This document shows, piece by piece, positions 1-42,678 of a stretch of DNA of 42,678 nt; the stretch's first letter is position 1, and each line of letters opens with the position of its first letter. This DNA is from Oscillospiraceae bacterium (GTDB lineage: Bacteria > Bacillota > Clostridia > UBA1381 > UBA9506), in the NCBI GenBank assembly GCA_015068615.1, contig SVKE01000001.1, positions 1 through 42,678 on the forward strand. The letters are read 5' to 3'. A program made the position numbers and the translations under genes. Under the pieces are notes generated by a model, which saw only the letters and a list, made by a program, of their open reading frames with translations, was not told where the DNA came from and did not search any database.

Positions 1-1
1 T

Positions 2-199
2 TCTCTGATACAAAGAATAGAGGTTCACAGCAACGACAAATATGACGGTCATTGTCATGTAAAGGTTGATATTTACTTCACCGCCGTTGGAATGATTGAT
101 ATTCCTGATGAAAAAGAAATATTGGATATAATAAACAAAATCCAAAAAATCTACAGATGTATAAAGTCGGATAACAAGGAAAATGGAGTAGTTCCTTGA
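2..199 (+). CDS. C-terminal end of a large serine recombinase (partial, cut by window edge)
   Basis: This open frame enters from the left edge and ends at a TGA. Its 65 residues contain RIEVHSNDKYDGHCHVKVDIYF, broken here as RIEVHSND / KYDGHCHVKVDIYF, followed by a short acidic and lysine-rich helix. This resembles the DUF4368-type C-terminal tail of resolvase/invertase-family recombinases found on Clostridial transposons and integrative elements. Such enzymes cut and rejoin DNA through an N-terminal catalytic serine, which lies outside the window, so activity cannot be judged. Its position suggests that a mobile element ends close to coordinate 200. The identification rests on recalled family resemblance of a short tail. 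Confidence 0.7.
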   Translation, partial: SLIQRIEVHSNDKYDGHCHVKVDIYFTAVGMIDIPDEKEILDIINKIQKIYRCIKSDNKENGVVP

Positions 200-216
200 T
201 TTTGGAACTACTCCAT
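183..216. repeat. Perfect inverted repeat overlapping the recombinase stop codon
   Basis: Arms ATGGAGTAGTTCC and GGAACTACTCCAT (13 bp each) flank an 8-nt loop. The left arm contains the last codons of the recombinase. A short T-run follows on the minus strand only, so it could terminate minus-strand transcription, or it may be part of a mobile-element end. Confidence 0.55.
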
Positions 217-232
217 AAAAACTTCCTTATGT

Positions 233-255
233 GGCTGTAGCAAAAGGCTACAGCC
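233..255. repeat. Hairpin of the GGCTGTAGC family (copy 1)
   Basis: GGCTGTAGC, 5-nt loop, GCTACAGCC, followed by CGTTTTTAT on the plus strand. It can terminate the recombinase transcript. It is the leftmost member of a family recurring at 5816, 15911, 21650, 24521, 30610 and 37429. Confidence 0.75.
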
Positions 256-287
256 CGTTTTTATACCCTTTCCGCAAGCTACTACTT

Positions 288-319
288 AAAAAGGCAAGCG
301 CACATGCGCTTGCCTTTTT
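288..319. terminator. Bidirectional terminator hairpin
   Basis: AAAAAGGCAAGCGCA pairs with TGCGCTTGCCTTTTT around a 2-nt centre. The A-run and T-run on either side make it usable in both directions. It lies 15 bp beyond the stop of the minus-strand transporter gene, whose transcription it most likely ends. Confidence 0.8.
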
Positions 320-333
320 AAAGCATTTCTACT

Positions 334-1572
334 TTAGAACAAAATAATGAGGAACTGAGAAACGAGCACCACGGCAATCAGTGCAATCGGGTAGGTGGCT
401 GCATAGGCCGAGGCAACATCCTCTGTTTCTGCAACATTAATGAGAGTTCCCAAGGCCGGTGTGCTGGTCATGCCGCCGGTAATGGAGCCTAAATTATTCA
501 AAAGACTCAGCTTCATCACATATTTTGCAAAGATGAATCCGATAATCATCGGGAAGATGGTCATAATTATGCCATATACAAAATACATCACCTGGAAATA
601 CTCAATAAAGCTTGCACCGCCGGCTACGCCAGCGCCGATTAAAAAGAGCATGAGCCCCAGCTCTCTAAACACCTTAAGCGTGTGCTCAGTCGGCATGAGA
701 CTGATTCTGCCGACTCTGCTAAAGTGACCGAAAATTAATGAGACAAGCAGACAGCCGCCGGTGGTTGTCAGCGAGAAGGTGGTGCCGCTTAAGCCGGAGG
801 AGGTAAGCGGGATTTTAATCATGCCCACAAAAATGCCGATGATGGCGGCGATGGAAAAGGCCGCAAAGCCGAAGCCATCTAAATGTATCAGCTTGCCGGA
901 GTAAGGCTTTTTCGTTGCGCCGTCGGTGGCCTGTACAAGAAGCTCTCTTTCCTTTTGCATATCAGCCCGTAGGAATTTGGGTATCAGCTGTACAAACAGT
1001 ACCACGCCGATGACGCCGAATATGTAAGAAATGCCGTGCCCCACGGTGACAGCCGCCTCATACTCTGCAGCAACGGTTGCCTTGGCAGCGGAAAAGGCCG
1101 GCGTTGAGGTGAGTGAACCGGATAAAAGACCGACAATCATAGCTGTAAATTCCTCATGATTTGCTTCGCCAAGACCACGGCCGAGATAAATACAAGCCGC
1201 GGCAGAAATGCCGCCGGCAATAATGATAATCAAGCCTAAGAGTACATATGACTTAAAGTTCTTTTTCATGTTGCTGAAAAACTTCGGTCCGGCGATGAAG
1301 CCGACAGAAGTAACGAACAGAATCAGACCCAGATTTTCTACAATTTTTAGCGCCTTTTCTGTGTAGTTCGGCAGCTCGCCAGCCATTTGCGGATAAAAAA
1401 AGCAGCCAAAGAGCAGGGCGACGATGAACACGCCGGCTGTTCCTAAGGAAACACCCTTAATGGTGATGCGCCCTAGTGCATAACCAACTGCTGCAATAAC
1501 AAACACGCTGAACATTAAAAATGTGATGCCGGTGATGGGAATAACCCCGCCAAATAGATTCATTTTCTTCAT
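334..1572 (-). CDS. AspT/YidE/YbjL-type membrane transporter without TrkA-C domains
   Basis: A 412-residue, very hydrophobic protein with about ten predicted membrane segments. It shows the internal duplication typical of the aspartate:alanine exchanger superfamily: GLLSGSLTSTPAFSAA at about residue 150 and GSITGGMTSTPALGTL near 375 are matching half-repeats. Characterised AspT and YidE proteins are about 550 residues, with two cytosolic TrkA-C domains between the halves. Here the hydrophilic middle is only about 30 residues, so those domains are missing. It probably moves a small organic anion across the cytoplasmic membrane, but the substrate cannot be told. The gene is monocistronic, has a sigma-A promoter at 1644-1672, and an AGAAAGG ribosome site precedes the start. 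Confidence 0.75.
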   Translation of the reverse strand: MKKMNLFGGVIPITGITFLMFSVFVIAAVGYALGRITIKGVSLGTAGVFIVALLFGCFFYPQMAGELPNYTEKALKIVENLGLILFVTSVGFIAGPKFFSNMKKNFKSYVLLGLIIIIAGGISAAACIYLGRGLGEANHEEFTAMIVGLLSGSLTSTPAFSAAKATVAAEYEAAVTVGHGISYIFGVIGVVLFVQLIPKFLRADMQKERELLVQATDGATKKPYSGKLIHLDGFGFAAFSIAAIIGIFVGMIKIPLTSSGLSGTTFSLTTTGGCLLVSLIFGHFSRVGRISLMPTEHTLKVFRELGLMLFLIGAGVAGGASFIEYFQVMYFVYGIIMTIFPMIIGFIFAKYVMKLSLLNNLGSITGGMTSTPALGTLINVAETEDVASAYAATYPIALIAVVLVSQFLIILF

Positions 1573-1643
1573 AGCCTTTCTGCCCGTATAAAATAGGGGA
1601 ATTTCTGCCTCGGGCCGACAGAAGAATATAATACCCTTAAACT

Positions 1644-1672
1644 ATTATAAGGGAAATGCTTTATTTTGTCAA
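1644..1672 (-). promoter_or_regulatory. Sigma-A promoter of the AspT-like transporter gene
   Basis: Reading the minus strand: TTGACA (1672-1667), 17-nt spacer, TATAAT (1649-1644). Both boxes match consensus. The start codon lies about 72 nt downstream of the -10 box. Confidence 0.8.
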
Positions 1673-1723
1673 TCTACAAAGTGACAGTATTCCGGCAGGA
1701 AAAAGGCGTCTGCATGAGCATTT

Positions 1724-2446
1724 TCACATAATAAGTCCACCATTAGGGCTAAGCACCTGTCCCGTGATAAAAGCGGCGGTGCTATCTGAAAGATAAAAAA
1801 CGGCTTCTGCCACCTCCTGCGGAGTGCCTGTTCTGCCCAAGGGCGTTTCCTCACACAGAGCGGCTTTGGCAGCAGCGTCAAGATTTGCATTCATATCGGT
1901 CTCAATGACGCCGGGAGCCACGCAATTAACCCGGATGCCGGAGGGACCAAGCTCCTTTGCCAATGCTTTGGTAAAGCCAATGACCGCGGCTTTTGATGCA
2001 GAATATGCCACCTCGCAGGAGGCGCCGGTGAGCCCCCAGATGGAGGAGAGGTTAACGATGCTGCCGCTCTTTATATGTACCATGTGGGGGAGCAACGCCT
2101 GTGTTAAAAGCATCATACCGCGGAGGTTGACGGCAAAAAGTCTGTCCCATTCTGCCGCTGTGGTGTCACAGAGCATTTTAAAAAGGGCAATGCCCGCATT
2201 GTTAACCAGCACGTCCACAGGGCCGACAGCTTTTGCCAGTGCTGCGATTTGTGCCTCGTCAGCAAGGTCAGCACAGAAGGCCTGCGCCTTGCCGCCTGCG
2301 GAAGAGATTTTTTGACAGACGGCCTCTGCTGCGTCCCTGTTCTTATGATAATGAACGGAGACCGCATAGCCTGCTGTGCCAAAGCGTTCTGCACAGGCGG
2401 CACCGATGCCACGGGATGCGCCGGTAATTAAGACTCTTTTGTCCAT
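1724..2446 (-). CDS. SDR-family oxidoreductase, FabG-like
   Basis: A 240-residue classical short-chain dehydrogenase. It has the nucleotide-binding TGASRGIG near residue 8, NNAG near 85, a catalytic Ser in VNLSSIWG near 135 and the YSASK catalytic pair near 150. The C-terminus SPNGGLIM fits the FabG/3-oxoacyl-ACP reductase group, so it probably reduces a keto group with NAD(P)H in the cytosol. SDR substrate specificity cannot be read from sequence, and no fatty-acid genes are nearby. I chose the ATG at 2444-2446 because GGGAGG lies 8 nt upstream; an in-frame ATG at 2527 would run translation through the 2465-2489 hairpin. Confidence 0.8.
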   Translation of the reverse strand: MDKRVLITGASRGIGAACAERFGTAGYAVSVHYHKNRDAAEAVCQKISSAGGKAQAFCADLADEAQIAALAKAVGPVDVLVNNAGIALFKMLCDTTAAEWDRLFAVNLRGMMLLTQALLPHMVHIKSGSIVNLSSIWGLTGASCEVAYSASKAAVIGFTKALAKELGPSGIRVNCVAPGVIETDMNANLDAAAKAALCEETPLGRTGTPQEVAEAVFYLSDSTAAFITGQVLSPNGGLIM

Positions 2447-2464
2447 GATATTCCTCCCTAGAGA

Positions 2465-2489
2465 GGGGCTGTCGAATTGCGACAGCCCC
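2465..2489. repeat. Hairpin GGGGCTGTCG-5 nt-CGACAGCCCC
   Basis: Perfect 10-bp stem between two minus-strand genes. On the plus strand a T-rich stretch follows, while on the minus strand there is no T-run, so it is a poor terminator for the SLH gene upstream. Its outer bases resemble the GGGGCTGTAGC hairpin family, with CG replacing AGC at the loop side. Confidence 0.6.
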
Positions 2490-2529
2490 TGCTTTTCTTT
2501 TCGTAATTTGGATTTTTCTTGCCCCAACG

Positions 2530-3729
2530 TCAGCGGGTGCCGTAAAATATTTCGTTAAACACCGATTGGGTTTTGCGCACCTTCTCCCGGTATTTAAAGA
2601 CCTGGTAAAGCATTTCGCCGGCCTGTGCCTTGTTGATGCTCTCATAGGGGCGGAAGGTGTTGTCATCATAGCCGCGGATGATGCCATATGCCTCCATATT
2701 TCTCACGGCGTCTCGCGCCCAGCCGGGAATCTGATCAGAATCGGCAAAGTCAAGGTCATCTCTTGCCGGATATAAGAGCTTTAGGCCGTTATCAAGTATT
2801 TTAACAGCCTCAGCACGAGTTAAACGGTCAAAGGGCCTCAGGTACAGGCCACCAGCCTCCGGACTGCCGGCAATTAAGCCGTTTTCGTAGGCGGCAATGG
2901 CCTGACGCAGCATATAGGAGGGTACATCGGTGTCGGCAAAGGGGTTGCCCTCCAGACTATCCTTTGTTTTAATGCCGAAGATGCTGTTTGCCAGAATGAT
3001 GAAGTCAATTCTGGTTAAAACCTTATCCGGATAAAAGTAAAAATGCCCGCCGATTTCTTCGCCGACAATGATTCCTTCTGCGCCCAGCATACCTGCAGCA
3101 TACGCACCCCAGTGCGTAAGCATATCCTCATATTGCAGGGGCTTTTGTGTGGGAGCAGGCGCTTCTGTGGGCTGCGGGGAGGCAGAAGGCGTTTCTGCAG
3201 GCGGTGTCTCTGCAGGTGTGTCCGTGGGCTCGGCCGCGGGCGTATCTGTAGGCGTCGGAGAGGCCGAAGGGGGTTCGGTGGTATCCTCTGCCGGTGGCTG
3301 CGATGCGGTTGCGGCACCATCGCCAATGGTGATGACAACAGCAGAAGGATAGGGCGAGGAGGAGGAGCCGTAGCTTGCATTCCAGGTGAAAATCGCCTCT
3401 CCCGTATAATCCTTTGCCGGCACAAAATTCAGTCGGCCTAAGTCTGCCGTTTTAATTTCTGCGTTTTTAGCGATTGCCTCTGTCCCTAGGCGTAGGGTAC
3501 CGGCTTTTCCGTTCGTCAGCTGTGTGATGGTGACAGATACGAGCGCGCCGCCCTCGGGGGGATTGACGCTACTGGTAAAATCAGCTGCTGAAAATTGCAG
3601 GGTTGTGTTCTTCGGTGTCGATTTTGTAAAATCATTGGCTACAAGCGGGTCGTTGATTCGTTCGGCAAAGGCTGAGAGCCCGCTGAGCGAAAAAACAAGC
3701 GCCATGGCCAAGGCAATTGTCTTTTTCAT
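2530..3729 (-). CDS. Secreted SLH-domain cell-surface protein
   Basis: A 399-residue exported protein. Residues 1-21 are a signal peptide (MKKTIALAMALVF core, Ala-rich cleavage site before ERINDP). A beta-rich domain of about 100 residues follows, containing NFVPAKDYTGEAIFTW and resembling cadherin/Ig-like repeats of bacterial surface proteins. Then comes a Pro/Thr/Ala/Glu linker (about 150-210) and three S-layer homology repeats: LTHWGAYAAG...FYPDKVLTR, FADTDVPSY...LRPFDRLTRAEA and FADSDQIPGW...FRPYESINKAQA. SLH repeats anchor proteins to pyruvylated secondary cell-wall polymer. The start is the ATG at 3727-3729 with GGAGG 8 nt upstream. The function of the N-terminal domain is unknown. Confidence 0.85.
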   Translation of the reverse strand: MKKTIALAMALVFSLSGLSAFAERINDPLVANDFTKSTPKNTTLQFSAADFTSSVNPPEGGALVSVTITQLTNGKAGTLRLGTEAIAKNAEIKTADLGRLNFVPAKDYTGEAIFTWNASYGSSSSPYPSAVVITIGDGAATASQPPAEDTTEPPSASPTPTDTPAAEPTDTPAETPPAETPSASPQPTEAPAPTQKPLQYEDMLTHWGAYAAGMLGAEGIIVGEEIGGHFYFYPDKVLTRIDFIILANSIFGIKTKDSLEGNPFADTDVPSYMLRQAIAAYENGLIAGSPEAGGLYLRPFDRLTRAEAVKILDNGLKLLYPARDDLDFADSDQIPGWARDAVRNMEAYGIIRGYDDNTFRPYESINKAQAGEMLYQVFKYREKVRKTQSVFNEIFYGTR

Positions 3730-3823
3730 GAGAAACCTCCATAATTCGATTGAATATACGGATAGTTTTTTTGAAAAACACAATTTCTATGTGAAAAAAT
3801 TCTTGGTAAGGCAGGTATGTTTT

Positions 3824-4441
3824 TTAGCGACTGGAGGAAATTCCCTGTTGGAATACAAGCTTTCCGAAAAATTGCGGACAGTGAAAATCGGGATTGTCAA
3901 GATGAATTTCGTTCCAGCACGCGTAATGCTCAATCTGCGTGTGCTCACCGCATTTGTAAAAATTGGCTCTGCAGTTTGTGGTGATTTGCTTAAAATGGGT
4001 TAAAATAAAGTCAAACGGGATTTTATAAAAAAGCTCCCAATGCTTTTGCGTGATGACGCTTTTAATATCAAACAGCTCCTCTGGCACATCCACGGCATGC
4101 GTGTCGTAACGGCTTGTATTATAATGAAGATATAGTGTGCCTAGGGGGTTGATTTCAAAATTAAAATAATGATTGTCTGCTTCGTCTGGAGAAAAGAAAA
4201 ATTCCATACAGCTGTCCTCACAAACCTCGCTGTCACGCTCTGTTCTGCGAGCCAGCAGAGGGCGCTCGTCTGTTTTAAAATGAAGGTGGATGGCTTCATC
4301 CGTGTAGACGAGTTGTACCTCAGCGTGAAAAGGGCTTTCCACGCCCGGAAAGGGACTGTAGGTGATGAGCGCAGTCTCTGCGGCTTTAAAGCTTTCTTCT
4401 GTCACAGGACCCTGCACCTTTGTAATGGTGTACGTTTTCAT
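3824..4441 (-). CDS. CBM9-like / DOMON-type carbohydrate-binding protein
   Basis: A 205-residue protein without a signal peptide. The segments FHAEVQLVYTDEAIHLHFKTDERP, DSCMEFFFSP, YFNFEINPLG and CRANFYKCGEHTQIEHYACW (quoted in parts) match the pattern of family-9-like carbohydrate-binding modules, in which an acidic E-FF strand and a late W-E-I-H segment are typical. Stand-alone members occur in many gut Clostridia and Bacteroidetes, where their ligand is generally not established. No signal peptide suggests a cytosolic location, which is odd for a glycan binder. The gene has its own TTTACA-17-TATAAT promoter at 4573-4601 and an AAGGA ribosome site. Confidence 0.65.
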   Translation of the reverse strand: MKTYTITKVQGPVTEESFKAAETALITYSPFPGVESPFHAEVQLVYTDEAIHLHFKTDERPLLARRTERDSEVCEDSCMEFFFSPDEADNHYFNFEINPLGTLYLHYNTSRYDTHAVDVPEELFDIKSVITQKHWELFYKIPFDFILTHFKQITTNCRANFYKCGEHTQIEHYACWNEIHLDNPDFHCPQFFGKLVFQQGISSSR

Positions 4442-4572
4442 GTTCCTTCTCCTTTATATAAATTGGCATATTCCTCTGCCCTGAGCAGAATGCCGATTGT
4501 AAGCCGCGGCAGAATGCTGACGAGAGCCTTGTCGGTGAGGTTAATTAGTAGGATTCTTTCTATCTCCTTTTC

Positions 4573-4601
4573 ATTATAAGAAAAAAATGCAGATTTGTAA
4601 A
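4573..4601 (-). promoter_or_regulatory. Promoter of the CBM9-like gene
   Basis: Minus strand: TTTACA (4601-4596), 17-nt spacer, TATAAT (4578-4573). The start codon is about 130 nt downstream, leaving a leader of roughly 125 nt with no recognisable riboswitch. Confidence 0.65.
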
Positions 4602-4787
4602 GAAATTTATAAAAAGATTTCAGACGGCTGTAAGGTGTATTTTAAAAATGGGGGCTCGATTATCGCGCGGTTTTAAGGCATAGAGCCGCTTCTTCGCATT
4701 TTTTATGACATAAAAAGCATAGAAACGCCCAGAAAAATGACGAATATCCGGAGACAGGATTTGCAGCCGTAATAGATGGGCATACTA

Positions 4788-4816
4788 TTGACAGGGCTGG
4801 CAGACGATGATACAAT
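4788..4816 (+). promoter_or_regulatory. Sigma-A promoter of cysK with extended -10
   Basis: TTGACA (4788-4793), 17-nt spacer, TACAAT (4811-4816) preceded by TGA, an extended -10. I see no T-box or S-box motif between it and the start codon 44 nt downstream. The rest of the 4442-4787 gap shows no gene. Confidence 0.8.
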
Positions 4817-4860
4817 ACATATGATGAAATTGTGACAGTACAAAAAAGGAAGGTATTTAT

Positions 4861-5793
4861 ATGAGCTTGTATACATCTGCCGACCAGCTGATTGGCAAAA
4901 CACCTCTTTTGGAGCTTGCGCAGCTTGAAAAGACCTTGCAGCTTAAAGCGCGGGTGCTGGCAAAGCTGGAATATTATAACCCCGCCGGATCGGTTAAGGA
5001 CCGCGTCGCAAGGGCCATGATTGATGAGGCAGAAGCGTCGGGCAAGCTCAAGCCCGGCTCTGTTATCATTGAGCCTACCTCCGGCAACACCGGCATTGGC
5101 CTTGCCTCCGTTGCTGCGGCAAGAGGCTACCGCATCATTATTGTCATGCCGGAAACGATGTCCGTTGAGCGCAGATTGCTGATGAAGGCCTACGGTGCCG
5201 AGCTTGTTTTAACAGAGGGAGCAAAGGGCATGAAGGGTGCCATCGAAAAGGCGGAGGCGCTTGCAGCCGGCATATCGGACAGCTTTGTTCCGGGGCAGTT
5301 TACAAATCCCGCCAATCCGCAAATCCACCGGCTTACAACAGGGCCGGAAATCTATGAGGATACAAACGGCGAGGTGGATATATTTGTGGCTGGTGTCGGC
5401 ACCGGCGGAACCATTACGGGTGTTGGCGAATATTTAAAATCGAAAAAACCAAACGTTAAAATTGTGGCCGTTGAGCCGGAGAGCTCTGCCGTATTATCCA
5501 CAGGGCTGGCCGGTTCCCACGGCATCCAGGGCATTGGCGCGGGCTTTGTGCCCGAGGTGCTGAATACAAAAATATATGATGAAGTTATAGCGGTGTCGGA
5601 TGCAGACGCCTTTCAAACAGGCCGGATGCTTGGAAAAACCGAAGGTATTTTAGTTGGCATTTCCTCCGGTGCAGCGGCTTTTGCGGCTTTGCAGCTTGCC
5701 AAACGCCCTGAAAACGAAGGGAAGAACATCGTGGTGTTACTGCCCGATACGGGAGACAGATATCTCACCACGCCTATGTTTGCAGAAGAATAA
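4861..5793 (+). CDS. cysK: Cysteine synthase A (O-acetylserine sulfhydrylase)
   Basis: A 310-residue cytosolic PLP enzyme making L-cysteine from O-acetyl-L-serine and sulfide. The PLP lysine is K46 in NPAGSVKDR. The phosphate and substrate loops are TSGNTGIG at 73-80, [11 protein letters not shown] near 178 and [11 protein letters not shown] near 266. Length and motif order match CysK throughout. AGGAAGG ends 7 nt before the ATG. No cysE or serine acetyltransferase is adjacent. It is monocistronic, with a strong promoter and a hairpin terminator shared with the convergent topB. CysM-type or cystathionine synthase paralogues are less likely given the compact length. Confidence 0.93.
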
Positions 5794-5815
5794 AACCGGA
5801 GATATCATTAAAGAT

Positions 5816-5846
5816 GAGGGGCTGTAGCTTTTTGCTACAGCCCCTC
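5816..5846. terminator. Shared cysK/topB terminator, hairpin family copy 2
   Basis: GAGGGGCTGTAGC, TTTTT loop, GCTACAGCCCCTC, a 13-bp perfect stem directly abutting the topB stop codon. It sits between convergent genes and can stop transcription from both sides. Confidence 0.8.
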
Positions 5847-8018
5847 TTAGTCCTCTTTCTTTGCTGCCATGGCCTTCTCAAAGGCTAACTGCATAGCGGT
5901 TTTTTCTTCGGTCTGTTCCTTTTTCTGCTGTTTTAAATAGTTCCGGACAAAATGCTTCGATGCACCTTCGCCGGCACTCTCTCTGCGCTTTTGATAGGCA
6001 GCCAGTTTTTCCCGGTATCCGCAGGGGCAAATGTATGTCCGCTTGTCACCCTCGCCGAACAGCTCCATGGTTTTGTGACAGTTCGGGCAACGGACGCCGG
6101 TTTTTAGGCTGACGTTTTGCCGATAACTGCATTCTCTGTCCTGACAGACCAGCATTTTCCCTTTTTTTCCGTTGACAGAAAGCAGCATCTTGCCGCAGAC
6201 AGGGCAGGGAGTTGTTGTTATGTTATCGTGCACATAGCGTTTTTCTTCGGTGGCAACGGTTTTTACCAAGGACTGTGTGTAGCCGCGGATTTCGTCAATA
6301 AAGTCTTTTTTGCCAGCCTTTCCCTTGCTGATGGCCTCTAGGGTCTGTTCCCACTTGGCGGTGAGCAGTGGCTCCTTTAAATCGGCAGGCACCAGGTTAA
6401 TCAGCTGGATGCCCTTAGAGGTGGGGACAATGCTCTTGCCGGATTTTTCGATATAAAAGGATGAAAACAATTTTTCAATAATATCCGCACGGGTGGCAGG
6501 AGTCCCGAGACCGCTGCCAATGAATTCCCGCATTTTCTTATCTTCGATAAAGGCACCGGGATTTTCCATGGCAGAGAGCAGTGTGGCCTCTGTGTAGCGG
6601 GCGGGCGGTGTGGTTTTGCCGCTTTTGATGAGGACGCTTTCGCAGGGAAAGGCTGCACCCTCTGCAAGCTTTGGCAGCAGCTGCTCTTCCTCTTCCTCCT
6701 CGTCGGCCACGTCATAAACCGTTTTCCAGCCTCTCTCGAGCACCTCGCGGCCGGTTGCATAAAAGCTGTGGCCACCGGCGGAAAACTCTGCCTTAATTGA
6801 GCAGTACTGATAGGCATCAAAGAAGCAGGTTAAAAAGCGCAGCACCACCAGCCGATACATTTTCCGCTCGTTATCTGATAAATCCAGATAATTCACGCCC
6901 TGCTCCGTGGGGATGATGGCGTGGTGGTCACTGACCTTGGCATTATTGATACAGCTTTTGCTGATGCTGCGTTTTTCTTTTAAAATCCTCGAGGCAACCG
7001 GAGTAAAGTCACCGAAGGAGACTGCACGCACACGCTCTGTCAGCGTGGGCACGATATCCTCTGTCAGGTGGCGTGAATCTGTCCGCGGGTAGGTCAGTGC
7101 CTTATGCCGCTCATAGAGAGACTGCATGATGGAGAGGGTCTCCTTTGGAGAAAAGCCATAGAGCTTGTTGGCGTCTCGCTGCAGCTCCGTCAGGTCATAC
7201 AAATTTGGCGGTGGGGTCTTTTTATTGGTCTTGGTAAGACTTGTCAAGCAAAAATCCTTACCCTTTACGGCTGTGGCAATGGCCTCTGCCGTTTCGCGGT
7301 CAGAAATGGCAGAGTGACCGTTTTTGTCACGATATGTGACCGTGAAGGAGCCCAAATCTGCCTTTACGTTATAATAATCCTTAGGAACAAATTTGCGAAT
7401 GGCATTTTCCCGCTCTACAATGATAGCCAGAGTCGGCGTTTGCACGCGACCGGCCGTCAGCCGTGCGTTATAGCGACAGGTCAGGGCACGTGTCACGTTA
7501 AGCCCCACCAGCCAATCTGCCTCGGCGCGGGCTTGGGCAGATTGATACAGGTTTTCATATTCCTTGCCGTCCTTTAAGGCGGCAAAGCCCTCGCGGATAG
7601 CCTTGTCAGTCTGCGAGGAAATCCAAAGTCGGCGAATGGGTTTTTTAAAGCCTGCCTTCTGGATAATCCAGCGTGCCACAAGCTCGCCCTCACGCCCTGC
7701 ATCGGTGGCAATGACCAAGGAGCTGATTTCCTCGCTTTTTAGCAGTCCCCGCACCACGCTGTATTGCTTCTTTGTGGCGGGAATCACCTCCAGCGCCATC
7801 TTATCCGGCAGCATGGGCAAATCCTCCATGCGCCAGCTTTTATATTGCTTGCCGTAGTGCTCCGGGTCGGCAAGCGTTACCAGATGCCCCAGCGCCCAGG
7901 TGACAATGTATTTGTCTCCGGTGATGTAACCGTTAGCCGGTTTGCGACAGCCCAGCACGCGGGCCAGCTCCTTGCCCACGGAGGGTTTTTCCGCCAGTAC
8001 CAATATTTTTGACATCAT
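5847..8018 (-). CDS. topB: DNA topoisomerase III (type IA)
   Basis: A 723-residue type IA topoisomerase that relaxes negative supercoils and decatenates DNA by single-strand passage. The Toprim domain starts at VLAEKPSVGKELA, with the metal motif TDAGREGE at 105-112. The catalytic tyrosine is Y310 in LTYPRTDSR. The C-terminus carries two zinc ribbons: CPVCGK...CQDREC and CPNCHK...CPCGY. Clostridial genomes often carry several TopB copies, some on mobile elements; nothing around this one suggests a mobile element. AGGAG precedes the first of two adjacent ATGs. A promoter lies at 8053-8081. Confidence 0.92.
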   Translation of the reverse strand: MMSKILVLAEKPSVGKELARVLGCRKPANGYITGDKYIVTWALGHLVTLADPEHYGKQYKSWRMEDLPMLPDKMALEVIPATKKQYSVVRGLLKSEEISSLVIATDAGREGELVARWIIQKAGFKKPIRRLWISSQTDKAIREGFAALKDGKEYENLYQSAQARAEADWLVGLNVTRALTCRYNARLTAGRVQTPTLAIIVERENAIRKFVPKDYYNVKADLGSFTVTYRDKNGHSAISDRETAEAIATAVKGKDFCLTSLTKTNKKTPPPNLYDLTELQRDANKLYGFSPKETLSIMQSLYERHKALTYPRTDSRHLTEDIVPTLTERVRAVSFGDFTPVASRILKEKRSISKSCINNAKVSDHHAIIPTEQGVNYLDLSDNERKMYRLVVLRFLTCFFDAYQYCSIKAEFSAGGHSFYATGREVLERGWKTVYDVADEEEEEEQLLPKLAEGAAFPCESVLIKSGKTTPPARYTEATLLSAMENPGAFIEDKKMREFIGSGLGTPATRADIIEKLFSSFYIEKSGKSIVPTSKGIQLINLVPADLKEPLLTAKWEQTLEAISKGKAGKKDFIDEIRGYTQSLVKTVATEEKRYVHDNITTTPCPVCGKMLLSVNGKKGKMLVCQDRECSYRQNVSLKTGVRCPNCHKTMELFGEGDKRTYICPCGYREKLAAYQKRRESAGEGASKHFVRNYLKQQKKEQTEEKTAMQLAFEKAMAAKKED

Positions 8019-8052
8019 TCATTCTCCTGTATGTAATTATTTTTCTGTGCTT

Positions 8053-8081
8053 ATTGTATCACAAAAAGGCCAGAAGTACAA
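8053..8081 (-). promoter_or_regulatory. Promoter of topB
   Basis: Minus strand: TTGTAC (8081-8076), 17-nt spacer, TACAAT (8058-8053) with TGA directly upstream of the -10 box. Confidence 0.65.
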
Positions 8082-8084
8082 TAA

Positions 8085-8264
8085 AAATATGAATCCGCCT
8101 CTCCCGTCGGGTGCATCTCTAAGCTCGAAAAAAATAGCGGCAAATATGATGTTGGTGTGTATGCCTATAGCTATTTAAAGAGTGAAATGCACCCCGATGC
8201 GGGCACGGTATGTTTTGAGCTGCAATGCTACGAGAACGGCTCAGGCGAAAAGTGGGAGCTTTAG
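8085..8264 (+). pseudogene. Possible gene remnant, C-terminal protein fragment
   Basis: An open frame of about 60 codons without a credible start encodes a protein-like tail containing KYDVGVYAYSYLKSE, MHPDAGTVCFELQCYENG and ends KWEL-stop. The stop overlaps the convergent gpr stop codon. The only in-frame ATG is at 8187 and lacks a ribosome site. The composition looks coding (balanced acidic and aromatic residues), so I read it as the surviving 3' end of a decayed gene. I do not recognise the family. Confidence 0.3.
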
Positions 8265-9211
8265 GAAATATAGGCATCAATATCCTGAAAGGTTATATCC
8301 TTGTGCAATGCCAGATTGATGCCGTTTGCGACCACCTTGGAAACCCGGTCGATTAATAAATCCACATCCTTTGGCGTGACGATGAACTGCTGCAGGGCTT
8401 CCGGCACCGACTGCCACAAGGTGGCCCGCCCCTCATCGGGGTCAAAGTCCGGCGCAAGACCCAAAGCTTTGCTCCCGGCTTCTCCGGCGGCGGCCAGAAG
8501 GTCTGCCGTGATGGTCACGGCATCAATCACGGTGGGCACGCCCACTGCAATCACCGGCACACCGAGCGTTTCCCGGTTTAAGGCCTTGCGTTTATTGCCC
8601 ACCCCGGCGCCGGGGGAGATGCCTGTGTCGCACAGCTGGATGGTGGTGCTGATTCTATTTGTGCTGCGCGCGGCCAAAGCGTCAACGACGATGACCGCAT
8701 CCGGTCGGATGGTATCTGTGACGCCGCGGATCACCTCGCCGGTTTCCATTCCGGTAATGCCCAGCACCCCCGGCGAAATGGCGCAAACCGGGCGGATGCC
8801 TTCGTCAATCTGGTCGGGAATGTAGGTATGGAGATGGCGCGTAATCATCAGCTGCTGTACAACCTTGGGGCCCAGTGCATCCGGCGTGATGTTCCAGTTG
8901 CCCAACCCCACAGCCAGCACGTTGCTCTTATCCGATAGCTTGAGCAGAGCCATGAGCTCTTCGGCTAAGGCAAAGCAGGCGTTTTCGTAATCGCTGCCCT
9001 CAGCGATGTTTAAGTCCTTTAGCTCCAGCGTCACATAATGTCCCCGGGGCTTTCCCATTTTTTGAGCGGCCTCGTCAGATTCTATCAAGACGCGGCTGAT
9101 GGGGATGCCGTGAAGCTCCTGTTGTGCCATCGTAACGCCGGTGATTTCCGCTGCGGCTTCGGTCAGCATTTCATGGGCTTCAATGGCCAGGTCGGTGCGT
9201 ATATGCGTCAT
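8261..9211 (-). CDS. gpr: Spore germination protease (GPR endopeptidase)
   Basis: A 316-residue member of peptidase family A25. GPR is made in the forespore as a zymogen, autoprocessed, and degrades small acid-soluble spore proteins on germination. Diagnostic stretches are RTDLAIEAHEM at the N-terminus (propeptide region), ELKDLNIAEGSD, LAVGLGNWNITPDALGPK, CAISPGVLGITGMETGE, VVDALAARSTNRI and GAGVGNKRKAL. The start is the ATG at 9209-9211, where GAAGGAAGG precedes it and homology begins; upstream in-frame codons give only hydrophobic sequence. It shows the host is an endospore former. spoIIP, a common neighbour, is not here. Confidence 0.93.
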   Translation of the reverse strand: MTHIRTDLAIEAHEMLTEAAAEITGVTMAQQELHGIPISRVLIESDEAAQKMGKPRGHYVTLELKDLNIAEGSDYENACFALAEELMALLKLSDKSNVLAVGLGNWNITPDALGPKVVQQLMITRHLHTYIPDQIDEGIRPVCAISPGVLGITGMETGEVIRGVTDTIRPDAVIVVDALAARSTNRISTTIQLCDTGISPGAGVGNKRKALNRETLGVPVIAVGVPTVIDAVTITADLLAAAGEAGSKALGLAPDFDPDEGRATLWQSVPEALQQFIVTPKDVDLLIDRVSKVVANGINLALHKDITFQDIDAYIS

Positions 9212-9246
9212 CGGTTCTGCCTTCCTTCTAATATTTTTTTCTAAAT

Positions 9247-9274
9247 TAGTATGAGAAAAAAATTTTAAAATATG
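9247..9274 (-). promoter_or_regulatory. Sigma-G/F-like forespore promoter of gpr
   Basis: Minus strand: CATA (9274-9271) as a -35 core, 17-nt spacer, CATACTA (9253-9247) matching the sigma-G -10 pattern CATnnTA. The start codon is 35 nt downstream of the -10 element. B. subtilis gpr is known to be transcribed by forespore sigma factors, which supports the reading. Confidence 0.55.
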
Positions 9275-9359
9275 TGGAACCTTTTTTAAAACCCTGCGTC
9301 TAAAACAATGTAAAAAGAAAAAAGACGGCAAAACAAGCCGCGAAAAAAGGAGTATGAGA

Positions 9360-10364
9360 ATGAAAACAAAAAAAACAAGCTTAGTTCTGGCAGCCCTTAT
9401 GGCAACCTGCGTGCTGACAAATGGCGTGCTGGCAGCAGAGGCAGATATTGACGAGCCCGCAGTAGCAGTTGATACCATGGCAGAAGCAACGCATGTTACC
9501 TACAGCGGTGTTGTTGCAGAGACCGCCGAAGATGAAGTGGCAGGGCAGTACATACTGTTCGGCGAGGATGAGCGGGCTGACCTGCGTCTGAATGTAACCG
9601 AGGAAACTGTCATCATCCATGCAGACGGCATGCCGGCTTCCTTTGAGGACATTGAAAAGGGTGCAGCTGTTGTGGCGTATCATGGTCTGGCCTCCACCTT
9701 CAGCCTGCCGCCGCAAAGTGCAGCAGAGGTTATTGTTCTGATGGAAGAGGAAACCACCGCAGCGCCGATTTACGCTACGATTGGCAGCGTCACCGAGACA
9801 GAGGAGGGCATCCTGCTTGAAAGCAAGGACGGCTCTTATGTATTCACCATTGTTGAAGACGCTGAAATCACACCCTATAAGACCAGAAACATTGTGACTG
9901 CAGCCGACCTGACAGAGGGCAAAAGAATTCTTGCCTGGAGCGAGGTTATGACCCTGAGTCTGCCGGCACAGGTGACGCCTGATAAGGTGATGCTTCTGCC
10001 TGAGGCCGTGGCTGTTGAAGACGAAGCAGACAAGGAAGAGGAAATTACCGGTCTGGTTGTAAACGGAAAAGCCTTTGCGGCTGAAATTAAAATTGAGGAC
10101 GGTGTAGAGCTTCTGCCCATCCGTGTTATCAGCGAGCATCTGGGCTACACCGTTACCTGGAACGGTGAGGAGAGAAGTGTGCTTGTGGCAGATGACGAGA
10201 ACGCTCTCACAGTTGTTCTGGGAAACAAAAACGTGTCTGGCAAGGAGCGTTCTGAGATGACACTTAGCAAGGAGCCGGTTCTCTTAGACGGCTCAACCTA
10301 TGTAACGCCTGACTTCTTCGCTCTTTTAACAGGCGATGAAACCATTGTTGAAATCAGAGGCTAA
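9360..10364 (+). CDS. Secreted protein with a copper-amine-oxidase-N-type stalk domain
   Basis: A 334-residue exported protein. A signal peptide (MKTKKTSLVLAALMATCVLTN) is followed by an acidic region with two similar beta-rich repeats (about 45-125 and 130-215), each ending near LPPQSAAEVIVLM or LPAQVTPDKVMLL. Residues about 225-325 form the stalk domain: VVNGKAFAAEI, ELLPIRVISEHLGYTVTW, VLVADDENALTVVLG. This domain is common on Clostridial surface proteins and has no catalytic role; the name is historical. The start is ATG 9360 because AAGGAG lies 7 nt upstream, while the ATG at 9354 is too close. Precise role unknown. Confidence 0.75.
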   Translation: MKTKKTSLVLAALMATCVLTNGVLAAEADIDEPAVAVDTMAEATHVTYSGVVAETAEDEVAGQYILFGEDERADLRLNVTEETVIIHADGMPASFEDIEKGAAVVAYHGLASTFSLPPQSAAEVIVLMEEETTAAPIYATIGSVTETEEGILLESKDGSYVFTIVEDAEITPYKTRNIVTAADLTEGKRILAWSEVMTLSLPAQVTPDKVMLLPEAVAVEDEADKEEEITGLVVNGKAFAAEIKIEDGVELLPIRVISEHLGYTVTWNGEERSVLVADDENALTVVLGNKNVSGKERSEMTLSKEPVLLDGSTYVTPDFFALLTGDETIVEIRG

Positions 10365-10377
10365 GTCTTGTTGCTGT

Positions 10378-10406
10378 AAGGCCGTCGGGAGCATCCCGGC
10401 GGCCTT
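10378..10406 (+). terminator. Terminator-like hairpin after the stalk-domain gene
   Basis: AAGGCCGTCGGGA and TCCCGGCGGCCTT form a 13-bp stem with one mismatch and a 3-nt loop. Only a weak T-rich tail follows (GCATATTTCTATAT). Confidence 0.6.
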
Positions 10407-10475
10407 GCATATTTCTATATATTTCGGACAGAATAAGAAAGAATAAGAAAAATGAGAAATTTTTGCAAAAAAATA

Positions 10476-10504
10476 TTGACAAAGCTGTATTTATTTGCTA
10501 TAAT
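10476..10504 (+). promoter_or_regulatory. Strong promoter of tRNA-Glu
   Basis: TTGACA (10476-10481), 17-nt spacer, TATAAT (10499-10504), a full consensus match 73 nt upstream of the tRNA. Confidence 0.85.
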
Positions 10505-10577
10505 AGCATAGTCGTAAATTGAGCGGCAGACAATGACCTTGTATAAGATTTTATCTTCTGCGGTTTTTATATCTTGA

Positions 10578-10652
10578 GGCCCGTTGGTCAAGCGGTTAAG
10601 ACACCGCCCTTTCACGGCGGTAACACGAGTTCGATTCTCGTACGGGTCACCA
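10578..10652 (+). tRNA. tRNA-Glu (UUC)
   Basis: The acceptor stem GGCCCGT pairs with ACGGGTC (one G-U). The anticodon stem CCGCC/GGCGG encloses CTTTCAC, giving anticodon TTC. The T arm is ACGAG-TTCGATT-CTCGT, followed by discriminator A and an encoded CCA. It decodes GAA/GAG. Confidence 0.95.
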
Positions 10653-10653
10653 G

Positions 10654-10696
10654 AAACACCTCTACATTCTTCATTGGATTAAGAGGTGTTTTTTTC
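10654..10696 (+). terminator. Terminator of tRNA-Glu
   Basis: AAACACCTCT pairs with AGAGGTGTTT over an 18-nt loop, followed by a T-run. From here to the start at 11109 (about 410 bp) I see no gene or clear promoter; a TATAAT at 11021-11026 lacks a good -35 box. Confidence 0.8.
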
Positions 10697-11108
10697 ATTC
10701 GGTCCATAGCAATACGGGGTCTGGCTTTTTGCGCCTTTTACAGAGTATAAGCCTGTGATAACTCTTTACAGGGGAGGTGCAAGCCGACGATTCAACTGAT
10801 GGTCATGACTGTGCTCGTAAATACTGACGCGAATTATATTGTTTTGTTTACTCAAAAGGCACACAAAAGAAATTTAACCATATATTATTTCTATAATATT
10901 TATGCTAAAATGGCATCATGGCAAGGTGTGGTTTTCACAGGGACCGCAAGCAACATAGCCGCCGCCGGAGTATAGAGATAGCGACAATAGGCGCCGAAGT
11001 TCTATCAATGAACAGTTATGTATAATTTTTGTGAAGAGCATCACTTTTTGGTGATGTATTTATAAGGGAATAACATTCTAAAGCAAGTGCATATAGGGGG
11101 AAGAATAT

Positions 11109-13772
11109 ATGAAAAATGTACACGTGATACCTCACAGTCATTGGGACAGAGAGTGGTATATGCCATTTGATTATCACAGAGCATATCTGGTAAAATTAAT
11201 CGATGAGTGTATGAATTTATTTGAAAATGATAAAGCATATAAGGCATTTCACTTAGATGGTCACACCGCCCTGGTTGAGGACTATCTGGAAATAAAGCCT
11301 CAAAACGAGCAGAAAATTAAAGAGTACATAAAAAATGAAAGGTTTGCCGTTGGTCCCTGGTACATCTTGCAGGACGAATTCCTGACAAGTGCGGAAGCCA
11401 ACATCAGAAATCTATTGGTGGGCATGGATTTAGCCAGAACACTGGGCAAGGTCACAAAGGTGGGGTATTTCCCTGATTCCTTTGGTAACGCAGGGCAAAT
11501 GCCGCAGATTTTATCTCAGGCAGGCATGAAAGCTATACTTTTTGGCAGAGGTGTAAAATCTGTAGGTATGGATAACGCAGTAATTGAGGATGAAGCCTAT
11601 GCGTCAAAATATTCAGAAATTTATTGGGCATCGCCCGATGGCACCTGCCTTCCCTCTGTTACACTTCCCAACTGGTATTGTAATGGTATGGAAATACCTA
11701 AGGATGCCGATAGAGATTATTGGGATACAACCCTAAAAAATGTAGAAAAATTTGCATCAACCGACGAGCTTTTGTTGCTCAACGGCTGTGACCACCAGCC
11801 TGTGCAGATAGATTTATCAGAGGCTTTAGCCAATGCAAGAGAAAAATATCCTGCATACAACTTTATCCATTCCGATATGGAAAGCTATATGGATGCTGTT
11901 ATCAAGAATCTTCCCGCTGATGTAACAACCATAACAGGCGAACTGATAAGCCAGGACACAAATGGTTGGTTCACTTTAGTCAATACTTGTTCTGCCCACG
12001 TTGATCTAAAGGTAATGAACAGAAAATGCGAAATGCTTTTGGAGGGAGTGGCCGAACCGCTATCCGTTATGACACGGGAAATGGGGAAAGAGTATCCCCA
12101 TGATATGCTTTTGTATTCGTGGAAAACATTGATGAAAAACCACCCTCACGACAGCATCTGTGCTTGCAGCTGTGATGCAGTAGCCGAGGAAATGAGAACA
12201 AGGTTCAAAAAGGCGCAGTACTCAGCAGAAGTAATCATACATGATAACCTTGAATATATAAAACAACACACTGATATATCGAAATTTTCAGATTGTGATG
12301 CAGTATTTATGGTTGTCAATACAATGTCAAAAGGAAGGTGCGGTTTAATTTCGACAGATGTTGATTTAAAACGTGTATATAAACCGCAAAATGCACCGCA
12401 GACCTTTAAAGAATTAAATGACACCATCTACAAGGGCGCATACGAATTGGTCGATGAAGATGGAAACAGATACGCCTGTGAGGTAGCTAACCAAAGAGCA
12501 CAGTTTGACTATGATTTACCAAAGAGAAGCTTCAGGCAGCGATATATCGCACAGCGTGTAACGGTTTCTTTTGAGGCAGAGGATGTGCCGGCATTGAGCT
12601 GTAAGCTCTATGGCTTGAGAAAAACAAGCAAAGCAGAAAGCACAGCCGTGGCAAACAACACCTTGGAAAACAAGTACCTGAAGGCTGTTATACAGGCAGA
12701 TGGCACAATAGATTTGCTTGATAAAACCACAAACAAGGTATTTCAAGGACTTATGCGCTTTGAAGACACCGGTGATATTGGCTCTGAATATACGTATGTT
12801 CCTGCAAACGCAGAACCTATATTGTCAGGCAATAGGAATGCAGAGATTGAACTGATAAGGCAAAATGATTTTGTGACGGAATATAAGGTGACTGTCACAA
12901 TGAATATTCCAAAGTCGCAGGATAGTAGTGCTGACGAGGAAAGAAATACATATGTTGCACTTTGTGACAGAGTTGGCGGAAGAAGTGATGAATCAGTAGC
13001 TTTAAACATCACATCATATTTGACATTAACTAAAAACAGCAGGCGACTAGATGTAAAGACAGTTGTTGACAATAACGCACGCGACCACCGCCTGCGAGTG
13101 CTGTTCCCAACGGGATTAAATGCAACTGCGCATAAAGCGGAAACTATCTTTGAGGCACCTGTCCGTAATAATGCTCACAAAGAGACGTGGACCTACCCAT
13201 CAGGTTGTGAGCACCAGCAGGGCTTTGTATGCATGAGCGATGAGGAAGCGGGTATTGCCGTAGCCAATATTGGCCTTTATGAATACGAAACAATGGGTAA
13301 CACCATTGCAGTAACACTTCTTCGCGCAGTAGGAGAGATGGGCGACTGGGGAGTGTTCCCCACCGAGCTTTCGCAGGTGCAAAAGACCTTGGAGCTGGAG
13401 TATTCAATTATGCCCTATGGCGATGAGGCTGACATATATACTGATCTTTCTGCGTTCCAATATCCAATGCTTACAACACAGATTTTTGAGTCAAACGAAA
13501 ATAAATTAAATAAGGAAACCCTGGTGTGGAGCGGAGACTATTTAAAAGCCTTTGCATTTAAAAACAAGATGAATGGGAAAGACATTATAATGCGCTGGGC
13601 AAACTATTCAAATGATGAACAGATACTCACAATTAAGAAAACCAAGGTAATAGATAATCTGTATAGAAGCAATGTAATAGAGGAAAAAGGAGAAATGCTT
13701 TTTGAAGAGGGTGGCGAGTGGAAAATCTCCGTTAAGCCTTACGAAATTATTACAGTTGGAGTGGTGAAATAA
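11109..13772 (+). CDS. Glycoside hydrolase family 38 alpha-mannosidase
   Basis: An 887-residue cytosolic (no signal peptide) GH38 enzyme cleaving alpha-mannosides with retention of configuration. Expected zinc ligands are H11 and D13 in HSHWDREW. D89 in GPWYILQDE is the predicted nucleophile and zinc ligand, D123 in YFPDSFGNAGQ the likely acid/base region, and the late zinc histidine lies in NHPHDSICAC. The C-terminal half is the usual beta-rich GH38 region. A GGGGGAAG site precedes the ATG. Its stop TAA shares a base with the next ATG, so translation is probably coupled with the GH92 gene. Base composition is AT-richer than topB or htpG. The linkage cleaved is not determinable. Confidence 0.9.
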   Translation: MKNVHVIPHSHWDREWYMPFDYHRAYLVKLIDECMNLFENDKAYKAFHLDGHTALVEDYLEIKPQNEQKIKEYIKNERFAVGPWYILQDEFLTSAEANIRNLLVGMDLARTLGKVTKVGYFPDSFGNAGQMPQILSQAGMKAILFGRGVKSVGMDNAVIEDEAYASKYSEIYWASPDGTCLPSVTLPNWYCNGMEIPKDADRDYWDTTLKNVEKFASTDELLLLNGCDHQPVQIDLSEALANAREKYPAYNFIHSDMESYMDAVIKNLPADVTTITGELISQDTNGWFTLVNTCSAHVDLKVMNRKCEMLLEGVAEPLSVMTREMGKEYPHDMLLYSWKTLMKNHPHDSICACSCDAVAEEMRTRFKKAQYSAEVIIHDNLEYIKQHTDISKFSDCDAVFMVVNTMSKGRCGLISTDVDLKRVYKPQNAPQTFKELNDTIYKGAYELVDEDGNRYACEVANQRAQFDYDLPKRSFRQRYIAQRVTVSFEAEDVPALSCKLYGLRKTSKAESTAVANNTLENKYLKAVIQADGTIDLLDKTTNKVFQGLMRFEDTGDIGSEYTYVPANAEPILSGNRNAEIELIRQNDFVTEYKVTVTMNIPKSQDSSADEERNTYVALCDRVGGRSDESVALNITSYLTLTKNSRRLDVKTVVDNNARDHRLRVLFPTGLNATAHKAETIFEAPVRNNAHKETWTYPSGCEHQQGFVCMSDEEAGIAVANIGLYEYETMGNTIAVTLLRAVGEMGDWGVFPTELSQVQKTLELEYSIMPYGDEADIYTDLSAFQYPMLTTQIFESNENKLNKETLVWSGDYLKAFAFKNKMNGKDIIMRWANYSNDEQILTIKKTKVIDNLYRSNVIEEKGEMLFEEGGEWKISVKPYEIITVGVVK

Positions 13773-15748
13773 TGAAGCTGGTTGATTTGGTAAATATCAA
13801 GCAAGGTACAGACTCACGTCAAAGATACTCAAATGGCAACACCTTACCATTGGTTCAGCAGCCTTATGGTTTTGCAAGCTTTGCTCCGCAGACGGATTCG
13901 AGTCGCGGAAACTGGTTTTTTAACCCCGAGGACTGTAGCTTTGAGGGCATACGAATCACACGTCAGCCAAGTCCGTGGATAGGCGAGCAGGGGGCAGTAT
14001 GTATAATGCCGCAATTCGATATTCCCTGTGAGCATCCCAGCATGCGTTGGTCAGGGATAAGACCCCGTGATGCAGTTCTTATGCCTCACTATATGAAATA
14101 TGATTTGTTGAGGTCGCGCGCAACAATCGAGCTTACTCCTACAAACAGCGGTGCTTGTATAAGAGTGAATTTTAAGGATTCTAGCAGAAATAATTACATT
14201 TCTGTCTTGCCTGTTGACACGCCTTGTGAGTATGAAGTGGATGGAAATATTGTGTCGGGCTATACAGAGTGTGTATCCAAGCAAAAGGAAAGAAAAAACG
14301 CAAAGGTATACTTCGTTCTTGAATTTTGCGACGGTCATATTTCTAATGTATTGTTAAGAGAAGGTTCGGCTCACATAAAGGCAGAGGTGCAGAATATAGA
14401 ATTTAAGCTCTCCACATCCCTGATAAGTGTGGCCCAGGCGAAGCAAAATCTAAGACGTGAGCATACTTATGGCTGCTTTGATGATTTAAAAGAGAAAAAC
14501 GAAAAGAACTGGGAAGAGTATCTTTCACGTGTTATCATCAAAACTGACGACGAGGATACAATGCGTACATTCTACTCTTGTATGTACAGGTTTTTGTTGT
14601 ATCCGCACAAGGCGTATGAGCTTGATGAGCATGATAATCCCATACACTATTCACCAGGTAAGGATTGTGTGGTAAGCGGTTATCATTACACAGACAACGG
14701 CTTTTGGGATACATACAGAACATTTTATTCTTTGCTTGCGCTAGTGGACTTTGATGAGTACAGAAAAATATTGGACAGCTTCATAACCGATTATGAAAAT
14801 GACGGATGGCTTCCCAGATGGACGGCCACAGAGCCAAAAAACTGTATGCCGTCCACTATGATAGATGCAGTACTTGCTGATGGTGCTAAATACAGAGCCA
14901 TTCAAGGAGAAAGACTAGAAACAGCACTTGAAGCGATGATTAAACACGCAAATGTACCATCTGAATACAAAGAGTTTGGCAGAACGGGTTGTGTAGAGTA
15001 TACACGCCTTGGCTATGTGCCTAATGATGAGTATAGAGAAAGCGTAAATCTTACACTCGATGCCGCCTATGGTGATTGGTGTATAGCGGAAATTGCTAAA
15101 ATTCTTGGAAAAGAAGATATAGAGGCAGAATATCGCAAACGCTCAAAGAGTTATAAAAATATATTTGATAAAGAAACAGGATTTATGAGAAGTCGTAATA
15201 AGGCGGGGGAATTTCGCGCGGGCTTTTCCCCTGAAAGCTGGGGACTTGACTACACAGAGGCAAGCGCATATCAAACAAGCTTTGCTGTTCAGCATGATCT
15301 TGAGGGATTGGCCGAGCTCCATGGCGGACGAGAAAAGCTTGTGAAAAAGCTTGATGAGTTTTTTGATACACCGCCCGTGTATCTTCCTGGTGGCTATGGC
15401 AACGAAATCCACGAAATGACTGAAATGGCGGCATACGACTTTGGGCAGTGTGCAATTTCCAATCAGCCAAGCTTCCATATTCCGTTCATTTATGCATACT
15501 TTGGTGAAAATGAAAAGTGTGAACATTGGGTAGAAAGACTTTGCCGGGAGGGATTTTCTTATCGTGATGATGGTTTTCCCGGGGATGAGGACAATGGCAC
15601 GATGGCAGCGTTTTATATATTTTGCTGTATGGGCCTTTATCCCCTTACACCGGGCAAGGCAGAATTTGTTCGTTTCCGTGGGTTGGCAGATGATGTAAAA
15701 ATTAACGGATTACCTCTTGAGGCAGCCATAGAAAAGGCGGTAAAATAA
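13772..15748 (+). CDS. Glycoside hydrolase family 92 alpha-mannosidase
   Basis: A 658-residue GH92-type enzyme; this family comprises calcium-dependent inverting exo-alpha-mannosidases. Recognisable segments are GNTLPLVQQPYGFASFAPQT near residue 23 (family pattern GN-P), GIRITRQPSPWIGEQG, NGFWDTYRTFYSLLAL near 310, GGYGNEIHEMTEMA, the NQPSFHIPFIYAYFG segment and GDEDNGTMAAFYIFCCMG near 617. Many family members are secreted and around 750 residues. This one lacks a signal peptide and is shorter, so it likely works in the cytosol on imported oligosaccharides with the coupled GH38 gene. No transporter is adjacent. Bond specificity cannot be assigned. Confidence 0.88.
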   Translation: MKLVDLVNIKQGTDSRQRYSNGNTLPLVQQPYGFASFAPQTDSSRGNWFFNPEDCSFEGIRITRQPSPWIGEQGAVCIMPQFDIPCEHPSMRWSGIRPRDAVLMPHYMKYDLLRSRATIELTPTNSGACIRVNFKDSSRNNYISVLPVDTPCEYEVDGNIVSGYTECVSKQKERKNAKVYFVLEFCDGHISNVLLREGSAHIKAEVQNIEFKLSTSLISVAQAKQNLRREHTYGCFDDLKEKNEKNWEEYLSRVIIKTDDEDTMRTFYSCMYRFLLYPHKAYELDEHDNPIHYSPGKDCVVSGYHYTDNGFWDTYRTFYSLLALVDFDEYRKILDSFITDYENDGWLPRWTATEPKNCMPSTMIDAVLADGAKYRAIQGERLETALEAMIKHANVPSEYKEFGRTGCVEYTRLGYVPNDEYRESVNLTLDAAYGDWCIAEIAKILGKEDIEAEYRKRSKSYKNIFDKETGFMRSRNKAGEFRAGFSPESWGLDYTEASAYQTSFAVQHDLEGLAELHGGREKLVKKLDEFFDTPPVYLPGGYGNEIHEMTEMAAYDFGQCAISNQPSFHIPFIYAYFGENEKCEHWVERLCREGFSYRDDGFPGDEDNGTMAAFYIFCCMGLYPLTPGKAEFVRFRGLADDVKINGLPLEAAIEKAVK

Positions 15749-15910
15749 ACACGTTTTGCCTATGATTTTGACAACGACTTTATCAGCCTCCCACTCATCT
15801 GCGTTTACATTCATGGCAGGCAAAAGAGCAAGCATTTTGAGATGAAAAATAGGAGTGAATTTTTACATCAACGACTAACAGTAACGTTAATATTATAACA
15901 ATACATAAGT

Positions 15911-15942
15911 AGGGGGCTGTAGCATTTGGCTACAGCCCCCTT
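15911..15942. terminator. Hairpin family copy 3 between convergent operons
   Basis: AGGGGGCTGTAGC, ATTTG loop, GCTACAGCCCCCTT. It lies between the GH92 gene and the minus-strand methyltransferase operon. The rest of the 15749-16127 gap holds nothing else I can support. Confidence 0.7.
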
Positions 15943-16127
15943 AGCATAGATACAATTTTAAAAATTTTCCCATCTCCGGTTGCTATGCAAAAATTTAAGA
16001 AACAACAAGCAAAAAGCCCTTACGTTCGCCTGCATAAAGCTTGTCAGCAGTAAATGCTTTAAAACATCATTTGTTCTATATAATTCTTGCTAAAGAGCTT
16101 GTTTGAAGACAAATCTTCATTCAGCAA

Positions 16128-17138
16128 TCAGTTGTCATAATATTCCTCTACTGCGCCAAAGAACGCTCTTATATTATCCCATGGAGAAAGAGGTGGAATG
16201 TCACAACCTGAGGAAATGACAAAATTGGGGCTGGAACAGCATTTTTTCATAACGTCCAGCGTTGCATTTCTGATTGATTCAGGGGTTCCGCCGAAGAATT
16301 CTGCCGACGGACTGATATTTCCCATAACAACCGTGTCAGAAGGGATTTTGGAGAGCATTTCTGCCATGTCTATTGAGTTTCCGAAATGGTATGCCGCAGA
16401 GCCTGTGGCAAGGATTGAGTCTATCATGGCAATTGTGTTGTCTCCGCAGTTGTGGTATATAACAATAAAGTTGTCGTCCTGAACGCTGTCAACAATTTTC
16501 TTCACATACGGACTTGAAAACTCGCTTTCAAGTGCAGGAGACAAAAGTCCCGCAACAGGCTCGGCAAGCATAATTCCGTTTGCACCTGCAGCCTTGTAAG
16601 CCTTGCAGTATTCAATAATAAACGCGGTGGCCTTTTCAAGAACGGTGTGAACCATTTCGGGCTCATCGTAGCAATCCATCATTACTTCGGTTACATCAAG
16701 AAGCCTTGCCGCCAGTGAAAACGGACCTATTGCCCCGGCGAATACCGGTCTGTCGGTTATTTCTTCAACGGCTTTTTTTATAGCGTCTATATAGAGGCCT
16801 GTGCGGCAGGCGCCTATGGGAGGAATTTCAAGAGCCTCCGCTTCATCCAGGTCGTTTACAACCCGGCCTACTACGGTAGGCACCTCGCCGTCGAACACCT
16901 TTATCTGCGAGCCGAAGCATTCTGCCTCAACAGAAAGGTCCATCAGGCTGACAGATGCCGCAGCATCTGTGATGTCGGCAATCTTCTTCATGCCCTCTGC
17001 CTGAAACTCGCTGCTTGAAATAAGCTCCTCTACGGTAATTCCCAGAAGCTGTATAGATGGGAATGAAAGTATTGGGAGCGCCTTTTTTGTTTCGGCATTT
17101 TTCAGCTGCTCCAGCCATTTGCGCATATTCCGTTTCAT
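16128..17138 (-). CDS. UroD-family corrinoid methyltransferase (MtaA/MtbA-like) with zinc motif
   Basis: A 336-residue protein of the uroporphyrinogen-decarboxylase fold, but of the methyltransferase branch. H229-x-C231 in YHNCGDN and C312 in SSGCDIP reproduce the His-x-Cys...Cys zinc site that MtaA/MtbA-type enzymes use to activate a thiol or similar methyl acceptor. It probably moves a methyl group to or from the corrinoid protein encoded just upstream. The gene is last in a minus-strand operon, 25 nt after the fusion gene. The ATG at 17136-17138 follows AAAGGA; longer in-frame readings lack homology. HemE is unlikely because no other haem genes are present and HemE has no such zinc motif. 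Substrate unknown. Confidence 0.8.
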   Translation of the reverse strand: MKRNMRKWLEQLKNAETKKALPILSFPSIQLLGITVEELISSSEFQAEGMKKIADITDAAASVSLMDLSVEAECFGSQIKVFDGEVPTVVGRVVNDLDEAEALEIPPIGACRTGLYIDAIKKAVEEITDRPVFAGAIGPFSLAARLLDVTEVMMDCYDEPEMVHTVLEKATAFIIEYCKAYKAAGANGIMLAEPVAGLLSPALESEFSSPYVKKIVDSVQDDNFIVIYHNCGDNTIAMIDSILATGSAAYHFGNSIDMAEMLSKIPSDTVVMGNISPSAEFFGGTPESIRNATLDVMKKCCSSPNFVISSGCDIPPLSPWDNIRAFFGAVEEYYDN

Positions 17139-17163
17139 GTGCCATACATTCCTTTCAAGAAAA

Positions 17164-18771
17164 TTAGTTCTGTGAACAGAGCTCAACCGCAACGTCTGCG
17201 GCGCTTGCTGCATCGAAGGTGTAGCGGTCTGCACCTATCTTTTGGCAGAATTCTTCTGTTATGGGAGCACCGCCTATCATAATTTTCACCTTGTCTCTAA
17301 TGCCTGCTTCGGTCGCTTTCTTTACAACGTCTTCCATAACGCCCATCGTTGTGGTGAGGAGTGCGGAGCAGCAGATAACCTGGCAGTCTTCCTCAATTGC
17401 TGTCTTAATAAAGGTTTCGGGCGCTACGTCTGTTCCCAGGTCAATAACCTCAAGACCCTTTCCTTCCATCATCATTTTTACAAGGTTCTTTCCGATGTCG
17501 TGAAGGTCGCCCTGAACAGTACCGATACATACTTTTCCAGCGGTCTCAATGCCCTCTGACGCAAGCAGAGGCTTTAAGAGCTGTGCGCCCATACTCATGG
17601 CTCTTGCTGCAAGAAGAACCTCGGGCACGTAGATTTCGTTGTTTTTGAACTTTTCTCCGATTACGCTCATGCCAGCAAGAAGTCCTTCGTTCAAAATCTG
17701 TTCTGCCGGAATTTTCTCGTCAATGGCATTCTGCACAAGCTCTTTTACGATTTTTGCCTTTCCAATCTGTAGGTTTTCCGAAATTTCTTTAAGAATAGTC
17801 ATAATTTCCTTTCCTTTCAAATAATTTATATTTTCATTTTTGGGTTCGGGTGGGATACCGTTTTCTCTTTCGCTCGTTCTGTACTGATATGGGGTCATGA
17901 GCGTATGAGATTTGAATAACTGATAGAACGACGGCACGTCCTTAAGTCCGCATTCGTGAACTATCTGTTCGATGGTAAGAGAGGTGTCTCTCAGAAGTCT
18001 GCATGCCTGCTTTAGCCTCACACTGCGCACATAATCCGAAAAATGCTCGCCTGTGACCTTTTTGAAAATCCTGCTCAAATATGATTTGCTGATATAGAGG
18101 TCAGAAGCAATTTTTTCAAGAGAGATATCCTTGCAACGGTAATTGTCCATTGCTATTCTCATTGCCTGAAAAACCATAATTCTGTCCTTTGACCTTACCG
18201 ATTCGGCAACGATTGTGGTCTTACGGTCGTTTGCATATCTCTTTAAGAGGATGAGAAGCGTGGTTAAATGTGCTCTAACGGCGCTTTCCCACTCGTCTTG
18301 TTTTTTCTCTATTTCGCTTCCGATGCTTAAGCAGATTCGCTTTACTTCCTCCAGCGTATATTGTGTCAGCATTACGTAGGCGATAAGCGCATTGTCCTTA
18401 AAAATGCCGTGGCAGTATCTTTGACTGTCAGGGGAGATGATGTCCGCATCAAGTAGAGCCGAGGGGTCGAAAAGTATATTGCAAACAGTAGGGCGTTCGT
18501 TTTCACTTTTTGCAAAAAATGAGTGTGGTACGCCCGCGTTAACGATATACACGTCGCCGGTATTGCACTCGGACTGTTCGTTTAAGCAGCTATGTATTCC
18601 GCTTCCGGCGGTCACTATGCTTATTTCCACAAATTCGTGAAAATGTAGTTGCGACAGAGCAAACTCAGGTTCGTAAATGCTTGACGTTGTATCAATGTTA
18701 TGGTAGACAGGAGCGCCTTTTGGCCGGTTATTTTTCTCCAAAAGACGGGAATTGTCCTCGTATTCAAACAT
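17164..18771 (-). CDS. AraC-family regulator fused to a corrinoid (B12-binding) methyl-carrier protein
   Basis: A single 535-residue frame with two complete proteins in series. Residues about 20-130 form a cupin-like sensor (LHFHEFVEISIV, GDVYIVNAGVPHSF). Residues about 200-298 are a double helix-turn-helix AraC domain (ISLEKIASDLYISKSYLSRIFKKV, ending TPYQYR, quoted in parts). A 25-residue linker follows. From M324 there is a complete corrinoid protein: methyltransferase cap (about 324-410) and a B12 domain with D422-L-H424-D-I-G427, whose His ligates cobalt. The ATG of M324 (17800-17802) has its own AGGAAAGGA Shine-Dalgarno, so a free 212-residue carrier may also be made. It sits between two UroD-type methyltransferase genes in one operon. 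A sequencing error removing a stop is possible but would need a frame-preserving change. Confidence 0.85.
   Translation of the reverse strand: MFEYEDNSRLLEKNNRPKGAPVYHNIDTTSSIYEPEFALSQLHFHEFVEISIVTAGSGIHSCLNEQSECNTGDVYIVNAGVPHSFFAKSENERPTVCNILFDPSALLDADIISPDSQRYCHGIFKDNALIAYVMLTQYTLEEVKRICLSIGSEIEKKQDEWESAVRAHLTTLLILLKRYANDRKTTIVAESVRSKDRIMVFQAMRIAMDNYRCKDISLEKIASDLYISKSYLSRIFKKVTGEHFSDYVRSVRLKQACRLLRDTSLTIEQIVHECGLKDVPSFYQLFKSHTLMTPYQYRTSERENGIPPEPKNENINYLKGKEIMTILKEISENLQIGKAKIVKELVQNAIDEKIPAEQILNEGLLAGMSVIGEKFKNNEIYVPEVLLAARAMSMGAQLLKPLLASEGIETAGKVCIGTVQGDLHDIGKNLVKMMMEGKGLEVIDLGTDVAPETFIKTAIEEDCQVICCSALLTTTMGVMEDVVKKATEAGIRDKVKIMIGGAPITEEFCQKIGADRYTFDAASAADVAVELCSQN
17803..17817 (-). promoter_or_regulatory. 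Internal ribosome-binding site for a free corrinoid protein
   Basis: On the minus strand AAAGGAAAGG precedes an in-frame ATG (17800-17802) with 5 nt between the last AGG and the codon. It lies inside the linker of the AraC-corrinoid frame, exactly where stand-alone corrinoid proteins begin. Confidence 0.6.
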
Positions 18772-18791
18772 GTTGGATCACATCCTTGAAT

Positions 18792-19850
18792 TTACTGGTA
18801 CTTTCGCATCTGACGCCAGATGTCGAGTATCATCTCATATCTTTCGGCCGGCATTCCCTTAAACGGCGTGTTGCTAGTTGCGAAAATATATCCGCCATTT
18901 TCTGCTCCATAGGTCAGACAGTATTTCGCACTGTCAATTACCTCCTGGTCTGTACCTGTCTGTAAAGCGGCACAGTGTACGTTCCCGCAAAGACAAACCT
19001 TGTCACCATAGAGCCTCTTGACTTCTCTTATATCAACTCCTGCCATGGGGTCGAGCGAGTGAAGTGCGTGAGGGCCTGCCTGGACCAGACTCTCTATGAT
19101 GGGCATGATATCGCCGTCTGTATGTTTAATCACATACAGTCCGGCCTCTCTGCCTGCCTTGCATATGTCCGCAAGGTATGGGGTGATGAATTCGTCAAAC
19201 ATGGCAGGTGACAAAAAGGGACCTGAATTGTAACAGTAGTCGCTGCACAACATCACTACGTCAAGCCCTGCTTCCTTCTGACGTTTATTCTTTTCAATTG
19301 CACTTTCGCACATTGCCTTTGCTTCAGCATGAAGCTCCTCCGGTTCGTCGGAAATGCGGTATACAAAATCATACATTTCCGAGCCTGGCGGAATTGCAAA
19401 GGTTCCATCTCCGTGAGTGCAGAAAAGGCGGGTGTCTCCAAAATGCTCGCGCAAACGTTTGCGGAAGGCCTTGGTAACAGGGTGGTCCGGTTCCTCCCAG
19501 TAGGGAGAAAAGACTGAGATTATAGCGTGGTCAAGTCCCGGTTTTGCATCCTTTTGTTCGTCGCCGGAAATTGCCGCTCCGCCTATGTCGTATGCAGTGC
19601 CTGCGCCAAACACTCTTGCATATTTGTCGGCAAGGTCACATGCTGCCTTTTCCACTTCAAGAGGAGAGAGCTTGCAAAAATTTTCGGGATTGAAGATAGG
19701 GTCTTCAAGCGGATATCCGTACAACTCCTCTGATATTTGTACATGTAATTCAAAAGTCGGAATTTCGTCTGGCTTTCCAAGATTGAGTGCGCATATAGCA
19801 CGTTTTGCAGGTGTCCAAATTGTTGACATGAAACAATCACAACCCTTCAT
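18792..19850 (-). CDS. UroD-family protein lacking the zinc-thiol motif, probable methyltransferase component
   Basis: A 352-residue protein of the uroporphyrinogen-decarboxylase/methyltransferase superfamily. Family landmarks are RAICALNLGKPDEIPTFEL near the start, GPFLSPAMFDEFITPY (about 217), YVIKHTDGDI (about 245) and CGNVHC (about 293). Where the partner at 16128 has His-x-Cys...Cys, this protein has HTDG and no matching cysteine, so it probably acts on a different, non-thiol methyl donor or acceptor. It is first in the operon, 20 nt before the AraC-corrinoid gene. The start is uncertain: ATG 19850 has a weak AGGA 13 nt away, while ATG 19829 has AAGGG 17 nt away. It may be the substrate-specific methyltransferase, as some O-demethylase components are UroD-like; this is inference. 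Confidence 0.7.
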   Translation of the reverse strand: MKGCDCFMSTIWTPAKRAICALNLGKPDEIPTFELHVQISEELYGYPLEDPIFNPENFCKLSPLEVEKAACDLADKYARVFGAGTAYDIGGAAISGDEQKDAKPGLDHAIISVFSPYWEEPDHPVTKAFRKRLREHFGDTRLFCTHGDGTFAIPPGSEMYDFVYRISDEPEELHAEAKAMCESAIEKNKRQKEAGLDVVMLCSDYCYNSGPFLSPAMFDEFITPYLADICKAGREAGLYVIKHTDGDIMPIIESLVQAGPHALHSLDPMAGVDIREVKRLYGDKVCLCGNVHCAALQTGTDQEVIDSAKYCLTYGAENGGYIFATSNTPFKGMPAERYEMILDIWRQMRKYQ

Positions 19851-19883
19851 TATTTACATATTTGTCCTAAATGTTCTGGAATG

Positions 19884-19923
19884 GTGAAAGCATGTGATAC
19901 ATCAAATGCGTATTTGCTTTCAC
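19884..19923. repeat. Inverted repeat in the leader of the methyltransferase operon
   Basis: GTGAAAGCA and TGCTTTCAC (9 bp) flank a 22-nt loop, 34 nt upstream of the first UroD-type gene. It could be an operator for the AraC-type regulator or an mRNA hairpin. Confidence 0.4.
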
Positions 19924-19960
19924 ATTCCGTTGCTAAATCCCGTTTGCGGTTTATTTTATC

Positions 19961-20097
19961 AAAAAGGCCTGCTATAACTCAGCCGCAGACAGGTTGGCAG
20001 TCATCAATTTTTTAATATAACCCTGCAGAGCCTTTCTATACCGGTTATGCTACTTACAGCCTTTGTGAAAGTCGCATCCACCTATGACATTATTTTA
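19961..20097 (-). ncRNA. Candidate structured leader or small RNA upstream of the methyltransferase operon
   Basis: On the minus strand a TTTCAT-17-TAAAAT promoter-like pair (-10 at 20097-20092) is followed by about 110 nt without an open frame. This ends in a terminator-like hairpin GTCTGC, 12-nt loop, GCAGGC, then CTTTTTG (19990-19961). The coding start of the operon lies 111 nt further on. That order (promoter, folded RNA, terminator, gene) is what a riboswitch or attenuator would give. I find no cobalamin B12 box and do not recognise a known class. Stem and promoter are only moderately convincing. Confidence 0.25.
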
Positions 20098-20311
20098 GCA
20101 TATTTTTTTCAGAAATGAAATATGGTTTAATTTCTTTTGTGCAATTTGACGGTAAACAAAACCATAGACTTTGTGCCGGTGCTTGCGTACCTATTGATTG
20201 TGATGAAACAGATTATGCAACAAATCCTCTCTGGCGCCTAAAGCTTCCCTGTAAATCTTATGAAGGCAGCCATTTGTATTTAAATTAGGGCAATCTTTTT
20301 TATAAACAGCC

Positions 20312-20340
20312 TTGAAAAATATAATGTCCTATGGTACAAT
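20312..20340 (+). promoter_or_regulatory. Promoter of the second SLH gene
   Basis: TTGAAA (20312-20317), 17-nt spacer, TACAAT (20335-20340) with TGG before the -10 box. The start codon is 53 nt downstream. Confidence 0.7.
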
Positions 20341-20392
20341 AATAAGGTCAATTTAACGATGCCTTTAGGCATAAAAAATAGGAGTGAAAAAA

Positions 20393-21628
20393 ATGAAAAA
20401 AATCATTGCGTGCATCTGCACTCTGGCGATACTGCTGTCATCAACAGGCGTTCTGGCGAGCGAGGGCTATGAGGTGCGAGAGGAAATGGCAGCGTCCTAT
20501 GGTTCGGCGCTGTATGTCGGCGAAAGTGCGGCGTTACAGGAATACGCCAATAAAACCGGTCTTCATGACTTTTCCTATGGTTATATCGTGACCTATCAGG
20601 GCGGCTTCGGCGGCGGCGGGGCAGATGCCTCCATTTCCGTTGAGGATACGCAGGGCTACGAAAAATTGGTTTTTGACGCGAGAATTATAGCAGATGATTT
20701 TTGCACTGTTTCGGAGCTTAACAGCGCTATGTATCCTGGAGAGGAGGGCGTGGAGCTGGAACTTGTATATCCCGAGACAAGAACGGGCAGCGTTAGAGTC
20801 AGCCCCCATTGGGATGATGAATATTCTCCGAGCGCTACATATCCCGAGGTCAGCTTGACCGAGTACTGGCAGCACTACGAAATGGACATCGCAGATTTCA
20901 GCCGTTTTCGCTTATATATAGATGCTCTGGGTGCCGCGCAGGGAGCCGGCGAGCTGTGCGCTGTTATAGTCGCAAATGTGAAGCTGACATCCGGCAAGAG
21001 CAGTGCAGAGATTGTGGACAATCATACGCCCGAGGATGAGGGTTATTACAGAATGACAGAGCCAAGTGACTGGGCCAAGAAAGAGGTAGAAAAAGCCCAT
21101 GCATATGGCATTATATCCGAAAACAATCTGGTTGTGATTAATTTCCAAGCGCCTATAAAAAGGGAACATTTTGCGCAGTTGATTGTGAATTGCATCACCG
21201 CTCTTAAGGGCACAACGGCAGAGGAGGAATATATAGCCGGGATAGAAGAAGGAAGATTTGTTACTTTTGATGATACGGCCAGTATCTATGTAAGGGTTGC
21301 AGCGTCCCTAGGCATTGTTAATGGTGTTGGCGACAACATGTTTGCACCCGAGCAGAGAATTACACGTCAGGAAATTGCGGTTATGATGCATAGAGCCATC
21401 AAATATATGGAATCGCTCAAGGGTGTTTCCTACGCGGCAGAAAGCACGGATTTAAGCGCTTATGTGGATGCAGATATGGTCGCAGATTGGGCCACTACGG
21501 CAGTTGGTACGCTGGCTGCAAATCGTATCATGAACGGCACCAGCGACACAACCCTTTCTCCCCTGGACAATACAACGGGTGAGCAGGCCATCGCTTTAAC
21601 GGTTAGAATCTTTGAGATGATGCAATAA
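20393..21628 (+). CDS. Secreted SLH-domain protein
   Basis: A 411-residue exported protein: signal peptide (MKKIIACICTLAILLSS, cleavage near VLAS-EG), a beta-rich region of about 170 residues resembling a carbohydrate-binding-module fold (GYEKLVFDARI, SLTEYWQHYEMDIADF), then SLH repeats from about residue 220: SDWAKKEVEKAHAYGII, VRVAASLGIVNGVGDNMFAPEQRITRQEIAV (quoted in parts) and VADWATTAVGTLAANRIMNG. It should be anchored to the cell wall. ATG 20393 is preceded by AGGAG at 8 nt; a GTG at 20384 overlaps that site and is unlikely. The N-terminal domain's ligand is unknown. It diverges from the methyltransferase operon across a 540-bp gap. Confidence 0.82.
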   Translation: MKKIIACICTLAILLSSTGVLASEGYEVREEMAASYGSALYVGESAALQEYANKTGLHDFSYGYIVTYQGGFGGGGADASISVEDTQGYEKLVFDARIIADDFCTVSELNSAMYPGEEGVELELVYPETRTGSVRVSPHWDDEYSPSATYPEVSLTEYWQHYEMDIADFSRFRLYIDALGAAQGAGELCAVIVANVKLTSGKSSAEIVDNHTPEDEGYYRMTEPSDWAKKEVEKAHAYGIISENNLVVINFQAPIKREHFAQLIVNCITALKGTTAEEEYIAGIEEGRFVTFDDTASIYVRVAASLGIVNGVGDNMFAPEQRITRQEIAVMMHRAIKYMESLKGVSYAAESTDLSAYVDADMVADWATTAVGTLAANRIMNGTSDTTLSPLDNTTGEQAIALTVRIFEMMQ

Positions 21629-21649
21629 GCTTTGTTTTATATGTTGCGC

Positions 21650-21684
21650 AAAAGAGGCTGTAGCAAAACGCTACAGCCTCTTTT
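21650..21684 (+). terminator. Terminator of the SLH gene, hairpin family copy 4
   Basis: AAAAGAGGCTGTAGC, AAAAC loop, GCTACAGCCTCTTTT: a 15-bp stem including flanking A/T runs, 22 nt after the stop codon. Confidence 0.85.
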
Positions 21685-21688
21685 GTCC

Positions 21689-21769
21689 GGGAGAGCACAG
21701 AGGCTCTCCCCTACGATTCCACCTCGTCAGTCACCTGTCGGTGACAGCTTCCCCTCAAGGGGAAGCCTT
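21689..21769. repeat. Hairpin plus truncated MITE-like repeat
   Basis: GGGAGAGC, 6 nt, GCTCTCCC (21689-21710) is followed by a segment (21721-21769) nearly identical to 40810-40855: a CCTCRTCAGTCAC hairpin arm, then CTTCCCCTCAAGGGGAAG. It appears to be the right half of the element found complete at 40727-40860. Confidence 0.65.
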
Positions 21770-21797
21770 AGTAAGTGCTCGAGCCATGGTCGTACAA

Positions 21798-21875
21798 GAA
21801 TCGCGTTGCGCTTCGGCTGCTACGACGAACTCCATCGGAAGTTCTCACCCTCCGGACGAAAAAAAGAACTTATCC
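21798..21875 (+). repeat. 78-bp direct repeat, copy A
   Basis: Begins GAATCGCGTTGCGCTTCGGC and ends GAACTTATCC. It matches copy B at 21980-22057 with one visible mismatch (GGAAGTTC against GGGAGTTC), at a 182-bp period. Confidence 0.85.
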
Positions 21876-21979
21876 TTTTAGGATAGGGCCGCGCCCGTCG
21901 AGATACTCTGCGCCGGTGTATTTTCGACCGCTCCTAGCGGTGCCCGAAAATACCTACCGTGCTCGAGACTCCGCAGACC

Positions 21980-22057
21980 GAATCGCGTTGCGCTTCGGCT
22001 GCTACGACGAACTCCATCGGGAGTTCTCACCCTCCGGACGAAAAAAAGAACTTATCC
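21980..22057 (+). repeat. 78-bp direct repeat, copy B, abutting the tRNA-Arg terminator
   Basis: Second copy of the repeat at 21798-21875. Its right end forms the left arm of the tRNA-Arg terminator, suggesting that copy A arose by duplication of the tRNA 3' flank. Between the copies lies GTATTTTCG...CGAAAATAC, another small inverted repeat. Confidence 0.85.
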
Positions 22058-22079
22058 TAAAAGGATAAGTTCTTTTTTT
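22041..22079 (-). terminator. Terminator of tRNA-Arg
   Basis: AAAAAAAGAACTTATCC pairs with GGATAAGTTCTTTTTTT around a 5-nt loop, directly 3' of the tRNA on the minus strand and ending in a T-run there. Confidence 0.85.
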
Positions 22080-22155
22080 GGCGCGCCCGGAGAGATTCGA
22101 ACTCCCGACCTACTGGTTCGTAGCCAGGCACTCTATCCAGCTGAGCTACGGGCGC
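22079..22155 (-). tRNA. tRNA-Arg (ACG)
   Basis: Acceptor GCGCCCG/CGGGCGC, D arm with AGCTCAGCTGGATAGAGT, anticodon loop CTACGAA giving ACG (A34 probably becomes inosine), T loop TTCGAAT, discriminator G and encoded CCA. The outermost anticodon-stem pair (27-43) is a C-U mismatch. Confidence 0.93.
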
Positions 22156-22184
22156 AAGGTGGTTCTTTTTGAACAACATAGGTT

Positions 22185-22213
22185 ATTATACCACAATCTT
22201 TTTGGAAATGCAA
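22185..22213 (-). promoter_or_regulatory. Promoter of tRNA-Arg
   Basis: Minus strand: TTGCAT (22213-22208), 17-nt spacer, TATAAT (22190-22185) with TGG upstream of the -10 box. Confidence 0.75.
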
Positions 22214-22235
22214 GTATTTTTTTAAAAACTTTTGC

Positions 22236-23342
22236 TTAAAAGCGCAAGCTTCGTCGTCGGGCCCAAACGGAGAGCACGAGTCCGATGGCAATGAAATTCG
22301 TAACGGCGCTGGAACCGCCATAGCTCAAGAAGGGTAGGGGAATACCGGTCACCGGCATGAGGCCGATGCACATGAAGATGTTTTCGATGGCATGGAACAT
22401 AAACATGGCAGTGATGCCGATGCACATGAAAAAGCCTTGCTTATTTTTGGCGCGGGTGCCGATGTGCAGGCAACGCACGATCAAGAGCACCAAAAGCAGC
22501 ACCACCAGGATAGAACCGATAAAGCCGAATTCCTCTCCGATGACGCCGAAGATAAAGTCCGTTTCCTTTTCCGGAAGCATAGCCAGCTGGTTTTGGGGGC
22601 CATGCATATAACCGCGACCCAAAAACTCACCGGAGCCAATGGCAATTTTAGACTGCAACACCTGATAGCCTGCGCCGCTTGCATCACGCTCAGGGTTTAG
22701 GAATACAAGAATTCTTTCCCGCTGATAGGGGCGCATCAAAACAAACCACGCAAAGGGCATAAACACCAAAAAGGCGCCCAGTCCACCAAAAATATATTTA
22801 TAGGAAAGGCCGGCCGCAAACAGCATGCATAAAAACATAAATAAAAAGACCAGTGCTGTTCCTGTATCGTTTTGCAGGATGATCAAACCGGCCAAAACGG
22901 CAAAATGCAGGAAGAGCTGCGCCAGAATTTTTGGGTGGTTTACACTTTCCTCAAGCTTTGCAAGCGTCGAGGAAAAGGTGATGCAAAAGGCCAGCTTCAC
23001 AAACTCGGAAGGCTGAATGCTGATGCCGCCTATGCGGAACCAGCTGTTGGCGCCGGTTTCCTCCTTGCCCTCACCGAAAAGCAGCACAAGGATAAGCACA
23101 GCGATGCTGGCAAAATAAATATACTTCACAAAATCCGAATAGGTTTCATAGTCAATGGCCGAAACAATCAGCATCAAAACAGCGCCCAGTCCTACAGCAA
23201 GGGACTGGACAATAATCTGCCGACTGCTTTCGGTGCTTTTCGTGGCGCTGGCAATCATTAAAATGCCAACCAGAGCCAGCGCTGCCGTTATGGCAATCAG
23301 CACATAGTCGAGCTCTTTAAAATGTCCTCGTAATTCCTTCAT
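22236..23342 (-). CDS. rodA: Rod-shape-determining SEDS glycosyltransferase RodA
   Basis: A 368-residue integral membrane protein with about ten transmembrane segments. SEDS proteins polymerise lipid II into glycan strands with a partner class B PBP; RodA serves lateral-wall growth. Landmarks are GANSWFRIGGISIQPSEFVK near residue 97, QNDTGTALVF near 160, IAIGSGEFLGRGY near 238, PEKETDFIFGVIGEEFGF near 260 and the C-terminal PVTGIPLPFLSYGGSS near 337. The short N-terminus and RERILVFLNPERDASGAGYQ favour RodA over FtsW. No mreBCD or PBP2 is adjacent; it is a single gene with a promoter at 23380-23408. Confidence 0.88.
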   Translation of the reverse strand: MKELRGHFKELDYVLIAITAALALVGILMIASATKSTESSRQIIVQSLAVGLGAVLMLIVSAIDYETYSDFVKYIYFASIAVLILVLLFGEGKEETGANSWFRIGGISIQPSEFVKLAFCITFSSTLAKLEESVNHPKILAQLFLHFAVLAGLIILQNDTGTALVFLFMFLCMLFAAGLSYKYIFGGLGAFLVFMPFAWFVLMRPYQRERILVFLNPERDASGAGYQVLQSKIAIGSGEFLGRGYMHGPQNQLAMLPEKETDFIFGVIGEEFGFIGSILVVLLLVLLIVRCLHIGTRAKNKQGFFMCIGITAMFMFHAIENIFMCIGLMPVTGIPLPFLSYGGSSAVTNFIAIGLVLSVWARRRSLRF

Positions 23343-23379
23343 GGTGTTATCCTCGGTTATTTAAAACATATTTAATCTT

Positions 23380-23408
23380 ATTATACCAGTTTTTTTCCAT
23401 GTCGTAAA
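23380..23408 (-). promoter_or_regulatory. Promoter of rodA
   Basis: Minus strand: TTTACG (23408-23403), 17-nt spacer, TATAAT (23385-23380), with TGG before the -10 box. Confidence 0.7.
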
Positions 23409-23428
23409 GAGAAATTTTAATTTTTTTA

Positions 23429-23457
23429 TGGACTTTGTTCTTTTCTTGTGTTACAAT
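23429..23457 (+). promoter_or_regulatory. Probable promoter of the AraC-type regulator
   Basis: TGGACT (23429-23434), 17-nt spacer, TACAAT (23452-23457) preceded by TGT (extended -10). It is divergent from the rodA promoter, with about 20 bp between the two -35 boxes. Confidence 0.45.
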
Positions 23458-23509
23458 ATATATCATAGCCGATTCCGTAAATTTATCCGGTAACAAGGGA
23501 GGAGTCATC

Positions 23510-24412
23510 ATGACGGGAACACAGCTGCCCAAGGCGTGGAGTGATCTGGAGGATAAAATGGCCTTTATGCCGGCGGTTGTCAAGACAATCGAAAAAATTC
23601 ACGATACCAGCTGGAGTATGAATCCGAACAGACATGATCACTACGAAATGGTTTATATCAAAAAAGGAACAGCCACGTTCGTGATTGATGGCGTGGATCT
23701 TAATATGGTACCCAATTCGGTGGTGATTATCAAGCCGGAAAAAACCCACAAATTTATTGTGCGTTCGGAGGCCTGCGAGTTTATTGTGCTTTACTTCAAG
23801 CTGAAAACACAGCAGGAGCAGGGCAACCATGATTCGCTAAAGGATTTTGTGGAATACATGGAGGATGACTCCAGCGGCGCCTATCTGTATTTGAAGCTGG
23901 GTAAAAAAAATGATATTGTGAACGTGATGAACCGAATCCTGCGAGAACGCGTGAAATATCAGGTTTGGGGCGATTTTTTGAGCGGTCTTTTAACGATTGA
24001 GCTGTTTGTGCTGCTGTCCCGTGCGCTGCGGCAGGAATGGGAGCAGAGCGCTAAGAATCGTAATTTAAAGCTGCACGAGCTTTTGCATATTGCCAAGGAA
24101 TATATTGACAACAATTACGTCAAAGACCTGACGCTTTCTCAGGTGGCGAAGTATATCTACCTGTCTGACAGCTATTTTGCCCATTCCTTTAAGGATAAAT
24201 TTGGCATTAGTCCCAAAAGCTACATATTAAAGGTCAGAATTGAGGAGGCCAAAACCCTTCTGGAGAGCACAGATTTAAAAATTGCAGATGTGGCTCTCTC
24301 GGTGGGTTTTTCCAGCCAGCAACGGTTTAATGACATATTTAGAAAGTACACGGAAATGACACCGCTACGCTATCGGAATATGAAAAAGAAGGAACGACTA
24401 AATAGGGATTAA
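23510..24412 (+). CDS. AraC-family transcriptional regulator
   Basis: A 300-residue one-component regulator. The N-terminal cupin domain (about 30-110) includes RHDHYEMVYIKKG and IIKPEKTHKF, typical of sugar-sensing AraC proteins. The C-terminal HTH pair occupies about 195-293: LTLSQVAKYIYLSDSYFAHSFKDKFG and IADVALSVGFSSQQRFNDIFRKYTEMTPLRYR (quoted in parts). ATG 23510 follows GGGAGGAG at 6-8 nt. It is monocistronic, with divergent rodA upstream and convergent mrp downstream, so its target genes are not obvious. uxaC, 1.2 kb further on, is one possibility. Confidence 0.85.
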   Translation: MTGTQLPKAWSDLEDKMAFMPAVVKTIEKIHDTSWSMNPNRHDHYEMVYIKKGTATFVIDGVDLNMVPNSVVIIKPEKTHKFIVRSEACEFIVLYFKLKTQQEQGNHDSLKDFVEYMEDDSSGAYLYLKLGKKNDIVNVMNRILRERVKYQVWGDFLSGLLTIELFVLLSRALRQEWEQSAKNRNLKLHELLHIAKEYIDNNYVKDLTLSQVAKYIYLSDSYFAHSFKDKFGISPKSYILKVRIEEAKTLLESTDLKIADVALSVGFSSQQRFNDIFRKYTEMTPLRYRNMKKKERLNRD

Positions 24413-24484
24413 ATGAATTTAAAAACAACAATAATTGCATAAAGAATCGAAAGAAAAGGAAAAATGGATATAGTGCAAAAATCA

Positions 24485-24515
24485 GTTTGTCTAATCTGCG
24501 CTATTTTGCGTCCAT
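24485..24515 (-). repeat. 31-nt conserved flank of the hairpin repeat (inverted copy)
   Basis: Reverse complement of 37469-37499 with 30 of 31 bases identical. In both places it lies on the same side of a GGGGCTGTAGC hairpin, so hairpin plus flank form one longer repeat unit. Confidence 0.75.
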
Positions 24516-24520
24516 CGCCA

Positions 24521-24551
24521 AAGGGGCTGTAGCATTTTGCTACAGCCCCTT
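24521..24551. terminator. Shared terminator, hairpin family copy 5
   Basis: AAGGGGCTGTAGC, ATTTT loop, GCTACAGCCCCTT, between the convergent AraC-type gene and mrp. Confidence 0.8.
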
Positions 24552-24565
24552 GCTTTGTATGGATG

Positions 24566-25399
24566 TTATTTTTCTGCAGTCAGCCTTTGTGCGACATCGG
24601 AAAACCAATCGGCCTTAAGGCTTTCAATGGTACCTGCATCACAGGCTGCGGCCAGTGCCGGGTCAATGGGAAGCCGTGCCAGAACAGGCAGGTTATAGCC
24701 GGCGGCAATTTCATCAATGTGGCTGTCGCCGAACACGGCATAGTCCTTTCCGTTATCCGGACATGTAAAGTAGGAGAGATTCTCCACCAGTCCCAAAATG
24801 GGAATGTTCATCAGCTGTGCCATGCGCACGGCCTTTTCCACAATCATGGAGACCAGCTCCTGGGGGGAGGTAACCACAACAATGCCGTCTACGGCGATGG
24901 ATTGGAACACCGTCAGCGGTACGTCGCCGGTGCCCGGCGGCATATCAATAAACATATAGTCAATATCGCCCCAGATGACATCTGTCCAAAACTGCTTGAC
25001 AGTTCCGGCAATGACCGGACCGCGCCAAACCACAGGATCGGTCTCGTTTTCTAAGAGCAGGTTAAGAGACATAACCTTCACGCCGTTTTTGCTGGCGACG
25101 GGGTAAATGCCCGATTCATCACCCACTGCCTTTTCCGTAATGCCAAAAGCCTTGGGAATGGAGGGGCCGGTAATATCCGCATCTAAAATGGCGGTGCGGT
25201 AGCCCAGTCGGTTCATGGTGACTGCCAAAAGTGAGGTGACAAGGCTTTTGCCCACGCCGCCCTTGCCGCTGACAACGCCGATGACCTTTTTAATCTGGCT
25301 TAAATCATGGGGCTTTTCAGAAAAATCATGAGTAGCATGCTCACAGCCCTGACAAGACTCCTTGCCGCAGGATGAGGCATGTTCACAGGTTTGTGCCAT
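24566..25399 (-). CDS. mrp: Mrp/NBP35-family iron-sulfur carrier ATPase
   Basis: A 277-residue P-loop ATPase of the Mrp/ApbC group, which binds and transfers iron-sulfur clusters in the cytosol. GKGGVGKS at about 45-52 is the deviant Walker A; DADITGPSIPKAFG and DMPPGTGDVPLTVFQ are family signatures. The N-terminus carries four cysteines (5, 11, 16, 19), a short Cys-rich tail like that of NBP35-type proteins. The usual C-terminal CPxC cluster motif reads YFTCPDNGK, so only one of the two cysteines is kept there. It is monocistronic; the promoter is at 25440-25468. Confidence 0.88.
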   Translation of the reverse strand: MAQTCEHASSCGKESCQGCEHATHDFSEKPHDLSQIKKVIGVVSGKGGVGKSLVTSLLAVTMNRLGYRTAILDADITGPSIPKAFGITEKAVGDESGIYPVASKNGVKVMSLNLLLENETDPVVWRGPVIAGTVKQFWTDVIWGDIDYMFIDMPPGTGDVPLTVFQSIAVDGIVVVTSPQELVSMIVEKAVRMAQLMNIPILGLVENLSYFTCPDNGKDYAVFGDSHIDEIAAGYNLPVLARLPIDPALAAACDAGTIESLKADWFSDVAQRLTAEK

Positions 25400-25439
25400 T
25401 TTTTTCTTCCTCTTTTCGTTTTGAAGTTATTTACTATAT

Positions 25440-25468
25440 ATTTTATCACATAAAACCTCATGAGTCAA
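25440..25468 (-). promoter_or_regulatory. Promoter of mrp
   Basis: Minus strand: TTGACT (25468-25463), 17-nt spacer, TAAAAT (25445-25440) with TGA upstream of the -10 box. Confidence 0.75.
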
Positions 25469-25481
25469 GATGCAGAGAGTC

Positions 25482-25499
25482 GGGGCTGTAGCAAAATGC
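25482..25499. repeat. Half copy of the hairpin repeat
   Basis: GGGGCTGTAGCAAAATGC is identical to the left arm and loop of copy 7 (30610) but breaks off before the right arm. It cannot form the family hairpin, so it is a decayed or truncated copy. Confidence 0.7.
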
Positions 25500-25562
25500 C
25501 CAGACCGTGCAAACTCCATTCCGTATTTTCTAACATTCCTGTGTAGATGACATTACATTGCC

Positions 25563-25582
25563 TGCAGGCAAAAAAGCCTGCA
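25563..25582. repeat. Small inverted repeat upstream of uxaC
   Basis: TGCAGGC, AAAAAA, GCCTGCA. No T-run follows on either strand. It lies just upstream of the putative uxaC -35 box (25596), so it might be an operator. Confidence 0.4.
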
Positions 25583-25595
25583 TGAGGCAGGGCCT

Positions 25596-25624
25596 TTGTG
25601 GTAAAATAATAGAGGTGTTATAAT
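25596..25624 (+). promoter_or_regulatory. Possible uxaC promoter
   Basis: TTGTGG (25596-25601), 17-nt spacer, TATAAT (25619-25624) preceded by TGT. Initiation would fall at the Shine-Dalgarno, giving a very short leader, so the assignment is tentative. Confidence 0.4.
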
Positions 25625-25643
25625 GAAGAAGGGAGATCCCGTT

Positions 25644-27011
25644 ATGTCTTTTATTCACGAGGATTTTATGCTACAGAATGAGGTGGCCAAAAGGCTGTAT
25701 CACGAATATGCCGAAAAGCTGCCGATTATTGATTATCACTGCCATTTAAGCCCAAAGGAAATTGCGGAGAACCATCGTTTTTCAAATGTGACTGAGCTGA
25801 TGCTGGGCGGTGATCATTATAAATGGCGGGCTATGCGCTCTGCCGGTGTGGAGGAGGACTATATCACCGGCACGGCAGACCCCCGGGAAAAGTTTAGAAA
25901 GTGGGCGTGGGTGGTGTCTCTGCTCATTGGGAACCCTCTTTACCATTGGACGCATTTAGAGCTTAAGCGGTATTTCGGGATTGATAAAACCCTTTCGCCG
26001 GAAACGGCAGACGAGATGTATGATATCTGTAACGAAAGGCTGAAGGAGGATGCCTTTTGTGCGCAGGAGCTTATTCGGCGTTCCGGCGTGGAGGCTCTGT
26101 GCACCACGGATGACCCGCTGGATGATTTGGCCTTTCATAAAGAGCTGGCCGGCACCTTCCCGGTTAAAGTGTTGCCCACCTTTCGCCCCGATAAGGCGAT
26201 TCATATTGATAGGGATACCTTTCTGCCTTATATGGAGAGAACCGGTGTCAAAACCCTGGATGCATTAAAGAGCTTTATGCTGAGTCGGCTGGATTATTTT
26301 CAGGAGGCCGGCTGCCGTCTGGCAGACCACGGCCTTGATGATATGGTGCCGTACGCCGAGGGCGATGCGGCCGAGGTCTTTAAAAAAGCACGGGCCGGTG
26401 AAGTGATTACGGCACAGGAGGCTGAGATTTATAAAACGGATATGAGTCTGTTCTTCGGCAAGGAATATGCCAAGCGTGGCTGGGTGATGCAGCTGCATAT
26501 CGGTGCTATGCGCAACAACAATACAGTGATGTTTCATAAGCTTGGTCCCGATGCGGGCTTTGATTCGTTAAATGACAATGCCATTGCAAGGCCGCTCTCA
26601 CGGCTTTTAGACGGCATGGAAAGGGAGGACCTTTTGCCGAAAACCATTTTATATACGTTACATCCTAAGGATAATTATGTGCTGGGTACCATGCTGGGCA
26701 ATTTTCAGAAGGCGCCCCACTTTGGCAAAATTCAGTTTGGCTCCGGCTGGTGGTTTAATGACCAGCGGGATGGCATGGAGGCCCAGATGCGATCGCTTGC
26801 CAATTTGGGAATGCTGGCGTCCTTTGTCGGCATGCTGACGGATTCCCGCAGTCTGCTTTCGTATCCGCGGCATGAATATTTCCGCCGGATTCTCTGCAAC
26901 CTGATCGGCACCTGGGTTGTAAACGGCGAATTTCCTGAGGATGATAAGCAACTGAGAATCATCGTTGAAGGCATTTGCTATAAAAATGCAAAAAAGTATT
27001 TCAGCTATTAA
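25644..27011 (+). CDS. uxaC: Uronate isomerase (glucuronate/galacturonate isomerase)
   Basis: A 455-residue amidohydrolase-fold enzyme converting D-glucuronate to D-fructuronate and D-galacturonate to D-tagaturonate in the cytosol. Signatures are LPIIDYHCHLSPKEIAEN at about 28-45 (metal-binding H-x-H), LMLGGDHYKWRAMRSAGV, the CTTDDPLDDLAFH segment, WVMQLHIGAMRNNN near 280, GSGWWFNDQRDGM and MLTDSRSLLSYPRHEYFRR near 400. Start ATG 25644 has GGGAG 8 nt upstream; the ATG at 25623 has none. It feeds the uxuA and SDR genes at 37505-39412, though the loci are 10 kb apart. Confidence 0.93.
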   Translation: MSFIHEDFMLQNEVAKRLYHEYAEKLPIIDYHCHLSPKEIAENHRFSNVTELMLGGDHYKWRAMRSAGVEEDYITGTADPREKFRKWAWVVSLLIGNPLYHWTHLELKRYFGIDKTLSPETADEMYDICNERLKEDAFCAQELIRRSGVEALCTTDDPLDDLAFHKELAGTFPVKVLPTFRPDKAIHIDRDTFLPYMERTGVKTLDALKSFMLSRLDYFQEAGCRLADHGLDDMVPYAEGDAAEVFKKARAGEVITAQEAEIYKTDMSLFFGKEYAKRGWVMQLHIGAMRNNNTVMFHKLGPDAGFDSLNDNAIARPLSRLLDGMEREDLLPKTILYTLHPKDNYVLGTMLGNFQKAPHFGKIQFGSGWWFNDQRDGMEAQMRSLANLGMLASFVGMLTDSRSLLSYPRHEYFRRILCNLIGTWVVNGEFPEDDKQLRIIVEGICYKNAKKYFSY

Positions 27012-27225
27012 GCAGGACTGACAAAGAGGAGGGTCCGGCAATAAACGCGTGTTTTAATAAAGACCTAAAGGAGGAGGGCGTGTAAAGTCGAATTTTGACG
27101 ATTTTATACTAAATTTACAATTTGTTCATAGCCTATTCAAAAAAATATATTAAGATACAATTAGGGTGTTCCTTATTCGTTGTGGAGCTATCCAATTTCC
27201 TGAAAACACCAAGGAGGAAAGCCTT

Positions 27226-28590
27226 ATGGATGAAAACAAGACCTTTGAATATGCATCAGAGACAGAGGTAGAGCGCATGGACATGGCAGCGGAGAAGCAT
27301 CATGAATGGTTCGCTGATGATTTTGAGGTGCATTTTAAACGCACCATCCCCCGGCACCGGGCCTTATCCCTTTACCGGCCGAAGGAGAAAAAGCTGCGGC
27401 GACTGTTCCGGCATCCCGTTTTTGCAGCGGTGATCAGCTCGCTTTTAACCTGCTGTATTTGCTTGGGTATCTTTTCTGCCGTATACCGTCCTGAGACAGA
27501 GGGAAGTGTTTTGCCCCAGCCGGGAGAGGCCGTTCGGGCCATGGGCTATAGCGGCGATGTTGTGAAGCTTGCCACCGGCGCCATCGGTGGTTCTTTAGGT
27601 ATTCCGGAGATATATGACCTTGCCTCGCCTGCGGTGGTCAGCATTCAGTGCAAAAGCGGCAATGGTGGATATGTGCAGTCGCAGCTTTCCAGCGGCTCGG
27701 GTATTATCCTGCGGCAGGATGGTTTTGTTGTAACCAACAATCATGTGATAGACGGTGCCGGTGAAATTACGGTCGTTACCATCGCCGGACAGAGCTTTAC
27801 GGCAGAGGTTGTCGGTTCGGATGAGCGGACAGATTTGGCGGTTTTAAAGGTCGAGAGCGATGCAGCCCTCCCCTTTGCAGAGCTGGGTGACTCTGCCACC
27901 CTGCGTGTGGGCGAGATGGCACTTGCCATTGGCAATCCCCTGCGTGAAGAGCTGGCCGGTACGCTGACGGTGGGCTACATCAGCGCCATTAACCGCAGTA
28001 TGGAAATTGACGGCAAGCAGATGACTATGATTCAGACCGATGCTGCCATTAACCCCGGTAACTCCGGCGGTGCGCTGCTTAACATGCGGGGTCAGGTCAT
28101 CGGCATTAACACGGCAAAATCCACGGGCTATGACGTGGAGGGATTAGGCTTTGCCATTCCTATTAACGAGGCCAAGCCCATCATCGAATCCATCATTCAG
28201 CACGGCTATGTGACAGGGCGCGTGATGATCGGCATTAAGGGCCTTTCCGTCACGGAGGCTATTGCCCGCGCAAATAACCTGCCTACCGGTGTGTACGTAC
28301 AGGAGATTGTTGACGGCAGCGCGGCCGAGAAGGCCGGTGTTCGCACCGGGGATGTCATTCAGGCCTGTGAGGGGCAGGAGGTCAAAACCATTGACGAAAT
28401 TAATAAAATCCGCGATGCGCACAGCGTGGGTGATACCATCACGATAAAGGTAGATCGGAACGGGCAGACTCTGGAGCTCTACGTGACCCTGCAGGAGGAA
28501 AAGCCCACAGAGGCAACACCGCAGCCGCAGCCACAGCAGTACCAGCAATATCAGCAGATTCCCTTCCCCTTCTCTTGGTTTGGCTGGTAA
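27226..28590 (+). CDS. htrA: Membrane-anchored HtrA/DegP-type serine protease
   Basis: A 454-residue protein: cytosolic N-terminus, one membrane anchor at about 64-86, then an extracytoplasmic trypsin-like domain with H173 (TNNHVID), D203 (DERTDLAVLKV) and S280 (NPGNSGGALLN), and a PDZ domain at about 340-425. A Pro/Gln-rich tail ends FPFSWFGW. This family degrades misfolded envelope proteins. AAGGAGG lies 8 nt before ATG 27226. It sits upstream of htpG, giving a protein-quality-control pair, but htpG has its own promoter. No CssRS-type box was recognised. Bases 27012-27225 hold only its leader. Confidence 0.9.
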   Translation: MDENKTFEYASETEVERMDMAAEKHHEWFADDFEVHFKRTIPRHRALSLYRPKEKKLRRLFRHPVFAAVISSLLTCCICLGIFSAVYRPETEGSVLPQPGEAVRAMGYSGDVVKLATGAIGGSLGIPEIYDLASPAVVSIQCKSGNGGYVQSQLSSGSGIILRQDGFVVTNNHVIDGAGEITVVTIAGQSFTAEVVGSDERTDLAVLKVESDAALPFAELGDSATLRVGEMALAIGNPLREELAGTLTVGYISAINRSMEIDGKQMTMIQTDAAINPGNSGGALLNMRGQVIGINTAKSTGYDVEGLGFAIPINEAKPIIESIIQHGYVTGRVMIGIKGLSVTEAIARANNLPTGVYVQEIVDGSAAEKAGVRTGDVIQACEGQEVKTIDEINKIRDAHSVGDTITIKVDRNGQTLELYVTLQEEKPTEATPQPQPQQYQQYQQIPFPFSWFGW

Positions 28591-28623
28591 ATAAAACAGA
28601 TTGTGAATTTTATATGAACCCAC

Positions 28624-28651
28624 TTGACAAATTAGAATAATATGGTACAAT
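28624..28651 (+). promoter_or_regulatory. Promoter of htpG
   Basis: TTGACA (28624-28629), 16-nt spacer, TACAAT (28646-28651) with TGG before the -10 box. Confidence 0.8.
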
Positions 28652-28655
28652 GATA

Positions 28656-28682
28656 TTAGCACTCTTGATGCAAGAGTGCTAA
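28656..28682 (+). promoter_or_regulatory. CIRCE operator (HrcA-binding site)
   Basis: TTAGCACTC, 9-nt spacer, GAGTGCTAA: an exact match to the CIRCE consensus, placed at the expected transcription start 4 nt after the -10 box. HrcA should repress htpG until heat stress. Confidence 0.95.
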
Positions 28683-28706
28683 TATTTGTTTTTGGAGGCG
28701 CATCCC

Positions 28707-30587
28707 ATGGCAAAAAAAGCATTTAAGTCGGAGTCGAAGCGGCTGCTGGAATTGATGATTCATTCGATTTATACACACAAGGAGATCTTCCTGCGTGAAC
28801 TGATTTCAAACGCCAGTGACGCGATGGACAAGCTGTATTACCGCACGCTGTCTGATGAGAATTTGGCCTTTAACAAGGAGGATTTTTACATTAGACTTGA
28901 GGCAGATAAGGAAAATCGCACGCTCACCATCACCGATACAGGCATTGGCATGACCAAGGAGGAATTGGAGGCCAATCTTGGCACCATCGCAAAAAGCGGC
29001 TCTTTGCAGTTTAAAAAGGAAAATGAAAAGCTGGAGGATATTGACATCATCGGGCAGTTCGGTGTCGGCTTTTATTCTGCCTTTATGGTGGCCGACAAGG
29101 TAACGGTGACAAGCCGCGCTTTAGATAGTGATACGGCATATTGCTGGGAGGCCGAGGGCACAGACGGCTACACCGTGACAGAGGTGGAGAAGGAGGCTGT
29201 GGGTACGCAGATTGTCCTCACCCTAAAGCCCAATACAGAGGATGAAAAATATGATGAATTTTTAGATGAATACCGCTTGCGGGCCATCGTGAAAAAATAT
29301 TCGGATTACATCCGATACCCCATCCTGATGGAGGTCACAAAGAGCCGGCCCAAGGAGGATAATAAGGAGGAATTTGAGGAATATAAGGAGACGGAAACCT
29401 TAAATTCCATGATTCCCATCTGGAAAAAGACAAAGGCCGAGCTTTCCGAGGAGGATTATAACAGCTTTTACAAGGATAAATTTTATGATTTTGAGAACCC
29501 CTTATCCGTGATTCACACCAGCGCGGATGGCATGACCAGCTATACGGCGCTTTTATACATTCCCGCGCATGCGCCCTTTGATTTTTATACCAAGGATTTT
29601 GAAAAGGGTCTGCAGCTGTATGCAAATGGCGTGCTGATTATGGATAAGTGTGCAGAGCTTTTGCCGGACTGCTTCCGTTTTGTGAAGGGCTTGGTGGATT
29701 CGGCAGATTTGTCCCTTAATATCTCCCGTGAGATTTTGCAGCATGACAGACAGTTAAAGCTCATTGCCGGTCATTTGCAAAAGAAAATTAAGAGCGAGCT
29801 TTCTGCCATGCTGAAAAATGACAGAGAAAAATATGAGCGTTTTTATCAGAACTTCTCTCGTCAGCTCAAGTTTGGCATTTATGACAACTTCGGCCGGGAC
29901 AAGGATTTGCTCAAAGACCTGCTCCTGTTCTGGTCCTCCGGCGAAAAGAAGCTGGTAACCCTTTCCGAGTATGTGTCCCGTATGCAGGAGGATCAAAAGT
30001 ATATTTATTATGCCTGCGGTGAAAGCATTGAAAAAATTGAAAAGCTGCCTCAGACAGAGCTGGTGGCCGAAAAGGGCTGCGAGATTCTGTACTTTACCGA
30101 GGATGTTGATGAATTTGCCATCCAAATTCTGCGGGAGTTTGAGGGCAAGGAATTTAAGTCCGTGTCCGCCGGTGATTTAGACATTGAATCCGAGGAGGAA
30201 AAGAAAGAAAACGAAAAGAAGAAGGAGGAGAACAAGGATTTGTTCCTGTTCTTAAAGGATGCGTTGGGCGACAAAGTGAAGGAGGTACGCGCCTCGGCAC
30301 GCCTTAAATCCCATCCGGTTTGCCTGTCCTCTGACGGTGCTCTGTCCCTTGAAATGGAAAAGGTATTAAATGCTATGCCGAACGACCAGAAGGTGAAGGC
30401 AGAGCGGATTTTGGAAATCAATGTCAGCCATCCCATCTTCCAAAAGCTGGCTGCCCTATTTGCAGAGGACAAGGAGAAGTTGAAAAAATATGCCTCCGTG
30501 CTCTATGACAGTGCGCTTTTGATTGAAGGATTGCCTGTGGAGGATCCGGTGGCATATACCAATCATATTTGCGAGCTCATGCAATAA
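28707..30587 (+). CDS. htpG: Molecular chaperone HtpG (Hsp90)
   Basis: A 626-residue cytosolic Hsp90. The GHKL ATPase domain starts at once: [26 protein letters not shown] near 13-38 (quoted in parts), [11 protein letters not shown] near 80, [17 protein letters not shown] near 119. The middle domain includes [12 protein letters not shown] and [12 protein letters not shown], and there is a charged Lys/Glu segment near 490-510 before the C-terminal dimerisation region. ATG 28707 has GGAGG 8 nt upstream. A CIRCE element controls it, placing it in the HrcA regulon; in B. subtilis htpG is HrcA-independent. Confidence 0.95.
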
Positions 30588-30609
30588 TATAACCGAAAAC
30601 GCCAATTTT

Positions 30610-30643
30610 AAAGGGGCTGTAGCAAAATGCTACAGCCCCTTTT
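30610..30643. terminator. Shared terminator after htpG, hairpin family copy 7
   Basis: AAAGGGGCTGTAGC, AAAAT loop, GCTACAGCCCCTTT, between htpG and the convergent hydrolase gene. It is followed by GGATAGACGCA, a short match to the conserved flank at 37467. Confidence 0.85.
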
Positions 30644-30689
30644 GCGGATAGACGCACCCTGAATATATTCATTTCATAATAACAAATGA

Positions 30690-31514
30690 CTACTTTGAGT
30701 AAATATAGCGTTCGCCGGGAGTAAAAAGGTGGAATTTCTGTGTAGGATTTATTCTTAAAAGCTCATCTACAAAATGGGCCGGATTTACGCAATTCACATC
30801 ATATAAATCGTAGTGAGAGGGAATTAAGAAATCCGCATTTGTATTTTGAGCAAGGGTTATTGCCTCCTTGCTGTCAAAGCATCCGATAATATCAAGGACG
30901 TTTGTTCTATAATAATCTCTTCCGTTTATTGGTAAAATCAGAACATCGCACCCTAAAAGCTTTTTTTCAAGTTCGGGATATGGGCAACCATCCCCCGCAT
31001 GATACACAGAAATCTTACCAAAGTCAAATTTGTATCCGAGCTCCAGATAATTACCGATGCTGTCTTTGTGAAATTCTTCATGTGCAGATTTTATGGCTGT
31101 TACACGAATGTCTGAATGAAGCTCCAAGGCTTCATTGTCGTGCAGGGGAAGAATCCTGCTTCTATCTATTCCGTAATCTGCGACCGTGTTAACAATCGGT
31201 TCCGGAACAAAGAACTTTGCTTTGGTATTTGTTTTTGCAATCTCAGAAAGTGTATAGGGATCTGCGTGGTCAAAATGAGCGTGCGTGCAGAATACATAAT
31301 CAATAAAATTCAATTCCTCGGGCTTTATTGGTGAGGGATACTTTCTGATCCATTGTACCATTTCGTTACTGCAGTTTTTGTCGACATAATCGGAAAGATA
31401 TCCGTCTATCATAGTATAGGTATCTTTATATTTAATGATGTATCCTGTTTGTCCGATGTAAAAGAATGCGATTTGCTCCGGCAAAAGTTTTGTATTAAGT
31501 ATAACATTTTTCAT
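30690..31514 (-). CDS. UlaG-like metallo-beta-lactamase-fold hydrolase
   Basis: A 274-residue cytosolic metallo-hydrolase. H78-A-H80-F-D82-H83 (CTHAHFDHADP) is the metal site, with further ligands in the SAHEEFH and YHAGDGCPYPEL segments and a final His in PSHYDLYD. The arrangement resembles UlaG, the L-ascorbate-6-phosphate lactonase, so a sugar-lactone or phosphodiester substrate is plausible; no ascorbate PTS is present. ATG 31514 follows GGGGAAG; an upstream TTG start at 31550 would lie inside the promoter. It is transcribed divergently from the dehydrogenase-kinase operon through a perfectly palindromic shared promoter, strongly suggesting joint control. Confidence 0.78.
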   Translation of the reverse strand: MKNVILNTKLLPEQIAFFYIGQTGYIIKYKDTYTMIDGYLSDYVDKNCSNEMVQWIRKYPSPIKPEELNFIDYVFCTHAHFDHADPYTLSEIAKTNTKAKFFVPEPIVNTVADYGIDRSRILPLHDNEALELHSDIRVTAIKSAHEEFHKDSIGNYLELGYKFDFGKISVYHAGDGCPYPELEKKLLGCDVLILPINGRDYYRTNVLDIIGCFDSKEAITLAQNTNADFLIPSHYDLYDVNCVNPAHFVDELLRINPTQKFHLFTPGERYIYSK

Positions 31515-31541
31515 CTGTTTTTTCACTTCCCCGTGCTTTAA

Positions 31542-31580
31542 TGTTGACAATTATATCACGTCGTGATATAATTGTCAACA
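31542..31580. promoter_or_regulatory. 39-bp perfect palindrome forming two face-to-face promoters
   Basis: Arms GTTGACAATTATATCACG and its reverse complement meet at a single base (31561); one more base pairs on each side. Each strand carries TTGACA-17-TATAAT: plus 31544-31549 and 31567-31572, minus 31578-31573 and 31555-31550. The two promoters occupy the same DNA, so only one polymerase can bind at a time. The core ATCACGTCGTGAT is a probable repressor operator, most likely for the ROK protein at 36341. Confidence 0.85.
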
Positions 31581-31629
31581 GATATATTAAGTGAATGCTG
31601 ATTTTTTCAGAAAGGAAAGTGTGGTCATT

Positions 31630-32646
31630 ATGAAAGCGGTTGTCATTAAAAACCCAAACGATGTCTGTTTTACGGAAGTAGATATGCCTGTACCGCCTGC
31701 CGGATTTGCCAGGATTAAGGTAAAAGCAGCAGCGATTTGCGCAACTGATTTGGAAGTAGTAAGTGGTAATATTGCAGCAAACTATCCTCTTATACCGGGA
31801 CACGAATGGAGCGGTGTGGTTGATGCGGTAGGAAGCGCCGAGGACGAGCATTGGATAGGAAAAAGCGTTATTGGAAGCAGTGATGTTGTTTGCCTTAAAT
31901 GCGATGCCTGCAGAAGTGGTAACTGGCGTTATTGCGAGCAGTTTGAGGAAATCGGCTTTAAACGCAATGGTGCATATTCCGAATATATGCTTGCGCCCGT
32001 TTATGGTCTTTGCGAAAAGCCTGATCATGTTCCTTTTGAAACGGCTGCATTATGTGAGCCCTTGGGGGTTGCGTTGGGCACCTTGAAAAAAGCGCGGGCA
32101 AGGTCCGGACAAACCCTGCTTGTGATAGGCGCGGGCTCCATTGGACTTTGTATGCTGGCAGCGGCAAAAACTATGGGGTTAAGAAAGATTGTTGTCTGCG
32201 GAACATCAAATGACAGACTGATGCATGCGAAAACGCTTGGTGCATATGCAACCATAGCCACCAGAGAGCAGGACCTGGAGGAAGAAATGAAAAAGCTTCA
32301 TCCTGAGGGGACGGATTTAATCATTGATGCTACCGGCGTTGAAGAGTGCGTGCAAAAGGCTCTTCGTATACTGAAAAAAGGCGGTACATTAGCCCTTGCA
32401 GGATACGGCGGCGGTAAAATGATGAATATAAGAATAGATGATATTCATATTAAGAATCTGAAGGTTATCGGTGCTGGAAACAACTGGAATATGCATCAAA
32501 AGGCTTTGAATCTTATGTCCGAAGGCTTAGTTGATTTATCTTGCTTTATCAGTGAAAAGATTCGCCTGGAGGAGTATGAAAAAGGCTTGAGTTTAGCAAA
32601 ATCCCGTCCCACAGGATTTGTTAAGGCGGTATTTGTAAATGAATAA
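31630..32646 (+). CDS. Zinc-dependent medium-chain alcohol/polyol dehydrogenase
   Basis: A 338-residue MDR-family dehydrogenase related to sorbitol and threonine dehydrogenases. C37 (AAICATD), H58-E59 (PGHEW) are the catalytic-zinc region. C88, C91, C94 and C102 bind the structural zinc. The Rossmann motif VIGAGSIGLCMLAA is near residue 167. It should oxidise a secondary alcohol of a sugar or polyol with NAD(P). It is first in a tightly overlapped operon; its last codons overlap the kinase start by 8 bp. ATG 31630 is the start of homology although its Shine-Dalgarno (AAGGAAAG) is 13 nt away. Exact substrate unknown. Confidence 0.85.
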   Translation: MKAVVIKNPNDVCFTEVDMPVPPAGFARIKVKAAAICATDLEVVSGNIAANYPLIPGHEWSGVVDAVGSAEDEHWIGKSVIGSSDVVCLKCDACRSGNWRYCEQFEEIGFKRNGAYSEYMLAPVYGLCEKPDHVPFETAALCEPLGVALGTLKKARARSGQTLLVIGAGSIGLCMLAAAKTMGLRKIVVCGTSNDRLMHAKTLGAYATIATREQDLEEEMKKLHPEGTDLIIDATGVEECVQKALRILKKGGTLALAGYGGGKMMNIRIDDIHIKNLKVIGAGNNWNMHQKALNLMSEGLVDLSCFISEKIRLEEYEKGLSLAKSRPTGFVKAVFVNE

Positions 32647-34012
32647 GAATATTCTGGGGATTGACCTTGGCACTTCTTCGGTTAAGATTATGCTTTATCG
32701 AAAAGACGGAACATTAGAAAAAGCCAGGGCACCATATTTAGAAAAAACACCTTTTGGGTGGATGCAGGCAATAAAAGAGGCGTTTGCTCAAATGCCGGAT
32801 GCAGAAATAGATGCGATAGGACTTTCTTCTCAGGTTGGAACCTACATAGTTAACGGAGAAGCTGTGATTAGCTGGAATGAGGGAACAGGCAAGCAGGAAC
32901 TTGAATATATCAAAAAAAAATATCCTAAGGAATTATTTATAGAAGAAATCGCTATGCCACATCCTGATATTTTCTCATATCCGATTCCGCGGCTTCTGTA
33001 TATAAAAAATCATTACGATAATATAAACAGCATTTGCCAACCCAAAGATTTAATATGCAAAGAGCTCACCGGAAGATGTGTAACGGATAAATACTCTTGG
33101 CGTGGCTTGGCGCATACTGTTAAGGGAGAATACAGCGAATTCTTCTTGAAGGAAATCGGAATAGATAAAAATGTACTTCCGCAGCTTGTGAATCCGGATG
33201 ATGTTGTCGGTGTCACCACAGAGGAATGTGAATTAAAATTCGGCATACCCAAGGGGGTGCCGGTTTACGCCGGACTCAATGACTTTTTCTCATCGCTTAT
33301 AGGCATGGGAATTAAAGAAAACGGAGATATGTTTGACGTAACCGGAACGAGTGAACATCTGGGAATCATTCAAAAGGAGCTTATACCGGATACAAAGATG
33401 GTCTCGGGAGTGTATTTTGACCAATTTATTCATTATGGCGTAACTGCATCAAGCGGAGCATCTCTTGATTTTGGAATAAAAAACTTCGGTCTCGAGGAGC
33501 TTTGCATTGAAGAATGTCTTAAACATTCCCCGCCTATCTTCACTCCTTATTTGAATGGAGAACGCGCGCCGCTTTTTGACAGTGATGCAAGAGGTGTCTT
33601 CTTTGGAATCAGCTCATCTTGCAGTAGGGAGGACATGGCATATTCCGTTATGGAAGGAGTCGTATTCAGCCTGTACCATATTTATGAGAGTATGGGCTTC
33701 CCCCCCTGTAGCAAAATTACTGTCAGCGGAGGTGCGGCAAGAAATCATATATTGAACCGGCTAAAAGCTGAGTTGTTTAACACAAATGTTTACACATTGG
33801 AAGAAAACGACACTTCTGTTCTTGGCGCAATTAAAGTTGTGGCAAGTGCACTGGGAGAATGTGCCGATGATGTAAACAAAATATCAGGTGTTATAAAGCC
33901 TGACGAAAAATATAGGGATATTTTACTGAAACGTTATACTATTTATAAATCCATTTATCCATCATTAAAAGAGCAGTTTGATACATTTTCAACTATGAAA
34001 GGAATGATATGA
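32639..34012 (+). CDS. FGGY-family carbohydrate kinase
   Basis: A 457-residue sugar kinase of the FGGY family (xylulose, glycerol, gluconate, ribulose kinases). The ATP-binding GIDLGTSSVKI opens the protein; GLNDFFSSLIGMG, DVTGTSEHLGI, TPYLNGERAPLFD near 300 and VSGGAARNHILNRLKAE near 360 are family blocks. GW at about 39 in TPFGWMQ corresponds to the usual xylulokinase-like GWxEQ region but without E-Q. It probably phosphorylates the product of the preceding dehydrogenase. Overlap with both neighbours (8 and 4 bp) implies coupled translation. Confidence 0.87.
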   Translation: MNKNILGIDLGTSSVKIMLYRKDGTLEKARAPYLEKTPFGWMQAIKEAFAQMPDAEIDAIGLSSQVGTYIVNGEAVISWNEGTGKQELEYIKKKYPKELFIEEIAMPHPDIFSYPIPRLLYIKNHYDNINSICQPKDLICKELTGRCVTDKYSWRGLAHTVKGEYSEFFLKEIGIDKNVLPQLVNPDDVVGVTTEECELKFGIPKGVPVYAGLNDFFSSLIGMGIKENGDMFDVTGTSEHLGIIQKELIPDTKMVSGVYFDQFIHYGVTASSGASLDFGIKNFGLEELCIEECLKHSPPIFTPYLNGERAPLFDSDARGVFFGISSSCSREDMAYSVMEGVVFSLYHIYESMGFPPCSKITVSGGAARNHILNRLKAELFNTNVYTLEENDTSVLGAIKVVASALGECADDVNKISGVIKPDEKYRDILLKRYTIYKSIYPSLKEQFDTFSTMKGMI

Positions 34013-35184
34013 TGAGTTGTGTAATTTTTGGTGCAGGAAAAATTTCAAGAGGTTTTATAGGCCATTTGCTTTATTTAAGCGGCATAGACTTTACATTTGT
34101 TGAGAAATTTGATTCTTTGGTCGAACTCATAAATGAAAGAAAAGAATACACCGTAAATATTTTGGGCAACCAAGATAAAAACTGTGTTGTAAAAAATGCT
34201 AAGGCTCTTGGATTTTCCGATAAAGAGGCAATTTCTAAGGCGATTGCTGAAGCAGATGCAGTTTTTGATGCCGTTGGAGGCAAAAATCTTGGTGAGATCG
34301 TGCCATTCCTTACCGCCGGTATTGAGGAAAAGGCAAAACGCGGAGGCTATTTGAATATTGTCACCTGCGAAAACTGGAAACAGCCTGCAAATATTTTAAA
34401 AGAAGGCATTGCAGAGAGCATCAGCGAAGATGCAAGAGAGTATTTTGAAAACAACGTGGGCATTACTGAAGCCGTTATTATGAGAAGCGCAATTGAGTCT
34501 GACAAAGAGCTTCTGGCCATTGATCCGCTCGTTGTTAATGTTCAGGATTACTGGGAACTCCCCGTTGATTCCTCAAGGCTCAAGGGTGATCTCCCTGCTA
34601 TAAAAGGCTTGAAGCTTATTTCGGAATTCACCGGATTTTTGGAGAGAAAGTTTTATACATACAATGCTGCTAATGGCACCACCTCATATGTCGGTGCGTT
34701 GCTCGGATATGAAAAAATAGCAGATGCCGCCCATGATGAAAGAATTCTAAAAATTCTTGATGGTGTGTATATGGAAACTGCGCAGGCACTGTCGTTAAAA
34801 CACAATTTTCCTTTAGAGGAACAACTGGCATTTACGCTAACCTCAAAGAAAAAGCTTCAGGATTACACAATTGTTGACTTTATTGAAAGAAACGCACGTG
34901 ATCCATTACGCAAACTAGGTCCTGATGACAGATTGGTGGGCTCGGCACGTCTGGTGGATTCATACGGAATAAAACCCGAAAATCTATCTATTGCAATCGC
35001 TTCTGCAATTTATTACAAAAATGAGAATGATGAATTTGCAAATGAGCTTGGCAGAATGAGAAGAGAACACGGTGTTGATTACATACTTGAGAATGTATGT
35101 AAAATAGATCCGCAGGGCAATATAGCAAAGCTTGTTAAAGAAAAAATAGACATGCTTAAGAAAGAAGGTTACATAAATGAGTAA
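34009..35184 (+). CDS. Mannitol-1-phosphate-dehydrogenase-like polyol dehydrogenase, first of a pair
   Basis: A 391-residue long-chain polyol dehydrogenase related to MtlD. The N-terminal Rossmann loop is FGAGKISRGFIG (7-18); CENWKQPANILK near 120 and ERNARDPLRKLGPDDRLVG near 300 match MtlD segments. In MtlD the active-site stretch reads K-L-F-T-x-N-T-G-H. Here it is K214-F-Y-T-Y-N219-A-A-N222, so the histidine is replaced by Asn. It may use a different catalytic residue or act with the following paralogue. It overlaps the kinase by 4 bp (ATGA) and the next gene by 8 bp. Confidence 0.8.
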   Translation: MMSCVIFGAGKISRGFIGHLLYLSGIDFTFVEKFDSLVELINERKEYTVNILGNQDKNCVVKNAKALGFSDKEAISKAIAEADAVFDAVGGKNLGEIVPFLTAGIEEKAKRGGYLNIVTCENWKQPANILKEGIAESISEDAREYFENNVGITEAVIMRSAIESDKELLAIDPLVVNVQDYWELPVDSSRLKGDLPAIKGLKLISEFTGFLERKFYTYNAANGTTSYVGALLGYEKIADAAHDERILKILDGVYMETAQALSLKHNFPLEEQLAFTLTSKKKLQDYTIVDFIERNARDPLRKLGPDDRLVGSARLVDSYGIKPENLSIAIASAIYYKNENDEFANELGRMRREHGVDYILENVCKIDPQGNIAKLVKEKIDMLKKEGYINE

Positions 35185-36250
35185 AATTGTAATCATAGGC
35201 GCCGGTAAAACGGGCAGAGGTTTCATTGGTAGACTCGCTTGTGAAGCCGGTGCAGAAATTACATTTATAGATAAGGATGAAGCTTTAGTAAAAGAATTGA
35301 ATGAAAGAAAAAGCTTTAACGTAAGCTTCTTTGGCGGAGTGCGCGAAGATATGGCGGTTTCAAACTATACTGCATATACCTGGGAAAATGTATCTCTTAC
35401 AGACGCCGAGCTTATCATTGTTTCTGTCTGTGGCCCCAATCTAAAGGATGTAGGTGAAAAGCTCAACAAACTGCTACACGCAGATAAACATTATTATATC
35501 ATTACGGCTGAAAATTATTCAAACCCGTCAAAAGTCTTAAAAGAGGCTATAGGTCTTGACAATATCTCCGTAAGCGAATCTACGGTGTTTTGTACCACAA
35601 TTGAAAACGGTGGTCTTGACATATCATCTGAAAATTATCCATATTTGCAGTGTGATGCGGATTTGCTTGACGGATTCATCCCCTCAATACCTTCAATAAA
35701 ACCCGTAAATGAGTTTGGTAATTTTCTTACGAGGAAGCTATTTACGTATAATGCGGCAAGCTGTGTGATAGCCTATCTTGGATACATTAAGGGTTACAGC
35801 GACTATGCTCAGGCAGCAAATGATGCTGAGGTGTTGGAGCTTCTTGATAAAAATTATGCTGCAACCAATAAAGCCTTATGTGCCGAGTTCGGTTATGATA
35901 AAGCAGATCAAGAGGAATTTGCACTTCTTTCTAAAAATAAATTCTGCGACAAAACGATCATTGACACAGTTGCGAGAAATGCAAGAGAACCACAGAGAAA
36001 GCTCGGCAAATCCGAAAGAATAATCGGCCCCCTGCATTTAATCAATAAATATAATGAAGATGCTTCGGTGCTTGAGATGACAGCCGCTGCGATGCTCCTT
36101 TATGATCATGATGGGGAGGATGAGTGGAGAAAAATTAAGAGCGAAAATACTCCTGAAGAAATTCTTAAAAATATCTGTGGATTAGATGCGTCAAATAAAT
36201 CATTTGCCAATATTTTAAAATATTATAATGATTTTAAAACTAAAATTTGA
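35177..36250 (+). CDS. Mannitol-1-phosphate-dehydrogenase-like polyol dehydrogenase, second of a pair
   Basis: A 357-residue divergent paralogue of the preceding protein. Rossmann loop IGAGKTGRGFIG (7-18), TAENYSNPSKVLKEA near 110 and RNAREPQRKLGKSERIIGP near 265 are shared. The active-site segment is K187-L-F-T-Y-N192-A-A-S195, so the MtlD histidine is replaced by Ser. Two consecutive, differently altered copies suggest either a heteromer or two successive oxidations. The stop codon lies inside the TTGACA box of the ROK promoter. Substrate unknown; a polyol phosphate is expected from family knowledge. Confidence 0.78.
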   Translation: MSKIVIIGAGKTGRGFIGRLACEAGAEITFIDKDEALVKELNERKSFNVSFFGGVREDMAVSNYTAYTWENVSLTDAELIIVSVCGPNLKDVGEKLNKLLHADKHYYIITAENYSNPSKVLKEAIGLDNISVSESTVFCTTIENGGLDISSENYPYLQCDADLLDGFIPSIPSIKPVNEFGNFLTRKLFTYNAASCVIAYLGYIKGYSDYAQAANDAEVLELLDKNYAATNKALCAEFGYDKADQEEFALLSKNKFCDKTIIDTVARNAREPQRKLGKSERIIGPLHLINKYNEDASVLEMTAAAMLLYDHDGEDEWRKIKSENTPEEILKNICGLDASNKSFANILKYYNDFKTKI

Positions 36251-36276
36251 CATTTTTTATATAGTAGTGATATAAT
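36247..36276 (+). promoter_or_regulatory. Promoter and operator-like site of the ROK gene
   Basis: TTGACA (36247-36252), 18-nt spacer, TATAAT (36271-36276). The spacer contains TTATAT...AGTGATATAA, closely resembling TTATATCAC...CGTGATATAA in the 31542-31580 palindrome. This suggests that one regulator binds both. Confidence 0.65.
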
Positions 36277-36280
36277 AAAA

Positions 36281-36313
36281 GTGTTGCAGAATAAATCTTC
36301 TGTAACACTTTTT
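36281..36313 (+). terminator. Hairpin with T-run in the ROK leader (terminator/attenuator)
   Basis: GTGTTGCAGAA, 6-nt loop, TTCTGTAACAC (one mismatch) followed by TTTTT. It would end transcripts of the upstream operon and also lies in the 5' leader of the ROK mRNA. Confidence 0.6.
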
Positions 36314-36340
36314 AATATTTTAGATTCAAGAGGTGCTGTT

Positions 36341-37399
36341 TTGAAAAAGTATCTTAATCTTGAAGACATGTCACATACAAACTGTTCTAATGTTTTGAAT
36401 ATCATCCAGCAAAACGGTTTTGTCTCTCGCAAGGAAATTACGGACATGACGGGTCTGAGTTGGGGTGGAATGACAAAAATTGTTAATAGACTTTTGGAGA
36501 ACGGATATATTATTGAAACAAAGCAGAAAAACCCATCCAAAAGCGGAAGAACGCCGAGTTCTATCAGCATAAATACAAAAACAAACTTTGTGGTAGGCCT
36601 TGATATCAATAAAACAGGCTTAAAAGCCATAGTAATGAATCTTTCGGGAGAGGTTTTAAGGGATTATAAGACGCCTGTATATTCTAATCAAAAAGATGAG
36701 ATGCTCAGTGAAATTATAAGCTTTGTTTCAAAGATCTTTGACGATTTCAAATCCGGCGAAATAATCACCATTGGTGTTGCAATGCAGGGCACAGTAGATG
36801 CTAAAAACGGAATTTCGGTAAAGTTTCCGGGTATAAAGAACTGGCAAGATGTTCCTCTTAAAAATATTTTAAGCAAGCAGTTTCATGTTAATACTTTTAT
36901 TGAGCATGACCCCGATTGCCTGCTTTATCCTCTTCTTGAAAGAAAAACGGAAAACCGACTGCTTTTACGTATCGACAAAAGTATTGGTATGGCGGTTTCT
37001 ATAAAAAATAAAATAGTAAGTGATAAAGGCATTTTTGAGATTGCCCACAATGTGGTTGTTCCCGAGGGAAAGCCCTGCACTTGCGGACTTAAGGGATGCG
37101 CCGAAGCGTATGTTCTTCCCTGCCTTGAAAATAACATGCCAAATAAAGCAGCTATAGATGAATTTATTCCCGTACTAGCGGTTGTGATCAAAAACATGGT
37201 ATCCCTTTTTAATATAAGCACGGTTATTTTAACCGGCGAGCTGATGAGGCATTATAAGCTGTTTGAAGACTTTCTCTTTAAAAAAATGGCGGATTTAAAT
37301 TGCGGTGTACATGTTGTTTTTTTAAACGAGGGAAACTATGCTGTTCAAGGCGCGGCGTTGATTGCTATAAGAAAATCCATAAATTCGCTGATTATTTAA
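36341..37399 (+). CDS. ROK-family (NagC/XylR-type) transcriptional regulator
   Basis: About 352 residues: a winged-helix N-terminus (NVLNIIQQNGFVSRKEITDMTGLSWGGMTKIVNRLLE, quoted whole as landmarks NVLNIIQQNG and GLSWGGMTKIV), then a ROK sugar-binding domain with VVGLDINKTGLKAI, IEHDPDCL and the zinc motif CTCGLKGCAEAY. ROK repressors release DNA on binding a sugar or sugar phosphate. I prefer TTG 36341 as start since AGAGG lies 7 nt upstream; a GTG at 36281 would put the hairpin inside the coding region. It probably controls itself and the divergent 31542-31580 promoters. Confidence 0.83.
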   Translation: MKKYLNLEDMSHTNCSNVLNIIQQNGFVSRKEITDMTGLSWGGMTKIVNRLLENGYIIETKQKNPSKSGRTPSSISINTKTNFVVGLDINKTGLKAIVMNLSGEVLRDYKTPVYSNQKDEMLSEIISFVSKIFDDFKSGEIITIGVAMQGTVDAKNGISVKFPGIKNWQDVPLKNILSKQFHVNTFIEHDPDCLLYPLLERKTENRLLLRIDKSIGMAVSIKNKIVSDKGIFEIAHNVVVPEGKPCTCGLKGCAEAYVLPCLENNMPNKAAIDEFIPVLAVVIKNMVSLFNISTVILTGELMRHYKLFEDFLFKKMADLNCGVHVVFLNEGNYAVQGAALIAIRKSINSLII

Positions 37400-37428
37400 G
37401 CCGCATATAAATCTATAGTTCAAATACT

Positions 37429-37465
37429 AAAAAGGGGCTGTAGCATTTTGCTACAGCCCCTTTTG
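37429..37465. terminator. Shared terminator, hairpin family copy 8
   Basis: AAAAAGGGGCTGTAGC, ATTTT loop, GCTACAGCCCCTTTT, between the ROK gene and the convergent SDR gene. Its right side continues into the conserved 31-nt flank. Confidence 0.85.
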
Positions 37466-37468
37466 TGG

Positions 37469-37499
37469 ATGGACGCAAAATAGAGCAGATTAGACAAAC
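37469..37499 (+). repeat. 31-nt conserved flank of the hairpin repeat (direct copy)
   Basis: Begins ATGGACGCAAAATAG and ends GATTAGACAAAC. It matches the reverse complement of 24485-24515 at 30 of 31 positions. Confidence 0.75.
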
Positions 37500-37504
37500 A
37501 CGTA

Positions 37505-38356
37505 TTACACTCCGCTGTAGGCGGAGAAGCCGCCGTCAACGGGGATCACTGTGCCGTTTACAAAGGAGGAGGCAGCCGGGCATAACAGCCAGAGCAGTGT
37601 GCCAATCAGTTCTTCTACCTCGCCAAAGCGATCCATGGGAGTTTGTGAAAGAATTTTTTTGGAGCGTTCGGTGTATTCTCCCTCTGCGTTAAAGAGAAGA
37701 GCACGGTTCTGGTTGGTGACAAAAAAGCCGGGAGCAATGGCATTCACGCGAATGCCGACCTTGGAAAAATGCACGGCCAGCCATTGGGTAAAGTTGGAAA
37801 CCGCTGCTTTTGCGCCGCTGTAGGCCGGAATTTTTGTCAATGGCGTAAAGGCATTCATGGAAGAAATGTTTAAAATGGTCGCGTCCTTCTTGCTGATTAA
37901 ATCCGAGGCGAAGATCTGGGTGGGGAGTAGGGTCCCCAGAAAGTTTAGGTTAAATACAAAGGAAACACCCTCGGGGTCTAAATCGAAGAAGGAGATAAGC
38001 TCCTCCTTGGCCTCGTCGCCCGGCGTATAGTATTCCTCAGTGGTGGTTCCCTTCGGGTTGTTTCCGCCGGCGCCGTTGATTAACATATCACAGGTGCCAT
38101 AGGCCTCGTTTACAACCTTTTTGGCAGCTCTCAGGCTTTCGGCATCCAGCACATTAGCAGCAACGCCCAGGGCTGTTCCTCCCTGCTCATTGATTTTTGC
38201 CGCTACGGCATCGGCCGATTCCTTTTTTAAATCCAAGATGGCGGTTTTGGCACCGCAGGCAGCCACAGCCTCGGCAAAAGCGCCGCAGATAACACCGCCG
38301 CCGCCGGTGATGACAACCACCTTGTTATTTAGGTCAATTTGAAATGGGAGTTTCAT
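37505..38356 (-). CDS. SDR-family oxidoreductase, probable fructuronate reductase
   Basis: A 283-residue SDR: TGGGGVICGAFAEAVAACG near 18, DLKKESAD after the second strand (Asp suggests NAD preference), NGAGGNNPKGTTTE near 93, NISSMNAF near 164 and the catalytic YSGAK near 178. The long insertion (about 103-135) with YYTPGDEAKEELISFFDLD is typical of SDRs encoded next to uxuA in Clostridia and Bacteroidetes, annotated as D-mannonate oxidoreductase. It would interconvert fructuronate and mannonate. It lies 15 nt downstream of uxuA in the same operon, with GGAAGGAG before the ATG. The classical UxuB belongs to another family, so I give no symbol. Confidence 0.8.
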   Translation of the reverse strand: MKLPFQIDLNNKVVVITGGGGVICGAFAEAVAACGAKTAILDLKKESADAVAAKINEQGGTALGVAANVLDAESLRAAKKVVNEAYGTCDMLINGAGGNNPKGTTTEEYYTPGDEAKEELISFFDLDPEGVSFVFNLNFLGTLLPTQIFASDLISKKDATILNISSMNAFTPLTKIPAYSGAKAAVSNFTQWLAVHFSKVGIRVNAIAPGFFVTNQNRALLFNAEGEYTERSKKILSQTPMDRFGEVEELIGTLLWLLCPAASSFVNGTVIPVDGGFSAYSGV

Positions 38357-38371
38357 AGCTTTGCTCCTTCC

Positions 38372-39412
38372 TTACTTTCTGCTTTTTTCGAGTCCTTCCC
38401 AGATGCCGTTGATGTATACGGCGCCCAAGGCTCTGTCATATAAGCCGTAGCCGGGACGGCCGGTTTCGCCCCAAATCATGCGTCCGTGGTCAGGACGGAT
38501 AAAGCCATCGAAGCCGCTTTCGTAGTAGGCCTTCACAATTTCGCCGACATCCAGTGAGCCGCAGTCTGATTTGTGCGCAGTTTCCTCAAAGCAACGCTCG
38601 CCTGTGATTTTAATATTGCGGATATGCGCAAAGTGAATCCGTGGGGAGAAGCTACGTACCAGATCCACAATGTCATTATCGGGGCAAACGCCCAGGGAGC
38701 CGCTGCACAGGGTCAGACCATTATAGGGACTGTCATACAGCTTTAAAAACCGCTCTAAATTAGCTTTGTTTGTGATGATGCGCGGCAGGCCGAAAATGCC
38801 CCATGGCGGATCGTCCGGATGGATGGCCATTTTAACCTGTACCTCTTCTGCCACCTTAATCACGCGATCTAAGAAGTATTTTAAATGGCTCCAAAGGTCC
38901 TCCTCGGAAATGGTCTGGTATTTTTTAAGGAGTGCCTTCATACTCTCCTTAGTATAGCTGGAGTCCCAGCCGGGGAGAGACAGGTCACCGGTTAAGGGAT
39001 TCATGCTCTTAACCGTTTCCTCCATGTAAATTAGGGCGTTAGAGCCGTCCGGCAGCTCGTGCGCCAGCTCAGAGCGCGTCCAGTCAAACACAGGCATAAA
39101 GTTATAGCAAACGCAATGAATGCCGGCCTTTGCCAGATTGCGCAGCGTGGTGCAGTAGTTCTCAATATAACGGTCACGGTCACCGTCGCCGGTTTTAATG
39201 TCCTCATGAACGGGGACGCTTTCAATGACGGAAAGCGAAAGACCGGCTTTTTCAACAGTTTCCTTTATGGCCAGAATTTTTTCTAAGGGCCATACCTCGC
39301 CCACGGGAACGTCATAAATGGCTGATACAATGCCGGTTACACCGGGAATCTGCCGGATTTTTTCAAGCGTTACCGGATCAGATTCGCCGTACCAGCGAAA
39401 TGTCATTTGCAT
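38372..39412 (-). CDS. uxuA: Mannonate dehydratase
   Basis: A 346-residue metal-dependent enzyme dehydrating D-mannonate to 2-keto-3-deoxygluconate. Signatures: [20 protein letters not shown] at the N-terminus, [14 protein letters not shown] near 60, [15 protein letters not shown] near 107, [18 protein letters not shown] near 197 (metal and substrate residues), HFAHIRNI near 265 and the [13 protein letters not shown] segment near 307. ATG 39412 has AGGAGG 7 nt upstream. It is the first gene of an uxuA-SDR operon. With uxaC at 25644 it gives the glucuronate path; kdgK and kdgA are not in the window. Confidence 0.94.
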
Positions 39413-39521
39413 GGTGCTTCCTCCTAACAAATCATAAAATGCAGAGATAGAAAATTCCTTATGCGGGATTTTTTATCCTTATGTTGTTTATTATTAGTGT
39501 GCCACAAAATGGGGCAAACTA

Positions 39522-39671
39522 TCAACCGGTACAATGTATAAATTTACCAAGTAGAAAAGTATTCCACGCTGTCCGTTTGCCACCGGCTTTACCGCTTTTA
39601 TACATAGTCGGCAGGGTTTTGACAGAGAGCAGTACATCGGAAAATCCACGGATAATACATTGCGTATTCAT
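39522..39671 (-). CDS. Possible small basic protein (49 aa), hypothetical
   Basis: An ATG at 39669-39671 is preceded by AAAGGA at 9 nt. The 49-residue product contains GFSDVLLSVKTLPTMYKSG followed by a Lys/Arg-rich stretch. I recognise no family, and the frame stays open for 26 more codons upstream. It is the only coding candidate in the 39413-40021 gap, which also holds a hairpin at 39771-39797 with a minus-strand T-run. Confidence 0.22.
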   Translation of the reverse strand: MNTQCIIRGFSDVLLSVKTLPTMYKSGKAGGKRTAWNTFLLGKFIHCTG

Positions 39672-39898
39672 AACCAGGTTTCCTTTCGGGTTTGTTTTTA
39701 TGCACAGAGTATATGGAAGAACCCTGTTTATGTGTTCAATACACCACAACTGTTTTTAATTTTTAATAAAAAGATTGCCAATAATATTGCTAATCTTGCG
39801 ATTGTATGGTATGATTAACTCGTTCATACATGCGTAAGGGCCATATCAGAATTAAATTTAGGCATGCATGTGTTGAACTGCACCATACTTGTCCTTAG

Positions 39899-39922
39899 CT
39901 TGACAAAATCATATGAAGATGT
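39899..39922 (+). repeat. Direct repeat upstream of phd-doc
   Basis: CTTGACAAAATCATAT plus a RAAGAT continuation, repeated at 40884-40907 downstream of the module. Confidence 0.6.
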
Positions 39923-39947
39923 GGAATAAAGTTGAAAAATAAATAGG

Positions 39948-39992
39948 TTGACAATATCCTACGATTTGTATATAATATAAATAATAGGATAT
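39948..39992 (+). promoter_or_regulatory. phd-doc promoter with operator-like inverted repeat
   Basis: TTGACA (39948-39953), 17-nt spacer, TATAAT (39971-39976). ATATCCTA (39954-39961) and TAGGATAT (39985-39992) bracket the -10 box as an inverted repeat, the placement expected for autorepression by Phd or Phd-Doc. Confidence 0.75.
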
Positions 39993-40021
39993 ATTTGTTG
40001 TATAAATTATAGGAGGCAGTT

Positions 40022-40264
40022 ATGAATATAAATACTGAAACAATTACAACAATGACGGAGGCCAATCAAAATTTCTCAAAGGTTGCTAAGGTTGCAGAGA
40101 ATAATGGTCAGGCGGTTATATTTAAAAATAACAAGCCTAAATTTTTGCTTATTGATGTTGACTCTAATTCATATTTTGATATTACTGATGATGAAAAAAT
40201 AGATGTAGCTGCAAAGAGAATTATGAACAGATTCAAACCAGCTTTTGAGGAGTTGGCAAAATGA
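40022..40264 (+). CDS. phd: Phd/YefM-family antitoxin
   Basis: An 80-residue antitoxin. The N-terminal segment NTETITTMTEANQNFSKVAK (quoted in part) and QAVIFKNNKPKFLLIDVDS form the Phd/YefM DNA-binding fold. The C-terminal part (MNRFKPAFEELAK) would wrap around the toxin. AGGAGG precedes the ATG. The stop overlaps the doc start by 4 bp (ATGA). The pair is strongly AT-rich compared with neighbours, which fits horizontal acquisition. It should neutralise Doc and repress the operon through the inverted repeat at 39954-39992. Confidence 0.88.
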   Translation: MNINTETITTMTEANQNFSKVAKVAENNGQAVIFKNNKPKFLLIDVDSNSYFDITDDEKIDVAAKRIMNRFKPAFEELAK

Positions 40265-40638
40265 TTAAATTGAGCAAAGAAAAGGTTTTGCTTTTGCATC
40301 AATTAATAGCAGAAGAAACGGGTGGCAGTGTCGGCATTAGAGATGATGGACTTTTGGAAAGTGCACTTAATAATGCCTATAGCACATTTGGTGGAGAAGA
40401 ACTTTATAAAACAAAAGAGGAAAAAGCAGCAAGTCTTGGGTTTTCATTGATATCTAATCATGCTTTTGTAGATGGTAATAAGAGAATAGGTGTATATGTT
40501 ATGCTGACATTTTTGGAAGCAGAGGGAATAAAAATGAATTGCACCAATGCAGATGTGGTTGATTTTGGTTTGTCAGTTGCATCAGGCAATATGAAATATG
40601 ATGATATTTTAAATTGGATAAAAAGATTTAAAAAATAA
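40261..40638 (+). CDS. doc: Doc-type toxin (Fic fold)
   Basis: A 125-residue toxin. H67-A-F-V-D-G-N-K-R75 is the Fic/Doc active-site loop; Doc enzymes phosphorylate elongation factor Tu and stop translation. IRDDGLLESALNNAYSTFGG near 26 and FSLISNHAFVDGN are typical Doc segments. The catalytic His and the Lys-Arg are intact, so it is probably active. Coupling to the antitoxin by a 4-bp overlap keeps synthesis balanced. Confidence 0.92.
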   Translation: MIKLSKEKVLLLHQLIAEETGGSVGIRDDGLLESALNNAYSTFGGEELYKTKEEKAASLGFSLISNHAFVDGNKRIGVYVMLTFLEAEGIKMNCTNADVVDFGLSVASGNMKYDDILNWIKRFKK

Positions 40639-40726
40639 GTCTTGGTACTAACCTATCACGAACTGCCAATATGGAATCTTCGCATCTAGAGTATACAGTC
40701 TTTTTAAACTTTGATATACAAGGGAC

Positions 40727-40860
40727 AAAAAAGCCTTCCCCTTGAGGGGAAGGGGGACCGCTTGCGGTGGATGAGGTGGAAAGAAATAACGATTGCATTC
40801 GCAATCTACACCTCATCAGTCACTTCGTGACAGCTTCCCCTCAAGGGGAAGCCTTTAAAA
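40727..40860. repeat. MITE-like element with GCCTTCCCCTTGAGGGGAAG terminal repeats
   Basis: Left end AAAAAGCCTTCCCC...GGGGAAG and right end CTTCCCCTCAAGGGGAAGCC are inverted copies. Inside are CCGCTTGCGG and GTCACTTCGTGAC hairpins beside GGATGAGGTG / CACCTCATC inverted arms. It has no coding capacity. A partial copy lies at 21721-21769. Confidence 0.75.
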
Positions 40861-40883
40861 GAATCAAAAAATTTTGCCCCTAA

Positions 40884-40907
40884 CTTGACAAAATCATATA
40901 AAGATTG
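40884..40907 (+). repeat. Direct repeat downstream of phd-doc
   Basis: Second copy of the CTTGACAAAATCATAT repeat from 39899, lying between the two MITE-like elements. Confidence 0.6.
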
Positions 40908-40925
40908 TCGAAAAATGACGAAATC

Positions 40926-41051
40926 AAAAAGCCTCCCCTGTGTAAGGGGAGGTGGGTTTGCAAAGCAAACTCGGAGGGGTTGTAAATGGATAGAAAACAA
41001 CAATCCCTCAGTCAGCTACGCTGACAGCTCCCTTTACACAAGGGAGCCTTT
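40926..41051. repeat. Second MITE-like element, different family
   Basis: Ends AAAAAGCCTCCCCTGTGTAA and TTACACAAGGGAGCCTTT are imperfect inverted repeats. A GTCAGCTACGCTGAC hairpin (41011-41025) lies near the right end. No coding capacity. The two elements are flanked on their outer sides by similar GCATCTAR...ATACAGTCTTT sequences (40682 and 41060). Confidence 0.7.
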
Positions 41052-41127
41052 GATGTGCGGCATCTAAATTATACAGTCTTTATATAAAAGATGTTAAGCC
41101 ATGTAGAAAGTGAAGGAGAAAACGCAT

Positions 41128-41979
41128 ATGAAAAAGGCGAAAATAATTGTGCTTTCAGGTCAGTCCAATGCCGTTGGCATAGGGCATGTTAAATGTTTGA
41201 AAAGAAGTTTTTCGGACGCTAAAATTGAAGAATATTTTAACGGCTACGAGAACATTAAAATTAATTATTACTCTCAGGATAAAATAAGTGATGGTTTTAC
41301 TGTAACAACAAGGGGATGCACTGAAATGCATAAAGATACTATCGGTCCGGAACTTGGTATGGCCGAATATTTAAACAGTAAATTCCCTGATGAGGAATTT
41401 TTTATAGTCAAATTTGCAGTGGGCGCCACAAGTTTAAAACGTGATTTTTTATCCCCGTCAAGTGGCGGGTATTATGACATTAAGAGTTTTAAAAATGAGT
41501 ACAACGCTTTTCTTGATGCGTATCTTACCGCTAAACCTATAAAGGCGGGCTGGTGTTATAACGGACTGGTCAGTGTGCTTAATGACAGTATTGAATATGT
41601 AAAAGAAAAGGGATATGATCCTGAAATAATTGGTTTTTGCTGGATGCAAGGTGAAAGCGATTCGGGATCTTTAGATGATGTAAACCATTATAAAGTTTAT
41701 TTTGATCATTTTATAAATGATTTTAAAAATGAGTTTTCTGAATACCTTGAAGAATGTGTGTTTGTAGATGCAGGCATTTCTGATGTGTGGAATTGCTATA
41801 AGGAAATGAATGCATTTAAAAAGGAATATGCGGAAAAACACAATAAGTTTATTTATCTGGATACAATCGAAAACGGATTAACCACCAAATATGAACCTGT
41901 TGAAGAACCTGATGTAGCTCACTACGACTGTGCATCGGTTATAAAACTTGGTAAATTATTTGTGGAAAACATAATTTGA
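41128..41979 (+). CDS. SASA-domain carbohydrate esterase (sialate O-acetylesterase-like, CE6 type)
   Basis: A 283-residue SGNH-type esterase without a signal peptide. The catalytic Ser is S13 in VLSGQSNAVG; the block-III-like GFCWMQGESDS is near residue 172; the terminal D-x-x-H pair is in EEPDVAHYD near 263. Relatives remove O-acetyl groups from sialic acid or xylan. AAGGAG lies 9 nt before ATG 41128; a GTG at 41110 overlaps that site. The gene is AT-rich. It is 107 bp upstream of a GH38 gene, probably in one operon, which suggests removal of acetyl groups before mannosidase action. Confidence 0.8.
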   Translation: MKKAKIIVLSGQSNAVGIGHVKCLKRSFSDAKIEEYFNGYENIKINYYSQDKISDGFTVTTRGCTEMHKDTIGPELGMAEYLNSKFPDEEFFIVKFAVGATSLKRDFLSPSSGGYYDIKSFKNEYNAFLDAYLTAKPIKAGWCYNGLVSVLNDSIEYVKEKGYDPEIIGFCWMQGESDSGSLDDVNHYKVYFDHFINDFKNEFSEYLEECVFVDAGISDVWNCYKEMNAFKKEYAEKHNKFIYLDTIENGLTTKYEPVEEPDVAHYDCASVIKLGKLFVENII

Positions 41980-42086
41980 CAAGGGAAAAATTTGAACATT
42001 GAAGCAGAAAAAACGCGGTTTATGTAATACATGGCAGAGTGTGTAAAGACGTTTCTGTGAAGAACGACATATAGGAGGACATTTAC

Positions 42087-42678
42087 ATGGAAAAGAAGAA
42101 GGATATTTTTTATTTCTCATCAAGCCATTGGGACAGAGAGTGGTACCAGACCTTTCAGGGGTTCCGTTACAGACTGGTAAAGGTGATGGACGGCATCCTT
42201 GACGCAATGGAAAATGTCGACGATTTTGGCGTTTTTCATCTTGACGGCCAGACGATTGTGCTTGAGGACTATGCCGAGATAAAACCCAAGAGTGCAGAGA
42301 GATTGGCTGAGTACATCAAGAGCGGACGTATCAAGATTGGCCCTTGGTATGCTATGCCCGATGAGTTCAACCTTTCCGGAGAGAGCCTGATCCGCAATCT
42401 TATGATGGGACATGAGCTTTCGAAAAAATGGGGTGCAGACAGTGCATGGAAATTCGGATATGTGTGTGACGTTTTCGGCCACATTGCGCAAATGCCACAG
42501 ATTTTCCAAGGCTTTGATATCGGTTATTCCTATCAGTGCCGCGGCTATCATACCGACAGCGAGCCGTATTTTGTGTGGCGCTCGCCTGATGGCAGCGAGG
42601 TGCTCAACATGCGTATGGGCAATATAAACGGATACGGCGAGTTTGCCCTCCAAGTGCTCGATAAGCCATTTGGCGAGG
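42087..42678 (+). CDS. GH38 alpha-mannosidase, N-terminal part (cut by window edge)
   Basis: An open frame from ATG 42087 (AGGAGG 8 nt upstream) runs off the right edge after 197 codons. SSSHWDREW at 11-19 gives the zinc pair H14 and D16, GPWYAMPDEF near residue 85 holds the predicted nucleophile Asp, and VCDVFGHIAQMPQIF near 131 is the acid/base segment. It is homologous to the GH38 at 11109 but clearly divergent, so the genome has at least two. Its partner gene here is a SASA esterase rather than GH92. Confidence 0.9.
   Translation, partial: MEKKKDIFYFSSSHWDREWYQTFQGFRYRLVKVMDGILDAMENVDDFGVFHLDGQTIVLEDYAEIKPKSAERLAEYIKSGRIKIGPWYAMPDEFNLSGESLIRNLMMGHELSKKWGADSAWKFGYVCDVFGHIAQMPQIFQGFDIGYSYQCRGYHTDSEPYFVWRSPDGSEVLNMRMGNINGYGEFALQVLDKPFGE

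Follow-up and report, generated by a model that had tools for sequence, protein, structure and literature searches.

An AraC-family regulator and a corrinoid methyl carrier joined in one reading frame across uncultured gut Clostridia, with a conserved putative start for a free carrier

Why would a transcriptional regulator and a corrinoid methyl carrier be encoded in one reading frame, and does such a gene make one protein or two? The question is raised by a stretch of 42,678 nucleotides (hereafter the window; contig SVKE01000001.1 of the Oscillospiraceae bacterium assembly GCA_015068615.1), on whose minus strand an ORF of 535 codons runs from an ATG at 18771 to 17164 without an internal stop, its start preceded by the Shine-Dalgarno (SD) sequence AAGGATG (duplex energy -7.7 kcal/mol). 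The encoded protein comprises, all on the minus strand, an AraC_binding/cupin domain (PF02311, E = 3.6e-10; residues 42-109, positions 18445-18648), an HTH_18 AraC DNA-binding domain (PF12833, E = 1.4e-20; residues 222-299, 17875-18108), a linker (residues 300-323, 17803-17874) and a 212-residue corrinoid carrier half (17164-17802), MtgC/MtbC/MttC-like by Pfam and NCBIfam comparison, with a B12-binding_2 domain (residues 327-399) and a B12-binding domain (residues 413-522). All four Pfam domains exceed their gathering cut-offs, and together with the ORF they confirm the reading of the first-pass annotation, a complete cupin-AraC regulator joined to a complete corrinoid protein.

With its C-terminal HTH_18 and N-terminal ligand-binding domain, the regulator half belongs to the AraC/XylS family. 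The other half belongs with the methyltransferase corrinoid carriers by its two B12 domains, by a DxHxxG corrinoid-binding motif (DLHDIG, residues 422-427, 17491-17508, minus strand) followed by SxL and GG, and by a fold matching 7xcn, 3ezx and 4jgi. Its closest solved relatives are 1y80, 7xcn and 3ezx by sequence and 7xcn by fold; Foldseek ranked methyltransferase corrinoid proteins first, followed by MetH, ToxT-type AraC proteins and CarH. Its scores do not reach the NCBIfam cut-offs for MtgC, MtbC and pyl_corrinoid; with the two MtgC models (NF047996/NF047995) they are 205 bits where 370 are required and 173 where 310 are. In the AlphaFold2 model both halves fold well (mean pLDDT 85), with uncertain mutual placement (pTM 0.53), and the stretch overlapping the linker (model residues 292-305) has low confidence. 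Among 26 aligned regulator halves (window 17857-18771, minus strand), the cysteine of FCYGVF is invariant, that of PCxxGD nearly invariant and CG fully invariant; these conserved cysteines could be candidate ligand or metal sites.

Could the single frame be an artefact of assembly or sequencing, in which two separate genes lost a stop or their frame in the window's metagenome-assembled genome (MAG)? The linker does resemble an intergenic region with a ribosome-binding site (RBS), and many alternative linker frames contain stops (45 of 76). However, 43 genomes, the window's included, carry the same open fusion in a total of 46 full-length genes, almost all of them from MAGs of different species and from more than 40 independent assemblies, which rules the artefact out and leaves it next to no probability. 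The first-pass annotation had proposed looking for this architecture elsewhere and asking whether homologous loci all encode two separate proteins; they do not, and the fusion recurs as a single ORF. A scan of GTDB-species genomes gave 41 further loci (L020-L060) with one fused ORF each, at 30-50% identity to the window gene in the regulator half and 67-82% in the carrier half. Extra fused genes lie in G421 (two, L126 and L127) and, as second genes, in G486 (L123) and G489 (L124); a copy in G163 is cut by a contig end, and L016 and L036 are one contig of one genome. No in-frame stop occurs in 38 non-redundant linkers of 10-25 codons, which differ in length by whole codons only and cannot be aligned across species; with shuffled linker bases, the log10 probability that all are open is about -21, a naive figure that ignores relatedness. 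A tree of carrier halves does not group the fused genes together: it has 15 label changes, of which starred branches force 5, and carriers have therefore probably been split, fused or transferred more than once. Judged from these genomes, the regulator-carrier fusion occurs across many uncultured gut Clostridia.

Residue 324 is an internal ATG (17800-17802, minus strand), the putative start of a free carrier of 212 residues and 22.7 kDa (computed mass; 59.8 kDa for the fusion). It is preceded by an internal SD, AAAGGAAAGG (17808-17817, minus strand), whose position is conserved in the single-copy homologues. Both had been noticed in the linker at first pass and are present, the SD being moderate in strength: its duplex (-4.6 kcal/mol) is weaker than that of the gene's own start and lies at the weak end among homologues, with L045 and L057 weaker still. 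Over 36 genes the internal SD energy averages -7.2; the same measure taken at 569 interior in-frame ATGs elsewhere gives -2.5 (p = 4e-20). When the peptides were recoded synonymously, the average was -5.4 (sd of the mean 0.38, minimum over 200 runs -6.4), and none of the 200 was as low as the observed value. The junction peptide reads K-G-E-x-x-M in most genes because the DNA is AAAGGAGAA-N6-ATG; other SD frames give other peptides (NKEKKIM, QKESIM, TEEKRM) at similar spacing of the RNA motif. SD cores thus occur in all three codon phases, so that it is the RNA that is conserved, not the peptide. None of the 33 genomes that lack a further carrier of this type has lost the internal ATG; in some of them the SD is weak. 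The pattern indicates that internal ATG and SD are under selective maintenance.

What happens to this start when a genome has another source of carrier? A whole-genome search of 41 homologue genomes, many of them incomplete MAGs in which a free carrier might go unnoticed, found no other carrier of this type in 32, MetH-sized ORFs aside; the window genome has a single other match, in an 834-residue frame. In these genomes, then, carrier supply must fall to the fused gene. Eight clusters (L028, L029, L032, L041, L047, L055, L056 and L123) contain in addition a free carrier gene that has an RBS of its own. Six of them have lost the internal ATG, replaced by ACG, TCA, AAT, CTG, ACC and ATA; L028 keeps the ATG and has lost the SD, and L029 alone keeps both. 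Of 45 genes, the 8 with a free carrier in the cluster keep the ATG in 2 cases, one of them lacking the SD, and the 37 others in 35 (Fisher p = 9e-5, uncorrected for relatedness). On the regulator tree, free carriers require 7 changes; five independent pairs fall on starred branches, with 2-4 in the expected direction and 0 in the opposite one, few enough that the sign test gives p of at least 0.125. Internal starts are kept in L039 and L042 though a free carrier lies elsewhere in the genome, and are absent from L124 and L126, which have no free carrier in the cluster.

These data bear on whether the full-length fusion might be the sole product, serving as carrier and regulator in a trigger-enzyme arrangement, with the internal ATG and SD as a remnant of a separate carrier gene. 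The low-confidence linker and the loosely placed halves would let an attached domain act as carrier, and the SD of the window is only moderate. Yet a remnant should decay at such divergence, whereas the ATG persists in all 33 genomes that lack another carrier; the SD spacing is held across different codon phases, and the start decays only in free-carrier lineages or in the divergent L124 and L126 copies. We regard a sole product as quite improbable. A conserved internal RBS and start that become dispensable when a free copy exists are the mark of a dual-product gene, and the gene very probably yields two proteins. The earlier suggestion that both a fusion and a free carrier could be made finds strong backing in the conserved start and in its loss beside a free carrier gene; the two products themselves are what we infer from this.

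Lineages with two carrier genes also inform on the fused domain. In each of the seven clusters lacking the internal start or its SD, similarity to 17 single-copy carriers is lower for the fused carrier than for its free sibling in 16-17 of the 17 cases; in L029, which kept the start, the fused carrier does not diverge faster than its free sibling. All seven copies retain the B12 motif (DLHDIG; DMHDIG in L123), SxL, GG and most cap residues, and DxHxxG is likewise kept in the displayed fused homologues. Residues altered in the start-less copies are G353, E373, E379, P383, E384 and G407. For the L028/L032 pair, where dN/dS was computable (most diverged pairs being beyond its reach), it is about 0.11 for the fused domain versus 0.035 for the free siblings. 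In the carrier tree, fused and free copies are sisters or form one small clade in L028/L032, L056 and L123, with longer fused than free branches, consistent with duplication followed by specialisation of the carrier copies in these lineages. That the roles were divided repeatedly points to a gene with two functions, a free carrier from the internal start and a full-length protein that would still need the corrinoid. Since the relieved carrier domain keeps its corrinoid site, a role in the regulator is the best explanation; the B12 motif and purifying selection persisting in relieved copies argue that binding of the corrinoid is important for the regulator. Folding or another role instead of sensing could also cause this constraint.

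The same copies weigh on a reading in which the fusion is an expression device only: the intergenic stop was lost, synthesis became coupled, the cupin senses a small molecule and the B12 domain has no regulatory part. The AraC half does contain a full cupin that could sense a substrate, and an unfused regulator orthologue beside a UroD gene in G078 implies that the regulator can work without a carrier domain. But lineages with a free carrier kept the fused domain and its B12 motif while losing the internal start, dN/dS of the fused domain is about 0.1 in the pair measured, and none of the 38 non-redundant linkers holds a stop; we consider a mere expression device unlikely. In G078 (L102/L128, 7081-8004, minus strand) this orthologue is an ORF of 307-309 residues with 47% identity to the window's regulator, a UroD-type gene follows directly, and the locus has no carrier.

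The surroundings of the fused gene are those of a methyl-transfer pathway. As anticipated from the sequence at first pass, UroD-type methyltransferases adjoin it, one on each side: upstream U1 (18792-19850, minus strand, 352 residues; PF01208, E = 3.2e-23), 20 nt away, and downstream the MtaA/CmuA-like U2 (16128-17138, minus strand, likely start ATG 17138), the intergenic gaps around the fused gene being about 20-25 nt. The zinc-site motif of U1 is HTD (HTDG) with the matching Cys absent, O-demethylase-like, and that of U2 is His-Cys-Cys (YHNCG ... SSGCDIP). A His-Cys-Cys motif marks S/Se-type UroD enzymes and the Cys-less type O-demethylases (PMC10418091), so an O-methyl donor and a thiol or selenol acceptor are plausible. 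Among homologous clusters, a U2-type methyltransferase occurs in 31 loci (family clustering), DUF2284 in 16 loci and a RACo-type activase gene in 30 out of 51 loci. The components of a corrinoid methyltransferase cluster, UroD-type methyltransferases, carrier and RACo, are present in the window genome as well, the last on contig C40. There (L133, 5254-8624, annotated by similarity to homologous clusters) RACo, a second U2-type UroD and a DUF2284-like gene stand together with no carrier, so that these C40 enzymes, too, seem to rely on the fused gene. The Type 1 mlp clusters of Kountz and Balskus (PMC10418091) similarly combine several UroD-type methyltransferases, a corrinoid protein and a RACo/Ram activase, with a His-Cys-Cys zinc site as in U2; they differ in that their main text describes neither an AraC nor a regulator-corrinoid protein fusion, and in the O-type zinc motif of U1 here.

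Rfam found no cobalamin riboswitch in the window or in 7 loci scanned; the window matched only two tRNAs, and L050 a Gut-1 RNA. The region upstream of U1 (19851-20383) is a first candidate target promoter. When the upstream regions of five Lachnospiraceae loci were aligned in search of an operator, a weak common block appeared in L020, L023 and L024: TATGGTTNTGTTTCC ... CCATATT (TATGGTT...CCATATT). It contains an inverted TATGG/CCATA pair and is a candidate operator. The window also encodes GH38 and GH92 family genes of alpha-mannosidase type (11109-15748, plus strand), which are convergent with the methyltransferase operon.

How might the two products work together? Initiation at the ATG at 17802 would give the free 22.7-kDa corrinoid carrier, shuttling methyl groups between the surrounding UroD-type methyltransferases, and initiation at 18771 the 59.8-kDa AraC-family regulator, with the carrier domain as its C-terminal sensory domain. 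The full-length protein would then tune its own operon by the state of that domain, corrinoid-loaded or empty, methylated or not, while the cupin may sense a second, small-molecule signal. Corrinoid binding by the full-length protein, state-dependent DNA binding and its own operon as target are all predictions from sequence. A one-component regulator reading the corrinoid or methylation state of its own pathway carrier is the most likely role, held with fair confidence, and the B12 domain is probably the sensory part of the full-length protein. More tentative is the proposal that the signal is the methyl state, not corrinoid supply. It is similarly doubtful that the methyltransferases methylate the cobalt of the full-length protein, with CH3-Co(III) versus Co(I)/Co(II), cap-on versus cap-off, switching the AraC half while the same gene provides the free carrier. 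The original idea of a regulator sensing cobalamin or methyl state gains indirect support from a B12 motif retained under constraint, from which we infer the sensing itself.

Proteins that take a methyl group or substrate of their pathway and double as regulators are established in Ada, with an AraC HTH and a methyl-acceptor domain, and in the trigger enzyme PutA; the same working principle is proposed for the fused protein. It differs from Ada in that the methyl would sit reversibly on cobalt, in Ada irreversibly on cysteine, and in sharing no carrier domain: Pfam found no Ada methyl-acceptor domain in the fused protein. Corrinoid carriers are also joined to methyltransferases in CmuA and MtsD/F/H; in the corrinoid-carrier fusions we know of, the partner is an enzyme, not a DNA-binding regulator. 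A carrier fused to a partner is common to both, and L126 (G421, 4686-7373, minus strand) unites AraC-cupin regulator, corrinoid carrier and UroD methyltransferase in one 895-codon ORF; an internal start before the carrier is absent, and ahead of the UroD part an SD-like AGGGAAGG precedes ATG codons. This triple fusion shows, at the level of sequence, the fusion trend taken further. MtgC, MtbC, MttC and MtmC share with the C-terminal 212 residues the domains, motif and fold and a methyltransferase operon; here the carrier is translationally fused to an AraC regulator. To our knowledge EutR has no canonical B12-binding (PF02607/PF02310) module. EutR, an AraC/XylS regulator requiring adenosylcobalamin, is alike in an AraC-family activity that depends on B12 form and pathway substrate (PMC5821096), and differs in its single product and different pathway.

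CarH/LitR proteins are likewise one-component regulators in which a B12-binding_2 plus B12-binding module is joined to a DNA-binding domain, and their B12 half is structurally similar (5c8d and 8jbs are among the Foldseek matches). They differ in carrying a MerR HTH, where here an AraC HTH ends a cupin-AraC half, and here the B12 domain is of the carrier type, nearest MttC and relatives and set inside a methyltransferase operon. Light-responsive B12 domains bear an AdoCbl signature, GxxW ... EH, in the helical bundle (PMC11796333). The fused protein has no Pfam match to a MerR domain, and its carrier half contains no tryptophan, so the GxxW light signature is absent; we rejected CarH-like light sensing on these grounds, and the initial description of a sensor unlike CarH holds.

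Bacteria hold dozens of corrinoid methyltransferase systems. Their regulation is 'largely unexplored' according to a 2026 paper on one acetogen (PMC13222342). B12-domain regulators, AdoCbl-requiring AraC proteins, carrier-methyltransferase fusions and two-in-one genes are already known; for an AraC-corrinoid methyl carrier fusion we found no description in the open-access literature. If the sensing is true, a regulator that is also the carrier would be a direct control mechanism for such systems, and the lineages that split the roles into two genes are a natural experiment that tells which residues the regulator needs. If the methyl state is the signal, this would be a reversible, B12-based counterpart of Ada and a B12 sensor class distinct from light-sensing CarH; it could help to interpret C1 metabolism in the gut and serve as a genetically encoded sensor of methyl-corrinoid.

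A related arrangement occurs in L017 (702-2505) and L085 (4361-6164), where a single stop codon parts a different AraC protein (390-codon ORF) from the free carrier that immediately follows it in frame, possibly a precursor state or a parallel near-fusion.
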